DNA from: Candidatus Poseidoniales archaeon
GTDB lineage: Archaea; Thermoplasmatota; Poseidoniia; Poseidoniales; Poseidoniaceae
Assembly (NCBI GenBank): GCA_012959275.1
Contig: DUDM01000058.1
Location: 367-61,153, forward strand
DNA: 60,787 bases
Direction: 5' to 3'
Shown: positions 1 through 60,787 of the stretch, piece after piece
How the letters are laid out: each line of letters opens with the position of its first letter
Position numbering within the stretch: the stretch's first letter is position 1
Made by a program: the position numbers and the translations under genes
Notes under the pieces: model-generated
The model's input: only the letters and a program-made list of their open reading frames with translations
The model's database searches: none
Told to the model about the DNA's origin: nothing

Positions 1-255
1 GTCGTATAATCGAAATATGCCGGTAGGATTTTCAGCCGTATTTTCAATACCGCTGCGATTTGCTGTCTCAACGACAAAATCAGTCGCCAATTCAGCCTCA
101 TCAGAGGTGCCGAATCCTTTGGCGGCAGAATCAAACAAAGTCAAGGCTGCCGTGGCAATGATGCCAAATAGCACTATGCTAATGCCAAATGCTTGCCAAG
201 TCTGCTTTTGTTTGAAGACACCGAAGTCAAGGCCAAGGCGTTCCTGTAGACCCAT
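1..255 (-). CDS. Membrane-anchored protein, N-terminal fragment (cut by window start)
   Basis: An open minus-strand frame of 85 codons runs from an ATG at 255 off the left edge. The product begins MGLQERLGLDFGVFKQ. It has a short polar N-terminus and one hydrophobic segment at about residues 19-40 (AFGISIVLFGIIATAAL), followed by a polar region that would lie outside the membrane (FDSAAKGFGTSDEAELATD). This is the layout of a signal-anchor protein with an extracytoplasmic domain. The functional domain is outside the window, so no function is assigned. It lies 68 bp downstream of the secreted TSP3 protein on the same strand, so the two could share a transcript. The plus-strand frame over the same bases looks like a shadow. 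Confidence 0.6.
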   Translation of the reverse strand, partial: MGLQERLGLDFGVFKQKQTWQAFGISIVLFGIIATAALTLFDSAAKGFGTSDEAELATDFVVETANRSGIENTAENPTGIFRLYD

Positions 256-323
256 GTAAGGAGGGCGATGCAGAGTTGGTTTTCAATCTCTTTGCTAATT
301 ACTGCTCAATGTAAGAATTTAAT

Positions 324-3086
324 TTAATCTTTTCTTCTGAAAAAAGCCATAGCACTAAGAGCGCAAATTGCTGTCAAGAATGAGAACCCAGGAACAAAAC
401 TCCCAGAACCAGCATTCGATGGGTCTGGAGTTGCACCCAATTCAACCGCAAAACTAGCTTGGAAGTTATCCTTTCCATCATCCCAAACTAACTGTATGGG
501 GATAGTATCAGTCATATCCTCTGAGACCTTGACCAATGCTCCAACCTTAACTGAAGTAGCACTCTCGCTATGGACTCCCAATGGAGTCGTTATCGTGACA
601 TTGACTGAATCTCCATCTGGGTCTGAACAAACCGCTACGATGTAATACTCACCAACTGGTATTGGAACTATTCCTGCAGTTCCACTAACCGATGAAATTG
701 CCGCTTCACCAGCAATTATCATTCCTTTAGACTTGATAGAGAAATAGATATCACAAGTAGGTGCTTGGTTAACTGGGCAGCCATCTGTTTGAGTACCAGC
801 CTTATTTGGACAGGCATCTGCTGAATCAACGACTCCATCTGAATCTGAATCTCTCTGATTATCTGAACATCCGTCGGTATCAATTACTTCTCCAGAAACA
901 GTTGCAGGGCATGAGTCGAGATTATTGCTAATTCCATCATTGTCAGTGTCAAGTTGAGATGATGCGCATCCATCTGCATCAACACTCTCGCCAGCAGGGG
1001 TTCCGGTACACAGGTCAAGTGAGTCGAGCACCCCATCGCCATCAGGGTCGAGTTGTTGAGCCGAACAACCATCTGCATCGACGCTATCATCAACATCGGT
1101 TCCAGAACAAAGGTCCACATTATTCATCACACCATCTTCATCATCATCCAATTGGTCCTCTGCACAACCATCAGTATCCACGATTGCACCTTGAACAGTA
1201 TTGGGACACATATCATCGATATCCGTTATTCCATCACCATCACTATCCAACACTGAGGAAGGACAGCCATCTGAGTCAACCGTCGCTCCCGTAGGAGTCT
1301 CTGGACACTGATCATCTGCATCGTTAACTCCATCATCATCTGAATCAAGTTGAGAAGGTGAACATCCATTGGAGTCTGCAACTTCATTTCCAGGTGTATT
1401 TGCACACAAGTCGTCTTGATTGTCCACACCATCATTATCTGAATCAAGCAGTTGCTGCTGCGAACAGCCATCAGAATCGACAGTTGCTCCAGTGACAGTT
1501 CCGGGACAAAGGTCAACATCGTTGCTCACACCATCACTATCATCATCCAATTGTGAACCTGAGCAACCATCTGCATCCACTGTTTCTCCCGCAAGTGTGC
1601 CAGGACACAGGTCCTCAAGATTTGAGATACCGTCGCCATCATCATCGAGTTGATTGTCTGAGCAACCAACTGCATCAACTGTTGAGCCTTGAACAGTATC
1701 TGGACACAAGTCAACATCATTCATCACTCCGTCCGAATCATCATCCTTCTGAGACTCGGCACAACCGTTCACATCAACGGTCTCGCCAGCAGCTGTGTTA
1801 GCGCACCAATCATCTAGGTCCGGCACCCCATCTCCATCAATATCAGGGAGTTCTATCGTGAAACACGATTGATTAGTAGCCTGAACATAATCGGTTCCGA
1901 CATAGAGTGTGGCATCAACGCAATATGTGCCTTCATCGAGATTTGTGAAGGGTAATTCCCTGCTGTAACTGTTCGATATCGCCATCCAACCGAAATCATC
2001 CGAATCTATCTCTTGTCCATTTGGATCAGTCAAGTTCCATGCTACAGTATACCATTCATCCACATCTTGTTCAGCAAAGGATAAGTTGGCCCATGCAAGG
2101 CCATCTCCAGGTGAACCAATCTCGGTGGTCATGTTCATGGTGGAGTTGTCATCGATTCCCAGTATCATTACCCTGAACGATTGGTTCTCCGAGTCGGTCT
2201 GCACCCCAGCATGGCTGAGATTGGCCCAGAGCGTGAAGTTGCCAGCACCAGTGGGTCCCCAATCCCAAGTTCCGCTGCTTCCATTGGTTCCGTTGGACCC
2301 GTTGGCTTGGGTGAAGATGTTGACCCAGCTGTTGGTTCTGCAATTGTTGGCGGTCCAGTTGTCGTGACTGCTGCTGTTGACTTGTGCGCCGGTGTCATCG
2401 TTGACCAATTCCCATGTTGTAGTGTGCATTGCAGAATAATACCGGAATCCACAGGATTCAATCTCAAACGTTTTAGTATCACCAAGAACGACATCTCCAC
2501 TGTGTTGGCTGTAGTCGTTGATGTAGACAGACCCATAATGACCATAGGTGAAGGAATCGCTGGCATCATCTAGGTCATAACCTGAGGTGCGCAGTTCTGC
2601 GACGATGTAGAATCCATACCGACTACTGTAGTAGGAGGTGTTGTAGGATGGTTCGAACTGTACACTTGTCGAGTGGCTTGAGACACCAGAAGGAACGGTG
2701 ATGTTTCCTCCGATGTACGTGTAGTCATAGGACTGATTGACCTGATTCCAAGTCTCCTCACGGAGTTGTCTATAGTTGCAGTCGCTGAAATACATCACAC
2801 CTGAGTTACTTCTGTAACAGACCTTCCACTCGATGTCATAAGAGACTGTAGAACTCAGGCCGCTCAAGGTTATCGAAGCATTGGCAGATGTATTCCACTC
2901 ATATGAATCAGAACCGATTGTGACATTGATAGTTTCATTTCCAGTTCGCCCACTGGTTGAAAGTGATTCTTCGGCATCGGGCAACGCCTGAGGCATTGAG
3001 GCGGCGATACTCGAAAACAGCATCAAGATAATGAGAACTAATGCGGTCGGCTGGCTGGAATCTTTCTGTTGAAAAAGATAACTCAT
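324..3086 (-). CDS. Secreted thrombospondin type 3 repeat surface protein, PGF-CTERM-like anchor
   Basis: A 920-residue exported protein. The N-terminus carries a hydrophobic signal segment (ALVLIILMLFSSIAA, about residues 16-30). Residues about 45-410 form a Ser/Thr/Asn-rich region with many N-x-S/T sequons and probable beta-sandwich domains. Residues 415-774 hold eleven TSP3-like repeats of about 33 residues, each D-x-D-x-DG followed by two cysteines, which bind calcium in known TSP3 proteins. A beta-rich domain follows. The C-terminus reads V-P-G-F, then a hydrophobic helix, then F-F-R-R-K-D, resembling the PGF-CTERM signals processed by archaeosortases; this is an inference and no sortase gene is in the window. 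It is probably a cell-surface or adhesion protein. The ligand is unknown. It is divergent from the gene at 3161. Confidence 0.88.
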   Translation of the reverse strand: MSYLFQQKDSSQPTALVLIILMLFSSIAASMPQALPDAEESLSTSGRTGNETINVTIGSDSYEWNTSANASITLSGLSSTVSYDIEWKVCYRSNSGVMYFSDCNYRQLREETWNQVNQSYDYTYIGGNITVPSGVSSHSTSVQFEPSYNTSYYSSRYGFYIVAELRTSGYDLDDASDSFTYGHYGSVYINDYSQHSGDVVLGDTKTFEIESCGFRYYSAMHTTTWELVNDDTGAQVNSSSHDNWTANNCRTNSWVNIFTQANGSNGTNGSSGTWDWGPTGAGNFTLWANLSHAGVQTDSENQSFRVMILGIDDNSTMNMTTEIGSPGDGLAWANLSFAEQDVDEWYTVAWNLTDPNGQEIDSDDFGWMAISNSYSRELPFTNLDEGTYCVDATLYVGTDYVQATNQSCFTIELPDIDGDGVPDLDDWCANTAAGETVDVNGCAESQKDDDSDGVMNDVDLCPDTVQGSTVDAVGCSDNQLDDDGDGISNLEDLCPGTLAGETVDADGCSGSQLDDDSDGVSNDVDLCPGTVTGATVDSDGCSQQQLLDSDNDGVDNQDDLCANTPGNEVADSNGCSPSQLDSDDDGVNDADDQCPETPTGATVDSDGCPSSVLDSDGDGITDIDDMCPNTVQGAIVDTDGCAEDQLDDDEDGVMNNVDLCSGTDVDDSVDADGCSAQQLDPDGDGVLDSLDLCTGTPAGESVDADGCASSQLDTDNDGISNNLDSCPATVSGEVIDTDGCSDNQRDSDSDGVVDSADACPNKAGTQTDGCPVNQAPTCDIYFSIKSKGMIIAGEAAISSVSGTAGIVPIPVGEYYIVAVCSDPDGDSVNVTITTPLGVHSESATSVKVGALVKVSEDMTDTIPIQLVWDDGKDNFQASFAVELGATPDPSNAGSGSFVPGFSFLTAICALSAMAFFRRKD
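765..1844 (-). repeat. Eleven tandem ~99-bp TSP3 coding repeats
   Basis: Eleven in-frame units of about 33 codons lie inside the surface-protein gene. Each encodes D-x-D-x-DG(V/I), a first Cys about eight residues later, T-x-x-G-x-x-VD, and a second Cys followed by x-x-x-Q. The first unit is 32 residues, the fourth 34 and the last 30. The others are 33, so phase is strictly kept. DNA similarity between units is high enough for slippage or recombination to change copy number. The many ORFs in other frames here are by-products of the repeat. Confidence 0.85.
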
Positions 3087-3128
3087 AATATTGGTTCATA
3101 CTGTGAGTATTTGAGTATTTCTCAGGAC

Positions 3129-3137
3129 TTATAAAAT
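3129..3137 (+). promoter_or_regulatory. Candidate TATA box for the gene at 3161
   Basis: TTATAAAAT is the clearest archaeal TATA-like sequence in the 74-bp divergent gap between the surface protein and the 208-residue membrane protein. Its centre is 28 bases before the ATG. With the usual TATA-to-start spacing in archaea, transcription would begin within a few bases of the start codon, which predicts a leaderless or nearly leaderless mRNA. No Shine-Dalgarno motif is seen before the ATG, which agrees with this. Confidence 0.45.
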
Positions 3138-3160
3138 ACAGTTACCAAGGAACACCACTC

Positions 3161-3787
3161 ATGCCCGGCATCCACCCCGACCCAACTACTACCTTCCACC
3201 AAATTCAGGTGCAACCAGAAAAAAGTAGTACAGGAAAAATCCTCTTGTTGATTGGAGTAGCAGTATTCGTGCTCGGAATTGTGCTTGGAATCTCAGGCTT
3301 CACCTCGGTTGAAGACGACCCCGAAGTTTGGGTATCTGAAGTTCAATCTGACATCGACGATGCCATCATCTGGCAAGGCACTGGTGAAATTAATGAAAGC
3401 ATTTCTCTTGACCCAGAAAAGAGCTATGGTGTGGCCATAAGTCAAGATTCTGAAATTTTTAATATCTCAATTTCCGAGGCAAATTTAAGCGTTTTTAGAG
3501 CCGAGGAATGTGAAGATTCCAACCCAGATGATACTGTTGAAGATTGTAAGGATTATGCACACTATAGTATAGGTCAAATTGAAAATGCAAGTAATGTAAA
3601 GTTGTTTTTCAATTCTACCGGAGAAGTTGTCATCGTCGATAACCTTGTTTTCTTCAAGGGTCTTGAGTCCACCGTCTGGGAACTTGCTGGTAGCGGTTTA
3701 TTGCTTGCCTTTGTTGGTGGCGGATGTAGCCTATGCCTCGGGGTGACTTTGTTGGCAGTCGGTGCTTTCATCAATTTCAAAGATTAA
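3161..3787 (+). CDS. Two-TM membrane protein of unknown function
   Basis: A 208-residue protein I do not recognise. After a polar N-terminus it has a hydrophobic segment (about residues 27-47, ILLLIGVAVFVLGIVLGISG). An acidic, probably extracytoplasmic domain of about 120 residues follows, with two cysteines in E-E-C-E-D and V-E-D-C-K-D. A second hydrophobic segment (about 175-203, GLLLAFVGGGCSLCLGVTLL) ends in a very short tail. The acidic domain has a beta-rich look. A TATA-like box lies just upstream. Only 6 bp separate it from the fatty acid hydroxylase family gene, so co-expression is likely. No function can be assigned from sequence alone. Confidence 0.65.
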   Translation: MPGIHPDPTTTFHQIQVQPEKSSTGKILLLIGVAVFVLGIVLGISGFTSVEDDPEVWVSEVQSDIDDAIIWQGTGEINESISLDPEKSYGVAISQDSEIFNISISEANLSVFRAEECEDSNPDDTVEDCKDYAHYSIGQIENASNVKLFFNSTGEVVIVDNLVFFKGLESTVWELAGSGLLLAFVGGGCSLCLGVTLLAVGAFINFKD

Positions 3788-3793
3788 TACTCA

Positions 3794-4939
3794 ATGCTCA
3801 AACAACTTGAAAGGTGCTGCAATCAACAGGAATTTGTGGCCCCACCTAAATTGGCGATTGAGTTGCCCGATTCTTGGAAAGTCCAGCACGGTCAAATAAT
3901 CCCTGAAGAAGATTTTCCTGATGAGGAATTAGACTCTTGGCCAAAGCGCTACTTGATCCGGTTATTGGCAATGCTTTTGGTTGCAGGTGGGTTGTATTAC
4001 TCTCAAGAAGGATTAGTTGTTTTAATTGTATTATTCATCGCTGTTGTGCCTTTTGAAAAATTATTCCCTCGCCATAAGGGCCAGAGGATTCGCCGACCTG
4101 AATTAGGAACAGACATCGGATATGCTATTGCCACCCCTTTGATGGGAGTTGCTACTGCTGCTGTTGTTATTGTCATTGGAGTGCTGAGTTTTGCTTGGGT
4201 TCCAGGTTTGCTGATACGGCCATTAGTTGCAAAAATTCCAGTTGAAATAGCCCCTTATGTTGGATTTTTGTTGTTTGATTTTGCGGTTTATTGGACTCAT
4301 CGATTTTATCACGAAATAGATTTCTTGTGGAAGTTTCATGCAATCCACCACTCTACCGAGACATTGGACTGGGTAAGTGGATTCCGAGGCCATCCATTCG
4401 ATGGAACCTTATTGGCGCCAGCATTTTTCTTTTTGATAGCAGCCGGATTTACTGCTGAATTGACCGGAATCTTTGTTGTTCTCCAAATTTTACTCGGTTT
4501 GTTTTTACATGCAAATGTCAGATGGAAATTAAAGCCTCTTCATCGGCTTTTCATTACACCAGAATTTCATCATTGGCACCACACCAATGAAGCGGATGCG
4601 ATTTGGACAAATTACTCTACCTTCTTGCCTATTTGGGATATGATATTTGGAACATATTTCATGCCAAAAAATAGACGACCCGCTGTATATGGGTGTGGGG
4701 AGGATATTCCAAAGGGAATTATCAAACAGTTGAAATGGCCGATACCGAAATTGATTAATCCACTTTGGGTCATTAGACATCCTTTGAAATCAATTGCCAA
4801 AATTTGGAGATTTACGAAAAGATTGTTGAAGGCAATGAAAGGTTCGGCATTTAGACCGAGAGGTAGTAAACCTGGTTTTCGTAAAGGAGTTACGCCTCAT
4901 CCTGAATTATTTCATGATAATGAAATTGAATCACTTTGA
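3794..4939 (+). CDS. Fatty acid hydroxylase / sterol desaturase family membrane enzyme
   Basis: A 381-residue integral membrane protein with the histidine boxes of the non-haem di-iron FA_hydroxylase family (PF04116 type): H-R-F-Y-H at 169-173, H-A-I-H-H at 182-186 and H-H-W-H-H at 259-263, with hydrophobic segments before and between them. Known members hydroxylate or desaturate sterols, carotenoids, fatty acids or ether lipids using O2. The substrate here cannot be told. A lipid or carotenoid role would fit an aerobic, sunlit-ocean archaeon. About 60 polar residues precede the first membrane segment. It follows the small membrane protein by 6 bp. Confidence 0.85.
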   Translation: MLKQLERCCNQQEFVAPPKLAIELPDSWKVQHGQIIPEEDFPDEELDSWPKRYLIRLLAMLLVAGGLYYSQEGLVVLIVLFIAVVPFEKLFPRHKGQRIRRPELGTDIGYAIATPLMGVATAAVVIVIGVLSFAWVPGLLIRPLVAKIPVEIAPYVGFLLFDFAVYWTHRFYHEIDFLWKFHAIHHSTETLDWVSGFRGHPFDGTLLAPAFFFLIAAGFTAELTGIFVVLQILLGLFLHANVRWKLKPLHRLFITPEFHHWHHTNEADAIWTNYSTFLPIWDMIFGTYFMPKNRRPAVYGCGEDIPKGIIKQLKWPIPKLINPLWVIRHPLKSIAKIWRFTKRLLKAMKGSAFRPRGSKPGFRKGVTPHPELFHDNEIESL

Positions 4940-4978
4940 ATGGTGGGATTCAAGAATGAGACCCTGCACGGCGGCTCG

Positions 4979-5518
4979 ATGACTGAAGACAAAAGCGCGG
5001 AAGCCGAGGATAGCGTTGAAGAAGATGAGGTCATCGAAGAGGTCGTAGAACCAACACCCGCAGAATTAATTGCCACTGCAGAAGCAAAAGCCGAGGCCGC
5101 TGAAAAGGAAATTGGCTATCGTGATGCTGAAATTCAGAATGTTCAACGCCGTCTTGCAAAAGAGAAATCAGAATTGATTCAGTATGCAAGCATGAACCTC
5201 TCCCGTCGAATGCTCACAGTTATCGATGATGTTGATAGAGCATTGGAGAATATTCCTACTGAAGTTTCAGATGAAATCAAACCAGTCCTTGATGGTTTGA
5301 AGTTACTTCGCGACAAGACTTGGATGGAATTGAAGGCATCTGGAGTCGCGGCGATGGAATCCAAAGGAAAGGCATTCAATCCTAAAAATCATGAGGCATT
5401 GACAACAATTCCTGCAACAGACGAGTATCCTGCTGGTACAATAATCGATGTCATAGAGCCAGGCTATATGTTCAAAGAACGCTTGTTGAGAGCGGCGAAG
5501 GTTGTAGTTTCTTCTTAA
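4979..5518 (+). CDS. grpE: GrpE, nucleotide exchange factor of DnaK
   Basis: A 179-residue protein with the GrpE layout: an acidic disordered N-terminus, a long helical coiled coil (about residues 30-75) and the C-terminal beta domain. The beta domain contains F-N-P-K-N-H-E-A-L and the terminal G-Y-x-x-K-E-R-L-L-R-A-A-K-V-V-V-S, typical of the family. GrpE releases ADP from the Hsp70 chaperone DnaK. The frame is open back to 4940, directly after the hydroxylase stop, but the ATG at 4979 gives the usual MTEDK start and is preferred. dnaK and dnaJ are not nearby. GrpE in archaea is usually taken as acquired from bacteria. Its stop overlaps the convergent nadM stop by 4 bp. Confidence 0.92.
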   Translation: MTEDKSAEAEDSVEEDEVIEEVVEPTPAELIATAEAKAEAAEKEIGYRDAEIQNVQRRLAKEKSELIQYASMNLSRRMLTVIDDVDRALENIPTEVSDEIKPVLDGLKLLRDKTWMELKASGVAAMESKGKAFNPKNHEALTTIPATDEYPAGTIIDVIEPGYMFKERLLRAAKVVVSS

Positions 5519-6123
5519 CCAACGTGCTCTACTTTCGGCCCAAGGAAGGCAAGCCGCCTTATTCTGAAATCATCTTCCAATAACCAATCGATTATTATTG
5601 GCTCGAGGGTAATTGACATAACTTCCTTCAAGGCATCTGGATTGTTAAGAGTGCTTAGCATCAATAGATTTTGACGCACTCTCCAACCTTCAAAGGTATC
5701 TCTTTCAGTTAATGAAACTGTATGAACCTGCCATCCGGATTCTTCGTAAAGTGTAGTTGTTGAATCATTACTACTGACTAGGATTCCCGACTTGCCATGC
5801 CAATTCTCTGCATGACTAACCCAATTTTGTGGGTCTCCTAAATCTGGAACTGCTAATACTTCGGAATGGTTAACTTGCTCGGATTTTAGCCAAATCTGCA
5901 GTAATTCAACTCTTTCTTCCCATGTCCATGGGTTTTCGGGAGATTGCTCAATATTTGAAGAGCCAACCATGATTCTGAAGGTTGTTGAGGGGTGATGTTC
6001 ATCTCTAAATTCAATGGCTTTTCTAAGTAAAAAAGTATGCCCTTTGTGCAGGGGTTGGAACCTGCCGAGGACTAGGATTGCCGGCTCAGGGATTACTTCA
6101 GGGGCAGGTGGAATCATCTCCAT
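5515..6123 (-). CDS. nadM: Nicotinamide-nucleotide adenylyltransferase, archaeal NadM type
   Basis: A 202-residue nucleotidyltransferase that joins NMN and ATP to make NAD+. The N-terminal G-R-F-Q-P-L-H-K-G-H motif holds the HxGH ATP-binding signature. I-M-V-G-S-S-N and W-T-W-E-E-R follow as in the NadM family. The second signature, usually I-S-x-T-x-I-R, is weak here: F-E-G-W-R-V-R-Q-N sits in its place. The start at 6123 is preferred over the longer frame at 6183 because it avoids overlap with the upstream aminotransferase (gap 4 bp) and begins shortly before the conserved strand. It is co-directional with, and probably co-transcribed with, the aminotransferase. Confidence 0.82.
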   Translation of the reverse strand: MEMIPPAPEVIPEPAILVLGRFQPLHKGHTFLLRKAIEFRDEHHPSTTFRIMVGSSNIEQSPENPWTWEERVELLQIWLKSEQVNHSEVLAVPDLGDPQNWVSHAENWHGKSGILVSSNDSTTTLYEESGWQVHTVSLTERDTFEGWRVRQNLLMLSTLNNPDALKEVMSITLEPIIIDWLLEDDFRIRRLAFLGPKVEHVG

Positions 6124-6127
6124 TCTT

Positions 6128-7339
6128 TCACCTCTCGAAATGACTCTCAACTTCGCTAATTGGTAGGTCCAATCCCATCTCATTGAAGCAGGTTATCATT
6201 CTCTTACAGCCTTCGATCATTTCCTCAATCGGAGTCTCTCCCATCGAGCCGATTCTGAACATTTTTCCTTTCAAGTGGTCTTGAGCCCCAATCACAAAGG
6301 TCTTGTATTCAGATTGAAGTTTTGAGCGCCATGAATCATCAATTCCTTTGGGATAAAGAATCGCCGTTACTGTATTTGAGCGCTGCTTTTCATCTGCTAA
6401 TAGTTCGAAACCGAGGCTGTTGAATAATGAACGGACTCCTGTGGCCATAGTTTCACACCTTTGCCAACGCTTTTGCAATCCTTCTTCAGCCAAAGTTCGC
6501 AGTGCTGCACACCAACCTAATGTTAGGTTAATCGCTGGAGTCCAAGGAGTTTGGTCGTCTCCCCCTTTTTTGAGGGCTGCATGAATATCGAGATAATAAG
6601 AGGGGTTTGCGGAACCATCTTGTTTCCTCTTTTGTGCCTCTTCAATCCATTTTTCGCTAACTGCGATTGCTGCTACTCCGCTTGGACCTGCACTGCATTT
6701 TTGCGCTCCCATGACAATCGCCTCTACATTCCACTCTTCGGGGTGTACTGGTATTCCACCAACGCTGGTTATGGCATCCAAAAGTAAGCCTACGTCATAT
6801 TTTGTACAGAGTTCTGACAATGCTGCGACATCTTGAGTGATTCCACTGCTCGTTTCATTATGGCAAAAAGCCAAGGCTTCGTATTCACCACTTTGTAGAT
6901 GGCTTTCTATTTCATCAAGGTCGAATGCCTTTCCCCAATCGTATTTGAGATGAACGCAATTTGCAAATACATCAGTGATTTGTGCTACTCGTTCTCCAAA
7001 TTTTCCATTGCTTGGAACGAGTACTTTGTCAGTTTTTCGAAACCGGTTGGCTATCGACATTTCAGTTGCAGCTGTACCGCTCCCAGAGACAACGATGACA
7101 CTGTATCCATCTTCTCCAGTCCAAGATTGTCGCCCTCTTTCTTGGGAAGATAGGCTGAGGTTGAAGGCTAATCTTAGGAGATAGTTTAGTTCTGCCATCA
7201 CTGATTTGTATTCAGGTCCTCGTGCCGTCATTACAGGGGCGGACATCGCAGTAAGAACTCGGGAATTCATCCTTACAGGTCCGGGAACCAAGAAGCAGGA
7301 CTCGCCATCCCATTCATCCATGCTACCTTCCCGAGGCAT
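6128..7339 (-). CDS. Class V aminotransferase (alanine/serine-glyoxylate or -pyruvate type)
   Basis: A 403-residue PLP enzyme of the AGXT/SPT branch of class V aminotransferases. Visible signatures are the early P-G-P-V-R motif, V-V-S-G-S-G-T-A-A-T-E in the cofactor pocket, D-A-I-T-S-V-G-G-I with the PLP-binding Asp, and the Schiff-base Lys in V-M-G-A-Q-K-C-S-A-G-P-S-G. Relatives convert alanine or serine with glyoxylate or pyruvate, or act in phosphonate metabolism; the exact substrate pair is not clear. An internal ATG at 7321 is an alternative start close to the PGP motif. It reads directly into nadM and is divergent from pdxT with a gap of only 46 bp. Confidence 0.82.
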   Translation of the reverse strand: MPREGSMDEWDGESCFLVPGPVRMNSRVLTAMSAPVMTARGPEYKSVMAELNYLLRLAFNLSLSSQERGRQSWTGEDGYSVIVVSGSGTAATEMSIANRFRKTDKVLVPSNGKFGERVAQITDVFANCVHLKYDWGKAFDLDEIESHLQSGEYEALAFCHNETSSGITQDVAALSELCTKYDVGLLLDAITSVGGIPVHPEEWNVEAIVMGAQKCSAGPSGVAAIAVSEKWIEEAQKRKQDGSANPSYYLDIHAALKKGGDDQTPWTPAINLTLGWCAALRTLAEEGLQKRWQRCETMATGVRSLFNSLGFELLADEKQRSNTVTAILYPKGIDDSWRSKLQSEYKTFVIGAQDHLKGKMFRIGSMGETPIEEMIEGCKRMITCFNEMGLDLPISEVESHFER

Positions 7340-7385
7340 TCAGTCCTTCAATGCACCCATTGATATTTCACATAGCATTGAATGG

Positions 7386-7976
7386 ATGAACACCTTCGGA
7401 GAGGCTGTGTTGAGAATCGGCATTGCCATGCTACAAGGTGCACGGAGTGAGCATGCACAGGCTCTTTTGCAAGTTGATTCTGAAATTGAAATTGTTGAGT
7501 TACGCAGGCCAAGTGACCTTTTGCTGGGAATAGATGCCTTGATTCTACCAGGTGGTGAATCTACCAGCATGAGGTTGGCATCAGCATCCAAAGGATTACT
7601 TAAATCATTATTTGATTGGATGATTGAAAATAAAGATAAGCCAGTTTTAGGAACATGTGCAGGTGCTATTTTACTCTGTCAACCTGAATTTGAATTGACG
7701 CCATTCGTTGATGCCATGATTAGTAGAAATTCATTCGGTCGCCAGTCAGATTCATTTCAGGCTAAATTGAAAGTGCGAATTATTGAAGAAAGTGAATTCT
7801 CTGGAGTTTTCATTCGAGCACCCAGATTCATTGAGAATGGTTGCCAAGCGGTTGCATGGTTAGGTGATGAGGTTGTGGGCATTCTTGATGGAAATAGGAT
7901 GGCCTTGACATTCCACCCCGAGTTAACCGATGATTTGTTGTTTCATCGCTGGCTAATAACTCAGGCTTCTGCTTGA
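7386..7976 (+). CDS. pdxT: PdxT, glutaminase subunit of pyridoxal 5'-phosphate synthase
   Basis: A 196-residue class I glutamine amidotransferase that supplies ammonia to PdxS for vitamin B6 synthesis without deoxyxylulose phosphate. It has the PdxT order: M-L-Q-G-A-R-S-E-H near the start, the P-G-G-E-S-T-S-M oxyanion motif, the nucleophile Cys in G-T-C-A-G-A-I-L-L, and the His-Glu pair in F-H-P-E-L. The frame is open upstream to 7206, inside the aminotransferase on the other strand. ATG 7386 is chosen because family members begin a few residues before the first strand; GTG 7407 is possible. pdxS is not in the window. The neighbouring gene encodes a PLP enzyme. Confidence 0.9.
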   Translation: MNTFGEAVLRIGIAMLQGARSEHAQALLQVDSEIEIVELRRPSDLLLGIDALILPGGESTSMRLASASKGLLKSLFDWMIENKDKPVLGTCAGAILLCQPEFELTPFVDAMISRNSFGRQSDSFQAKLKVRIIEESEFSGVFIRAPRFIENGCQAVAWLGDEVVGILDGNRMALTFHPELTDDLLFHRWLITQASA

Positions 7977-8012
7977 CAGCATCTTGAAAACGTCAATCAC
8001 CGCCGATGGGTT

Positions 8013-9143
8013 GTGCAAGACCTTTCTCCATCTGGAATTCAAGCAGCAGATGCTAATGAAGCGGTCGGTTGTATTCAATGCCAAACAGGAAGCAAGTTGG
8101 TGTTGTTCGTAACTGGGCATTGCCATTGGATGTGTGATTACTGTCCATTGTCTGAAAACAGAAGGGAGGTGGATGTGATGTTTGCCAATGAACGCCCTTG
8201 TACTGATTTTGCTCAAGTCATCGAGGAAGCCAAAGCGATGGATGCGACTGGAACTGGAATTACCGGCGGCGACCCATTGATGGCAAGAGAGCATACAATT
8301 GAAGCAATAAAGGCATTAAAGGCTGAATTCGGACCTCAACACCACATTCACATGTATACCAGTATTCCATTTGCTGTCGAACATGCAGCCTCATTTGCTG
8401 AAGCAGGTTTGGATGAAATTAGATTTCATTTATTGAAGTTGGAATTGGAAAAATACTTACCGACGATGCAAGCCTGTAAAAATGCAGGATTGGTGGTCGG
8501 AGTTGAAATTCCTGCAGAACCGGATGAAGAGCATAGACTATTTGAGTTACTTGAGGAATTAAGAAAAGCACCGATTGAATTCCTCAATCTAAATGAATTA
8601 GAAATAACTACTGGAAATCATTCTGAAATGGAATTGCGCGGATTCAATCTTTCAAATGAAATGACTGCAGGTGCGGAAGGTTCGGCAGAATTATCCTTGG
8701 CATTACGAGATCGAGTAATGTGTGCAGAATTGGGCATCCCAGATGTTCATGATGAATTATTGAGAGAAGCATATGGATTTCATTTGAAGTTTTGCACATC
8801 CTCATACAAAGATGCGGGGCAATTACGTGCCAGATTCAAGAGGCGAGCCGGCCACACTCTACGACCCTATGAGGAATTGACTGATGATGATACTATCATC
8901 TTTGGAGCATTGTTTTCTTCAACATCTTTGATCGAAAGTGACATCGAAGAAATACTTGAAGAAACTGGAATTTCTGCTGATTGGATATTTAGAGATGATG
9001 AAAATCTGCGAATTGAAATGCCAGTTGAATTAGCAGAAGAATTTGCCGAAGAGGTGAATGCACCTGTTGCGATTATCGAAGTCCACCCAACCCATGAAAG
9101 GCTAGAAGTTTCATTGACTTGGCTTAATTCTCAACGTCCTTGA
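8013..9143 (+). CDS. Radical SAM protein, COG2108-like (unknown substrate)
   Basis: A 376-residue radical SAM enzyme. The cluster-binding signature is C-H-W-M-C-D-Y-C-P (CxxxCxxC), followed by I-T-G-G-D-P-L, which matches the SAM-binding GGEP-like motif. An additional C-I-Q-C pair lies about 20 residues before the cluster. The C-terminal third carries further acidic domains and one conserved-looking F-C-T-S-S. The order resembles the uncharacterised archaeal family related to pyruvate-formate-lyase activating enzymes (COG2108). The start is a GTG at 8013; no ATG is in frame before the conserved N-terminus. It follows pdxT by 36 bp. Its last 20 bp overlap the convergent gene at 9124. Substrate unknown. 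Confidence 0.8.
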   Translation: MQDLSPSGIQAADANEAVGCIQCQTGSKLVLFVTGHCHWMCDYCPLSENRREVDVMFANERPCTDFAQVIEEAKAMDATGTGITGGDPLMAREHTIEAIKALKAEFGPQHHIHMYTSIPFAVEHAASFAEAGLDEIRFHLLKLELEKYLPTMQACKNAGLVVGVEIPAEPDEEHRLFELLEELRKAPIEFLNLNELEITTGNHSEMELRGFNLSNEMTAGAEGSAELSLALRDRVMCAELGIPDVHDELLREAYGFHLKFCTSSYKDAGQLRARFKRRAGHTLRPYEELTDDDTIIFGALFSSTSLIESDIEEILEETGISADWIFRDDENLRIEMPVELAEEFAEEVNAPVAIIEVHPTHERLEVSLTWLNSQRP

Positions 9144-9780
9144 GTTTTTTTCCATCCAACATCCATTTGCTTGCAGGCATATGTTCTCTACCCAAGAGCA
9201 AACCGATGCCCTCTTTTTTTGACATTTGCAATACATGAAATAGGCCTTCAGCATTGCGCTGATGCGCTTCCATAGTAGGTAGAATATGTGGGTCTGATTT
9301 TTCATCAAGACTCTCTCCTAATTTCTCTCGTCTTTGCATCCAGTCCATGACCACTGCATTGGAATATTCTTTTTTGGTAAATGTTGAGATATTCTCAATC
9401 AATTCAAGCCATATTTCAGGCTCATATAATTCATCGACATGCTCAACTTCTCTTCCAAGCAGTGTTTCGATATAGATGAAAGTTCTACCTTCCCATGCTT
9501 CCCATTCTCCAATTGCAGACCATCTTGCGAGTAGCAACATTCCTTCGGGTGACTCTAATTCACCAGATTCCAAAAAATCTAGAATTTCAGCCCCAGCATC
9601 AATATCAAATTGACGTTCCATTTCAGGGTCAGCGATTGGTCTTGCCAAGGTGGAGGACTCTAACTTTCCAATTAGGTCGATGGTAGCCAGAGACAATAAT
9701 TCTTGGAGAGCATTGTAGTCAATCAGAAGCACCACCATGTCAATGCCCATCGCTTTGCCCAAGTGCACTGATGCTTTCAC
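9124..9780 (-). CDS. Uncharacterised acidic soluble protein
   Basis: A 218-residue protein I do not recognise. It is soluble, acidic and mostly helical by eye, with no membrane segment, cysteine pair or nucleotide-binding motif. The assigned GTG start at 9780 abuts the stop of the upstream gene. An internal ATG at 9750 (M-G-I-D-M-V-V-L-L) is an equally good start and sits just before the first hydrophobic strand. It forms a two-gene minus-strand unit with the 116-residue gene upstream. The 3' end overlaps the radical SAM gene by 20 bp on the opposite strand. Confidence 0.6.
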   Translation of the reverse strand: MKASVHLGKAMGIDMVVLLIDYNALQELLSLATIDLIGKLESSTLARPIADPEMERQFDIDAGAEILDFLESGELESPEGMLLLARWSAIGEWEAWEGRTFIYIETLLGREVEHVDELYEPEIWLELIENISTFTKKEYSNAVVMDWMQRREKLGESLDEKSDPHILPTMEAHQRNAEGLFHVLQMSKKEGIGLLLGREHMPASKWMLDGKKLKDVEN

Positions 9781-10131
9781 CTAATCGGAAGGGCTGTTCA
9801 TTTCTCCTCTAGAGGCATGATGTTCAAGACAGCGTTCTAAATAAGCAGGTATCTCACCGAGGAGAGAGTCGTTTTCATCCCTAAACCCCAAACATGATTT
9901 TCCAATTCGTGCTCCCTCCAATGGTCCTGCCAATGTTGAGTCCTCATACAATGCTATCATATACAGGCCAACATGTTTCTTCTGAACCGCTACAGCCGAA
10001 AAGGGTCGTCCACTTGGTGTTTGAAGTCTATGATAGCCATCTTCGTCTTTTACTTTTAGCATTATTTTCTCATAAGGTTTGCACATATCGACAATGTGCT
10101 GCCATAGATAAGCCAAGGCTGGATTCTTCAT
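9781..10131 (-). CDS. Small DUF1801/YdhG-like protein
   Basis: A 116-residue soluble protein. The central stretch F-S-A-V-A-V-Q-K-K-H-V-G-L-Y-M, followed about 30 residues later by I-G-K-S-C-L-G-F, resembles the DUF1801 (YdhG) fold, in which K-x-H-x-G-F-Y and G-K-x-x-x-x-F are typical. The role of that family is poorly known; some members relate to iron handling or stress. It is the first gene of a two-gene minus-strand unit and its TAG stop touches the start of the next gene. The family call is a pattern match by eye only. Confidence 0.55.
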   Translation of the reverse strand: MKNPALAYLWQHIVDMCKPYEKIMLKVKDEDGYHRLQTPSGRPFSAVAVQKKHVGLYMIALYEDSTLAGPLEGARIGKSCLGFRDENDSLLGEIPAYLERCLEHHASRGEMNSPSD

Positions 10132-10199
10132 GTTGATGGCAGACAGGTGTAAGCCTTGAAGTGCATGGCTCAGCCCGACGCCATCAAGGGGGAGTGTCT

Positions 10200-11315
10200 A
10201 TGGCAACAATCGAAGAGCAGATTAAAACCATTCAGACTGAAATTGACAAGACCCAGAAGAATAAGGCCACCGAACATCACGTCGGTCGCTTGAAGGCAAA
10301 GATTGCCAAATTAAAGATGGCTCGAGAGAAAGCCGACGCCCACGCAAAAGCCAGCGGCGGAGGTAAAGGCTTCGAAGTCAAGAAGAGCGGGGATGCAACC
10401 GTTGCCTTGGTAGGATTCCCTTCGGTTGGAAAATCAACCCTAATCAACCAGGTCACCGATGCTAAATCCGAAACTGCAGGATATGCTTTCACTACTCTCA
10501 CATGTATTCCAGGTGTGATGGAACATAGAGGGGCTAAAATCCAGATCCTTGACCTGCCTGGGCTGATAAAAGGGGCTGCAAATGGAAAAGGACGAGGCCG
10601 AGAAATACTCAATGTGATTCGTTCATCAGACATGGTCTTGTACATTGTTGACCCCTTTCAAGATGCCCATTTCAGAGTTTTACACAAAGAATTGGAACTT
10701 GCTGGAATGCGCTTAAATGAAGGAAAACCTCCTGTTTTTATCAGCCGTACAGATAGAGGCGGAATAGATGTACGAACTACAGTTGAACAAACCCGATTAA
10801 CTGACGAACAAATTTCGGATATCATTCGTGAGTTCGGTTATACGTCAGCAATCGTCACCTTGAGAACGGATGTCTCAGCCGACCAAATTGTTGATATCTT
10901 AGCAGGCAATAGAATTTATTCGAAGGCTGTTGTTGCAATTAATAAAATCGATATCGCCAAAGAAGAACAGTTGGTACATATGGAAAATATGCTACCAAAG
11001 GGCTGGCCACTGATGAGAATCTCCGCATTCAAGGGTGATGGCCTTGAGGAGTTGAAGGATTTTATCTATGATAACCTCGGCTTTATGCGAGTATTTCTTA
11101 AACCACAAGGCCAAGAGGCTGATATGGAAGAGCCACTCATTATCAAAGATACAAGCAGAGTGGAGGATGTGTGCAATAACCTGCACCGAGACTTTGTCAG
11201 AAAGTTCAGATTTGGCAGAGTGAAGGGCCCATCTGCTAAATTTGATTGGCAAAGAGTAGGGCTGGATCATTTGCTTAAAGATGGCGATATTCTAACCATC
11301 ATTACGAGACGTTGA
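10200..11315 (+). CDS. DRG/OBG-family GTPase with TGS domain
   Basis: A 371-residue GTPase of the DRG (developmentally regulated GTP-binding) type conserved in archaea and eukaryotes. A helical N-terminus (E-E-Q-I-K-T-I-Q-x-E-I) precedes the G domain: G1 G-F-P-S-V-G-K-S-T, G3 D-L-P-G-L-I-K-G-A, and G4 N-K-I-D late in the domain because of the usual DRG insertion. A C-terminal TGS domain (about 295-371) ends in D-G-D-I-L-T-I-I-T-R-R. Relatives bind ribosomes and act in translation quality control. ATG 10200 follows a GGGGGAG purine run and gives the normal M-A-T-I-E-E start. The methyl-cycle genes follow after 9 bp. Confidence 0.9.
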   Translation: MATIEEQIKTIQTEIDKTQKNKATEHHVGRLKAKIAKLKMAREKADAHAKASGGGKGFEVKKSGDATVALVGFPSVGKSTLINQVTDAKSETAGYAFTTLTCIPGVMEHRGAKIQILDLPGLIKGAANGKGRGREILNVIRSSDMVLYIVDPFQDAHFRVLHKELELAGMRLNEGKPPVFISRTDRGGIDVRTTVEQTRLTDEQISDIIREFGYTSAIVTLRTDVSADQIVDILAGNRIYSKAVVAINKIDIAKEEQLVHMENMLPKGWPLMRISAFKGDGLEELKDFIYDNLGFMRVFLKPQGQEADMEEPLIIKDTSRVEDVCNNLHRDFVRKFRFGRVKGPSAKFDWQRVGLDHLLKDGDILTIITRR

Positions 11316-11324
11316 GGTGAAAAA

Positions 11325-12272
11325 ATGGACTCAGGATTAGATTTTTTGAATAAGATTCACGATCGTATTCCAGTATCCTTAGAGATTCTACCTCCAAATA
11401 GAGGACTCGGACTGGATGCAATTCATTCATTCTTTGAGGGCTTGAAACCATGGAAACCTGCCTTTGTCAGTGTAACGTATCATCAGGCCTTCAAAGTTGA
11501 AGAAAATGAAAGTAGGATTTGGAATCGTAAGAAACCTGGCACCATTGGAGTATGTGCAATGTTAAAATTTCAATATGGTTTGAAAGTCATACCCCACGTT
11601 ATTTGTGGTGGTTTCTCATCATTTGAATCAGAAGATTTTCTTGTAGATTTGGATTATTTAGGATTGGATACGATTCTTGCATTAAGAGGCGACCCCAAAA
11701 AGGGGGATGCTGAATTCAAACATCACCGAGACGGACACCGTTATGCTTCTGAACTCGTTGACCAAGTAATGCGCTTGAACATGGGTGAATACATGGAAGA
11801 TGTCAAAGAAGCAAAATCAACTTCCTTTGTAGTCGGAGTTGCAGCCTATCCCGAAAAACACCGTGAAGCGGTTAGTTTAGATGTTGACATTCAAAATTTG
11901 AGGAATAAAGTAAATGCTGGCGCTTCCTTCATCATTACTCAAATGTTCTTTGATAATCAGGTATACTTTGATTTTGTTGAAAGAGCAAGAAATGCAGGAA
12001 TTACAATACCTATTATCCCAGGTCTAAAAATAATCACCAGTAAAAGACAAGTCGAAATATTACCTGAAATTTTTCATACAAAAATGCCTGCTGACTTGTG
12101 TAGTATTATTCAGAGATGTGAAAATGATTTTGAGGCGACGGAAATCGGAATCAAGCATGCAATTTCTCAATTTAAGGGATTAGAAGAGTATGGAGTGCCA
12201 TGTATCCACTTATTTAGCATGAATAATCTCACGCCAATTACTTCTTTATTGAAGGGTGTTCAACGTATATAG
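11325..12272 (+). CDS. metF: Methylenetetrahydrofolate reductase (MetF)
   Basis: A 315-residue flavoprotein of the MTHFR TIM-barrel family, which reduces 5,10-methylene-THF to 5-methyl-THF, the methyl donor for methionine. Family marks are the early S-L-E-I-L-P-P, V-S-V-T-Y, P-H-V-I-C-G-G-F, L-A-L-R-G-D-P and the later A-S-F-I-I-T-Q-M-F-F-D. Length and order agree with bacterial MetF rather than eukaryotic enzymes with a regulatory domain. The ATG at 11325 has a good GAGGTGA ribosome-binding site 5 bp upstream. It opens a run of four methyl-cycle genes; metH, its downstream partner, is the last. FolD, which supplies its substrate, is at 52418. Confidence 0.93.
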   Translation: MDSGLDFLNKIHDRIPVSLEILPPNRGLGLDAIHSFFEGLKPWKPAFVSVTYHQAFKVEENESRIWNRKKPGTIGVCAMLKFQYGLKVIPHVICGGFSSFESEDFLVDLDYLGLDTILALRGDPKKGDAEFKHHRDGHRYASELVDQVMRLNMGEYMEDVKEAKSTSFVVGVAAYPEKHREAVSLDVDIQNLRNKVNAGASFIITQMFFDNQVYFDFVERARNAGITIPIIPGLKIITSKRQVEILPEIFHTKMPADLCSIIQRCENDFEATEIGIKHAISQFKGLEEYGVPCIHLFSMNNLTPITSLLKGVQRI

Positions 12273-12324
12273 AGGAGGAAATACCGGCAAGGTCTTGATA
12301 AGCACTTGTCAAGTCGGCGGGTCT

Positions 12325-13575
12325 ATGAGTCAAGGCCACTTGTTTACTTCTGAATCCGTTGCTGCTGGGCATCCTGACAAATTGTGCGATAATATTTCAG
12401 ATGCAATTCTAGATGCTTGCCTTTCCGTAGACCCTAGTGCGAGGGTTGCGGTTGAGACATTAGTCAAGGCAATGGATGATGGTTCTCATATCGTTATAGC
12501 GGGAGAAGTTTCCATTCATGGCGGACACACAGTCGACTACGAGGCAATCGCCCGTAAAACTGCCAGCGAAATCGGCTATACAAGCCATGATTATGGAATG
12601 TGCGCAAACGATAGTGAAAGTTGTAAAGTTCAACTTTTTCTCAGTTCGCAATCAGAAGATATTTCACAAGGAGTCAACGAAGGAGAAGGTATGTTTGAAT
12701 CTCAAGGGGCTGGCGACCAAGGTCTGATGTTTGGATATGCAACAGATGAAAGTGAATCATGGGATGAGTTGAAGGGGTTTTACATGCCTCTGCCAATATT
12801 ACTCAGTCAAAGATTGACAATGGCTCTAAGCGCTGCTGGTCTGAATGGGACCCTTGAATGGGCAAGGCCTGATGCCAAAAGCCAAGTAACAATTGAGTAT
12901 TCTGCAGAAGGAAAGCCTATTCGCTGTGAGACAATTGTTGTTGCAATTCAACACGATGACCTACTCGGTATGTTTGATGGAGATGAGTCCAAAGAACAAC
13001 AGTATTTCCAGAGCCAAGTTGTCGAACACATCATCAACAAGGTCATCCCATCTCAATTAATGGATGAAGAAACTAATGTTATTGTAAATGGTACAGGACG
13101 CTTCGAAAAAGGTGGACCTCATGCAGATGCAGGCCTAACTGGTCGTAAGATTATCGTTGACACTTATGGTGGAATGGGGCGCCATGGTGGAGGTGCATTT
13201 AGCGGCAAGGACCCAAGTAAAGTAGACAGGTCAGCAGCCTATGCATCGCGTTGGGCTGCAAAACACATTATCGCTGCAGGACTTGCACAGAGATGCGAAA
13301 TCCAACTTGCATATGCAATTGGAGTTGCAGAACCCATCAGCATCAGAGTGGAGTCATTTGGCACAGGAACTATTCCTGACTCCGAAATTTCAGAGCGCTT
13401 GGCCAAAGCCTTCGATTTCCGCCCAGCAGCAATTATTTCAGAACTCGGGCTACTCAAACCAATCTTCAAGCGAACCGCTGCTGGCGGACACTTTGGAAGA
13501 GTTCCAGAGGACGATGGTGGATTCAGTTGGGAAGCTCTTGACCAAGCAAAAATTGCTATTCTGCAAAACCAGTGA
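12325..13575 (+). CDS. metK: S-adenosylmethionine synthetase, bacterial/eukaryotic type (MetK)
   Basis: A 416-residue AdoMet synthetase making SAM from methionine and ATP. It begins [13 protein letters not shown] and has G-H-P-D-K near the start, [11 protein letters not shown], the phosphate-binding [10 protein letters not shown]-x-K-V-D-R, and a C-terminal domain with G-G-H-F-G-R. This is the bacterial/eukaryotic MetK family, not the divergent archaeal MAT family that most archaea use, so transfer from bacteria is likely. The frame is open back to 12256 inside metF, but ATG 12325 gives the canonical N-terminus. It sits between metF and ahcY. Confidence 0.95.
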
Positions 13576-13586
13576 GGACTGATTCA

Positions 13587-15017
13587 ATGTTGATGGAGGA
13601 GGATAATTTGCAGATAGAAGATTACCAAGTGGCTGATATCAGCCTTGCAGACTGGGGTCGTAAAGAAATTGACATCGCAGAGCATGAAATGCCTGGATTA
13701 ATGTCAGTTCGTGCTAAATATTCGCCGGAGAAGCCTTTGGCTGGAGTGCGTGTAACCGGCTCACTGCATATGACAATTCAAACCGCAGTGCTTCTTGAAA
13801 CCCTAGTTGAACTGGGCGCAACAGTACGTTGGGCAAGTTGCAATATTTACTCTACTCAAGACCATGCTGCAGCCGCTATCGCAGTAACTGGAGTTCCAGT
13901 ATTCGCTTGGAAGGGAGAAACTTTGGAAGAATACTGGGATTGTACATTCAAAGCGCTTGACCATGGAAATGGACTTGGACCTCAACTAATCGTCGACGAT
14001 GGTGGAGATGCGACACTTCTCCTTCACCGTGGCTATGAATTAGAAAATGGCTCTAACTGGGTTAACGAAGCAACCTCCAACCATGAAGAACAAGTTATCA
14101 AAAATTTACTCAAGAAAATTCATTCCGAAAGGCCATCATATTGGAAATCTGTTGTAGAAGAGTGCAAGGGAGTTTCTGAAGAAACAACTACTGGAGTTCA
14201 CAGGCTCTATCAATGGGTGAAAACTGGTTCCCTATTATTCCCAGCAATCAATGTTAATGACTCGGTTACGAAGTCAAAGTTCGACAATCTATACGGCTGC
14301 CGTGAGTCACTTATCGATGGAATAAAGCGTGCTACCGATGTTATGATTGCAGGTAAAACTGCTGTTGTTTGTGGCTACGGAGATGTCGGAAAAGGCTCTG
14401 CACAGGCATTGAAGGCAATGGGAGCAAAAGTCATCGTAACTGAAATTGATCCAATCTGTGCTCTTCAAGCAGCAATGGAAGGCTTTTATGTTCAGACTGT
14501 CGAAGATACATTAGGAACTGCAGACATCTATGTTACTACCACTGGGAACAAGGATGTCATCACCCTATCGCATATGGAAGCGATGAAGGACCAAGCAATT
14601 GTTTGCAACATTGGTCACTTTGACAATGAAATTCAGGTCGATGCCTTGGAAGCACGAGAAGATGTTGATTGCCTAAACATCAAGCCTCAAGTTGACAAGT
14701 TCACTTTCCCTGCTGGAAATTGTATCTTCCTCTTGGCCTCAGGTCGCTTGGTTAACCTTGGTTGTGCAACTGGACATCCAAGTTTTGTCATGTCCAATAG
14801 TTTCACCAACCAGACTTTGGCCCAAATGGACCTTTGGAAGAACAAAGAAACTTACGAGAATGATGTTTACATCTTACCAAAGCACCTCGATGAAGAGGTT
14901 GCAAGATTACACTTGGAAAAAATTGGCTGCAAATTGACCACAATGACTGAGGAACAATCAGAATATCTCAACGTGCCAAAGTCTGGACCCTACAAGCCTG
15001 AACACTACAGGTACTGA
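13587..15017 (+). CDS. ahcY: Adenosylhomocysteinase (AhcY/SAHH)
   Basis: A 476-residue NAD-dependent enzyme that splits S-adenosylhomocysteine to adenosine and homocysteine. The Rossmann motif is [12 protein letters not shown]. Other marks are [36 protein letters not shown] and the terminal K-P-E-H-Y-R-Y. The C-terminal K-P-x-H-Y-R-Y tail is typical of the bacterial/eukaryotic form. The frame starts at GTG 13572, ATGs lie at 13587 and 13593, and a TTG at 13608 has a strong GGAGGAGG site 6 bp upstream, so the true start is uncertain. It is coupled tightly to metK and metH. Confidence 0.93.
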
Positions 15018-15024
15018 ATGATGG

Positions 15025-18000
15025 ATGATGGAGATGGACGCCTCGCGTATATCCTCCTTCAAGGAATTACTCGCTCAACGTATCCTAATCATCGATGGTG
15101 CAATGGGCACCATGCTACAACGCTATGACCTTGAGGAAGAGGATTTCAGAAACGATTCCCTCAAGGAGCATCAAATTGACCTTAAAGGAAATAACGATTT
15201 GCTTGTTCTAACAAAACCTGAAGTTGTCAAGGAAGTACATCTTCAATATTTTGAAGCAGGGGCAGATATTGTCGAGACCAATACATTCGGCGCCACAAGT
15301 ATTGCTCAATCTGAATACGGACTTTCCCACTTGGCCTATGAAATGAACTTCACTGCGGCTAAGATTGCACGAGAGGCTGCGGAGGAATGTTCTGAAAATA
15401 GTGGTAGGTCTTGTTTCGTTGCTGGTGCAATTGGCCCAACCAATATCACACTTTCAGCATCTGCTGATGTAGATGATGCTTCATCACGAGCCTCTACTTG
15501 GGACGAGGTCTATGCAGCCTATGTTGAACAGGTAAAAGGCCTGATTGACGGGGGTTCCGACATTATCTTGATAGAAACAATATTCGATGTTTTGAATTCA
15601 AAGGCAGCAATAAAAGCGACTCTCGATGTCTTTGAAGAACTTGAAATTGAATTACCGATTATTATCTCGGTTACTTTCATTCAAGAAGGAGGAGACCGAA
15701 CCGTATTTGGACAAAGTGTCGAAGCCTTCTGGGAGACTATTAGACATGCAAAACCAATCTGTGTTGGATTGAATTGTGGACTCGGCGCATCTGGGTTGCG
15801 AGGTAAACTACAGACTCTCTCTCGAATTGCTGATACAAATATCCACATTTATCCAAATGCTGGCTTACCCAATCCCCTTTCCCCTTCAGGCTTTGATGAG
15901 ACTCCCGAAATCACCGCTGCTCACATCCAACATTTGGCAAAGGACGGATTGTTGAACTTAGTAGGGGGATGCTGTGGAACAACCCCCACACACATCAAAG
16001 CAATTGCACAGGCAATGAAGGGAATCGCGCCCCGTGAAATCCCTACTCATGAACGCCTTCCGAGTTATGCAGGACTCGATACTTTTGTCGTTAGAAAAGA
16101 CTCCAATATGGTGATGATCGGAGAGCGAACCAATGTCACCGGTTCGGCTCTATTCAGGAGATTGATTACCTCAAATGACTTGGAAGCAGCCGTTGAAGTT
16201 GCAACAGACCAAATAAAAAATGGTGCGAATATACTCGATGTCAACATGGATGAAGGCCTAATTGACAGCGAGTTGATGATGACTAAGTTCCTCAATATTA
16301 TCGCTACAGAACCAGATATCTGCTGTGTTCCAGTGATGATTGACTCCTCCAAGTGGAGCGTTATCGAAGCCGGCTTGAAATGTGTTCAAGGAAAACCAAT
16401 TGTAAATTCCATTTCACTAAAGGAAGGAGAAAAGGAGTTTCTCCGCCAAGCCAAGGAAATCCGCCGCTATGGGGCGGCTGTTGTCGTCATGGGTTTTGAT
16501 GAAGAAGGGCAGGCAGATACAATTGAAAGAAAAGTAAGTATTGCAAAAAGAGCACATCAGTTGCTTATCGATGAAGCCGGATTCGACCCAACAGATATCA
16601 TTCATGATCCAAATATCTTAGCAATCGCAACTGGGATGGAAGAGCATAATGAATATGCCATCAACTTCATTGAAGCCACTTCTTCGATAAGAGAACAGTG
16701 TCCAGGTGCAATGGTTAGTGGAGGAGTTAGCAACCTGTCATTCTCGTTCAGAGGAAATGATCAAGTTAGGGCTGCAATTCATGCTGTATTTCTCAAACAT
16801 GCTATCGATGCTGGGTTATCGATGGCAATTATCAACCCTGCTCACCTAACCATTTTGGAAAATGTGGACCCTGAACTTCAGCAATTGGCAATTGATGTGG
16901 TATTGAATAAACGCGATGATGCAACGGATAGATTGGTTGCTTCTGCGAATAAATATTCAGGAAAGCAAGAAAAGAAAGAAGAAACTCAGCAATGGAGGAC
17001 ACTACCTGTTGAGGAAAGATTGTCGTATTCATTGGTAAATGGAATCTCAGAATTCGTAGAAGCCGATGCAGCAGAAGTTTTGGCAATATTGCAAGAGCCT
17101 CTGCAAGTTATTGAGGGGCCATTGATGGCTGGAATGGCCGTGGTTGGTGAATTATTCGGTTCGGGACAGATGTTCTTACCGCAAGTTGTGAAGAGTGCTA
17201 GGGTCATGAAAAGAGCCGTCGCTTATCTTGAACCATTCATGCAAAAAGAAGGTGATGTGCACAAAGGCAGAGGTCAAGTTGTTATGGCTACTGTCAAGGG
17301 AGATGTTCATGACATTGGCAAGAACATCGTAGGTATTGTTCTCCAATGCAATGATTATGTTGTCCACGACCTTGGTGTCATGGTTTCATGTGAAGAAATA
17401 CTGGCAAAGGCAGATGAAGTTGGGGCCGATTTCATTGGCCTTTCAGGCCTAATCACTCCATCTCTTGATGAGATGATGAGAGTGGCAGCAGAAATGCAAC
17501 GCAGAGATATGAAAACTCCACTACTCATTGGTGGTGCAACCACCTCAAGGCAGCATACAGCGGTCAGAATATCTCCAAAATATCAGCATGAAGTAGTGCA
17601 TGTCAAGGATGCATCTTTGGTATCTGGGATTCTTTCAAATCTCTTAGATGATGTCAGAAGGATTGAATTCAACGCTAAATTAGAAAAAGAAGAAGCACGA
17701 TTAACTGCACTTCACCAAAAGAAAATGTCTAACCCATTACTCAGCCTTGACAAAGCAAAGGCAAGGGCTCCAAGCCTAGTTTTTGATGATTCAACGATGC
17801 CAACCCCCGATAAACTAGGATTAGTAGTTGAAGAAATTAGTTTAGAAGAAGCATCAACATACATCGACTGGACTTTCTTCTTCACTGCCTGGCAGATAAA
17901 AGGAAAATATCCGGCAATTCTAGAGGATGTCGAAAAGGGTGAAGTGGCTCGAGAATTATTCGAAGATGGACAGGAAATGTTGGATAATATAATCGCTGAT

Positions 18001-18690
18001 AAATTGATGCAAATTAAGGCCATCAGAGGATTTTGGCCGGCATATTCAGATGGTGATGATATTCATGTCCAATCGACGACAGGGGACTCTAAACTTGGGA
18101 CATTTGTCATGCTGCGTCAACAGAGGGACCACTCAAAATCCTCAAATTATTCACTCTCAGATTTTATTTGCCCAGATGGAGATCATATTGGCGCCTTCGC
18201 GGTTTCGGTACATGGTGCTGAAGAAATGTGCAAGCAGTTTGAAGCAGAAAAAGATGACTATTCTTCGATAATGGCAAAAGCCATTGCTGATAGGTTGGCA
18301 GAAGCAAGTGCAGAATTATTACATTCAAGGGCCAGAAAATCTTGGGGATTCGGAGATAGTAATGATACCGATTTACAGACTCTATTGAAAGAGGATTATC
18401 GCTCAATAAGACCGGCTTTCGGCTATCCAGCCTGCCCTGACCATAGCGAGAAGAGATTATTGTTTGACTTGCTTGAAGCAGAAAACCATGGGTTTATTCT
18501 AACCGATTCATTTGCTACTTACCCTGCTGCTTCAGTATCTGGGATATATTTGGCACATCCTGAGGCTCATTATTTTGCTATTAATCGGGTTGATGAAACA
18601 CAAGTAATGGATATTGCTAGAAGAAAAGGAACTTCAAGACGTGATGCCGAGTATTGGTTAGCTTCGATTATTGATTATGATCCAGATTGA
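15025..18690 (+). CDS. metH: Cobalamin-dependent methionine synthase (MetH)
   Basis: A full-length 1221-residue MetH, close to the size of the E. coli enzyme. Module order: homocysteine domain (about 10-330; zinc Cys in G-L-N-C-G near 251 and in G-G-C-C-G-T-T near 315), pterin domain (about 350-620; [11 protein letters not shown]), helical cap and B12 domain (about 650-900) with the cobalt-ligand His762 in D-V-H-D-I-G-K-N, and the SAM-binding activation domain (about 920-1210; [10 protein letters not shown]). It transfers the methyl of 5-methyl-THF to homocysteine and needs vitamin B12. An intact activation domain implies reductive reactivation with SAM, whose reductase partner is not in the window. 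Two ATGs (15025, 15028) are possible starts. Confidence 0.96.
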
Positions 18691-18698
18691 AAACCTGT

Positions 18699-18743
18699 CG
18701 CGTGCGCGGCTGTATTGCTTTTTGATGTTCAGCGCACGCTAAG
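18699..18743. repeat. 45-bp hairpin element, copy 1
   Basis: A 45-bp sequence in the gap between metH and the convergent antiporter. It folds as an 8-bp outer stem (GCGTGCGC 18700-18707 with GCGCACGC 18732-18739), an internal loop, a 4-bp inner stem and a 7-nt apical loop, ending in TAAG. A second copy of exactly 45 bp is at 53626-53670, 35 of 45 positions identical. The differences lie in loops or preserve pairing in the stems. Possible roles are a structured RNA or terminator, or a small mobile repeat. Orientation is unknown; both copies are in the same plus-strand sense. Confidence 0.75.
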
Positions 18744-18750
18744 GTTGACG

Positions 18751-18772
18751 TTTTCGTTGCTTTTTTGCTTTT
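18751..18772. terminator. T-rich tract, probable metH terminator
   Basis: The plus strand carries several short T runs (TTTT, TTTTTT, TTTT) in 22 bases just after the hairpin element and before the stop of the convergent antiporter gene. Archaeal transcription ends at T-rich tracts without needing a hairpin, so this is a good candidate end for the methyl-cycle transcript. For the opposite strand there is no comparable tract. Confidence 0.45.
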
Positions 18773-18782
18773 AGTGAAAACC

Positions 18783-20480
18783 TCAACCCTCACTCGCTTG
18801 TGGCAACGGAACTTCGCCCATCAAGCCACTTTCCTCAAGAAGAATAATTAAGTCAGTGTCCAATTTCCATCTCAAATCATGACTGGTATGCTCAGAAATT
18901 AGACCTTGTCGTTCTGCATCATCAACTGCTCTTTGGCGAATCGCCAAAAGTCGCGCATCTAGTCTTCCTTGCAATCTCTCTTTGAATGATTTATCTTCAT
19001 TTAACTCCTGAAGTAATTCCTTGGATTCGGAGATTTGTTTCTTCTCTTTCTTGATTGCCTCAAGCAACTGTTCTTCAGGAGCAATGCCCATCTTATGCAT
19101 CCTCTCTAATTCAATCAATGCAGCCCCACTAGACATCAGAGTAGCAATTGCAATCTCGAATTTTTCACTATTACCATCAGATTCCTTGCCTAATCCCAAC
19201 TTATTCATCAGCGGAGTGATGGTCATTCCTTGCACAATTAGAGTGAAGATGACAACTCCCGATGCCATCAGCAACATATCATCATAGACGCCAGACGGTA
19301 GATTGGCCGCTACATCTGCATTAGGATGAAGGATCCATTGGTCAAGCAAAATTAGCATCAGTGCCAAAGGAATACTACCTCTTAGGCCACCCCAGAAAAT
19401 GACATGTCTCCAAGGCTTGGGGATGTCTGAATCAGGACTCCAGCGGGTAACCAATTCGCACATTGGATAAACTGCCAGTCTTGCTACCGTCGCAGCAAAG
19501 ATTCCAATGATGACCATGAAGAAGGCATTGGATGAAGGTGAAAGCCTATTCATCATTTCAAAGCCGATTAAGAGGAATAGCACGCTATTCATCAAGAAAG
19601 CAACCATCTCCCAAAAGTGGTCCAAGCCAACTCTTGCCTGAGGAGTCATCGCTTTCAACTTACCAATATTTCCAACCATCATTCCTGCCACAACTACTGC
19701 AATTACTCCGCTTCCATGGTAAGTTTCAGCCATTAGGAAAGAGCCAAATGCAACTGCTACTGTTATGGTGACTTCCAGTAAATGGTTGCGCGTCCATACT
19801 AATGCTTGATTAGCAGCAAAGCCAAATATTGCGCCGATAATTGAACCTATAATGACCATTTGAAGGAACATTAGACTTCCTTCAACCAAGATTCCTTGGA
19901 TACCTGTTGAGGCCCCAGATAAATCTGCAACAACTAATGCTGCCATTACCTGAAAAAGGACGACGCCTGTACCATCATTGTAGAGCGACTCACTCTCGAC
20001 AATGGTACTCAACTGGTGGGGTGCACCACATTCCTTGAATAATGCAAGAACACTCACTGGGTCAGTAGGTGCTAGGACCGCCCCTAACAATAATGCAAAT
20101 AGCAACATTTCTTGACGGGCATCCCAAACTAACCACCAAATGATTAGGCCAATGACAAACATTGATAGTAGCACAACTGGAACTGCTAAGAGAGTAGTCA
20201 ACCGCCAATTTTGTTTGAAAGAAGAAAATGATAACTTACTCGCTCCATCAAATAACAGTGGTGGTAATATCAGGTAAAGGATGACTGAAGCCGATAGGAT
20301 TCCAGATAATTCAATTTGAAAGAGGTTGTCAAATCTCGACATTAAACCAAGTATCAAACCCGCAATCACTAATGCAATGGTGTAGGGCATTTTGAAGCGG
20401 CGAATTACCAATGCTACCATTATTGCTAAAGTTAAGGCACCAAGAATAGGGGCAAGGGCCGAAGGTGGAACTGCGCTCAT
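18783..20480 (-). CDS. CPA1 (NhaP-type) Na+/H+ antiporter
   Basis: A 565-residue protein with about 12-13 membrane segments and a cytoplasmic tail of about 130 residues. CPA1 marks are L-P-P-L-L-F-D-G-A, A-P-T-D-P-V-S-V-L-A-L-F and the ion-binding N-D in E-S-E-S-L-Y-N-D-G-T, followed by the F-W-G-G-L-R-G-S-I-P-L-A-L motif. It is expected to exchange sodium for protons, which suits a marine cell. The tail is helical and charged (E-E-Q-L-L-E-A-I-K-K-E-K-K) and may be regulatory. ATG 20480 is preferred to the longer frame at 20513 because it gives a short N-terminus before the first helix. It is 61 bp downstream of the suf operon and co-directional. Confidence 0.9.
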   Translation of the reverse strand: MSAVPPSALAPILGALTLAIMVALVIRRFKMPYTIALVIAGLILGLMSRFDNLFQIELSGILSASVILYLILPPLLFDGASKLSFSSFKQNWRLTTLLAVPVVLLSMFVIGLIIWWLVWDARQEMLLFALLLGAVLAPTDPVSVLALFKECGAPHQLSTIVESESLYNDGTGVVLFQVMAALVVADLSGASTGIQGILVEGSLMFLQMVIIGSIIGAIFGFAANQALVWTRNHLLEVTITVAVAFGSFLMAETYHGSGVIAVVVAGMMVGNIGKLKAMTPQARVGLDHFWEMVAFLMNSVLFLLIGFEMMNRLSPSSNAFFMVIIGIFAATVARLAVYPMCELVTRWSPDSDIPKPWRHVIFWGGLRGSIPLALMLILLDQWILHPNADVAANLPSGVYDDMLLMASGVVIFTLIVQGMTITPLMNKLGLGKESDGNSEKFEIAIATLMSSGAALIELERMHKMGIAPEEQLLEAIKKEKKQISESKELLQELNEDKSFKERLQGRLDARLLAIRQRAVDDAERQGLISEHTSHDLRWKLDTDLIILLEESGLMGEVPLPQASEG

Positions 20481-20541
20481 AGCCCTTGAGACAACGATAT
20501 ACCACTTATGCATTGACCCTTCAGCGAGGATGCGGATGGGT

Positions 20542-20856
20542 TTACCAAATGCCCATATCCATCAAGGCATCTTCAGAAGCATGAGTTTTAGCGTCCCACC
20601 TCGGACTCCAAATCAAATTAATGTGAACACTATCAACACCTTCAGTTGATAGAGCAGCCAGATGAGCAGCAGCCATTATTTCAGCAGCCATTGGACAGCC
20701 TGGTGAAGTCAAAGTCATATCTACCTCAGCGTGAATCCCTTCATTCTTATCCTCAAACCGAACAGCATATACCAAGCCAAGTTCTACTATTGAGATATCT
20801 AATTCAGGGTCAACTACAGATTGCATCGATTCTTTGACCATTTCCTCGTCAACCAT
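20542..20856 (-). CDS. SufT-like MIP18/DUF59 Fe-S assembly protein
   Basis: A 104-residue DUF59 (MIP18 family) protein, last gene of the suf operon. It shows the family pattern V-V-D-P-E-L-D-I-S-I-V-E-L-G-L-V-Y and T-S-P-G-C-P-M-A, in which the Cys is highly conserved, and ends with V-x-L-I-W-S-P-R-W. Homologues (SufT, CIA2, PaaD) help mature iron-sulfur proteins. It is 2 bp downstream of the sufE stop, and its place in the operon strongly supports a role in Fe-S maturation rather than in phenylacetate metabolism. Confidence 0.88.
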   Translation of the reverse strand: MVDEEMVKESMQSVVDPELDISIVELGLVYAVRFEDKNEGIHAEVDMTLTSPGCPMAAEIMAAAHLAALSTEGVDSVHINLIWSPRWDAKTHASEDALMDMGIW

Positions 20857-20858
20857 AT

Positions 20859-21284
20859 TTACTCCCCCAATAATGCTGCTTCTTGCTGCACCTTCTTGAA
20901 CATGTTTAGAAAACCATTAGCCCTTGAAGGAGATAATGCTTCTTTCAACCCCATTTCCTCAACATATGTAGGTGAAAATATTGCTACTTCTGCTAGGCTT
21001 AGGCCTTCAAGAGCGATAGCGGTGATTGAAATCAATCCTTGAACTAATTTAGAATCTGCAGCCCCTCGAAGATGAAAAGTTCCATCCTCATTCAAACATG
21101 CTAATACATGTGCTTCAGATTGACAACCATGAACTTTGGTTGATGGAGTCCATTCTGATATCGGTAATTCATCAACATCATCTGCTAATTCAAAGAGCAT
21201 TTCATAGCGCTCTGAAGTATCGAAAGCGGCGGAAAAATCCTCGATAATTTCTAATAATTTCTCAGGCCATTCTGTTGTTGCCAT
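20859..21284 (-). CDS. sufE: SufE, cysteine desulfurase activator
   Basis: A 141-residue SufE/CsdE-type protein. The sulfur-accepting Cys is in V-H-G-C-Q-S-E, and the end of the fold has A-L-S-P-S-R-A-N-G-F-L-N-M, matching the family's L-x-P-x-R-x-N-G pattern. SufE takes persulfide sulfur from SufS and hands it to SufBCD. The ATG at 21284 is preferred to the GTG at 21296. It follows sufS by 12 bp. SufE is common in bacteria but uncommon in archaea, so its presence here suggests the whole module came from bacteria. Confidence 0.92.
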   Translation of the reverse strand: MATTEWPEKLLEIIEDFSAAFDTSERYEMLFELADDVDELPISEWTPSTKVHGCQSEAHVLACLNEDGTFHLRGAADSKLVQGLISITAIALEGLSLAEVAIFSPTYVEEMGLKEALSPSRANGFLNMFKKVQQEAALLGE

Positions 21285-21296
21285 AATCAAAACCAC

Positions 21297-22553
21297 TCAA
21301 GCATACTTATTACAAATCTCATTTACTGCAGAAATGAATTCATCTACCTCATGCTCTGTATTGTAGAGCCAATATGAAACCCTATTTGTTGCAGCGATAT
21401 TGAATTTTCTCAATAATGGTTGAGCACAGTGATGGCCGGTTCTAATGGCGAAACCTCTTGCATCTAGAAATGACGCTAAATCATTTGCATGTAGACTTTC
21501 ATGCAAGAATGATACCACTGCGCCATCACCTTCTGCATGTCTTCCGTAAATTTTCATACCTGGGATTTTTCGCAATTCAGCAACGGTTTTTTGGGCCAAA
21601 AATAGCCCATGTTGATGTACACTATCAATATCCCATTGTGCCATCCAATCTATGGCTGCTCCCCAACCTATTGCTTCGGCTATTTTAGGAGTACCAGCCT
21701 CCAACATATGCTCGTTTTCTTGATAAGTAGAATAATCCAAATGAACTTCTCTAATCATATCTCCACCGCCCATGAATGGTTCCATTTGCTGGAATGTTGA
21801 TTCATTTATTATTAGAGCCCCAATACCGGTTGGTCCACCCATCTTATGGGCAGATATTGCCAACATATCAACACCTAATCCTTCAAAGTTGAGGCGATCA
21901 TGAGGGGCCGCTTGGGCTGCATCAAGGATTAATTTTGCACCTGCTTCATGAGTTAGATGTATTATTTCCTCTATCGGATTTCTAACTCCGAGTACATTGG
22001 AAGTATGTACACAAGCAACAAGTTTTGCCCCCTTTACCGCAATTGCAAATGCATCCATATCAAGTTCAAAAGTCTCCAAATCAAATGGAGTCCAGCGAAG
22101 TTCAACTCCTTTTTCCTTAGCCAACATTTGCCATGGAACAATATCGGCATGGTGTTCCATTTCAGTTAAAACAATTACATCTCCTTCAGCAAGATTTGTT
22201 CTTGCCCATGCATGAGCTGCTAAATTGATGGCTTCGGTTGTTCCACTGGTGAAGACCAAACGTGATTGCGTTGCTCCAAACCAATGTTTGAGTTTCAATC
22301 GGCTTTCCTCGTAAGCAGTTGTAGCCTCACTTGCCAAGGTATGGGCGGCCCTGTGAACATTGGCATTGTTATTGCGGTAATATTCACTCATTGCATCAAT
22401 CACTTGCTGAGGCTTTTGTGTAGTAGCAGCATTATCTAAATAGATTAGTTGCTTTCCATCTCCGACTTTCCTTTTTAGGATGGGGAAGTCGTTGCGTGCA
22501 TCTTCTACAGAAAGGGCAATTGGCTCGGGCCAATCATCACTAGACCACGCCAT
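21297..22553 (-). CDS. sufS: SufS, cysteine desulfurase
   Basis: A 418-residue class V PLP enzyme that removes sulfur from cysteine. It shows Y-L-D-N-A-A-T-T-Q-K-P, R-x-x-H-x-L-A-S-E-A-T near the start, D-A-A-Q-A-A-P-H, the PLP Lys in I-S-A-H-K-M-G-G-P-T-G, and the catalytic Cys in I-R-T-G-H-H-C-A-Q-P. The short R-x-G-H-H-C-A-Q-P loop is the group II (SufS) form, which depends on SufE; sufE is the next gene. ATG 22553 lies 5 bp after the sufD stop and gives the expected M-A-W-S-S-D-D-W N-terminus; the open frame to 22610 overlaps sufD. Confidence 0.94.
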   Translation of the reverse strand: MAWSSDDWPEPIALSVEDARNDFPILKRKVGDGKQLIYLDNAATTQKPQQVIDAMSEYYRNNNANVHRAAHTLASEATTAYEESRLKLKHWFGATQSRLVFTSGTTEAINLAAHAWARTNLAEGDVIVLTEMEHHADIVPWQMLAKEKGVELRWTPFDLETFELDMDAFAIAVKGAKLVACVHTSNVLGVRNPIEEIIHLTHEAGAKLILDAAQAAPHDRLNFEGLGVDMLAISAHKMGGPTGIGALIINESTFQQMEPFMGGGDMIREVHLDYSTYQENEHMLEAGTPKIAEAIGWGAAIDWMAQWDIDSVHQHGLFLAQKTVAELRKIPGMKIYGRHAEGDGAVVSFLHESLHANDLASFLDARGFAIRTGHHCAQPLLRKFNIAATNRVSYWLYNTEHEVDEFISAVNEICNKYA

Positions 22554-22558
22554 CTTAA

Positions 22559-23662
22559 CTACTCCAGTAAATTGCAATCTAAATGTATTGTAAGCCTGCC
22601 TTTTAACCAATCACTTATCGAATCACGAGGTGAATTTTTGAAGGCGGCAACAAGAAATCCATTGACGATTAGTCCTTCAGATTCTTCCGCATCCAAGCCT
22701 CTACTCATTAAGTAAAACATTTGGTTGGCATCAAGTGGAGCACTTGCGGCTCCATGTGCGGCACTGACGTCATCAGCCAATACCTCCAACTCAGGAATCG
22801 AATCCGCCCTTGCTTTTTCAGAGAGCAGGAGATTCTTGAATATTTGACTTGCATCACTTCCATCAGCACCCTTGGCTATCGTCAATTTACCTGTCGATAT
22901 TGCTCTACTTTTGTCATCACAAGAACTGTGGATAATTAATTCACTTTGATTATTTCCTACTGGGTGAGTTAGTTGCAAATGGTGGTTATCCTTTCGACTT
23001 CCTTTGCCGTTACTGGCAATGAATTGTTTGTAAGTCGCACCTTTACTGAGACTTCCTCTTAAGTCGCTGCGAACCAATTCTCCACCCAGCGACAGGAGAC
23101 TTGAAGTCGTTGTTGAATCCCTTCCTATATTCCAAGATTCTGCCCTAAGAATAGTACTGAATGGTGATAATGCCTGTTCCATTCCTTCGTGATAATGGCT
23201 GCCATGACCGGTGGTGCCCTCTCTTAGTAATCCAAACCAACCTGCTTCTCCAGAGAGCGACCACATTATCTCGACATCAGAATTATTTCCAACTTCAACT
23301 TGAATATGACTAATTGCTAAATGGCCGCTTGCTCTAATGGACACATGTATTGGGCTTGTAATAATGGTGTTTTCTTCGATGTCTAATTTCCAAGTGCTGC
23401 CGTCACAAGCAGCCAGTAAAAATGCCACTGCTTTATCGTCGTGCTGAAATGATGAATTACCATTTGAAACCGTTTTGGTGAGTGAGATTCCAGATTCTAG
23501 TTCTGACCCATTCATCATCGAAATAGTTACTTCGGCTTCTAAGAAGTCATCTGGTACTTCATTTAATTTTCCAGTTGGATGAAGTTTCTTCCAAGGAGTA
23601 TACTTCCATGCATGGATAGCCTGAGATGGAATCTCCAATGTTTCATAGAATGACTTGCTCAT
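22559..23662 (-). CDS. sufD: SufD, Fe-S scaffold subunit
   Basis: A 367-residue SufD protein, paralogue of SufB in the SufBC2D scaffold complex. The C-terminal core has the family marks S-A-A-H-G-A-A-S-A-P-L-D and Q-M-F-Y-L-M-S-R-G-L, then E-G-L-I-V-N-G-F, parallel to the corresponding segment of SufB. The N-terminal part includes W-K-Y-T-P as in SufD. The order sufC-sufB-sufD-sufS is the classical bacterial arrangement. It follows sufB by 15 bp. Confidence 0.92.
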   Translation of the reverse strand: MSKSFYETLEIPSQAIHAWKYTPWKKLHPTGKLNEVPDDFLEAEVTISMMNGSELESGISLTKTVSNGNSSFQHDDKAVAFLLAACDGSTWKLDIEENTIITSPIHVSIRASGHLAISHIQVEVGNNSDVEIMWSLSGEAGWFGLLREGTTGHGSHYHEGMEQALSPFSTILRAESWNIGRDSTTTSSLLSLGGELVRSDLRGSLSKGATYKQFIASNGKGSRKDNHHLQLTHPVGNNQSELIIHSSCDDKSRAISTGKLTIAKGADGSDASQIFKNLLLSEKARADSIPELEVLADDVSAAHGAASAPLDANQMFYLMSRGLDAEESEGLIVNGFLVAAFKNSPRDSISDWLKGRLTIHLDCNLLE

Positions 23663-23677
23663 GAGCCCACCCGCACT

Positions 23678-25084
23678 TCATCCAATGCTGCCTTCCATTT
23701 CCATTTCCAGTAACTTATTCAGTTCACTAGCATATTCTAATGGAAGTTCTTTGGTGAAAGGTTCAAAGAAACCGTTGATAATCATCCCCATTGCTTGCTC
23801 TTCAGTATGTCCTCGACTCATCAAGTAGAATAATTGTTCACCTGAGACTTTGGAAACGCTTGCTTCGTGTTCAACGACACAACTTTGGTTGGATACCTCC
23901 ATTGTTGGATAAGTATCTGAGCGGCTATCTTCATCGAGCAACAAAGCATCACATACAACACTCACTTTACAATTATGCGCTTTCGGTGAAACTTTGACTA
24001 ATCCACGATAAGAAGAACGGCCTCCGTTTTTAGATATCGATTTTGCTAGAATTCTACTGGTAGTATTAGGTGCTAAATGATGGACCTTACTGCCGGCATC
24101 TTGGTGCTGTCCCTCTCCAGAATATGCTACGGATATGACTTCTGCATGGGCGCCCTCTTCCTTTAAGATGACAGCAGGATACTTCATTGTCAAGCGAGAA
24201 CCGATATTGCCATCAACCCATTCAATTGTTGAGTTTCGGTAAGCAACCCCACGCTTGGTCACTAAATTATAGACATTGGTTGACCAGTTTTGGACGGTTG
24301 AATATCTAATATGCGATCCTTCTTCAGCGATTAATTCAACTACTGCTGAATGCAGAGAATCTGTGGAGTAAGTTGGGGCTGTACATCCCTCGATATAGTG
24401 GACACTACTCCCAGGTCTTGCGATTATCAAAGTCCGTTCAAATTGACCCATGTTCTTTGCATTGATTCTGAAATATGCCTGCACTGGCATTTCCACGTGC
24501 ACCCCTTCAGGAATGATAAGGAATGAACCTCCTGACCAAACTGCGGTATTTAGAGCAGAGAACTTATTGTCGCTATATGGGACTACACTACCGAAGTATT
24601 CCTTGACTACATCTTCATATTCTCTTAAACCACTATCCATGTCCAAGAACACAACTCCTTGTTCTTCTAAATCTTCACGGATGCTGTGATAAACCACTTC
24701 TGATTCATATTGAGCGGTTACTCCGCCAAGCCATTTTTGCTCAGCATCAGGAATACCCAATCTCTCGAAAGTGTTCTTTATGTCTTCAGGTACTTCGTCC
24801 CAATCAGTTTCAGAACCTTTGCTGGACTTTAGGTAATAGCATACTTTCTCAAAATCAATGCTATTCAACATCTCACTATTTCCCCAATCTGGCATTGGAC
24901 GGGAGATGAAGTGCTTGAATGCCTTAACTCGAATATCAGTCATCCATTGAGGTTCATTCTTCAATTCGCTGATATCCCTGACTACTTGTTCGGAAAGTCC
25001 GAAATCAAAGCGTATAGTTGCATTTTCTGGGTCATGAAAACCATAGCGATAATCACCAACAGCATCCCTTGCATCCTGACTCAT
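23678..25084 (-). CDS. sufB: SufB, Fe-S scaffold subunit
   Basis: A 468-residue SufB protein, the main scaffold on which Fe-S clusters are built with SufC and SufD. It has the family's N-terminal E-x-x-W-M-x-x-x-R-V-K-A, the central V-W-S-G-G-S-F-L-I-I-P-E-G-V, the H-Y-I-E-G-C-T-A-P segment, and the C-terminal V-E-H-E-A-S-V-S-K-V-S-G-E-Q-L-F-Y-L. Length matches bacterial and archaeal SufB. It sits between sufC (11 bp gap) and sufD. Confidence 0.95.
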   Translation of the reverse strand: MSQDARDAVGDYRYGFHDPENATIRFDFGLSEQVVRDISELKNEPQWMTDIRVKAFKHFISRPMPDWGNSEMLNSIDFEKVCYYLKSSKGSETDWDEVPEDIKNTFERLGIPDAEQKWLGGVTAQYESEVVYHSIREDLEEQGVVFLDMDSGLREYEDVVKEYFGSVVPYSDNKFSALNTAVWSGGSFLIIPEGVHVEMPVQAYFRINAKNMGQFERTLIIARPGSSVHYIEGCTAPTYSTDSLHSAVVELIAEEGSHIRYSTVQNWSTNVYNLVTKRGVAYRNSTIEWVDGNIGSRLTMKYPAVILKEEGAHAEVISVAYSGEGQHQDAGSKVHHLAPNTTSRILAKSISKNGGRSSYRGLVKVSPKAHNCKVSVVCDALLLDEDSRSDTYPTMEVSNQSCVVEHEASVSKVSGEQLFYLMSRGHTEEQAMGMIINGFFEPFTKELPLEYASELNKLLEMEMEGSIG

Positions 25085-25095
25085 ATTTATCCCCC

Positions 25096-25893
25096 CTATG
25101 CATTTGTTGGCTCAAGCCAATCATAGCCCTTATCCTCGACTTGAATTGCAAGTTCTGGGCCGCCTTCTTTGACTATTCTACCATCTATCATGACATGTAC
25201 ATGTGATGGTTTAACATGGTCAAGGAGTCTTTGATAATGAGTAATCACCAAACATGCTGCATCATCAGAGATGCTGTTGATTCCATCTGCAACCATCCTA
25301 AGAGCGTCTATATCAAGTCCAGAATCAGTTTCATCTAGCATCGCTAATTTGGGTTTGAGCAAGAGCATCTGAAGGATTTCCAACCTCTTCTTTTCGCCAC
25401 CTGAAAAACCGTCATTAACATATCTTCCCAAAAACGAATTTTCAACCCCAAGGATTTTCATCGCAACTTTCATTTCATCTCTTAACTCACGATTGGTAGG
25501 ACAATCCTCTTTGCGTACTGCCTGAACTGATTTTCTCAAGAAGGTACCAACTTGTACCCCCGGAATTGCTTGTGGATATTGGAATGAAAGGAACATCCCT
25601 GCCCTTGCTCTTTCAAAAACTTCAAGTTCATCCAAAGGAATTCCATTGAAATGAATATTACCCTGAGTAATTTCATAGGATGGATGGCCCATCAATACGT
25701 TTGCAAGAGTCGATTTCCCTGCCCCGTTTCTTCCCATGAGGGCATGAACCTCTCCCTTCTTAATTTCCAACGATAAACCCTTGATGACCGTAGTGCCCTC
25801 CACTGAAACGTGTAGGTCAGAAATACTGAGTACGCAACTAGTAGGCATGTTCTCAAGATGAGGGGCAAGAATACCCTTCATCAAACTGTGCAT
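25096..25893 (-). CDS. sufC: SufC, ATPase of the Suf scaffold
   Basis: A 265-residue ABC-type ATPase that drives cluster assembly on SufB/SufD. Walker A is G-R-N-G-A-G-K-S-T, the signature is F-S-G-G-E-K-K-R-L-E, and Walker B runs into M-L-D-E-T-D-S-G-L-D, the SufC-specific form. Three in-frame ATGs exist. Family members usually begin close to S-I-S-D-L-H-V-S-V-E-G, so the ATG at 25848 is a good alternative that would shorten the protein by 15 residues. It is 9 bp downstream of the nfu-like gene if the first ATG is used. Confidence 0.94.
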   Translation of the reverse strand: MHSLMKGILAPHLENMPTSCVLSISDLHVSVEGTTVIKGLSLEIKKGEVHALMGRNGAGKSTLANVLMGHPSYEITQGNIHFNGIPLDELEVFERARAGMFLSFQYPQAIPGVQVGTFLRKSVQAVRKEDCPTNRELRDEMKVAMKILGVENSFLGRYVNDGFSGGEKKRLEILQMLLLKPKLAMLDETDSGLDIDALRMVADGINSISDDAACLVITHYQRLLDHVKPSHVHVMIDGRIVKEGGPELAIQVEDKGYDWLEPTNA

Positions 25894-25902
25894 TGAATAG
25901 AT

Positions 25903-26358
25903 TCACACAAAATCCACATTTCCATGGGCTAGAATGAACTCTCTTCCCAAGTCATCGAATGTATCCAATAAGGCAACACTGAATTTTATTAGCGATATTT
26001 CTTCATCGGCCTCAAGGTCTTCTTTAACTCCTGACAAGGTCCCAGGGGCAGCCCCACAAGACAAACAAGCTCCTGTTAGGTCGAGTACAAGGTCTAGTCC
26101 TTCAGTTGTATGTGAATGACTTACTAAGGCAATCCCTCCTCCATGTCCATCCAATGCTGCTGCTACTGGACCCAAGCGGACAAAACAGGCTTTGATGAAA
26201 GTTTCAACGTCTTCATCAACTAATATTTTCAATGAGGCTGCCTGCAACCGAATCCGCTCAATTGCAGGAATTGATTTCTCAAGCCGCTTTTTTGCCTCGA
26301 TACGGACGGACTCCTCTGCCTCTGCCCGATAGCGAGCAGCCAAGTCATCCTGTTCCAT
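25903..26358 (-). CDS. NifU C-terminal domain (Nfu-like) Fe-S carrier
   Basis: A 151-residue protein with a helical N-terminus and a C-terminal Nfu domain: V-A-A-A-L-D-G-H-G-G-G-I-A-L-V, then L-T-G-A-C-L-S-C-G-A-A-P-G-T-L, where the CxxC pair binds a bridging 4Fe-4S cluster in known Nfu proteins. It would carry clusters from SufBCD to target enzymes. ATG 26358 (M-E-Q-D-D-L-A) is preferred; a TTG at 26388 overlapping the regulator stop is possible. It is the second gene of the operon, between the regulator and sufC. Confidence 0.85.
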   Translation of the reverse strand: MEQDDLAARYRAEAEESVRIEAKKRLEKSIPAIERIRLQAASLKILVDEDVETFIKACFVRLGPVAAALDGHGGGIALVSHSHTTEGLDLVLDLTGACLSCGAAPGTLSGVKEDLEADEEISLIKFSVALLDTFDDLGREFILAHGNVDFV

Positions 26359-26384
26359 AGGCAATGCTGTATGGCCACCACTAT

Positions 26385-27053
26385 TCAACTGATGTCATCA
26401 AGCCTTTTTCTTAGACTATCTGCCATAGTTTTCTCTACTGCCCTCAAGTGACCTGCGACGGTTGATCTTGAAAGGTCCAAATCTCTTGCAATTTCTACCA
26501 GACTAGTTTTGCGAGGTGAATCATAATATCCCGCTGAATGTGCGTTTCGAAAAACATTGGATTGAGATTCACTTAGCAATCCAGCCATTTCAGCAAAATT
26601 ATCTTCTTCTGTATCCACAAATGAAATACTAGTTGGTGCTTTCCATGCTTTAAAGCCCTTGACCATATTGCTTACTCCAGATGGTGCTCCTCTAACTATC
26701 AGAGTTGCACCTTGAATGCCAAATTCCGAACCAGGCATTACAACTGCATCTTCAATATGCTTTCCAATCAGCACCAAATCATGGCTATTTTGAACCATCA
26801 GAGTATAGACATCATCACCATTTAGCCTGCGTTGGTGGAGATTTGTTTCCACCTCAAAGAAAAACACTTCTGATAAGTCATCGAGAGTTTTTCCATCTTG
26901 TAGGATAATTTCCACAACTTGTCGTATCCAATTCTCTTCCCACTCATGGTAAAGTGTTGCCTTTAGCACTACTTTTTTGACAATTTGGAACAATTCCTTG
27001 AAGTTTGAACTTAAAATCGCTGCGGGGCTGTATCTCATCCTAACCTCGCGCAT
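26385..27053 (-). CDS. HTH_10 (Bat-type) transcription regulator of the suf operon
   Basis: A 222-residue archaeal regulator. The C-terminal 60 residues form an HTH_10 (bacterio-opsin activator) domain: T-S-L-V-E-I-A-R-D-L-D-L-S-R-S-T-V, then A-G-H-L-R-A-V-E-K. The N-terminal half is a sensor-like domain typical of this family (V-Y-T-L-M-V-Q-N-S-H-D-L-V). No cysteine cluster is seen, so a direct Fe-S sensing role is not supported by sequence. As first gene of the suf operon it probably controls it. A TATA-like GAATAAAAG on the minus strand at 27079-27071 is so close that the start may be at 27041 on a leaderless mRNA; 27053 is the first ATG. Confidence 0.85.
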   Translation of the reverse strand: MREVRMRYSPAAILSSNFKELFQIVKKVVLKATLYHEWEENWIRQVVEIILQDGKTLDDLSEVFFFEVETNLHQRRLNGDDVYTLMVQNSHDLVLIGKHIEDAVVMPGSEFGIQGATLIVRGAPSGVSNMVKGFKAWKAPTSISFVDTEEDNFAEMAGLLSESQSNVFRNAHSAGYYDSPRKTSLVEIARDLDLSRSTVAGHLRAVEKTMADSLRKRLDDIS

Positions 27054-27141
27054 GGTCAATGATTTCTCATCTTTTATTCAACACTTGCCCAAACGAGCAC
27101 TACCGAAGCGGCATTGAAGGAGATACTTGCCGCAATGATTT

Positions 27142-29343
27142 ATGGTACCCAAAAATGTGGATGACCCGAAGCCCTGTCGGGAGCAAGATTTGGGTAAATT
27201 TGAAGTCATACATAGGGATGGTATAGCCAAGTTAGGGCGGTTACATACCGCTCATGGTCCACTCCATACCCCCGCTCTTCTGCCGGTGATAAACCCAAAT
27301 ATACGGACGATTGAGCCACGGGAGTTATGGGATAATTGGGGTATTGAAGGGCTTATCACAAATTCATATATTATATGGAAACATGAAAAATTAAGTGTTC
27401 CCGCACAAAAATTGGGAGTTCACAAATTACTTGATTTTCCAGGAGTTATAGTCTGTGACTCTGGCACATTCCAATCCTACATCTATGGGGATGTAGAGGT
27501 TGGAGTTGAAGAGATAATAGAGTTTCAAAAATCCATTGGAGTCGATGTTGCGACCATGCTCGATGTCTTTGGTCGACCTGATATGACACGTCAACAGATG
27601 ATGGAGGCGGTTGAAACTACCATCGAAAGGGCTGAACCTTCCATCAATGCTGCAGAAGGTATGATGCTAAATGGGCCAATTCAAGGTGGCCTAGAATGGG
27701 ATTTAAGGCAGCGCTCCGCTCAACAAATGTCAAAGTATGACTTTGCAATTCACCCAATAGGTGGAATCGTTCCTATAATGGAACAGCACCGATATTTGGA
27801 ATTGACAAAAATAATGTTAGCATCTATACCGCACTTACCAGCCAGTCGTCCAGTGCACCTCTTTGGTTGTGGGCATCCAATGTTATTCCCGATGGCTGTA
27901 GCATTAGGGGCTGACCTCTTTGACTCGGCGGCTTATGCATTATTTGCCAAGGATGACAGATTATTGTTGCCTTGGGGTACAGTCAAATTAGAAAATCTAG
28001 AATATTGGCCATTGCTCACACCTAGCCTTCATGGTTGGACTCCTTCGCAAGTGCGAGATTTAGGCAAGGAGGAGAGAACTGCTTTACTTGCAAGATTCAA
28101 TATGGATGTTACTGTTGCAGAGTTAAATCGCTGTAGACAGGCAGTAAAAGATGGCACCATATGGGAATTAACCGAAATGCGAAGCCATCAACATCCGGCA
28201 TTAAGAGAAGCTTATCAGTGGTTAATTACCGCGCCAAGTGAAAATTTTGGCTTCCATAACGATGATGGATTAGTACTCAGTGAAAGTGATGCAAGTAGAG
28301 AGCACGGTAGCGAATACGGCATCTGGGAAGGAGCCTGGGAATGGGTGATTGATTCAACTTCGCAACAACGAGATGGTGGCGTAAGTTGGCTTGGTCCAGA
28401 AAGCCACGAACGGCCGTGGGTAGAGGTCGCCCGTCGCCTTCTCCATAGTCGTTGGAGAACTTCAACACAAAGTGAAGAAGTTTTGATTCTTCATGGCCGC
28501 TCAGGTCCATGGCGGGATAGGATCGGGAATATAGTTTGTAGAATCAAAGCGAAAATGCCTGATTTGGAAGTCCTAATCCAAACTCCCTTTGGATTACTTC
28601 CTTGGTCGCTGGAAGACGTCAATCCATTTGCCCATGTTGAAGGCCCAAGTTGGTTACATAGGCGCAGACCAGATTTACGCTGGTGCGCTAATGAGTTATC
28701 CCGACTTGGATTATCAGGAAAGAAAATAATTCTCTTTGACATGGCAACTGCGGACATGAAGGAGACGTTGAAAGAAGCGCTACCAAGTTTGACATTGGAT
28801 GCAGATACTGATGAATTGGTAGTCTTTGAATTAGAAAGAGAACAGGCTATTTCCAAACTCTCTCTCTTTGCAAACATCCATGCAGAAGTTTGTCGTAATG
28901 CATTGACAGGGTGTCAGTTCATTCACAGTCGTACCCGTAGAGTGAAGAATATCTTGCTCCAAGATGGTAGGCACATCGCATCTCCCCGCCTAACTGATGG
29001 TGGCCTTAGTCTAACAGAAGTAGGGGCCAAATGGGCCCATAATTTGCGTACTGCCCCTGTACCTGCGGGTTTTGAATGTCAGAGAATTGAAGAAAATGTT
29101 TCACAAGGTCCACCTTGGGTAGTAATTGAGGATGATGCCGTTCCATTCATCAGAGATGGGCGCAATGTATTCCATGGATTTATTACCGCTGTTGATGCTT
29201 GGTTAAGACCTGGGGCTTCTTGTTTGATTGTCAATTCCAAAGGTGAACTTATTGCTCATGGAATCAGCAAGGCGGCACCAAAAGAAATGGCTGAATTGAA
29301 AAAAGGTATTGCGGTTCGAACGAGAGATGGAATCAAGGTCTGA
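27142..29343 (+). CDS. tgtA: Archaeosine tRNA-guanine transglycosylase-like protein with PUA domain, zinc site lost
   Basis: A 733-residue protein, longer than the ~580 residues of typical archaeal TGT. Residues about 20-330 are the TGT barrel: Asp106 in C-D-S-G-T-F-Q, the substrate loop around M-L-D-V-F-G-R-P-D, and Asp261 in A-D-L-F-D-S-A-A-Y-A-L are kept. The zinc motif normally P-C-x-C-P-x-C reads P-L-L-T-P-S-L at 290-296, and the later His of H-N-L is Phe319, so all four ligands are missing. Residues about 440-560 resemble the DUF5591/ArcS-like region (Q-T-P-F-G-L-L-P-W-S-L-E), but without the P-C and K-P-Y catalytic residues known in ArcS. The C-terminal ~80 residues form a PUA domain. 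The expected role is preQ0 insertion at tRNA G15; activity without zinc is doubtful. Confidence 0.85.
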   Translation: MVPKNVDDPKPCREQDLGKFEVIHRDGIAKLGRLHTAHGPLHTPALLPVINPNIRTIEPRELWDNWGIEGLITNSYIIWKHEKLSVPAQKLGVHKLLDFPGVIVCDSGTFQSYIYGDVEVGVEEIIEFQKSIGVDVATMLDVFGRPDMTRQQMMEAVETTIERAEPSINAAEGMMLNGPIQGGLEWDLRQRSAQQMSKYDFAIHPIGGIVPIMEQHRYLELTKIMLASIPHLPASRPVHLFGCGHPMLFPMAVALGADLFDSAAYALFAKDDRLLLPWGTVKLENLEYWPLLTPSLHGWTPSQVRDLGKEERTALLARFNMDVTVAELNRCRQAVKDGTIWELTEMRSHQHPALREAYQWLITAPSENFGFHNDDGLVLSESDASREHGSEYGIWEGAWEWVIDSTSQQRDGGVSWLGPESHERPWVEVARRLLHSRWRTSTQSEEVLILHGRSGPWRDRIGNIVCRIKAKMPDLEVLIQTPFGLLPWSLEDVNPFAHVEGPSWLHRRRPDLRWCANELSRLGLSGKKIILFDMATADMKETLKEALPSLTLDADTDELVVFELEREQAISKLSLFANIHAEVCRNALTGCQFIHSRTRRVKNILLQDGRHIASPRLTDGGLSLTEVGAKWAHNLRTAPVPAGFECQRIEENVSQGPPWVVIEDDAVPFIRDGRNVFHGFITAVDAWLRPGASCLIVNSKGELIAHGISKAAPKEMAELKKGIAVRTRDGIKV

Positions 29344-29407
29344 GGCCATACGAGCAGATGAAAATTTGAAGGTGTATGGCAGACCACGGCAAAATAGGGT
29401 GGCTGCA

Positions 29408-30406
29408 ATGGTGGAAAATGTCATCCAAACTAATTCATTGACTAAAGCCTACGGACCACACATTGCCTTGGATTCTATGAACCTCAAGGTACAGCATGGA
29501 GCAACCGGCTTACTTGGCCCGAATGGAGCCGGAAAATCCACCCTCATCAAGACCCTCCTCGGATTGATTACAGCAACAGAAGGGGAAGGGGAAGTTCTAG
29601 GTTTCAACATACGAACAGAAGGAGAGGAAATTCGCAAAAGAATTGGCTATATGCCAGAATATGATTGCCTCGACCCAAGATTGAGTGCGGTTGACCAAAT
29701 CAAATACTCTGGTGAATTACTTGGAATGAATCCAAGCGTTGCAACTCAACGAGCCCATGAGGTTTTGGAATATGTGGGCCTGAGGGACCAAAGATATCGC
29801 GAGATCGGTACTTTTTCAACCGGTATGGCTCAAGCAGCAAAACTTGCTACTTCGATCATCCATGACCCGCAATTACTGATTGCCGATGAACCAACCAATG
29901 GTCTTGATACTCAAGCCCGTGATTTCATGTTAGGTACAGTCACACAAATTGTTCAGGAAGGTGGTCGCAGCATGTTGATGGCAAGCCACTTAATGGATGA
30001 TGTAGAGAAAGTATGTTCGCGTATTGTAATGCTACACAAGGGTAAATTAATCGCCCAAGGAAGAATTGAGGACCTCAAAGGCATTGACCAAGAAATAGAA
30101 GTTCATGCCTGGGGTGGAGCCACAAAACTAGAACAAGAATTGAATAATTCAGGTTTGAAAGTCAGAAGAACAGGTAGAGTTTTGCGAATCATCAAAGACG
30201 ATGATGATGCCTATTCAACTATTGTTGAAGCAGCAACAAAGACAGGTTGCCAAATACGCAGAATGCATGACCATGAACCGAGTCTCGAAGATCTTTTTCT
30301 CGTAATCATGGAACGACTTGGTTATGAGGTGAAAAGTTCAGAGGACCTACTCGCAACTGGTCCAAGTGCTCGTAAAGTTGATGCCCCAGAGGAGTTGAAG
30401 GGATGA
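29408..30406 (+). CDS. ABC exporter ATPase (first)
   Basis: A 332-residue ABC ATPase of the type that pairs with ABC-2 permeases. Walker A G-P-N-G-A-G-K-S-T, a signature with F-S-T-G-M-A-Q in place of LSGGQ, Walker B L-L-I-A-D-E-P-T-N-G-L-D and switch His in A-S-H-L. The last ~90 residues form the extension common in drug, sodium or polysaccharide exporters. ATG 29408 (M-V-E-N-V-I-Q) is chosen; the frame runs back to 29309, inside tgtA. Its stop overlaps the next start as ATGA. It belongs to a four-gene export system to 33751. Confidence 0.88.
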   Translation: MVENVIQTNSLTKAYGPHIALDSMNLKVQHGATGLLGPNGAGKSTLIKTLLGLITATEGEGEVLGFNIRTEGEEIRKRIGYMPEYDCLDPRLSAVDQIKYSGELLGMNPSVATQRAHEVLEYVGLRDQRYREIGTFSTGMAQAAKLATSIIHDPQLLIADEPTNGLDTQARDFMLGTVTQIVQEGGRSMLMASHLMDDVEKVCSRIVMLHKGKLIAQGRIEDLKGIDQEIEVHAWGGATKLEQELNNSGLKVRRTGRVLRIIKDDDDAYSTIVEAATKTGCQIRRMHDHEPSLEDLFLVIMERLGYEVKSSEDLLATGPSARKVDAPEELKG

Positions 30407-31428
30407 GCGAGGATGTCGATGCAGAATTCCTCGGCCAAGAGGGCTTAGCAGTCACTGGCAAGGCTCGTATGGAAGCCGCTTACGGGTCAGGAGATGGTGA
30501 TGAGGAATTAACCGCCCAAGTTGCTCAGTCAAGTGTTGTTGGGGGAACAATCTTTGAGCAAAAATACCGGCCATGGAGGGGTGAATTAAACCCTCGCTGG
30601 ATGAGAAATTGGTCTATACTTAGGCATCATTTACTAGGCATCGTAAAGAAAGGACACAAGCCATGGGGCTGGCCAATGAGGATGGCGCTACTATCCTGCT
30701 TCTTTGTGGCGATGGGAGACCTTAGCCTAGCATTCCTAGGAACAGTGATTGGAGATAGCGATATTTATCGCTTATTCGGCGTTAGTCGAGGAAATCTCTA
30801 CGGGCATGTTCTAGGGTTTTTCCCTCGTAATGCTATTTGCTTTCCAGTTATAACGGCGCTATTAATTGGGGGAATGATAAGTGACGATAGGCGCCACGGC
30901 ACTAGTGCTGTGTATTTTTCAAGACCTATTAATAGACGCGATTATACTGCTATGAAATTCATCTCAATAGCGGTAATATTGGGACTCCTAATTGTCGGCA
31001 CACTAGTACTTTATTACGTTGGAGATATATTGATGAGAGGCGAAGGCTGGGCTTGGTTGATAGATACATTTCCTGCCTTTTTATTAGCGGCATTAGCGGG
31101 AACGATTCTAGTTTTTACCTACACTAGTATTGGCCTTGCTCTTTCTAGCGTTAGCCAAGGGCGCTTCTTCCCTGCTGTCGCATTCATGGCGATTATTCTT
31201 GGTAGCAAATTGCTTGCCTTCCTTGTTTGGCAATTATTTGAACGAAGCGTCATCTATCTGATTTCTCCATATGATGTTGTTGCACATATTGGACAATCAT
31301 TATTGGGATTATCATCTGATTATTCCCACCCTTGGACATGGAGTTTGGTGTCAATGTTATTGATGAATGCAACCGCTCTCTATGTACTAACTTCTCGAAT
31401 CGCCTCAATGGAGGTTAGCAGAGAATGA
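30403..31428 (+). CDS. ABC-2 type permease (first)
   Basis: A 341-residue membrane protein. About 85 polar residues, including an acidic start (S-E-D-V-D-A-E-F), precede six hydrophobic segments. The stretch S-R-P-I-N-R-R-D-Y-T-A-M-K after the second segment matches the conserved cytoplasmic motif of ABC-2 permeases. Its start overlaps the first ATPase stop (ATGA), and its end overlaps the start of the second ATPase in the same way, so these are translated together. The substrate is unknown. Confidence 0.82.
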   Translation: MSEDVDAEFLGQEGLAVTGKARMEAAYGSGDGDEELTAQVAQSSVVGGTIFEQKYRPWRGELNPRWMRNWSILRHHLLGIVKKGHKPWGWPMRMALLSCFFVAMGDLSLAFLGTVIGDSDIYRLFGVSRGNLYGHVLGFFPRNAICFPVITALLIGGMISDDRRHGTSAVYFSRPINRRDYTAMKFISIAVILGLLIVGTLVLYYVGDILMRGEGWAWLIDTFPAFLLAALAGTILVFTYTSIGLALSSVSQGRFFPAVAFMAIILGSKLLAFLVWQLFERSVIYLISPYDVVAHIGQSLLGLSSDYSHPWTWSLVSMLLMNATALYVLTSRIASMEVSRE

Positions 31429-32405
31429 TTCCTGATATGTCCCAGCAAGGGGGGGATGAGCCAATTGCGCAAGCAGATTCCCCAGCCATTTTACTTGACC
31501 ATGTCAGCAAATGGTATGGTCAAGTCGTTGGATTAAATGATGTTAGTATCGCAATTAGTGGAGGGGTTACTGGTGTCCTTGGAATGAATGGTGCAGGGAA
31601 ATCTACCCTTTTCAAATTATTATGCGGACGAATTAAACCCAATCAAGGAACTCTTCGTTTATTTGGAATTAATCCGTGGCAAAGCACTTCGCCATTTTCA
31701 AAAATCGGTTATGTTTCGGAATCTGAACGCCTCCATGATTGGATGACTGGGCTTGAATTTGTATCCACATTCGCAAGACTGCATGGTTTGAGCCGAGAAG
31801 AAGCAGTGAAACAAGCAGAAAGAGTTATCGAATTCGTTGGCTTAACTGATGTAATGAATAAAAGAATTGGCAAATACAGCAAAGGAATGAGGCAACGGAT
31901 AAAAATCGCCCACGCTTTGGTTAATGACCCTGAACTTATCATCCTCGACGAGCCTTTGCAAGGGTGCGACCCATTGGCTAGAACTACTATAATGAATGTC
32001 ATAAGAGAACTTGGAGCACAAGGAAGAACAGTTCTCGTCAGTAGCCATATTCTTCAAGAAATTGAGAGAATAACAGAACAAATAGTGATTCTCCACAGAG
32101 GCCGCCTATTGGCATTAGGAAACTTACATGCCATCCGCTCAATGCTAGATGAACACCCTCATAGTATCAGGTTGACCTGTGATAATCCTCGCGGTATTGC
32201 CCACGCACTGGTTGAAAATGATTTAGTTGATGGTTTAGTTTTTGAAAGTGATGAATCATTGGTCATTAAAACCCACCACTTAGGAGACATGCACGCACAA
32301 CTACCCGCGGTAATTCATGAAAGTGGAGTTCGAGTTACCGGCATTGATAACCCCGATGACAATCTTGAATCTATCCTCCAATACTTGACGCGAGGTGATT
32401 CATAA
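31425..32405 (+). CDS. ABC exporter ATPase (second)
   Basis: A 326-residue ABC ATPase, clearly a paralogue of the one at 29408. Walker A is G-M-N-G-A-G-K-S-T, the signature Y-S-K-G-M-R-Q-R, and Walker B L-I-I-L-D-E-P-L-Q-G-C-D, in which G-C-D replaces the usual G-L-D. The C-terminal domain is of the ABC-2 exporter type. The stop TAA shares its last base with the ATG of the following permease (TAATG). Two different ATPases plus two different permeases suggest a heterodimeric transporter. Confidence 0.88.
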   Translation: MIPDMSQQGGDEPIAQADSPAILLDHVSKWYGQVVGLNDVSIAISGGVTGVLGMNGAGKSTLFKLLCGRIKPNQGTLRLFGINPWQSTSPFSKIGYVSESERLHDWMTGLEFVSTFARLHGLSREEAVKQAERVIEFVGLTDVMNKRIGKYSKGMRQRIKIAHALVNDPELIILDEPLQGCDPLARTTIMNVIRELGAQGRTVLVSSHILQEIERITEQIVILHRGRLLALGNLHAIRSMLDEHPHSIRLTCDNPRGIAHALVENDLVDGLVFESDESLVIKTHHLGDMHAQLPAVIHESGVRVTGIDNPDDNLESILQYLTRGDS

Positions 32406-33751
32406 TGACTGAGAAGAAATCTCGATACAGCGGTGTCGATAAGAAGGCAGCAGCCTTGACAGGTTTTACAATCCGTCAAATGCGCACCAAGTTATCAACA
32501 TGGGCAGTGATGGGGGTTGGAATGCTTGCTATTTTGATGGTCTTACTTTTCCATGTTGATGCTCAGACAAGAACAATCGAGGACATTGACAATGACTTGG
32601 ACTCCTATGACTTCGATGGCGATGGTTATCCAAACGGGCAGGAAGTAAGATGGTTAACCGATATTCGGGACCCCGATGACCACCCCGGCTTAATCAATTC
32701 AAGCATTACCCCAGATGACCCTTCTCTCTACATTAATGAAGATGGATTCGATTGGGATATTGATTCAAGTAGCCTTCAAAGTGTCGGCAAAGACGACGAT
32801 GGTGATTGTGAACATCCCGAAGCAGGTGAAATGGTTACCGATAGTCAAAAAGACAGCAATGGTAATGGAATTCCTTGTGACATTCAAGTTCGTTGGTCTG
32901 AAATTGAGGGCAAATGGCAGAGCAAATCTGACATTGGAGTGGATGAAGACCCAGATGAGGATGAGTATTTTCATGAGGCTATGCATCGCGCCTTTATTAT
33001 CGGCTTTGGCAAAGTTGGATTTGTTTTATTGATTGGAATATTTTTACCATTATTCCTCGCAACAGGATTAATCCGTCAGGAAATAGAAAATGAGACCTTA
33101 CACTATCTCGTCAGCAAACCGATTCATAGAGCAGAAGTTTTGATTTATCGCCTGCTTGGATTCCTTGCGATAGCAATTCCCTATATTGCAATTTTAGTGA
33201 TTTTAAGTGCTTTGGTGGTTGGATTTGCCGCCCCTGGTGATTCATTTTTTAGAATACAAGATTTAGGAATATGGCTTGGAATAATGTTGGCATCTTGGTT
33301 GATGGTGATAGTTTATGGAGCAATATTCATGGTCTTTGGAATGGTTCACCGATTTGGAATGATTGCTGCTATTATTTTGGGAGTATGGGAATTCGTCTTG
33401 GCGATGATTACCTTAGCAGACCCAAGTCTATTCATTGCACGGTTGTCGGTGGTATTCTGGGGGATGACAATCGTAGATGCTTGTGCATCGATGATATATC
33501 CCAATACTCCGCTTCTGATTGCTCAAGGAAGGTCGATCTCTGGGGGGGATGATTTTAGCGCTCTAACGGGCTATATTTCCTCACCAAATAATTTACCTGG
33601 AACCGAGGCCTTGAATTCTTTCTGGAATTCTCCATCCCTAGGATTTAGTCCATTCATCACATTGCTAATATCAGTATTCGTATTATTGGCAATGATGATT
33701 TCAATGCTATTCATTGGGCAAGCCATTTTCAAGGGCAAGGAAATCTCCTGA
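32405..33751 (+). CDS. ABC-2 type permease with large acidic Ca-binding-like outer loop
   Basis: A 448-residue permease. The first hydrophobic segment (about 35-52) is followed by an insertion of about 140 residues, very rich in Asp, before the remaining five segments. The insertion holds a TSP3/EF-hand-like D-F-D-G-D-G-Y-P-N-G-Q-E and an Excalibur-like pair with D-D-D-G-D-C and D-S-N-G-N-G-I-P-C-D, both calcium-binding types in known families. The rest is ABC-2-like, with S-K-P-I-H-R-A-E-V in the cytoplasmic loop. The loop should face outside. It could sense calcium or contact the cell surface; this is inference. Confidence 0.82.
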   Translation: MTEKKSRYSGVDKKAAALTGFTIRQMRTKLSTWAVMGVGMLAILMVLLFHVDAQTRTIEDIDNDLDSYDFDGDGYPNGQEVRWLTDIRDPDDHPGLINSSITPDDPSLYINEDGFDWDIDSSSLQSVGKDDDGDCEHPEAGEMVTDSQKDSNGNGIPCDIQVRWSEIEGKWQSKSDIGVDEDPDEDEYFHEAMHRAFIIGFGKVGFVLLIGIFLPLFLATGLIRQEIENETLHYLVSKPIHRAEVLIYRLLGFLAIAIPYIAILVILSALVVGFAAPGDSFFRIQDLGIWLGIMLASWLMVIVYGAIFMVFGMVHRFGMIAAIILGVWEFVLAMITLADPSLFIARLSVVFWGMTIVDACASMIYPNTPLLIAQGRSISGGDDFSALTGYISSPNNLPGTEALNSFWNSPSLGFSPFITLLISVFVLLAMMISMLFIGQAIFKGKEIS

Positions 33752-33760
33752 GGGCATATT

Positions 33761-34927
33761 ATGCAACGCTTTGAAGGACCTCTACAGGACCTTTGGTCAA
33801 TGGACCGAGATAGCCCAATCCATAGGCTGACTTGGGATTGGTGGTGGTGGCTGGTTATGTTAGAGCCTGAAAAGGTCAAAGGCGGTAAGCAATTGATGGT
33901 TCTATGGTCGAGTAAAGATACCCGCAATATAGATGTTAATTTCCAGCCTTGGGAAAGTGAAGGTAGAGCCAATGTTGGGAAGCAAGGCAGTGTTCTGTCT
34001 GGCATGGTCGCATCATGGTGGTGGGATGGTGAGAAGATGTGGGAGCCAATTCGCCTTCAGTCTTGTAGAATGGCAGTTATTGATGGCACAAAGGAACTAT
34101 GGAAAAATTGTGATAATAGTGCAGCAGGTGCAATCATACCATTGCTAAAGGATGATTTGTCAATGGGGCTGGATTCTAAATCAGAGAAATTTTGGTTGAA
34201 TTTGAAATCATCGGAGCAGTCAGGTGGCCCATCTTTCAAAATCGAAATGACTCCTTGGCACCAAGCAGTATCAACTTTGAGAACAGCAGGTTCGGAATAT
34301 GGTGGTGGCCTAGGGTATGAAATTAATCGCCTGCATGGAGCCAAAGCAAAGGCGCTTGTGAATGGAATAGAATCTGAAGGTACAGCCTATTTGCAAAGGG
34401 TTCGAGTTCAGGCTCCAGCCGTACCGTGGTATTGGGGAATGCTGCATTTTTCCGATGGTTCATACCTTGATTGGTTCTTGCCTCATGTTTCTTTGTCGAT
34501 GACAAGGAAATCCGACAGGCCTTGGCCGATGCGCCACATTGGCCATATTTCTGTATCTCAAGGTGGTATTTGGCATGATAGAAAAAGAGAGAGAAGTGAA
34601 ACTTTCAATCGATGTTCTGTGACTTTGATTCCTTCGAAGAATACAGAAGGTGATGAAGGCCACAGTCCACAGGCTCCATTGCCAATTTTTGAAGTTGCAT
34701 TAGAAAACGGCAGAACTTCGATAAAACTTCGTGCCAAAGCCAAAGCAAGAGCACATTTTAGATTCGATCAACCAACCCGCGCGGGGATGATTAGCCACTT
34801 GACTTACAATGAATATCCTCTTGAGTTAGAAAAAATCATTATCGAAGATGAAAAAGGCCGCAGAACACTCTCACAATGGGAATGGGTAATGGGTAATGGC
34901 GAGCATAGTTGGGGCCTATTACACTGA
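33761..34927 (+). CDS. Tryptophan-rich protein of unknown function, possible lipocalin/AttH-like barrel
   Basis: A 388-residue soluble protein without signal peptide, unusually rich in Trp (D-W-W-W-W-L near the start, S-W-W-W-D-G-E). The alternating pattern and segments such as V-P-W-Y-W-G-M-L-H-F-S-D-G-S and T-Y-N-E-Y-P recall the large beta-barrels of the AttH/CrtC/tocopherol-cyclase group, which act on lipids and terpenoids. The match is weak and by eye only. It lies 9 bp after the second permease, so it may belong to the export operon, for example handling a lipid substrate. Confidence 0.6.
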   Translation: MQRFEGPLQDLWSMDRDSPIHRLTWDWWWWLVMLEPEKVKGGKQLMVLWSSKDTRNIDVNFQPWESEGRANVGKQGSVLSGMVASWWWDGEKMWEPIRLQSCRMAVIDGTKELWKNCDNSAAGAIIPLLKDDLSMGLDSKSEKFWLNLKSSEQSGGPSFKIEMTPWHQAVSTLRTAGSEYGGGLGYEINRLHGAKAKALVNGIESEGTAYLQRVRVQAPAVPWYWGMLHFSDGSYLDWFLPHVSLSMTRKSDRPWPMRHIGHISVSQGGIWHDRKRERSETFNRCSVTLIPSKNTEGDEGHSPQAPLPIFEVALENGRTSIKLRAKAKARAHFRFDQPTRAGMISHLTYNEYPLELEKIIIEDEKGRRTLSQWEWVMGNGEHSWGLLH

Positions 34928-34994
34928 AATTTGGGGCATCGGTGGGAAAACCTTCATTTGGGCCTACGATGGGTTGCGGGCCAAGGTGAGCACC

Positions 34995-36026
34995 ATGAGT
35001 GACGAGGAAACGACAACTGAAGCGGCAGAAGAAGCCAGTCCTGCGCAAGAAGAACCTACACCAACAGCAGCTGTTTCTCCCGATAATAGCAGAGAATTAG
35101 GACAGAAATTTGGCCTTGTATCTGGTGAGGAAATACGCCACGTAGTAAAGCCAAGTATCTTCGCCTTCTGGTCAATGTACATGTTGGGGCTAATCGTATT
35201 GGGCGTTCACATGCTATTCTGGTGGGCTGGAACATTTGACACAAAAGAAGACTCAAGCGTAGTTGTTGACCTAATCCACTTCGCCGCCGACACTGCACCA
35301 ACTGTAACATACACCATGCTGATGCTTGTCGTGCTGTGGTTTAACCGCATGTTGAACGTGGGGACAAGTGGCAAGGGATTCTCTTTCTTGCTATTCTTGA
35401 TTGCACTAATCCCATCCCTGATTGAACTCGATGATGTCTTGGAGTCTTTCGGCATTACCGAGAAGGAAATCCTTCCTAGTTGGCTTGAATATGATTTCTT
35501 CTTAGGGGGAATCGGCTGGTGTGCGTTCATCTTTGTTTTCACATTCTGGACCCAGCGCTCTTACTCCTATGCCATCACATCTCAAGCAGTTATCCTTCAA
35601 CAAGATTTCATGATGAGTCGCTCAAGGCGCAGATTCCTTTATTCAAATGTACAAGAAATCAATGTTAGGCAAGGTGCAATTGGTAAAATATTCAACTTTG
35701 GCTCCGTCATCCCAATGACCAGTACGGGCCTAGGTCTGGAGGAAAGTACCACTGGAATTGCTGCCGGCGCCTCAATTGGTCCAACCGTAGATAAGGATGA
35801 TAGCGCAGCAGAAAAGACTGGCAAGAGATTGATTAAAGCATTCATGGCAATCTTAATGTTCCAGCGGACCAAGAGAACAGTTTCTCAAAACCCAAAGCAT
35901 TGCTTTTTTGGTGTTCACGACCCGTGGGGTTTGGAAACAAGAATCAGTGAAGCAACCGGTGAAGCAAGCGAGTCAGCATTACTGACAAAGATTGCTGACA
36001 AGTTGGACCAGCAAGCTGCACAGTGA
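34995..36026 (+). CDS. Membrane protein with bacterial-type PH domain (DUF304/bPH2)
   Basis: A 343-residue protein. The first ~55 residues are acidic and low-complexity (E-E-T-T-T-E-A-A-E-E-A). Four hydrophobic segments follow (about 60-185). The stretch Y-A-I-T-S-Q-A-V-I-L-Q-Q, then R-R-R-F-L-Y-S-N-V-Q-E-I-N-V-R-Q-G and F-N-F-G-S-V, is the bPH2 (DUF304) signature, interrupted by an insertion rich in Gly and Thr. Function is unknown in this family. ATG 34995 avoids overlap with the previous gene; the frame is open to 34896. Confidence 0.78.
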   Translation: MSDEETTTEAAEEASPAQEEPTPTAAVSPDNSRELGQKFGLVSGEEIRHVVKPSIFAFWSMYMLGLIVLGVHMLFWWAGTFDTKEDSSVVVDLIHFAADTAPTVTYTMLMLVVLWFNRMLNVGTSGKGFSFLLFLIALIPSLIELDDVLESFGITEKEILPSWLEYDFFLGGIGWCAFIFVFTFWTQRSYSYAITSQAVILQQDFMMSRSRRRFLYSNVQEINVRQGAIGKIFNFGSVIPMTSTGLGLEESTTGIAAGASIGPTVDKDDSAAEKTGKRLIKAFMAILMFQRTKRTVSQNPKHCFFGVHDPWGLETRISEATGEASESALLTKIADKLDQQAAQ

Positions 36027-36087
36027 ACTTGGCCTTCCGCCATCTTCATGAAGGCTATTCTCTAGCCACGCTCATCGGGGAATCGAA

Positions 36088-36600
36088 ATGAGCGCAGAAA
36101 TAATGGAACCAGCAATCGAGATGTTTCGCAATGGCGACCTAAAAGGAGCGGTTGAGAAATTAGAAATTATAGCAAAAGAAAACAAAGATGTGGCGATGAT
36201 TCACCATACCTATGCTGAGTTTGCTAACATGTTGAACACAGAAGAACAAGAAGATATAGTTCCTGGAACAAAAATCATGATGTCTTACAAAAAGGCCATG
36301 GAGTTAGACGAAGAAAATGACGAATACATAGCAGATTTCGCTGGCTTCGCTCTTGAATGCCGTAGAATTCCAGTCGCAGTAAAGGAGTTTCAGCGCTATA
36401 GTACTCGCTTGAAGATGGCAGATATTCCTGTTGATGACATACTCTACAATGCAGCCCGCAATATCGTTGATACCATTGAAGTCATTGACCCAGAAAAGAA
36501 AAATCCAATGGTCCAACCATGGATTAAGCAAGCACTTGAATGGGCTGTGGGCGGACTTGGCTACGAAGTCGATGCAGCCATTGAGATTCTAAAGGAGTGA
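36088..36600 (+). CDS. TPR-like helical repeat protein
   Basis: A 170-residue all-helical protein. A first TPR-like pair is M-F-R-N-G-D-L-K-G-A-V-E-K-L; a later unit has S-Y-K-K-A-M-E-L-D-E-E-N-D-E-Y and I-A-D-F-A-G-F-A-L. TPRs bind other proteins, so this may be an adaptor. There is no signal peptide or membrane segment. It precedes truA by 7 bp, and the two are probably co-transcribed. No specific partner can be named. Confidence 0.7.
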   Translation: MSAEIMEPAIEMFRNGDLKGAVEKLEIIAKENKDVAMIHHTYAEFANMLNTEEQEDIVPGTKIMMSYKKAMELDEENDEYIADFAGFALECRRIPVAVKEFQRYSTRLKMADIPVDDILYNAARNIVDTIEVIDPEKKNPMVQPWIKQALEWAVGGLGYEVDAAIEILKE

Positions 36601-36607
36601 GGCTAAG

Positions 36608-37507
36608 ATGGTGGGCGGTAATTGCCGCCTTGCATTTGCCTTTGGCCACCGAGGAGACACATTTCATGGCTCTCAGGTACAACCAGGCTTGAGGACTGTA
36701 CAAAGCAGTCTTCAGGAAGCACTCTATGAACTTGGATTTATCAAAAAGGCAAATGCTTCGGGACAACCATGTATTCTTTCCAGTCGGACAGATGCTGGAG
36801 TTCATGTTCGGATGAATATTGCAGCCATCGACATCCCAGAGGCAGTATGGGATGGGATGGGAGAGTCCGGTTTCCTTACTGCAATGAATGATCAATTAGA
36901 TGGCGACATCGCAGTTTGGGGTGCGCAAAAGGCCGGAAATAATTGGAATCCAAGAAGAGCGATTAGCAGAACATATCGCTACCGGCTTGAGGGCTGTTTC
37001 GATTGGCGAGGAGCAGAAAAAAAACAGTTTTGTGAATGGCTCAATGTTTTTGTTGGTCAACACGACTTCAATAATTTCAGGAAGGTCGATGAAGTTCCAA
37101 GCACGGTTAGAGAGATACTGAGTCTAAAGCCTTGGATTGAAAATGAAATTATCATTGGTTTTGAAATTCAAGGTAGGGCATTTCTATGGAATATGGTAAG
37201 AAGAATTGCTGCTGCCCTTTGTGGACTATCAAAAGGTGTATTTACAATTGAAAAGGTACTACAGGCCCTAAATGAACCAAATGTCGAACATGATTTGGGA
37301 TTGGCTGTTGCTGATTGGCTAATACTGTGGGAAGTAGAGCATGAAGAAATTAATTTGTCTCAAAAAGCCCGAGTGTTGATACTTGAACATCCATTGAGTA
37401 GACCACCAAATAGATATGACAATAGGGCCAATGATAGATGGATTGAAAGAGCCAAATTAGAACAAATAATGTTGTGTCATTCAGAGTGGGAAGGACTCAT
37501 CTCTTGA
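36608..37507 (+). CDS. truA: tRNA pseudouridine synthase A (TruA)
   Basis: A 299-residue TruA-family enzyme that makes pseudouridine in the anticodon arm (positions 38-40 in bacteria). It shows F-H-G-S-Q-V-Q-P, the catalytic Asp in S-S-R-T-D-A-G-V-H-V, R-x-Y-R-Y-R in I-S-R-T-Y-R-Y-R-L, and F-L-W-N-M-V-R-R-I, all family signatures. The C-terminal ~60 residues are an extension with no known motif. The 3' end overlaps the convergent ribK by 11 bp. Confidence 0.92.
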   Translation: MVGGNCRLAFAFGHRGDTFHGSQVQPGLRTVQSSLQEALYELGFIKKANASGQPCILSSRTDAGVHVRMNIAAIDIPEAVWDGMGESGFLTAMNDQLDGDIAVWGAQKAGNNWNPRRAISRTYRYRLEGCFDWRGAEKKQFCEWLNVFVGQHDFNNFRKVDEVPSTVREILSLKPWIENEIIIGFEIQGRAFLWNMVRRIAAALCGLSKGVFTIEKVLQALNEPNVEHDLGLAVADWLILWEVEHEEINLSQKARVLILEHPLSRPPNRYDNRANDRWIERAKLEQIMLCHSEWEGLIS

Positions 37508-37946
37508 GAGATAATTCCATCTCATCCCCATCAACTAAGTCCAAATGTTCTCTGAGAAATATTCCTGCGATTACCTCCACAACATCAACATGACGTGTCA
37601 AATCGGGGATTAAAACTGCACAGGGAATATCATCTCCGTCTACTACAATATTTGCAAGGTAGGCAGTTGCAGCCCCAAAGGAAACTCCATCTCGCATGAA
37701 TCCTTCAACCTTTTTTGCTTCAATACCTTCGACATTAACAATATTGGTTTCTTCATCTGTTGAAAGGCCTGCTAAATTTCTCAAAGCAAGTTGATTTTGC
37801 AAGGATTCGCCTTCTACTGTTAGGTTGAGTGTACCTGGCCATGCAGTCATCCCTAATATTCTCTTAAATTGGCTTTGATAATGAGGTTGAGACATGAATA
37901 CATGAGCCCGACCAAGGCCAGAACTAACAGTGCCCACTATCCTCAT
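37497..37946 (-). CDS. ribK: CTP-dependent riboflavin kinase (archaeal RibK)
   Basis: A 149-residue protein of the archaeal RibK family (PF01982), which phosphorylates riboflavin to FMN with CTP instead of ATP. The N-terminus has G-T-V-S-S-G-L-G-R-A and F-K-R-I-L-G-M-T, the conserved P-G-T-L-N-L-T follows, and later G-A-A-T-A-Y and H-V-D-V-V-E-V-I-A. The order and size match the family closely. It is one of the clearest archaeal-only genes in the window. Confidence 0.9.
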   Translation of the reverse strand: MRIVGTVSSGLGRAHVFMSQPHYQSQFKRILGMTAWPGTLNLTVEGESLQNQLALRNLAGLSTDEETNIVNVEGIEAKKVEGFMRDGVSFGAATAYLANIVVDGDDIPCAVLIPDLTRHVDVVEVIAGIFLREHLDLVDGDEMELSLKR

Positions 37947-37988
37947 CGAGATATGCGAGTGGCTTTTGATTCATCAAGATACGGATTA

Positions 37989-38876
37989 TCACAACTGCAA
38001 AGTCATACCCTCGTGAGCGACTTCCCAACCTGCCTCGATTACTTTTTGATATTCTTTTGAATTGCTCCTGTGTAATGGATTGGTATGATTAAGATGAAAG
38101 AAAATTATTCTTACATCATGGATTTTCTTATCGTCCAAGCGTTGGAGGGTTTCTTCGACAGTAGGGTGAGGTATTTCTTCTGCCGCACGATTAGGGATTT
38201 CATCCAAAGACCAAAATGTGCCATCGATTAGGGCAATGTCTACTGACAATTTTGAAAACCATTCCTCAATGCTTTCACAACCATGTAGAGTTAGAGTTTC
38301 TTGCCAAGAATCATGGTCCGGTAAAAATAGCAGCCGTTTTGATGGACCAGAAATTAAGAATGCATGGGTATCAGATAATTCATCACGATGTGGAACCCTG
38401 ATGGGAGTTATCGTGAAGCCACTTTGAATTGTCGGTTTGATAGATTTGTCAGAAAATACTTGAGGAATGAAAACGCCTTGCTGAATCAAGTTATTCCATG
38501 CCGGTGTTGCCTGCATTAACTGTAAAAATGAATTGCTACAATGCAATTTTAATCCAGATACTCCCATCACTTCTCTTCCAAATAATCCCAAACCGTCAAC
38601 ATGCCCAAGGTGAGCATGACTAATCCACAGTGTGTCCAATGGTCTAGGCTCGGAGTCACTATCAAACCAAGTCTCAAATTGACTGGCTAATTTTCTTGTA
38701 GCCTCAAATAAATGAGTGCTATGATCAGAACCCACCACCCCTAAACTTACTGGACTACGATGCAAGGAGAAATCTGAATGGATATCAACGCAGCATTGAC
38801 GAACACAACCTGCTTGAGGGCGGCCGCCATCTTGAGCGATTCCAAGAACCGTGGCGCTAACATGTCTCGGCTGCAT
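37989..38876 (-). CDS. PqqB-like metallo-beta-lactamase-fold hydrolase
   Basis: A 295-residue MBL-fold protein. The N-terminus has V-L-G-I-A-Q-D-G-G-R-P-Q-x-G-C and C-C-V-D as in PqqB relatives, the metal motif is modified to I-S-H-A-H-L-G-H-V-D-G-L, and later come V-P-H-R-D-E-L-S-D-T and F-L-P-D-H-D-S-W. The same order is seen in stand-alone PqqB-like proteins of organisms that do not make PQQ. No other pqq genes are seen here, so PQQ synthesis is not claimed. It is divergent from the glycine C-acetyltransferase gene with a 76-bp gap. Confidence 0.8.
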   Translation of the reverse strand: MQPRHVSATVLGIAQDGGRPQAGCVRQCCVDIHSDFSLHRSPVSLGVVGSDHSTHLFEATRKLASQFETWFDSDSEPRPLDTLWISHAHLGHVDGLGLFGREVMGVSGLKLHCSNSFLQLMQATPAWNNLIQQGVFIPQVFSDKSIKPTIQSGFTITPIRVPHRDELSDTHAFLISGPSKRLLFLPDHDSWQETLTLHGCESIEEWFSKLSVDIALIDGTFWSLDEIPNRAAEEIPHPTVEETLQRLDDKKIHDVRIIFFHLNHTNPLHRSNSKEYQKVIEAGWEVAHEGMTLQL

Positions 38877-38952
38877 GTTTTCTGATATCGGCCCTTATTC
38901 ATTGTCTTTTGTAGCCACAACTCACATCAACCGGACCTCTCGTCTAGGCAAT

Positions 38953-40134
38953 ATGGGCGGCGAAACTAATTGGATGAATGAGCGGTATGCAGAGTTGCAA
39001 AGTCAAAATATTCAGTGGGAACCACCAACCTTGGAAAGCGCAAGTACACCTCGTTGCGAAATGGATGGAAAGGCAATGATAATGCTCTCTGCAAATAATT
39101 ACCTGAATTTAACAACCCATCCAAAAGTGGTTGATGCAATGGTCCAAGCGACCTTGAAATTTGGGGCTGGTTCAGGTTCAGTGAGAGCAATTGCGGGAAC
39201 CATGGATATCCATTTAGAAGCAGAAAAAAAGGTTGCTGCATTCAAAGGTGTTGAGGCTTCATTGATTTATTCAGCAGGTTATACGGCTAACGTTGGCCTC
39301 ATTCCTACCTTGGTGAAGGGAAAGGATGATGTTATCATCTCAGACCAATTGAATCACGGTTCAATCATCGATGGAGTTCGATTAACTAAGGCCAGTCGTG
39401 CCGTATATCCTCATAATGACATGACAGGGCTCGAAGCATGTTTGAAAGAGCATAGTAATGCAGATAGAAAATTGATTATTACCGATGGAGTATTCAGTAT
39501 GGATGGAGACATTTCTCCACTCGATGAGATTAGTGAATTGGCAGAACAGCATGGTGCTATGGTCTATGTTGATGATTGTCATGGAGAAGGAGTTCTGGGT
39601 GAAACTGGTGCTGGCATTGTTGACCATTTCAAATTGCAAGGAAAGGTGGATTTTGAAATTGGGTCATTTTCCAAGGCACTTGGAGTACAAGGCGGCATAG
39701 TCGCAGGTAGCGATACAATGCGAACTCATGCCCTAAACCATAGCCGTTCATGGCTATTATCTGGAAGTCAACCTCCGGGGGTTGCTGCCGCACAAAAAGC
39801 CGCAGTAGAAGTATTGATGGAAGAGCCTCAACATCATCAACGGCTATGGCAAAACACTGAATATTTCCGGAAAGAAATGCATTCTCTCGGCTTTGACCTC
39901 GGAGTATCAACCACTCCGATAATCCCTGTCATGTGTGGAGAATCAGCGCGTGCTAAGCAGTTATCACATGGATTGCGTGATGAAGGAGTGATGGCAGGAG
40001 CCATTGTTTTCCCAATGGTTTCAAGAGATGGTGCAAGAGTTAGAAACCAATTATCCGCGGGGCTTTCAAAAGATGATATTGAAGAAGTCCTGAGAATCTA
40101 TGAATCGGTAGGAAAGCAAATCAACCTCATCTGA
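38953..40134 (+). CDS. Glycine C-acetyltransferase / alpha-oxoamine synthase
   Basis: A 393-residue PLP enzyme of the alpha-oxoamine synthase family (KBL, BioF, SPT, ALAS). It has S-A-N-N-Y-L-N-L-T, F-G-A-G-S-G-S-V-R-A-I-A-G-T, D-D-C-H-G-E-G-V-L-G, and the PLP Lys in G-S-F-S-K-A-L-G-V-Q-G-G. R-A-I-A-G-T and the overall pattern fit 2-amino-3-ketobutyrate CoA ligase (threonine breakdown), but BioF- or SPT-like activity cannot be excluded. ATG 38953 (M-G-G-E-T-N-W) is chosen; the open frame starts at 38851 and overlaps the divergent gene. Threonine dehydrogenase is not in the window. Confidence 0.85.
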   Translation: MGGETNWMNERYAELQSQNIQWEPPTLESASTPRCEMDGKAMIMLSANNYLNLTTHPKVVDAMVQATLKFGAGSGSVRAIAGTMDIHLEAEKKVAAFKGVEASLIYSAGYTANVGLIPTLVKGKDDVIISDQLNHGSIIDGVRLTKASRAVYPHNDMTGLEACLKEHSNADRKLIITDGVFSMDGDISPLDEISELAEQHGAMVYVDDCHGEGVLGETGAGIVDHFKLQGKVDFEIGSFSKALGVQGGIVAGSDTMRTHALNHSRSWLLSGSQPPGVAAAQKAAVEVLMEEPQHHQRLWQNTEYFRKEMHSLGFDLGVSTTPIIPVMCGESARAKQLSHGLRDEGVMAGAIVFPMVSRDGARVRNQLSAGLSKDDIEEVLRIYESVGKQINLI

Positions 40135-40135
40135 T

Positions 40136-40723
40136 TTACTCTTCCTCAAACTTGGCAACAACCTCTTCAAGTTCTTCATCGCCTACCTGTGGCTCTTTCT
40201 CAAAGGGTGTTTCATTTCCATCGAAGGGATCGATATTAGCCTCTAACATCGATAATAATCTCCACCGGGGCGCCCAAGACATGTGTATGTAAATTGGCCC
40301 AGGAAGAAGTAAACATAACCAAGCACCTAATACCCAAAAGTCGACAATCTCGGTCATCTCTAATGTTAACCAAGAGAGGCCAATAAATGGCATTGGGTAG
40401 AGCAACTTACGCGGCGGTGCTAATGGATTCCTCTTGCTAATGCCAACAGATATCCGTGAAATCAGGCCCAATAGAGAAGATGAAGTAACCAAAATTAAAG
40501 CATGCATCAAGAATGTCTTCCACCAATCCATCAAATCCCATTCGGTAAATTGCCCCATAGGCAATAGTAGAGCTAAACTGATGAGTAATCCATAGAGAGC
40601 ACCAATGAATGCAGGATGAGAAAGGTCCAATGGCATTCTAATGAAGCGTTGAGACAAGCCTCCTCCAAGTACTAAATTTCGCTGCTCTCGCGGCAATTCA
40701 TTGATGGAGTCGCGCCAAGACAT
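40136..40723 (-). CDS. Membrane protein of unknown function
   Basis: A 195-residue protein with about four hydrophobic segments (A-L-Y-G-L-L-I-S-L-A-L-L-L-P; A-L-I-L-V-T-S-S-S-L-L-G; a Trp-rich pair near the end) and an acidic tail (G-D-E-E-L-E-E-V-V-A-K-F-E-E-E). I do not recognise a family. ATG 40723 (M-S-W-R-D-S-I-N) is chosen over a TTG at 40750. The upstream neighbour is a membrane protein 36 bp away on the same strand, and the two may be co-expressed. It ends 1 bp from the convergent PLP-enzyme stop. Confidence 0.6.
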   Translation of the reverse strand: MSWRDSINELPREQRNLVLGGGLSQRFIRMPLDLSHPAFIGALYGLLISLALLLPMGQFTEWDLMDWWKTFLMHALILVTSSSLLGLISRISVGISKRNPLAPPRKLLYPMPFIGLSWLTLEMTEIVDFWVLGAWLCLLLPGPIYIHMSWAPRWRLLSMLEANIDPFDGNETPFEKEPQVGDEELEEVVAKFEEE

Positions 40724-40759
40724 AGTGAAATCTAAGCCTGTGGATTTCAAGTATAGATA

Positions 40760-41425
40760 TCAACCTTCGCCGTTGGTTGAGTCATCTGTCTCCATCTTGG
40801 CATTGCGTAGCAAGGCGCCAAACTCAATTTCATTTTGACCTGGTGTTGTATCCAACCAATTACGTTCTAGTAGACCTGAATCATCTTCTTCTCTAATTCG
40901 GGCAGATTCAAAATCATCTCCACTGCCATTTTGCATATTTCTCAAAGCAATCGCTTCCTTCAGAAAAAAGAGGTGCAAATCAATTTGATTTTGCTTTGCT
41001 GATTGAAATAACCAAAGTCCAAAGTCTGTTCGTCCTTGGTCTTCGAGAGTTATTGTCCATTCCCTGCTCAATTGTCTTTTTACCACTCTCAAATTCACCT
41101 CTCCAGCATCTTTCCATCCTCGTAAATGATGCAGCATGACAATTGAATCACTATCTTCTTCACCTATCCATGGATGCGCATTGTTTACACAAATAGGAGT
41201 CTCTCTAATTGCAGCAATTCGTTTAGAGAAAAAGGCTGTAATAGCAAACAAAAAAGGCAGAATGATAATGCTGAATATTCCATAATAAAACAATATTAGA
41301 ATAAAGATAATTAGCAAACCTGAAATAATAATCAACAAGGATTTAATCAATGGCTTGACCATCTCTGAAAAGCGCTCAGTCTGTCTAAATAGGATAAATC
41401 CTTCAGGTATTTCATCAAATTCCAT
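40760..41425 (-). CDS. Two-TM membrane protein of unknown function
   Basis: A 221-residue protein. Two hydrophobic segments lie close together near the N-terminus (I-K-S-L-L-I-I-I-S-G-L-L-I and I-I-L-P-F-L-F-A-I-T-A), followed by a soluble domain of about 150 residues. The arrangement resembles a short-loop hairpin anchor with a cytoplasmic domain. The C-terminus is acidic and polar. No family is recognised. The start codon ATG 41425 lies within the end of the DUF309 gene (overlap 11 bp), so translation of the two is probably coupled. Confidence 0.6.
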   Translation of the reverse strand: MEFDEIPEGFILFRQTERFSEMVKPLIKSLLIIISGLLIIFILILFYYGIFSIIILPFLFAITAFFSKRIAAIRETPICVNNAHPWIGEEDSDSIVMLHHLRGWKDAGEVNLRVVKRQLSREWTITLEDQGRTDFGLWLFQSAKQNQIDLHLFFLKEAIALRNMQNGSGDDFESARIREEDDSGLLERNWLDTTPGQNEIEFGALLRNAKMETDDSTNGEG

Positions 41426-41837
41426 CAACTTTCAACTCCTCTGACAAATGTATCTGAACGAGATTGCAATTTAGATTCCAGTCGGCATTATTTGCAGCGA
41501 TAAAATAGGATTCTATTTTGGCCAATAAATGACCCACATCTATACCCCATAAATAAGTGAATTTCAAGTTCCCTGGCCGGCCCATTTTTTCACATAATTT
41601 TGACCACATATTTGAAACTCCACGTGGATTCTCTTTTTGATACTGATAGAGAAGGGCAGCACATTGAATCAAACCTTGAAGTGCCTTATATTGTGGTTCT
41701 GGAAAATCAACTTTTAGCCGCTTCCACAAATCTTCCCACTCTTCATGGGCTTGCCAATATCTGCCATTGTTGAACTCTGAAATACCCACCATTAACAGAG
41801 CCATTTCGACATCATTCAGAGGCAAAGGGGTGGTCAT
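41415..41837 (-). CDS. DUF309 family protein
   Basis: A 140-residue helical protein with the DUF309 (PF03745) signature: F-N-N-G-R-Y-W-Q-A-H-E-E-W-E-D-L-W, followed by K-A-L-Q-G-L-I-Q-C-A-A-L-L-Y. The H-E-x-W-E-x-x-W motif is very characteristic. The function of the family is unknown. It is the first gene of a three-gene minus-strand unit with two membrane proteins. Confidence 0.85.
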   Translation of the reverse strand: MTTPLPLNDVEMALLMVGISEFNNGRYWQAHEEWEDLWKRLKVDFPEPQYKALQGLIQCAALLYQYQKENPRGVSNMWSKLCEKMGRPGNLKFTYLWGIDVGHLLAKIESYFIAANNADWNLNCNLVQIHLSEELKVDGI

Positions 41838-41890
41838 CTAATGCTCTTGAGGATGGGCATCCCGCATAGAGATTAGGGGTTGTTTTTCCG

Positions 41891-41907
41891 CCTCCACGTA
41901 GTGGAGG
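41891..41907 (+). promoter_or_regulatory. Perfect 7-bp hairpin in the leader of the DUF835/AAA+ operon
   Basis: CCTCCAC-GTA-GTGGAGG is a perfect inverted repeat with a 3-nt loop, 57 bp before the ATG at 41965 and preceded by a short T run (TGTTTTTCC). It could be an operator, an RNA hairpin in the 5' leader, or a terminator of upstream transcription. The T run lies before, not after, the stem on the plus strand, so a plus-strand intrinsic terminator is unlikely. Another 7-bp/3-nt hairpin occurs at 53745. Confidence 0.5.
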
Positions 41908-41964
41908 GGTGGCAGACATTCAAATGATGGGAAAGAAGCGGTCCTAACCTAAGGCGGTGCAAAA

Positions 41965-44013
41965 ATGGTTGAACTACCGAGCGGGAGTATCGAAGAAACT
42001 CGTCGCGGAGGACCAGATGTACTACAGGTGATGGTCCAAGATATCGTTTCATCTTCAGCCGATGGCTACATCCGAAGTGAGCGCAGACCGGAATCGGGTT
42101 TACCCCGAATTGGATATCTTGTATTTCGAGAAGGGCAACCAGCGATGGCCTTACACGAAGGCGAAATCACACGCTTAGGATTGGATGCATTGATGGAATT
42201 AGAAGAGGATGCGATGAGTATTGAAGCCTTATTGACTTTGCACCAAGGAATTGATACTCGAACTATAATCGAATTACATTCAGAGGCAATCCTACATCTC
42301 GATAGAATTGAAGAAAGCAATCCTGATTCAACAAATGACACTCTCGCCGGAGAATGGTGGAATGAAGAAAAAATCCAAAGTTTGTCTTGGAGGAAAGCAA
42401 CCGACTTGCCTGACTTGATTCCTTCAATGCAGGCTCCTGAATTTATTCGGCGCATTGGAGAAGCGAGGATTGGGGGGCATTCTTCTGATGAGACTCTAAT
42501 GGGGGGGCATCTGCACTTAATCGATTGTCAAGAAATAAGTTTGGTTATGGAATTAGCGGGTGAACTAAACCGGCGAGGAAGGCCACTCATTTCAATTTCC
42601 AGATTACGTGTCGAAAAGCAATTGGAATTTTATCAAGAAGAAGGTAATACTTGTTTTTGGTTAGTAGAAAGGCCAGAAGATGCAGAGCATATCGGACCTT
42701 CTCTTGAAGGACTATTGAGACTCATCGAAGGCTGGCTCGAGGAGCACCGTTCCGCCGTCATCCTGTTCGATGGATTTGAATTCTTATCAGGAACCCACGG
42801 TGATAGCAGGACAATCGGTTTCTTGAGGCGCTTAGCAGACTTGGTCAGGGATAGTGACGACATCATGTTAATGCCAGTCACCCTCGATTCATGGGAGGAA
42901 ATAATTCAGAATCAATTATTGAGAGCAACCGACCCATTGTCAACCGAACTAATCGAGGAATGGTTGATTGACCCTGATGTTCTCGATGACCATCCTTTCA
43001 TGGAATTGGTATTGGATGATTCAGAAGCAGCAGCAGTTGAGTTTGCATTAAATCAAAAACTTGGCGTTGATGAAGAGGTTCCAATTCCAGAAGGTGAATC
43101 CCCTGTAATTGGAACGAGCAATGATACCTCGCTCGATGAATTAATGAAAGGGTGGGCAAAAGAATCGACGGTTCAAGAAGACGGAGTCTCAACAACTTCC
43201 AGCGCTGTAGAATGGACGCCTAGTTTCCATTCTGGAGCGACCGGTGAAGAAATTGTAGCAACCGAAGAGCATATCGAAGAGCAAGTTGAAGAAGAAGAGA
43301 TAGTGCAAATTGTCGATAAATCTATTCAGCCAAGACCAGCAGTGAAAAGAAAGAGGCGCGTAAAGAAATCGATTCCCAAAACAAATATCAGTCCTCAATC
43401 AATCCTCAAAGCAGTTGCAGCAAAAGAGGTTAGTATCGCTGAAAGCATTCCTGAAATGAATAGAATGTTAACAGATGAACTACGAGATGCATCTTGCAAT
43501 GCTACTGAAAAAGAATTAGAATTACCTGAAATTGAAAAGTCTGCTAGGGCTTTTCAAAAAGCCTTGGAAGCAGGAAGTGAACATGCAGGAACAAGGATTG
43601 ATTCAAGCAAGATTCCCGAATTAGTTGATGCTCAAAAAATAAAGACCCATGTAGATGAATGGAATGAAGCTGCAGAACAAAATAGGGCTAAGAATAATGC
43701 AGAATGGCCCCCTTATACTGATCTAGATGATGCCGTCTCCCAAAAATTGCAAGCAGCAACTGAGGCTGCAATCAATCCCCCTCATCTCGATGATAGCCGT
43801 GATCGGAAAACTATTGGCCCGATGAAAGCCAGACCGGGGTCAGAATTAAAAAACAAAATAAACACCAGCAAGGACCTCCAAGAAAGGCGGCAAAGAGCTA
43901 GTGACCCTGCGACGATTGAGAGAAGAGTAAGGGAAAAAGAAATGCAAGCCTATCGAGAATTTCAGATGGAAGGAAAGATATCCCGTGAAAATCTACCAGA
44001 GGTTGAGGACTAA
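41965..44013 (+). CDS. DUF835 protein, partner of a DnaA-like ATPase
   Basis: A 682-residue soluble protein. Residues about 15-120 form an N-terminal domain with D-G-Y-I-R-S-E and I-G-Y-L-V-F-R-E-G-Q-P-A-M-A, which resembles PATAN/DUF2226-type sensory domains. Residues about 185-315 match DUF835: A-V-I-L-F-D-G-F-E-F-L then R-R-L-A-D-L-V-R-D-S-D-D. The remainder is long, acidic and largely disordered, with a basic patch (R-K-R-R-V-K-K) near 460 and a helical end. The stop TAA overlaps the ATG of the AAA+ gene (TAATG), so both products are made together and probably interact. DUF835 has no settled function; it is found mainly in archaea. Confidence 0.7.
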   Translation: MVELPSGSIEETRRGGPDVLQVMVQDIVSSSADGYIRSERRPESGLPRIGYLVFREGQPAMALHEGEITRLGLDALMELEEDAMSIEALLTLHQGIDTRTIIELHSEAILHLDRIEESNPDSTNDTLAGEWWNEEKIQSLSWRKATDLPDLIPSMQAPEFIRRIGEARIGGHSSDETLMGGHLHLIDCQEISLVMELAGELNRRGRPLISISRLRVEKQLEFYQEEGNTCFWLVERPEDAEHIGPSLEGLLRLIEGWLEEHRSAVILFDGFEFLSGTHGDSRTIGFLRRLADLVRDSDDIMLMPVTLDSWEEIIQNQLLRATDPLSTELIEEWLIDPDVLDDHPFMELVLDDSEAAAVEFALNQKLGVDEEVPIPEGESPVIGTSNDTSLDELMKGWAKESTVQEDGVSTTSSAVEWTPSFHSGATGEEIVATEEHIEEQVEEEEIVQIVDKSIQPRPAVKRKRRVKKSIPKTNISPQSILKAVAAKEVSIAESIPEMNRMLTDELRDASCNATEKELELPEIEKSARAFQKALEAGSEHAGTRIDSSKIPELVDAQKIKTHVDEWNEAAEQNRAKNNAEWPPYTDLDDAVSQKLQAATEAAINPPHLDDSRDRKTIGPMKARPGSELKNKINTSKDLQERRQRASDPATIERRVREKEMQAYREFQMEGKISRENLPEVED

Positions 44014-45929
44014 TGGGTAGTAGTAGTTTATCGGCGGCTGTTGACAAAGCAGTTAATGCACTTGGAGAGGCAAAATATCTACTTCTTTCAGGTGATGAGA
44101 AAACAAAAACGAAAGGAAGGCGGGGCAGTTTATTGGATATCTCATCTCCTGCTGCCCGCAATACTTCATCGATTATTTCAGAAAGAGTGCTTGGTCCCAA
44201 AACGGATGTCGATTGGAAAACAATAGATTTGATGCCTGACATGAGAGCATCTGCTGACCGAGAATTAAGCAATATAGTCAGTGAAAGGTTTGCTGCTATG
44301 AGATCAAGGATGGAATGGTTGGAAACTCCGAGTGGAGAAATACCTTCAAGAAGCGGCGATTCTGATACCGCCCTTGGATTCACAGAAGATGGTGAACCGA
44401 TTTGGAGAGAGGTCGTAGGTGAACACCGAAAACGGCTAATGGCATTGGAACCATCAAGCGTTGCTCACAATATTAAAACCATACAACCACAGGAAATAAT
44501 TGGCCCTGATTGGCCATCTCAAATCCCCAGCCATTCACCATATGATTTCGCAGGATTCCATGTCTGCCCAGAAAATTTGAGAGCAGCAAGAGCAGTTGAT
44601 ACCATTCTTGATGAGCCATGTAGCAGATGGAATCCCTTACTATTAGAAGGAGGGCATGGGACAGGGAAAAGCCACCTTCTTTGGGCCTGTGGTCAGCAAA
44701 TGAAACTACAAGACCCACTTCGTCAAGTCAGAATTTTGAATTCCAGTCAATGCTCGGACAAAAGGCCTGAAGGGTGGGAGAGAACTTTGACTTCGACCTC
44801 AATGCTGTTGGTAGATGATTTACATGAAATAAGCGATGCCAATCACCAAAACCTTGGAGAAATAATTGATTGGGCAATCAATGCTGGTTGTCAAGTGGTG
44901 ATAACCTCTAATGGATTTGAGCATCGCAAATTACCGCCATCTCGACTAAAGCATGTCTTAGTTGATTCAAGGTGGGTTTCGTTGAGGAGACCCCGAAAAG
45001 CCAGTCGAATGACATACCTGAGAGAAAGGTCTGCAACCAGACGTTTGCTCATCGATGATTCTGCACTTGCAGTTGTGGAGGAGTGCAGCCCAGGTGACTG
45101 GAGGTCTCTTTCACAATCGATTGAAGTTCTTGCCGAGAGTATTGAAAGAGGGGCTGCATTTGATTCAAGCGAAGATATTAGAAATATTTTCTCCACCATT
45201 CCTAATGAGCCTGAGGAACTCCATAGCGATGCTCAATTAGATTCTGCTTCACTTGCAACAGAGTTGATAGAAGAGGCCATTAAATCAGCAATTCATCTAC
45301 CATTGGAACCAGATATTACATTGGTTTCATCGATGCAAGAAATAGTTGATGATGATTATCAAGTTCCTGATTTAATGCCTGCAAATTCTGAAACTGCGGT
45401 CAAGAACCTCCTTGACAGACACCTCGGCGAAGAATTGCGGAGAATGTCAGAACCGGTAGGAGATGCTATCGGTGTACATGAAAGAGAGCGTCATTTTATT
45501 GATGAAAGACGTACTCCAAGTTCTGATGAAATGATTAAAGTCAAAAACGACCTATCCACTCTTGATTTGCAAATTGATGCAAAATTTGATCTGGCCTATC
45601 ACAAAGTCGCTGATGAAAAATCACAACTAATTACATTGCTAGATGAATTGCAATATCTATCTGAATCAATGATTAATGCAGGTGCAAGAGACCTTATTCG
45701 GATGGTTGACAGATTATATAACATCGAAATGCAATTGCATCAACTCGACCCAGAACGTTGGCCTGTTCCATCAATGCCGAAAAATAAGAGACGTGTGAGG
45801 CGGAAGATGCCTGAACCTGAAGTCGAGGAAACATTCAGCAGTCCACAGGCTGGAAACCGTTCTGTTGCAACGATTAGAACTTTGAGAATATTGCAACCAA
45901 CTACTGAACAGATTTCGGAGGAAGAGTAA
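44013..45929 (+). CDS. DnaA/Hda-like AAA+ ATPase without DnaA DNA-binding domain
   Basis: A 638-residue protein. Residues about 190-370 form an AAA+ domain very like DnaA: Walker A G-G-H-G-T-G-K-S-H-L-L (213-223), Walker B L-L-V-D-D-L-H-E-I-S, sensor I V-V-I-T-S-N, and the arginine-finger segment L-V-D-S-R-W-V-S-L-R. Its N-terminal 190 residues are polar and partly disordered. After the AAA+ lid come about 250 residues of helices and coiled coil with a basic K-N-K-R-R-V-R-R-K patch near the end. No DnaA domain IV helix-turn-helix is seen. Archaea normally start replication with Orc1/Cdc6, not DnaA, so the role is open. Translationally coupled to the DUF835 gene. Confidence 0.75.
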   Translation: MGSSSLSAAVDKAVNALGEAKYLLLSGDEKTKTKGRRGSLLDISSPAARNTSSIISERVLGPKTDVDWKTIDLMPDMRASADRELSNIVSERFAAMRSRMEWLETPSGEIPSRSGDSDTALGFTEDGEPIWREVVGEHRKRLMALEPSSVAHNIKTIQPQEIIGPDWPSQIPSHSPYDFAGFHVCPENLRAARAVDTILDEPCSRWNPLLLEGGHGTGKSHLLWACGQQMKLQDPLRQVRILNSSQCSDKRPEGWERTLTSTSMLLVDDLHEISDANHQNLGEIIDWAINAGCQVVITSNGFEHRKLPPSRLKHVLVDSRWVSLRRPRKASRMTYLRERSATRRLLIDDSALAVVEECSPGDWRSLSQSIEVLAESIERGAAFDSSEDIRNIFSTIPNEPEELHSDAQLDSASLATELIEEAIKSAIHLPLEPDITLVSSMQEIVDDDYQVPDLMPANSETAVKNLLDRHLGEELRRMSEPVGDAIGVHERERHFIDERRTPSSDEMIKVKNDLSTLDLQIDAKFDLAYHKVADEKSQLITLLDELQYLSESMINAGARDLIRMVDRLYNIEMQLHQLDPERWPVPSMPKNKRRVRRKMPEPEVEETFSSPQAGNRSVATIRTLRILQPTTEQISEEE

Positions 45930-46406
45930 TTGTCACGCAGTGGCTGGCGAAAAGAAAATGCATGGTGGCAGGAAGGGCTTCAATTCACATGTATTGAAGG
46001 CTGTGGAAAATGCTGCAATGAACCGGGTGGTATCGTTAATCTCTCTGTTGAAGATGCAAAAAAGTTGGCTCAATATTTTGAGATGACAACGAGTGATTGG
46101 TTAGAACGGGATTGTGTTCGTAAATTGGATGGCAAATGGGTCTTAAGAAGTAAAAAATCAGATGGTATCTGCATTTATCTCGATACAGAGATGAGTTGCA
46201 CAGTTTATTCGGCTAAACCAAATCAGTGTTCGGCATTCCCTTGGTGGGGTGAAAATTTGCGCAGCGAAAGAACTTGGAAAAAGACTGCTCGCACTTGCCC
46301 GGGTTTAGAAATTCACGAAGCGCCCATTATTCCTGGAGAAATTATTAGCAAGTGGGTAGAAGCAGATAGGCACTCGTCCAAAGGCTTTCGACACTTGCCA
46401 GAATAA
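45930..46406 (+). CDS. YkgJ-type CxxxCxxCC metal-binding protein
   Basis: A 158-residue protein of the YkgJ/zinc- or iron-chelating family (PF03692): C-I-E-G-C-G-K-C-C-N near the start, then C-I-Y-L-D near 75, C-T-V-Y-S-A-K-P-N-Q-C-S-A-F-P, and a last Cys in A-R-T-C-P-G. These cysteines would bind a metal or Fe-S cluster. The only in-frame start near the conserved part is a TTG at 45930, immediately after the AAA+ stop. The position implies translation coupled to the DUF835/AAA+ pair, so it may be a third component. Confidence 0.8.
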   Translation: MSRSGWRKENAWWQEGLQFTCIEGCGKCCNEPGGIVNLSVEDAKKLAQYFEMTTSDWLERDCVRKLDGKWVLRSKKSDGICIYLDTEMSCTVYSAKPNQCSAFPWWGENLRSERTWKKTARTCPGLEIHEAPIIPGEIISKWVEADRHSSKGFRHLPE

Positions 46407-46542
46407 AGTGACTTTCCTGCTGCGCGGGTAGGATACACTTGGTGCATTTGCCACACCTTCTTGAAATTAAAAGCATCAAACTCAACAAATATGCACCGTG
46501 CTTATACCAAAGAGGCAAGTCGGCGGGTGCGAGGCAAGGAAT

Positions 46543-47712
46543 ATGTCAGATGATAGAGATTCTAAGAAGGTGCTTTTGGAACTCACGGAAGAACATCTTG
46601 ACATCGGTATGCGGGGCATTCCAGTTGGTACCTGCAGAACAAGTTCGGTCAGTCCTGACGGAGGTGTTCATTACGTTGGCTACCCGATTGCAGCGGTAGC
46701 AGATAAGGACCCTGAAGATATTGTCTTCCTATTGTTCAACAAAAGGTTGCCTACTGAGGAAGAATCCATCGCATTTCGAAAAGATTTGTTTTCGAGAGCA
46801 ACAATTCCTAATGGTTTAGTAAATATGCTTGAGAACCTTCCCCGTGATGGCCATCCGATGGATTGGTTATCAATCGGAATTCATGCTCTTGGCATGTTGG
46901 GTAAAACCGAAGATTGGGAGGAGGATGCACTCAACCTTATTGCCCAAATGCCTTACTTGATGGCTGCTATTTTCAGAATCCGAGGAGGAAGGAGTGGAAG
47001 TTTGCCAGATGTTGATCCAAATGTCGGAATGGTTGAGGCATTTGTTGCAATGCTTGAACCTGAACCTGAGCAAGTCGCAAACATGGTCAAAGTTTTACGA
47101 ACATTTTTGGTGTTACACATGGACCATGGAGGAGGGAATCTCTCAACCTTTACCGGTAAAGCAGTCGCCAGCGGTCATGCTGACCTTTATGCATCAATGG
47201 CAGCAGCAATGAATGCTCTTTCAGGACCACTTCATGGTCGAGCCAATCAATCATGCCTTGAATTCGTTCAGAGAATCGGCACAAATGATCCAAAAAAGGT
47301 TGAAGAATTCGTCAGGACTGAATTAGCCGCTAAAAGACCAATATATGGTTTCGGCCATGCTGTCTTAAGGGTCGAAGACCCAAGGGCAACCTTCCAATTT
47401 TTATTAGGTGAGAAAATTTGCCCAGATGATGAATACTTCAGTATCATCCGAACTCTGCGAGAAGTCGCTCCAAGAGTGTTGAGGGAGAATCCGAGAATTA
47501 GTAACCCGAATGCAAATGTCGATATCGCATCTGGTACATTGTTAAACCATGTCGGCTTCAAAAAACCATCATACTATACCACCTTTTTCGGATGGGCAAG
47601 AGTGGTTGGAATTGGGGCTCAAATTGTCGATGAACGAACCATCGCACGCAATGGGAAGGGTATTCCAATCTATCGACCAAAGTACATTGCAATAGAGCAA
47701 GAATTAAAGTGA
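46543..47712 (+). CDS. gltA: Citrate synthase, mitochondrial-like type
   Basis: A 389-residue citrate synthase, the first step of the TCA cycle. Catalytic residues are His231 in G-P-L-H-G-R-A-N-Q, His272 in G-F-G-H-A-V-L-R and Asp327 in N-V-D-I-A-S-G. G-H-A-V-L-R-x-x-D-P-R is the form found in eukaryotic mitochondrial enzymes, while most bacteria have G-H-R-V-Y. Other similarities are N-Q after the first His and the Y-Y-T-x-x-F-G near the end. ATG 46543 (M-S-D-D-R-D-S-K) has an AAGGA-like site; the frame starts earlier at 46498. It is a single-gene unit. Confidence 0.92.
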   Translation: MSDDRDSKKVLLELTEEHLDIGMRGIPVGTCRTSSVSPDGGVHYVGYPIAAVADKDPEDIVFLLFNKRLPTEEESIAFRKDLFSRATIPNGLVNMLENLPRDGHPMDWLSIGIHALGMLGKTEDWEEDALNLIAQMPYLMAAIFRIRGGRSGSLPDVDPNVGMVEAFVAMLEPEPEQVANMVKVLRTFLVLHMDHGGGNLSTFTGKAVASGHADLYASMAAAMNALSGPLHGRANQSCLEFVQRIGTNDPKKVEEFVRTELAAKRPIYGFGHAVLRVEDPRATFQFLLGEKICPDDEYFSIIRTLREVAPRVLRENPRISNPNANVDIASGTLLNHVGFKKPSYYTTFFGWARVVGIGAQIVDERTIARNGKGIPIYRPKYIAIEQELK

Positions 47713-47741
47713 TTATTTGTATTTCTGTGAAATGCTTGTAT

Positions 47742-49490
47742 TCAGGCTTCTTCCGCCCCACCACGCTTAATGGCATCTTCTTGCTTTGCTACTCTTGTTC
47801 CTTCTTCAACATCCACCCAGTGCATCATAGCAGTACCAACTAGAATCAAAAGAAGAATCGAAAATACAGCGACTCTATCATCCATAGTTGTGGAAACTAG
47901 GAAGTAGACCCATGGGCCAATTACACTCGCTGCTTTGCCAATGAAACCGAAGAATCCAAAAAATTCTGTGGCTCTAGTTTCGGGAACCATCATCCCGAAT
48001 ATTGAGCGAGCCAAGGCTTGACTTCCACCCATCACAATTCCCACTCCCAGTCCAAGGAAAAGCCATTGGCCATCAATTCCAAGACTCAAAGGCTTCCAAA
48101 CATTTTCTCTCAATGTTTCAGGCCAAGAATCCATTGTACCTTCACCAATTTGACTTGGGTGTTCTTTGCCATAAACTCGCTTTGGCCCAACTCCATCAGA
48201 AGCAGGCCCATCGGCGATGAAAAGCGTAAATTCAGTATCTTCGATAGCCGTAGATAAAAGTAGGATTTCGGAGGCGTTAATGCTAACTCCATTAGCAAGA
48301 CCCCATGTAGAATTCCATTTCCTATGAACTCCATCATCTTCCAAGTCTAACTCATGACCATCTATCACTGAAATCTCGTAAGTTTGGCCACTTTCGACCC
48401 AATTTGCACGATAGATGAAATCCTCTTCTGCATCGGGCTCTAATGCACAAAAACCTGTAGCCATAGAAATAATCAAACACCAACCTACCAAACTGACTAT
48501 CAGGGCTTTCTTGGTAGTGGTTTTTTCTGCCAAACGACTGAAGGCCATGGCGCTTGGGGCCGCAACAAATTGAATCATCAATATAACTACCATATTGGTA
48601 ATCATTGAAACACCGAGCACATCCCCTCCAAATGCTCCAGCGATTGCAAGCACTGTTTGAATTCCATCATTGAACATCAAGAAGGCGATTAAGTAAATCA
48701 CCAACATCTTGAACTTGGTCAATTCTCTAAATGTCTTCTTCAATTCCTTGAAAGCCATCTTAGTGATAGCAGCGGCTCTCATGCCCGTAATTGCATCTTT
48801 AATGACTGGTTCAGGAACATGCCTGAAGGTATAAACAGAAAATCCCCACCACCATATTCCAACTGATGCTAAAGATAACCTAATCATCAAATCAGAATTA
48901 TCAGTTGCCATCAGCAGGCCAAGATGAACCGCTAGTAATAGACCGCCACCAATGTAGCCATAGGCGAAACCGCGACTGCTGATATCATCCATCAATTCTT
49001 CATCTCCCATATAGGGGAGTAAAGCATTGTAAAACACATTGGCACCAGCAAAACCGGTATTCGCAACGAAGAAACAGAGTAGCAAAAATAACCAGTCATA
49101 ACCTCCAAAAAGGGCCGAAAAGAACATCATTACCGTTGCGCCTGCACCAACAATTGTATAGACTTTCAATAATTTCATCTTTATTTCCATTCGGTCTGCG
49201 ATAATCCCCAAAAGAGGAGATGATAATGCTACCAATAGGGTGGAAAAACCAACTACGAATGCCCACATCCCACTAGCAGAAAAGTTAGCAAAGAAAGAAT
49301 CTGGATTGTTTTTTAGAAATGTATTAATCAATGCCATAGCATAGATAGGAAGGATTGCAACTGTTATGCTCGTTGAAAAGGCAGAATTAGCCCAATCATA
49401 GACACACCAACCCTTGATTTTTTGCTTCTGTTCATCGGGGAGCCCCTTCATTTTCTGCTTAATGCTGACTGCGGTAGTTGTCTCAGTCAT
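47742..49490 (-). CDS. UMF1/Atg22-family MFS transporter with extracytoplasmic insertion
   Basis: A 582-residue MFS protein with about 12 membrane segments. The UMF1 family signature near the N-terminus is W-C-V-Y-D-W-A-N-S-A-F-S-T. Between membrane segments in the second half there is an insertion of about 130 residues (A-L-E-P-D-A-E-E-D to L-G-I-D-G-Q) with N-x-S/T sequons, expected outside the cell. A later conserved stretch is G-G-S-Q-A-L-A-R-S-I-F-G-M-M-V-P. Atg22-like members move amino acids, but the substrate is not clear. ATG 49490 is preferred to the TTG at 49502. Confidence 0.82.
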   Translation of the reverse strand: MTETTTAVSIKQKMKGLPDEQKQKIKGWCVYDWANSAFSTSITVAILPIYAMALINTFLKNNPDSFFANFSASGMWAFVVGFSTLLVALSSPLLGIIADRMEIKMKLLKVYTIVGAGATVMMFFSALFGGYDWLFLLLCFFVANTGFAGANVFYNALLPYMGDEELMDDISSRGFAYGYIGGGLLLAVHLGLLMATDNSDLMIRLSLASVGIWWWGFSVYTFRHVPEPVIKDAITGMRAAAITKMAFKELKKTFRELTKFKMLVIYLIAFLMFNDGIQTVLAIAGAFGGDVLGVSMITNMVVILMIQFVAAPSAMAFSRLAEKTTTKKALIVSLVGWCLIISMATGFCALEPDAEEDFIYRANWVESGQTYEISVIDGHELDLEDDGVHRKWNSTWGLANGVSINASEILLLSTAIEDTEFTLFIADGPASDGVGPKRVYGKEHPSQIGEGTMDSWPETLRENVWKPLSLGIDGQWLFLGLGVGIVMGGSQALARSIFGMMVPETRATEFFGFFGFIGKAASVIGPWVYFLVSTTMDDRVAVFSILLLILVGTAMMHWVDVEEGTRVAKQEDAIKRGGAEEA

Positions 49491-49550
49491 GCTGCTCTCC
49501 AAGCCTTGATGTACACCTCCAACAAATGAGTCTTCTGCTCAGCGTCCGGC

Positions 49551-50639
49551 TTGAGGTTCAATAACAAGACCCTGCATCAAATACCCGTTGATGGAATGAC
49601 TTGGAGTCAGCCGACGGAGAATAGTGTCGCTTCTTTAGCCGAAGGCATAGAAAGATTCGATGGCGTTGAATTAGACCTCAGATTAACCTGTGACGGAGAA
49701 TTAGTTCTACATCATGATAGAGAACTAGCAGTTCAAGGCACCACGCAATTCGTTGAGGATTGTACTTTAGATGAAGTGAAATCCCATGGCTTTGACTCCT
49801 TTGATGACTTAATTTCCAACCGTCAATTTCTCAAATCATGGACCGAGGAAGCGAAATTTGTTTGTCTTGAATTGAAAGTCCCTCACCCTGCTTCAAAGGC
49901 AGGAGGAGGATGGATGAATGCAAAAAAACGGGTAACTCATTTGCAGACTATCATGGAAAATACAATAGAAAAAATCTCTAGTGCAGAAATTGACCCCAAT
50001 AACACTGTTTTCTATTCATTTCATAGTAAGGTTAACCAGGTTAACAATAAAATCGGGGGAGGATGGAATGCCTCTTCCCTAAGACCAGTTGTACCCCCAT
50101 ATGGCTCAGCATTTGTTCAAAAACTAATTTCATTACCTCAATTCATCTTTAATCCCTTATCGCGCCTGATTAGGCGTCAACAAAATTCAGGTTCCAAACT
50201 ATTACCCGTCGCCATAGAATATTTTGAAGGTTGGACGCGCCACCTTCCACTCGGTAGAGCTGGCTCACTACAAGGAAAAGGCCTCCAAAGATTTAACCGA
50301 TTGAGAAAGGGGTTGCCTGTTGTCGTTTGGCAAGTTGAAGAACGTCATGAAGAAATCCTACTCAATGCTGGGATGAGCCCGTTGACAGATGATGCTGACC
50401 CTTCCTCAGAGATTAGGAAAGATGGAACAAAGAGAAAATTCAGGCCTGCAACTATGCCCAACTCCAAGACGCCTTGGCATGAATTGAATGATTCCGAAAG
50501 AAAAGAACATATCTCAGAATGGAGGAAAAAGTGGAGTTGGGGAACTAGTCTTGACGTATTATCTAATCAATCAAGCAGCACTAGCCTCCCTTGGCAATCC
50601 ACTAGAATGCTTGGCCACCGAGGTTGTGGCAAAAACTAA
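49551..50639 (+). CDS. GDPD-type phosphodiesterase, apparent circular permutation
   Basis: A 362-residue protein related to glycerophosphodiester phosphodiesterases. The family's second strand onward is in normal order: P-T-E-N-S (Glu23), V-E-L-D-L-R-L-T-C-D-G (Glu40, Asp42), L-V-L-H-H-D (His55), C-L-E-L-K, Y-S-F-H-S-K, and V-V-V-W-Q-V then L-T-D-D near 275. The first-strand motif that should precede P-T-E-N, H-R-G, is missing at the N-terminus and is found at the very end as L-G-H-R-G-C-G-K-N (His356). The start is a TTG at 49551; the first ATG is 49596. It is divergent from the MFS gene and overlaps the convergent tatC by 4 bp. Confidence 0.75.
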   Translation: MRFNNKTLHQIPVDGMTWSQPTENSVASLAEGIERFDGVELDLRLTCDGELVLHHDRELAVQGTTQFVEDCTLDEVKSHGFDSFDDLISNRQFLKSWTEEAKFVCLELKVPHPASKAGGGWMNAKKRVTHLQTIMENTIEKISSAEIDPNNTVFYSFHSKVNQVNNKIGGGWNASSLRPVVPPYGSAFVQKLISLPQFIFNPLSRLIRRQQNSGSKLLPVAIEYFEGWTRHLPLGRAGSLQGKGLQRFNRLRKGLPVVVWQVEERHEEILLNAGMSPLTDDADPSSEIRKDGTKRKFRPATMPNSKTPWHELNDSERKEHISEWRKKWSWGTSLDVLSNQSSSTSLPWQSTRMLGHRGCGKN

Positions 50640-51445
50640 GTTTTTGAAGCACTGAATATTTTGTCTATTAACAATGCAACTTCAAACAATAAAAGCATTG
50701 GTGCAGCCACCAAAATCATCGATAATGGGTCTGGGGGGGAAAGCAATGCACCCATCACAATCGAGGCAAACCAAACATGCTTACGGTGGTTCCTGATAAC
50801 CCTTGATTCAACTGCCCCTGAACGTATTGCAACTAGAGTAACAAGTGGAGTTTGAAAGGCGATAAGGCCGGCAAAACACAAATTGATAATGAAGCCAATG
50901 AAGGCTGATAATCTCCAAGTTGTATCAAGTCCAGCAGCAGCAGCATCAGAAGCAAGGTACTCCAGTACCAAAGGAATGATGAAACTCAAAGTCCACCATT
51001 GAGAAAGGATTACCAAAAATAAGATTCCAGTCAGAGTCAATAATACAGCCAAACCGGGTTTAGGGATTTCCAAGTCTGCCTCGGCGATTCTTGCCTTCAC
51101 TGCTGGATGACGGAATCCATTCAAAGATGCATCGATAACCAATAATATAAAACCGATTGAGAGGCCAGCGAATGCAGCGATTCTAAGTTTTAATGCTAGC
51201 AATTCAATCGGGGAAAGGATGACTACATCGGTGCCTTCTGGAACAAAGCCCGAACCTTCAACCAACCATGAAATCACGGTGCCTGCGAATGGAAATGCCA
51301 ACATAAATCCAAACAAAAAAAGGCTGAATAGAATATACATTCTGTTCTTCAAATGATGACGGATGGATACTAATATCTGCCCACCGGGGCTTTCGAGTAA
51401 ATCCCTCGTGGAATCCTCAAGACTTTGCTCCTCTGGAACAGCCAT
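50636..51445 (-). CDS. tatC: TatC, core of the twin-arginine translocase
   Basis: A 269-residue protein with six hydrophobic segments and the TatC pattern: S-I-R-H-H-L-K-N-R near the first segment (matching H-L-x-E-L-R-x-R), a Pro-rich G-F-V-P-E-G-T-D-V-V-I-L-S-P-I-E-L, and A-L-L-S-P-P-D-P-L-S-M-I-L-V-A-A-P near the end. It exports folded proteins with twin-arginine signals. The ATG at 51445 is used; a TTG precedes it. No tatA was recognised; the neighbour at 51487 is a membrane protein of unknown role. The 3' end overlaps the GDPD gene by 4 bp. Confidence 0.88.
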   Translation of the reverse strand: MAVPEEQSLEDSTRDLLESPGGQILVSIRHHLKNRMYILFSLFLFGFMLAFPFAGTVISWLVEGSGFVPEGTDVVILSPIELLALKLRIAAFAGLSIGFILLVIDASLNGFRHPAVKARIAEADLEIPKPGLAVLLTLTGILFLVILSQWWTLSFIIPLVLEYLASDAAAAGLDTTWRLSAFIGFIINLCFAGLIAFQTPLVTLVAIRSGAVESRVIRNHRKHVWFASIVMGALLSPPDPLSMILVAAPMLLLFEVALLIDKIFSASKT

Positions 51446-51486
51446 CAAGTCAACCGGAGCAGGTAGTTCACATCAAATCGACGGAA

Positions 51487-52374
51487 TCAATCTCCTAAGG
51501 AAGGTAGGCTGGGGAGGCTGGGTAGAGAAGGAAGTGATGGAAGTGAAGCAACAACAACTTCTTCCTCCTCTTCAACTTCTGGAAGTTTTGGCAAAGCAGG
51601 AGGGGTTGGAGGCAATGGGATTGGCTCATCAAGAATTGCTTCTGGGATAACACCGGGTTTTGAGCCGGATGAAAACACATCCATTCCGCCACTCACCATT
51701 CTCACTACTGGCTCTTGTACATCCTCAGGTTCATTGAGTTCAATGGACTCTTCAATTAACTCGCCAATATCGGATTCATTATTCTCGGTTTTAGGAAGGG
51801 GAACAGGAGTGGTTAAAGGAACATATTCTGTTGGCAATAAAACTTCTCCTTCGATCTTAGGGTTTTCAGCAACTACTCTTGCCGCCTCTTCTCCGAACTC
51901 ACCCTTCGATAAAGCACCCAATGCACCGCTGATTGCATCTTCACTCTGAGCTGCCATCTCATCAACTATTCCAGCCACAATCGACGCAGTAGTTGGATTG
52001 ATTGTGGTTGAAGTGGACGATATTGAAATTGCTTGGGATTCCATCGCTAAGCGCATGCTCTCTTCGTCTCCAGCATCTGGAACATGCATTTGAGGCCGAA
52101 ATCTTTGGCCCCACCATCCGGCCATAAAACCACAAGCAGAGAGAAAAAGTAAAGCCCAATCTTGAACACTGTAGGTGTGTTTTGAGCCCCAGATTACTTG
52201 GCCGCTGGCATCACCAAATAAGTCAATTAAGAAAGGGAGGCCATAGAATTTCATTCCCCAATGGCCTGGCCAAGGGGCGAAATGGATGTTTACAATTGTG
52301 AAAAACAATAACATGCCGCCAATCCAATGACCAACCATCCCAACAAGGGGATTGCGTCGCTCTCCCTCTATCAC
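51487..52374 (-). CDS. Membrane protein with Ser-Leu-Pro repeat tail
   Basis: A 295-residue protein starting with GTG. Two hydrophobic segments (W-I-G-G-M-L-L-F-F-T-I-V and A-L-L-F-L-S-A-C-G-F-M-A-G-W-W-G) flank an aromatic loop. The rest is a long acidic, Pro-rich region ending in six S-L-P-type repeats (S-L-P-S-L-P-S-L-P). It precedes tatC on the same strand by 41 bp. No family is recognised. The membrane hairpin and low-complexity tail could be a scaffold; this is speculative. A GTG start is used; ATG 52338 would cut off 12 residues. Confidence 0.6.
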   Translation of the reverse strand: MIEGERRNPLVGMVGHWIGGMLLFFTIVNIHFAPWPGHWGMKFYGLPFLIDLFGDASGQVIWGSKHTYSVQDWALLFLSACGFMAGWWGQRFRPQMHVPDAGDEESMRLAMESQAISISSTSTTINPTTASIVAGIVDEMAAQSEDAISGALGALSKGEFGEEAARVVAENPKIEGEVLLPTEYVPLTTPVPLPKTENNESDIGELIEESIELNEPEDVQEPVVRMVSGGMDVFSSGSKPGVIPEAILDEPIPLPPTPPALPKLPEVEEEEEVVVASLPSLPSLPSLPSLPSLGD

Positions 52375-52417
52375 GTCTGATGCACCAACCTCATCCCTTC
52401 ATCAATCCTTTCCATCA

Positions 52418-53293
52418 TCAACGAGAGAGTTTTTCAGCAGCATTAACTGTATTTGACATTAACATAGCGATAGTCATCGGACCGACTCCCCCTGGAACAG
52501 GAGATAGTATAGACGCTACTTCTGAAACATCCGGATCGACATCTCCAGCAAGAGACCAACCTCTTTCTCGAGAAGTATCTTCAACTCGGTTTACACCTAC
52601 ATCAATAACCACTGCGCCATTTTTTACCCAGTTATTCTTGACCAATCCGGCAACTCCTACAGCCGCAATTAAGACGTCTGCTTGTTGACAATGTGATTCA
52701 ATGTTTTCAGTTCTACTGTGAACAATAGAAACTGTGGCGTTACTGCCTTTTGCAGCCAACATCAAGGAAAGAGGCATTCCGACAATTCTACTTCGACCAA
52801 TTACCACGGCCCGCTTTCCAGTCAAATCCACATTTGCCCATTCTAGCATTCGCATAACACCTGCAGGAGTGCAGGGTAAATGACCATCCATACGTCCTTG
52901 AACTAAGCGTCCAAGGTTCACAGGATGGAAACCGTCAACATCTTTGTTAGGGTCTATCATATCTGTCAAACTCAATTCATCTAAGTCATCTGGTAAAGGT
53001 GATTGAACGAGAATACCATGGACAGCATCATCAGCATTTAGTTTTGAAAGTAAATCCCTCAATTCGATTTCAGAAGCATTTGCGGATAAAGAATGTCGAG
53101 TTGAGACGATTCCTAATCGTTCACATGCTCTCTCTTTTGCGCCAACATAAATCTTGCTCGCTGGATCTTCTCCAACGATGATAACAACCAAGTGAGGATT
53201 GACTCCTTTTGATTTCAAAGATGAAATCCGTTCTTTCAAATTAGCCTCGACATTCTCCGCACATGCCTTACCGTCAAGACTCTTTGCGGCCAT
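52418..53293 (-). CDS. folD: FolD, methylene-THF dehydrogenase/cyclohydrolase
   Basis: A 291-residue bifunctional enzyme that interconverts methylene-, methenyl- and formyl-THF. The active-site Lys is in Y-V-G-A-K-E-R-A. Other marks are L-V-Q-S-P-L-P, the Rossmann motif V-I-G-R-S-R-I-V-G-M-P, and the C-terminal P-V-P-G-G-V-G-P-M-T. ATG 53293 is chosen (a GTG at 53299 is the frame start). It links the folate pool to metF in the methyl cycle. It is divergent from the tRNA-Thr gene. Confidence 0.94.
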   Translation of the reverse strand: MAAKSLDGKACAENVEANLKERISSLKSKGVNPHLVVIIVGEDPASKIYVGAKERACERLGIVSTRHSLSANASEIELRDLLSKLNADDAVHGILVQSPLPDDLDELSLTDMIDPNKDVDGFHPVNLGRLVQGRMDGHLPCTPAGVMRMLEWANVDLTGKRAVVIGRSRIVGMPLSLMLAAKGSNATVSIVHSRTENIESHCQQADVLIAAVGVAGLVKNNWVKNGAVVIDVGVNRVEDTSRERGWSLAGDVDPDVSEVASILSPVPGGVGPMTIAMLMSNTVNAAEKLSR

Positions 53294-53376
53294 GCTCACG
53301 CCACTAACAATTCTCTCTTGACCCTACCGCACAATCCGTTTACTTCAAAAACGCCTTTCACCGCCCCTTGGCCACA

Positions 53377-53449
53377 GCCTGTGTTGCATAGCTGGTAGTG
53401 CGGCGGATTTGTAATCCGCAGGCCGGGGGTTCGAGTCCCCCCGCAGGCT
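53377..53449 (+). tRNA. tRNA-Thr(TGT)
   Basis: A 73-nt cloverleaf can be drawn: acceptor GCCTGTG with CGCAGGC (one G-U), D arm GCAT/GTGC, anticodon stem GCGGA/TCCGC with loop TTTGTAA (anticodon TGT, 53410-53412), 5-nt variable loop, T stem GGGGG/CCCCC with loop TTCGAGT, and discriminator T. No intron and no encoded CCA. TGT reads ACA codons and also, by wobble, other ACN codons, giving threonine. Immediately downstream, copies of the tRNA 3' end restart a tandem array. Confidence 0.93.
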
Positions 53450-53706
53450 CTTTGATTATTGGTGATATTAGCAAGCATGCTAAGTATCGCATTGCACACA
53501 ATGCTCAACCCCCGCAGGCTCTTTGATTATTGGTGATATTAGAAGCATGCTAAGTATCGCATTGTGTACAATGCTCAACCCCTGCAGGCTCTTTGATTAT
53601 GGATGATATTAGCAAGTCTGCTAAGCGCGTGTGCGTCTGCATTGACAAATAATGTTCAGCACACGCTAAGTATCGCATTGCGTACAATGCTCAACCCCTG
53701 CAGGCT
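53442..53706 (+). repeat. Tandem array that reiterates the tRNA-Thr 3' end
   Basis: The tRNA's last 8 nt (CGCAGGCT) plus the following CTTTGATT recur at 53513, 53583 and 53699 (the last two begin TGCAGGCT). This gives three units of 71, 70 and 116 bp and a partial fourth. Each unit has two hairpins: TTAGCA/TGCTAA and GCATTG/CAATGC (53489-53504 in unit 1). The second stem is invariant while the loop changes (CACA, TGTA, CGTA). Unit 3 is longer because it holds the 45-bp element. The gene-free gap 53450-53822 consists of this array, then two hairpins before the next gene. Confidence 0.85.
53626..53670. repeat. 45-bp hairpin element, copy 2
   Basis: A 45-bp sequence inside the third tRNA-derived unit. 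It is bounded by the direct repeat GCTAAG (53620-53625 and 53665-53670), exactly where units 1 and 2 have only one GCTAAG. It forms an 8-bp outer stem (GCGTGTGC 53627-53634 with GCACACGC 53659-53666) and a 4-bp inner stem CATT/AATG. Compared with copy 1 at 18699, stem pair C-G becomes T-A and two T-G pairs become C-G or T-A, while the apical loop is different. It could be an insertion, or the array could have lost it from two units. Confidence 0.75.
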
Positions 53707-53744
53707 CTTTGATTTCTGAAGAATTGGGTATTGTGTGTTGTCCT

Positions 53745-53761
53745 CGCCCCCTAAGGGGGCG
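53745..53761 (+). promoter_or_regulatory. Perfect GC-rich hairpin upstream of the surface-protein gene
   Basis: CGCCCCC-TAA-GGGGGCG, a 7-bp stem with 3-nt loop, lies 61 bp before the ATG at 53823. It is followed at 53786-53801 by a second hairpin, GGGGT-TCGGTG-ACCCC. No T run follows, so a simple terminator for the tRNA transcript is not indicated. It may be an operator, a leader hairpin or an mRNA-stability element for the surface protein. Confidence 0.5.
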
Positions 53762-53785
53762 TGGCTTTGGATGCCTACATTGATA

Positions 53786-53801
53786 GGGGTTCGGTGACCC
53801 C
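53786..53801 (+). promoter_or_regulatory. Second leader hairpin, T-arm-like
   Basis: GGGGT/ACCCC with a 6-nt loop. The sequence GGGGTTCG...CCCCCG resembles the T arm of the tRNA-Thr 340 bp upstream (GGGGTTCGAGTCCCCCCG), so it may be a decayed copy of the tRNA 3' part or a chance match in GC-rich stems. Confidence 0.35.
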
Positions 53802-53822
53802 CGTAAAGTCAGAGGCTTGCCC

Positions 53823-56800
53823 ATGCGTACCAGAATTTTGATTGGACTGTTGTTTTTGACAGCAGCTTTTGCCCCACTTGCGACTAACCAAATCCCACTT
53901 GGAATTGATGAAGTTTTCACTTCAGAAACAAATGAGGACCCCCGAGAACTCACTAAAATTAATGTATTACCAGGAACACGAACTGTGAACAATGCAGGTG
54001 GCCGTGCCCCTTGCCCAACTATCCAAACCGATGCTGGAATGACCGGTGATGCTGGAAATGAGAGTAATACATCTAGACCTCTTGGACAAAACCCAACAAC
54101 CTCGAAGACCGGCTGTATGGATGCAACTGATAGTTCAGATTGGTATTCATTCTCCTATACCCAAGGCAAGGACATCGATATCGAATTAGTTGTTCCAGCA
54201 GGTGCTGATTTCGACTTATACTTGTACGATGATGCTAATCAATATCTAGCGGACTCTTCAGAATATAACGACCCACTTGAGAAAGTAACCAGTGTTGGCT
54301 CACAAATTTCAGGGGTTGCAGGAACATACTATATCGCCCTCTACATGTATAGTGGTGATGGAGGATATACAGTTCGAACTTGGACAAATAATTCCCCTCC
54401 TGCACCTGATTTACTGACTACTGCAATTACCTCCCCAAGCCGTGGTAATGCAAGCGACGTAGTGGATATCGCATACACAATTGAAAACAAAGGAAATGAT
54501 AACAGCAGTAATTTCAATGTAACTTTCATTCTATCAGAGGATGAAATATATGACTGGTCAGATACTCTTCTATCTCATGGAGAGAATCACACAAATCTTG
54601 GTGAAAATACCAGCCTAAACAATACTGCTACCATTACAATCCCTTCCACTCTTGCGAATGGCTCCTACCATTGGTTAGTTTGGCCGGATGCTTATGGGAC
54701 GATTACAGAAAAGAATGAATCCAATAATATGATGGCAAGCCCAGTGAAGATGACGGTTGGGGAATCCTGCGAAGATTTCCACCCAAGTGGACAAGATGAT
54801 GCAAGTTCAGGCCAAGATGCAGCAACAAATTGGAGTGATGTTACAACTGCCACCGGAGATAATTACACAGGAATGATTTCTGGGTGTATGGATGGAAATG
54901 ATGGAAATGACAACTACCGCTTCGATGTACCCATCAATCACGATTTGGAAGTTGTTTTGACTAGTCAAGGAGATGACAGAGGATACATAGATATCCTTTC
55001 CTCAAATGGTTCATATGTTGATTACGACTACTCTTGGAATACCTCCACTAAGAGTGCAGCAACCTCGGGTGGAGACTATGACGGTGATGGAGGCACATTC
55101 TTCGTCAATATCAGCCATTCAGAAGGAGCAGGGAACTATACTCTCGATGTATGGACCAACTATAGTGCTCCTGCCCCGAACCTATTCGTCGAGGATGTTA
55201 GCGGACCTCTTACATCAAACCCAGGGGATTCAATAACCATCGACTTTGATATCAGCAACGATGGAAAGGTTGACTTGAGCAATTCAGCACTTGTCAGTGC
55301 GTGGCTATCAGTAAGCACCGATTGGTCAGAATACGACCATGAAATTGGTAATACTACTATCTCATCAGTAGTTGTCAATGGTACAACAAATGGTCAAATC
55401 AATGGCCTTGTCCCTCAGGATATTATTGAAGGAAATTACAGCATCATCGTCATTGTCGATGGTGATGAAATGATTGATGAAGTAAATGATGATGATAACA
55501 CTGGAATAGCCGACGATCAAGTGCAAATCGGTTCAATCCCTTCAGGATGTTCAAGCCAAAATGATGCCCTATCTGGCGGTGATGCTGGTAATGATGCTAA
55601 TAATGCATATGACCTTGGCGCAGATGCCTCAGTTGAAGTCATCGGCTGTCTCGATAAAAATAGTGATGCTTCAGATTTCTACAAGGTAACTATGAGTTCA
55701 GGGATGGACATCTCTGCAATCCTAATTGTTGCACCAAGTTCAGACTTCGACTTGGAGTTGAATAATGCTCAAGGTCAATTGATTGGCCAAAGTTGGGGAG
55801 CGGGCAGCAATGATGAAGATGTTGCGAGTGATGATGGGGCTGGCGGGGTATTCTACATTGAAGTAATAGCCTGGTCTGATGCAGGTGAATACCGATTGAT
55901 AATCAACGATGCCAAAAATCAAGTCACACCAGTATTCACCTGTGGCCAACAGATGGACCTTGGATTGAATGGAGATGCCAGCGATGCTAGCAGTAACCCA
56001 ACTGCCTTAGGAGATAATCCAATGCAAATTGGAATGGGCTGCCTAGATGGCAACGATGTTGCTGATGCATATGGCTTCTCTTTGACAGAGCAACAGAATA
56101 TTGAAATCACCTTTTCACAAGATGGGGAATCAAACTTTATGGTCGCTCTTTACGAAGGAAATAATTTCATCGAAAGTTGGGATAACACTACTGCCCTGGT
56201 AGAATGGGAGACTCTTGGTACCGAGCGTGAAGGTACCGATTCATCCTACCGCATAGTCATCGGAGCCAATGGTGGAGTGGGCTACTACAACCTTAGCATC
56301 ACCACAACTGATGCTGCTGCTCCTGATTATGTAGCGGATGCAGTAAACTGTCCTATCGACCTCATCAGTGGAGAAGAGGGATACTTTGGCTGGGAGTTCT
56401 CCAATATCAATGGAGTATCACAAGGCCCAGTTTCATTCAGTATTTCTCTTCTTGATGAAAATAGTCAAGTAATCGCAGTTCTTTACAATAGTAGTGCAAT
56501 TTTGGATTCGAGTAATGCAGAGATGGAAAGCGGAAGTTCATCCTATGGATTCCCAGAAGCGATGGAAAGCGGGTCATATTCCTGCCAACTTGAAGTTGAC
56601 CAAGAAATGCTAATCGTTGAAGATAATGAAAGCAATAACATCATCATAGGAAATTCATTCAACATCACCAATTATTGGGACCTTTGGGCAAATGACATAG
56701 ACCAAGATGGATACAATACCACCGATACTGGCGATGGAATAGTTGATGCTTGTCCTGAATCATTTGGAGAATCAACGGGAGACGGATATGGTTGCCCAGA

Positions 56801-57500
56801 TATTGATGCAGATGGTTGGTCAAACGCTAACGACATCATGCCATTAGATGCAAGCCAATGGGTTGACAGCGATGGGGATGGCTATGGTGATAATTTGACT
56901 GGCACCGACGGCGACCAATGTCCAGATGTTGCCGGAGTCTACAATGGCGAAGGTGGACAAGGCTGTCCACTTGCAGGTGCTGTTGACACTGATGGAGACG
57001 GAGTCTTCGATGAAATGGATGATTGCCCAGAAACTCCTGTCGGAGATGAAGTAGATGTCAAGGGCTGTACAATTATAGATAATACTGGCAACAATAGCAA
57101 TGGCGGGACGGACCCCGGAAACCAAGGTGGCGATGAACCAGATGATGTCATAGATGAGCCAGATGATGGAGATGGTTCAGCCGAAGAGGAAAATGATGCC
57201 GCACTAGGAGATAATGTTCTCGGACTTTCTGATGATGAAACTCTGAAATATGGAATGCTGGGTGGAGCAATCTTAGTAGTTTTACTTCTCCTAGTTTTGA
57301 TACTACGTGGCCGTGGTGGCGATGATGATGAATTAGTAATCAATCAAGCATTCAATACTGGTTTAATGAATGGAGACCCATATGGTGGAGTAGCAGCTCG
57401 CACCCCAGAGGCTATGGCATATGAGCAGCAATTGATTGCTTCTGGATATGATGCAGCAACAGCAAGAGCATATGCTGACCACTATTTTAACAACCAGTGA
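53823..57500 (+). CDS. Large surface protein with PPC, CARDB and TSP3 domains and a C-terminal anchor
   Basis: A 1225-residue exported protein. Signal peptide about 1-24 (I-L-I-G-L-L-F-L-T-A-A-F-A). Then PPC-like domains alternate with CARDB-like domains: PPC about 60-190, CARDB 190-310, PPC 313-445, CARDB 445-570, PPC 570-700, PPC 700-830, CARDB 833-950. PPC domains show D-W-Y-S-F and Y-Y-I-A-L-Y type motifs; CARDB domains end near E-x-N-E-S-N-N. TSP3-like D-x-D-x-D-G units follow (952-1085), then an acidic linker, a membrane helix (about 1143-1160) and a cytoplasmic tail with Y-E-Q-Q-L-I-A-S-G-Y. The start ATG 53823 follows a TTG at 53817. It is probably an adhesin or a holder of surface enzymes. 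Confidence 0.85.
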   Translation: MRTRILIGLLFLTAAFAPLATNQIPLGIDEVFTSETNEDPRELTKINVLPGTRTVNNAGGRAPCPTIQTDAGMTGDAGNESNTSRPLGQNPTTSKTGCMDATDSSDWYSFSYTQGKDIDIELVVPAGADFDLYLYDDANQYLADSSEYNDPLEKVTSVGSQISGVAGTYYIALYMYSGDGGYTVRTWTNNSPPAPDLLTTAITSPSRGNASDVVDIAYTIENKGNDNSSNFNVTFILSEDEIYDWSDTLLSHGENHTNLGENTSLNNTATITIPSTLANGSYHWLVWPDAYGTITEKNESNNMMASPVKMTVGESCEDFHPSGQDDASSGQDAATNWSDVTTATGDNYTGMISGCMDGNDGNDNYRFDVPINHDLEVVLTSQGDDRGYIDILSSNGSYVDYDYSWNTSTKSAATSGGDYDGDGGTFFVNISHSEGAGNYTLDVWTNYSAPAPNLFVEDVSGPLTSNPGDSITIDFDISNDGKVDLSNSALVSAWLSVSTDWSEYDHEIGNTTISSVVVNGTTNGQINGLVPQDIIEGNYSIIVIVDGDEMIDEVNDDDNTGIADDQVQIGSIPSGCSSQNDALSGGDAGNDANNAYDLGADASVEVIGCLDKNSDASDFYKVTMSSGMDISAILIVAPSSDFDLELNNAQGQLIGQSWGAGSNDEDVASDDGAGGVFYIEVIAWSDAGEYRLIINDAKNQVTPVFTCGQQMDLGLNGDASDASSNPTALGDNPMQIGMGCLDGNDVADAYGFSLTEQQNIEITFSQDGESNFMVALYEGNNFIESWDNTTALVEWETLGTEREGTDSSYRIVIGANGGVGYYNLSITTTDAAAPDYVADAVNCPIDLISGEEGYFGWEFSNINGVSQGPVSFSISLLDENSQVIAVLYNSSAILDSSNAEMESGSSSYGFPEAMESGSYSCQLEVDQEMLIVEDNESNNIIIGNSFNITNYWDLWANDIDQDGYNTTDTGDGIVDACPESFGESTGDGYGCPDIDADGWSNANDIMPLDASQWVDSDGDGYGDNLTGTDGDQCPDVAGVYNGEGGQGCPLAGAVDTDGDGVFDEMDDCPETPVGDEVDVKGCTIIDNTGNNSNGGTDPGNQGGDEPDDVIDEPDDGDGSAEEENDAALGDNVLGLSDDETLKYGMLGGAILVVLLLLVLILRGRGGDDDELVINQAFNTGLMNGDPYGGVAARTPEAMAYEQQLIASGYDAATARAYADHYFNNQ

Positions 57501-57521
57501 ATCGATCATATCGGATGAAAA

Positions 57522-57552
57522 ACCCCTTAATTTGGGGATTGCTTGAAGGGGT
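57522..57552 (+). promoter_or_regulatory. Two mutually exclusive hairpins masking the aminotransferase RBS
   Basis: ACCCCTT (57522-57528) can pair with AAGGGGT (57546-57552), or its CCCC can instead pair with GGGG at 57534-57537. The GGGGTGA in the distal arm lies 6 bp before the ATG at 57561 and resembles a Shine-Dalgarno site. The long hairpin would hide it and the short hairpin would free it. This is a plausible translational switch, but it could also be a remnant terminator of the preceding surface-protein gene. Confidence 0.4.
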
Positions 57553-57560
57553 GACACTAC

Positions 57561-58835
57561 ATGGATGAGCACATGCAGAGCGTAAATAGCGAGAAATCTC
57601 TCCAATTAGGAGTTGATTTCGCAGTTAATCTGCTCAACCCATTAGCCTCCAAAAAATCTGGTGATGATCCCATCTTTTTTTGGTTCAGCAGATATCTTTC
57701 TGCTCGTGATGCTGGACGTGATGCTGTAAATGGAACGCTTGGCTCTTTGCTCGATAATTCAGGCAACCTAATGTTGAATAGAACCGTCATTGATTCCCTG
57801 AGAAAACAAAAGGGTCACGATATGGCCGGTTATGCGCCATTAAGAGGAATTCCTGAATTTAGAGAATTGGCGATTGATTTAGCCTTGGGTGAACATCGCA
57901 AAGATATCCCAGCATCCGCTCTTTCAATAGCAACCCCTGGAGGATGCGGTGCCCTATATGCAGCAGCAAATAACTTTGCAGACCCAGGAACGAAAGTTCT
58001 GTTACGAGACCTTCATTGGGCGCCATACCAGACAATCTTGGCTGAAAATCAATTGACTAGCACAAGTTATCCACTTTGGGGTTCAGGTCTAGAACTTCAA
58101 TTAGCACTTGAAGAACTGTGTCAAAGTCAGAAGAGGATTCTCTCATGGCTGAACGACCCTGCGCACAATCCAACTGGATTGACGTTGACTTCACAAGAAA
58201 GAGAACAAACTCTCAATGCTTTCATAGATTCTGCAAATAAGAATCCAAGCATTGGCCACACACTTCTAATCGACTCTGCCTACCATCTCTATTCAGAAGA
58301 CCCACACGCTTGGGCGAGGACAATTTCAAAACTCCACGACTGGCCGAGCAATTTCCTGATCCTCTTTGCCATTTCATGTTCAAAATCTCACACAATCTAC
58401 GGCATGAGAACTGGTGCAATTGTTTGCCTACATCCAAATCAGAAATTCTTGCAAAAATTGGATGAGGTTATCCTCCATACTGGAAGAGGTACTTGGAGCG
58501 CAGCACCTCGGCTATCACAAGTTGCACTTGCCCAAATCCATGCGCAATGTGAAGATGAATGGTGTGATGAAAAGGATACACTGAAATCAATCTTGAAAGC
58601 ACGAAGAAAAGCATTCAATGAAGAATTGGACAAAGTTTCTCTCAAAGCATTACCAAATCACGATGGTTATTTCGCCTTCATCCAATGCCAAAACCCAGAA
58701 GCAGTGTGTGAATCTTGTGCTGCAGAAGATGTATACCTAGTTCCCCTAAAAGGCGGAGTTAGGATAGGTATCTGTGCAATACCGAGTGATAAGATGGCTA
58801 GAGTTGCAAATGCTCTGGCAAATGCTTTGAGGTGA
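57561..58835 (+). CDS. Class I aminotransferase, aspartate/aromatic type
   Basis: A 424-residue PLP fold-type I aminotransferase. It has Y-A-P-L-R-G-I-P-E-F-R-E-L near the N-terminus, N-D-P-A-H-N-P-T-G for cofactor binding, D-S-A-Y-H-L-Y, and the Schiff-base Lys in S-C-S-K-S-H-T-I-Y-G-M-R, with a substrate-binding Arg near the end (G-V-R-I-G-I). The pattern is closest to the aspartate/tyrosine group (family Ia); the amino acid cannot be fixed. The RBS lies inside a hairpin. The 3' end is 4 bp from the next start. Confidence 0.85.
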   Translation: MDEHMQSVNSEKSLQLGVDFAVNLLNPLASKKSGDDPIFFWFSRYLSARDAGRDAVNGTLGSLLDNSGNLMLNRTVIDSLRKQKGHDMAGYAPLRGIPEFRELAIDLALGEHRKDIPASALSIATPGGCGALYAAANNFADPGTKVLLRDLHWAPYQTILAENQLTSTSYPLWGSGLELQLALEELCQSQKRILSWLNDPAHNPTGLTLTSQEREQTLNAFIDSANKNPSIGHTLLIDSAYHLYSEDPHAWARTISKLHDWPSNFLILFAISCSKSHTIYGMRTGAIVCLHPNQKFLQKLDEVILHTGRGTWSAAPRLSQVALAQIHAQCEDEWCDEKDTLKSILKARRKAFNEELDKVSLKALPNHDGYFAFIQCQNPEAVCESCAAEDVYLVPLKGGVRIGICAIPSDKMARVANALANALR

Positions 58836-58839
58836 AAAC

Positions 58840-59226
58840 TTGCAGCACTTGCGCACTAATTTGCTCCTAACATCCATAATTTGCTTGGTGATTGGTGCTA
58901 TGTTTATCATTTCAAAGGAAGACCTTGGGATATCCATTGGAGCACCTATTTCTTTGCTAGGAATGGTCATTTTTATGTGGGGTATTTCAATCAATGAAGA
59001 AAATGCAGTTTGGTCAAAAGAAAAGATTGCAAATTGGATTCCTGATGCTGAAGAAATGGCAGAGGCTGGACGAATAATGTACAGAGTTGATACAACGCTT
59101 GATGAGCCAATAATAACTACGGTACTATGTGGGTCATGTGGAAATATAAGCGAACAAGAGGGAGTGAAACCCAAGACCTTTACTTGTCCAACATGCTCTA
59201 AGGAATTATGGCAAGAAGAAGAATAA
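58840..59226 (+). CDS. Two-TM protein with C-terminal zinc ribbon
   Basis: A 128-residue protein. Two hydrophobic segments at about 8-24 (L-L-L-T-S-I-I-C-L-V-I-G-A-M-F) and 30-50 (I-S-I-G-A-P-I-S-L-L-G-M-V) form a hairpin anchor. A C-terminal zinc ribbon has C-G-S-C-G and C-P-T-C-S (C-x2-C ... C-x2-C). The start is a TTG at 58840 with a GAGGTGA site 4 bp before it; no ATG lies in front of the first helix in this frame. Small membrane zinc-ribbon proteins of unknown role are frequent in archaea. Confidence 0.7.
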   Translation: MQHLRTNLLLTSIICLVIGAMFIISKEDLGISIGAPISLLGMVIFMWGISINEENAVWSKEKIANWIPDAEEMAEAGRIMYRVDTTLDEPIITTVLCGSCGNISEQEGVKPKTFTCPTCSKELWQEEE

Positions 59227-59336
59227 CATGAAGCCTTTTCACAAATTGATGGCTTAGGGCTTGTTCTCCATTGAAGGTGCATTTTGGCGGAGTTGTTGAA
59301 GAAAAGGTCATGACTTGCATTCGGCTCGAAGCCAGC

Positions 59337-60787
59337 ATGGGCAGCCACTCACTGAGTAATCCACAGCGCCGCCTATTACGGGCGATGCGGGAATCTGGTG
59401 CTCAAACTACTTGGTCAATAGCTTCAATTCTAGAGGAATGTGGATGGAGTGACCAAGCCCAAGCAGCAGGCGCAGCCCTAGGTTTGGTAGAAGCAGGATT
59501 TGCTGATGTAGACAAAAAAAGCGCCGTAAAATGGACTCTCGGTCCAGAGGGCAAAGCCGCTCTAGAAAACGGATTGTTAGAGGCGCGCCTGTGGACTTGG
59601 CTCTCAAATGCCAAAGAAGACCAGTCCTACATGCAAGATTTACAATCTTCAGGCATCGTAGAAAAACACGAAACAGGAATCGGAGTTGGCCTATTGAAAG
59701 GCTTAGGAGTGGAAATAGTATCAGGTTGCCTAGTAATTCCCACAGATAGTATGGCAGAAGAAATTATCCAAGAGCGTTATGACTTCCTTTCCAATATCGT
59801 TGAAGGCCCCCTATTAGACTATTTCAAAGGGCGAAAAGGATTACTCCAATCCTCTGAATCAACAAGCAGAACATGGACGATAACAGAAGCAGGCTCGAAT
59901 GCGGAAGACCTCGATGAAGTGGACGAAGTCGTTGAATTAACTCCAGAAATGCTACAAGGTGAAGAATGGCGAAATATGACTTTCAAATCATTTGACCAGA
60001 CTCTTGAATCAACTACTCCAACCACCGGTAAACCTCACCCAATGCAATCTCTGATCGAGCGGGTTCGTTCGGTATTTTTAGAAATGGGCTTCAGTGAAAT
60101 AGATGGAGATTACGTCCAAAGTGCCGGTTGGAATATGGATGCATTATTCATCCCTCAAGACCATCCGGCCCGTGAAATGCAGGACACTTTCTATCTCGAT
60201 GAACCAGCATCTTTGGAAATTGATGAAAAGAATCTCAAGCAATGGAGAGAGATTCACCAACATGGGGGTGACACAGGCTCAACTGGCTGGGGTGGTGAAT
60301 TCAGTGATGAGATTGCACGTAAGGGCTTACTTCGCACTCACACTACGGTAAATACCATCAAACACCTCGCAGATGCTCCTGATGAACCATGCCGTGTATT
60401 CGCTGTTGGTAGAGTCTTTCGCAAAGAGAGTATAGACCGCACTCACCTTCCTGAATTCCACCAAATTGAAGGGATCATCATGGAACCAGGAGCGAACCTT
60501 CCTATGCTAGTCACCACTCTGAAAACCTTCTATGCCAAGATGGGTTACCCAGAAGTCAGGGTTAGGCCTGCCTATTTCCCTTATACTGAACCCAGTCTTG
60601 AAGTTGAAGTGAAGTGGCGTGGTAAATGGCTAGAATTAGGAGGAGCTGGTATCTTCCGTCCCGAAGTTAGTGAACCACTTGGAGTTAAGTGGCCAGTTTG
60701 TGCTTGGGGCATGGGATTGGAACGCTTAGCAATGTTAGTTCTCGGCCTTGATGATATTCGTCAACTGTATATTTCAGACCTCGAGTG
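59337..60787 (+). CDS. pheS: Phenylalanine-tRNA ligase alpha subunit (PheS), cut at 3' end
   Basis: 483 codons are present and the frame is open to the window end; only the last few residues are missing. Archaeal/eukaryotic PheS layout: N-terminal winged-helix region (about 1-180; R-R-L-L-R-A-M-R-E), then the class II core with H-P in G-K-P-H-P-M-Q, motif 2 G-R-V-F-R-K-E-S and the F-H-Q-I-E-G loop, and motif 3 in G-M-G-L-E-R-L-A-M. R-T-H-T-T is also conserved. It charges tRNA-Phe with PheT. ATG 59337 is favoured; another in-frame ATG is at 59310. Because it runs off the end it is easily missed by ORF listing. Confidence 0.93.
   Translation, partial: MGSHSLSNPQRRLLRAMRESGAQTTWSIASILEECGWSDQAQAAGAALGLVEAGFADVDKKSAVKWTLGPEGKAALENGLLEARLWTWLSNAKEDQSYMQDLQSSGIVEKHETGIGVGLLKGLGVEIVSGCLVIPTDSMAEEIIQERYDFLSNIVEGPLLDYFKGRKGLLQSSESTSRTWTITEAGSNAEDLDEVDEVVELTPEMLQGEEWRNMTFKSFDQTLESTTPTTGKPHPMQSLIERVRSVFLEMGFSEIDGDYVQSAGWNMDALFIPQDHPAREMQDTFYLDEPASLEIDEKNLKQWREIHQHGGDTGSTGWGGEFSDEIARKGLLRTHTTVNTIKHLADAPDEPCRVFAVGRVFRKESIDRTHLPEFHQIEGIIMEPGANLPMLVTTLKTFYAKMGYPEVRVRPAYFPYTEPSLEVEVKWRGKWLELGGAGIFRPEVSEPLGVKWPVCAWGMGLERLAMLVLGLDDIRQLYISDLE

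Follow-up and report, generated by a model that had tools for sequence, protein, structure and literature searches.

REP and BIME sequences, together with their RAYT transposases, are short, non-coding, intergenic imperfect palindromes that occur in multiple copies and sometimes in arrays. Integron attC sites are hairpins conserved by structure and not by arm sequence, and their small cassettes are stacked in arrays. Elements that enter tRNA genes by means of a tyrosine recombinase (the SSV, pTN3 and pT26-2 types; PMC8371274) target the tRNA 3′-end and are bounded by direct copies of the tRNA tail. MITEs are small, gene-free and presumably moved in trans. Casposons insert at tRNA gene 3′-ends, with duplication of the target. 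The 45-nt repeated hairpin described here, designated H2, is like each of these systems in the respects listed, and it also differs from every one of them. Compared with REP/RAYT it has variable arms, a conserved loop, tRNA 3′-end targeting and few copies per genome; compared with attC it is 45 nt long, carries no cassette ORF and lies at tRNA genes. Compared with the tyrosine recombinase elements the H2 insert is only ~40–190 bp and contains inverted tail copies and a conserved hairpin. Target copies are present around H2; in contrast to MITEs, no fixed terminal inverted repeat common to the copies was seen, the arms changing while their complementarity stays; compared with casposons, H2 has neither terminal inverted repeats nor genes. 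It is best described as a miniature non-autonomous palindromic element, somewhat REP- or MITE-like and somewhat attC-cassette-like. No description of H2 was found in the open-access literature on Poseidoniales, and by comparison with that literature the family is previously undescribed. tRNA genes are classic landing sites of mobile DNA, and here they bear a minute, gene-free structured element.

Two copies of the hairpin had been reported in the initial annotation of the window (the whole 60.8-kb stretch of DNA analysed). Both were recovered, each 45 nt long, on the same strand and identical to one another at 35 of 45 bases. The first copy lies in the following setting:

15025–18690, + strand: metH, encoding B12-dependent methionine synthase (Pfam)
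18699–18743, + strand: H2 copy 1, in the gap where metH and the Na+/H+ antiporter gene converge (covariance model, E = 6.2e-15)
18743–18788, + strand: second, imperfect hairpin directly after copy 1, GGTTGACGTTTTC ... GTGAAAACCTCAACC (sequence, fold)
18783–20513, − strand: Na+/H+ exchanger gene, convergent, on the far side of copy 1 (Pfam)

The distance from the metH stop codon to the start of copy 1 is 9 nt. One arm of the hairpin at 18743–18788 (GAAAACCT) is found again at the metH stop codon, immediately before copy 1, and this hairpin is missing from the two closest relatives. The 8-bp outer stem of H2 was perfect in both window copies (GCGTGCGC/GCGCACGC in copy 1 and GCGTGTGC/GCACACGC in copy 2). 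Only three perfect 8-bp stems with a 24-nt loop were found, two of them being the H2 copies; this count is limited to the window, as N runs inflate the genome-wide total. The conserved 3′ half, GTTCAGCRCACGCTAAG, occurred exactly twice in the window against an expectation of 0.10 at ≤3 mismatches. The H2 repeat is real and not a product of chance. The compensatory changes that had been proposed for the two copies held for the outer stem, where a C-G pair is replaced by T-A with both sides changed; the inner-stem differences (T-G to C-G and T-G to T-A) are one-sided and count for little. The 4-bp inner stem itself did not stand, being 74% paired over 40 distinct copies, with one pair broken in 26 of the 40 and the rest mostly T-G. 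It was also absent from the minimum-energy fold computed for copy 1, and the inner stem was rejected as a functional helix on the pairing evidence.

The second copy lies in a tandem array at a tRNA gene, which was compared with those of other genomes, among them G005 (93% DNA identity to the genome of the window over the metH stretch compared). The features of this locus are:

53377–53450, + strand: tRNA-Thr(TGT), the 3′-end of which seeds the array
53438–53707, + strand: tandem array with four copies of the tRNA-Thr 3′-end (CCCCYGCAGGCTC) at 53438, 53509, 53579 and 53695
53443–53480, + strand: imperfect hairpin GCAGGCT - loop - AGCATGC, its 5′ arm being the tRNA acceptor end; perfect in G005
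53489–53504, + strand: small hairpin GCATTG-CACA-CAATGC in unit 1, with counterparts at 53559–53574 and 53675–53690
53626–53670, + strand: H2 copy 2, adding 45 bp to the third unit of the array (E = 1.3e-12)

The array consists of three units of 71, 70 and 116 bp, each beginning with the tRNA 3′-end. The third is longer by 45–46 bp owing to H2 copy 2, which is located 175 bp past tRNA-Thr(TGT) and has GCTAAG on both sides. In the G005 array H2 sits in a different unit, and G003 and G004 have no array at tRNA-Thr. An Rfam search of the window returned tRNA-Thr as the sole match above the gathering score, with none for H2. Directly after the array, 53817–57500 encodes a protein of 1227 aa that has internal repeats as well as CARDB and PPC domains, and the homologues of which are strongly divergent among members of the genus.

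Initial copies were collected by a pattern search of the genome to which the window belongs (G000, hereafter the own genome; 1.908 of 1.923 Mb covered by the analysis), and a covariance model (R1) was built from eight of them. This revealed 13 strong copies in the 1.92-Mb own genome (E ≤1.2e-9), all of them intergenic, the next match having E = 0.35. The four weakest matches listed for the own genome were also at tRNA 3′-ends (Tyr, Ala, His and Leu-TAG) and are probably real. A separate loop-matrix scan recovered the same own-genome set with one addition, at tRNA-Ser(TGA). Among 340 genomes of the class, 11 contained matches at E ≤0.001, namely five of the six in the genus and six of the 334 others. 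Outside the genus, H2 was confined to a single or a few species in each of four other genera, at no more than eight copies per genome. The element is thus patchy across the class, yet reaches up to 13 copies where it is present. A complete genome of another genus had no H2 at 30 tRNA loci, and a scan of GTDB contigs found H2 in Poseidoniales-type MAGs only; the H2-bearing genomes are all incomplete MAGs. The proposal of an undescribed repeated structured element was correct: the covariance-model search found many further copies in the genome and its relatives with the outer stem kept and covarying.

Some copies are themselves part of larger repeats. At G000:C51:10300-10570, away from any tRNA, two H2 copies lie in a 106-bp tandem repeat together with further hairpins (TTGGAAATGAC and TGATGCGTTTTACGCATC), and the G002 counterpart is a single unit. 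Two contigs of one MAG (L284 and L285; G136:C3 and C8) carry near-identical tRNA-Met arrays with ~160-bp H2 units; this is either a genuine duplication or the result of redundant strains within the bin.

Over the 40 distinct copies the outer helix was 97.8% paired, with two-sided changes at six of its eight pairs. The whole-structure covariation score was 0.367 compared with 0.193 in shuffles, none of 500 shuffles reached it, and sliding the stem partners abolished it. Orthologous copies differed in the same manner: at tRNA-Gln the arms are GCGTGAAC/GTTCACGC in the own genome and GCGCAAAC/GTTTGCGC in G001 and G004, and at the C61 locus they are GCGTGAAC/GTTCACGC in the own genome and GTGTGAAC/GTTCACAC in G005. 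The arms can have almost any sequence provided that they are complementary, and a loop core of approximately TRTNNTG....RTGTTCA is kept, which suggests that a folded strand or palindrome is recognised and its loop read. Of 314 outer-stem cells, 306 were Watson-Crick, one was G-T, four were A-C and three were other combinations. An RNA stem under point mutation normally shows more G-U intermediates. As the stem is nearly purely Watson-Crick, we favour a DNA palindrome, or a palindrome whose perfection is maintained by copying, over a classical RNA helix. Perfect palindromes can be maintained by hairpin-templated mutation instead of selection.

The main feature of H2, which the initial annotation had missed, is that it belongs to tRNA 3′-ends. 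In the own genome six of the 13 strong copies lie immediately downstream of a tRNA gene (Pro, Thr, Arg, Val, Lys and Gln), in a zone (36 tRNAs x 200 bp) that makes up ~0.4% of the genome. Of the 25 matches outside the genus, 23 are adjacent to the 3′-end of an intact tRNA, the tRNAs concerned being Arg, Tyr, Pro, Leu, Ala, Met, Val, Gln, Gly, Trp, Ile and Ser, and another adjoins a detached tRNA-Tyr 3′ fragment. A sense copy of the 3′-end of the same tRNA follows H2, on the H2 strand, in 28 of the 36 tRNA-linked copies, so that the polarity of the arrangement is conserved. This trailing copy was found in 12 of the 16 cases in which H2 has the same direction as the tRNA and in 16 of the 20 in which it is opposite. 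Exact direct repeats of the tRNA tail around H2 are common and measure 10–23 nt (20 nt for Arg, 23 nt for Ser, 17 nt for Met and 16 nt for Gln). The extra tail copy always matches the local tRNA and so is taken from the target. Inverted tail copies around H2 form hairpins composed of tRNA tail, loop and inverted tail; at the tRNA-Ala and tRNA-Tyr genes of the own genome an H2-like loop is placed immediately between the acceptor end and the inverted copy of that end. The control for inverted tails was within-sequence shuffling, a permuted-tRNA control being weak because of conserved T-loops and contaminating downstream arrays.

The tRNA-Tyr genes provided further observations. Direct tail repeats at +71 to +81 were present at tRNA-Tyr loci of several genera (C46:325-424 in the own genome, L219, L267 and L255), the complete genome G015, which is itself without H2, being included. 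The detached fragment (L272/L282; G113:C89, ~3.8–4.0 kb) consists of a tRNA-Tyr 3′-end with a hairpin array and H2 in the absence of a tRNA body, and looks like the distal end (attR) of an integrated element.

Whole units have been gained or lost between species. At tRNA-Val a clean H2-bearing insertion of ~99 bp, bounded by ATCAAACAAC repeats, is present in the own genome and absent in G005, and at tRNA-Gln G005 has one additional unit of ~102 bp. The arrays at tRNA-Asn and tRNA-Ser(CGA) occur in the own genome only. The arrays of tRNA-Pro, tRNA-Leu and window copy 1 are points at which synteny with the sister species breaks down.

On balance, these data favour H2 being the core of gene-free, non-autonomous mobile cassettes of ~70–160 bp that insert at Poseidoniales tRNA 3′-ends and occasionally elsewhere between genes; of the three options offered initially, a mini-mobile element was the best. 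Under such a mechanism a trans-acting recombinase, most likely a host Xer-like enzyme or a visiting tyrosine recombinase acting on a folded site, would do the cutting and joining. It would recognise the folded strand or palindrome, reading its loop sequence, and insertion would add, on the side of H2, a further copy of the 3′-end of the local tRNA. With one extra tail copy left per insertion, cassettes would stack into arrays. A simple attP-with-core model does not fit unless the target is copied, since every extra tail is that of the local tRNA. H2 copies at different sites were on average more similar within one genome than between genomes (0.75 and 0.68, respectively), as expected from spread within genomes, but ancestry confounds this comparison. 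It counts against the cassette reading that no autonomous partner, enzyme or excised circle was identified. There is no integrase gene inside the element, the spacer between tail copies being too short for a gene. Site-specific integration does not normally yield inverted tail copies such as those beside H2, and they are the part that simple integration explains worst.

A PF00589 search found an Xer-like tyrosine recombinase in every genome of the genus. According to a review (PMC8371274), XerA of Pyrococcus abyssi binds unrelated att sites in stem-loop form, with an affinity lower than for dif, and this makes an Xer-like enzyme a reasonable candidate. We propose only tentatively the stronger version of this reading, in which H2 would represent a novel type of recombination cassette devoid of genes. 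Such a folded hairpin, recognised by its structure and loop, would integrate at many different tRNA 3′-ends, copy the local tail in direct or inverted form, and probably be driven by the host Xer-like enzyme. If true, these archaea would possess a tRNA-based counterpart to the cassette arrays of integrons.

The main rival to mobile cassettes, alone or in combination with mobility, is template switching at hairpins. Under the purely mutational version, the units are immobile, hairpin-templated switching and tandem duplication make the tail copies and keep the stems perfect, and H2 is an old relic spread by local rearrangement. Hairpins of tail, loop and inverted tail do occur at many tRNAs without H2, the extra G005 unit at tRNA-Gln is a plain tandem duplication, and Watson-Crick-only stems suit template copying. 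What this version does not explain is the recurrence of one H2 loop sequence both at non-tRNA sites and at various tRNAs (Pro, Val, Arg, Gln, Met and Leu among them), and it accounts neither for the ~99-bp insertion at tRNA-Val nor for the patchiness across genera. We regard this version as unlikely.

The arrays could also be recombination sites that larger plasmids or viruses left behind on integrating at tRNA genes, with H2 as an accessory recognition site. The direct tRNA-tail repeats look like attL and attR, and the detached tRNA-Tyr fragment with H2, the synteny breaks at arrays and a tyrosine integrase beside tRNA-Glu are all in keeping with this. The latter, a second tyrosine integrase of the own genome and G005, lies ~1 kb past tRNA-Glu(TTC) with a 173-aa companion gene that has no Pfam match, and is apparently part of an integrated element:

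G000:C43:1684-2121 (L264): second tyrosine integrase, near tRNA-Glu at C43:3106-3182
G005:C88 (L286:4680-5657): second tyrosine integrase in G005

No H2 was detected at this integrase by either the covariance-model or the loop-matrix scan, H2 did not turn up in two pattern scans of 2.9 million viral contigs, and the direct repeats enclose only ~40–190 bp. An origin as attachment-site scars is rather improbable, and a viral origin of H2 was rejected on the empty pattern scans.

If H2 and the tail hairpins instead acted as RNA in pre-tRNA trailers or 3′ UTRs, for example in delayed folding, processing or the end of transcription, copies would be expected where many are found, downstream of tRNA or protein genes, and with a covarying outer stem. 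Such a role is doubtful given the mixed orientation relative to the tRNA (16 same, 20 opposite), the single G-T among the stem cells, the absence of H2 from most relatives and the lack of an Rfam match. For the first three of these reasons the other two initial options, an ncRNA or a terminator, are not favoured; an intrinsic terminator was rejected on the occurrence of copies in either orientation. A C/D-box RNA was also discarded, as GTGATG and CTGA-like box words are present in some copies only and are not conserved.

A REP-like palindrome moved by a RAYT (Y1) transposase would fit a short, multicopy intergenic hairpin at times in tandem, but is very improbable and largely refuted, because Y1 (TnpA_REP) transposase was found in none of the six genus genomes (57–83% complete) with control genomes positive, no fixed tag was seen in the arms or flanks (no GTAG/GGAG-type tag at the hairpin foot, the flanks varying as TAAG, TAGG, TAGA, TGAC, TGGA and others), and copies are concentrated at tRNAs. 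Cas1 family proteins and reverse transcriptases were likewise absent from the same six genomes (57–83% complete), and a casposon and a retroelement, respectively, were rejected on these results. The attC R-box core, RYYYAAC ... GTTRRRY, is absent from the H2 stem ends in the alignment of 40 distinct copies, and attC was rejected.

H2 is spread over many different tRNAs, copying the tail of each, in an abundant group of ocean archaea. If mobile, it would be among the smallest site-directed mobile units. Because synteny with the sister species breaks at several H2 arrays, a mobile H2 may mark or make recombination hotspots that shape Poseidoniales genomes. The hairpin itself is a concrete probe for finding the responsible enzyme.

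In the own genome, intron-containing tRNA-Trp, tRNA-Met and tRNA-Tyr genes were located at G000:C8:996-1182, C43:61382-61512 and C46:325-424, respectively, having been missed by a bacterial-mode tRNA scan. At its 3′-end the intron-containing tRNA-Met overlaps with a perfect palindrome of 15 bp.
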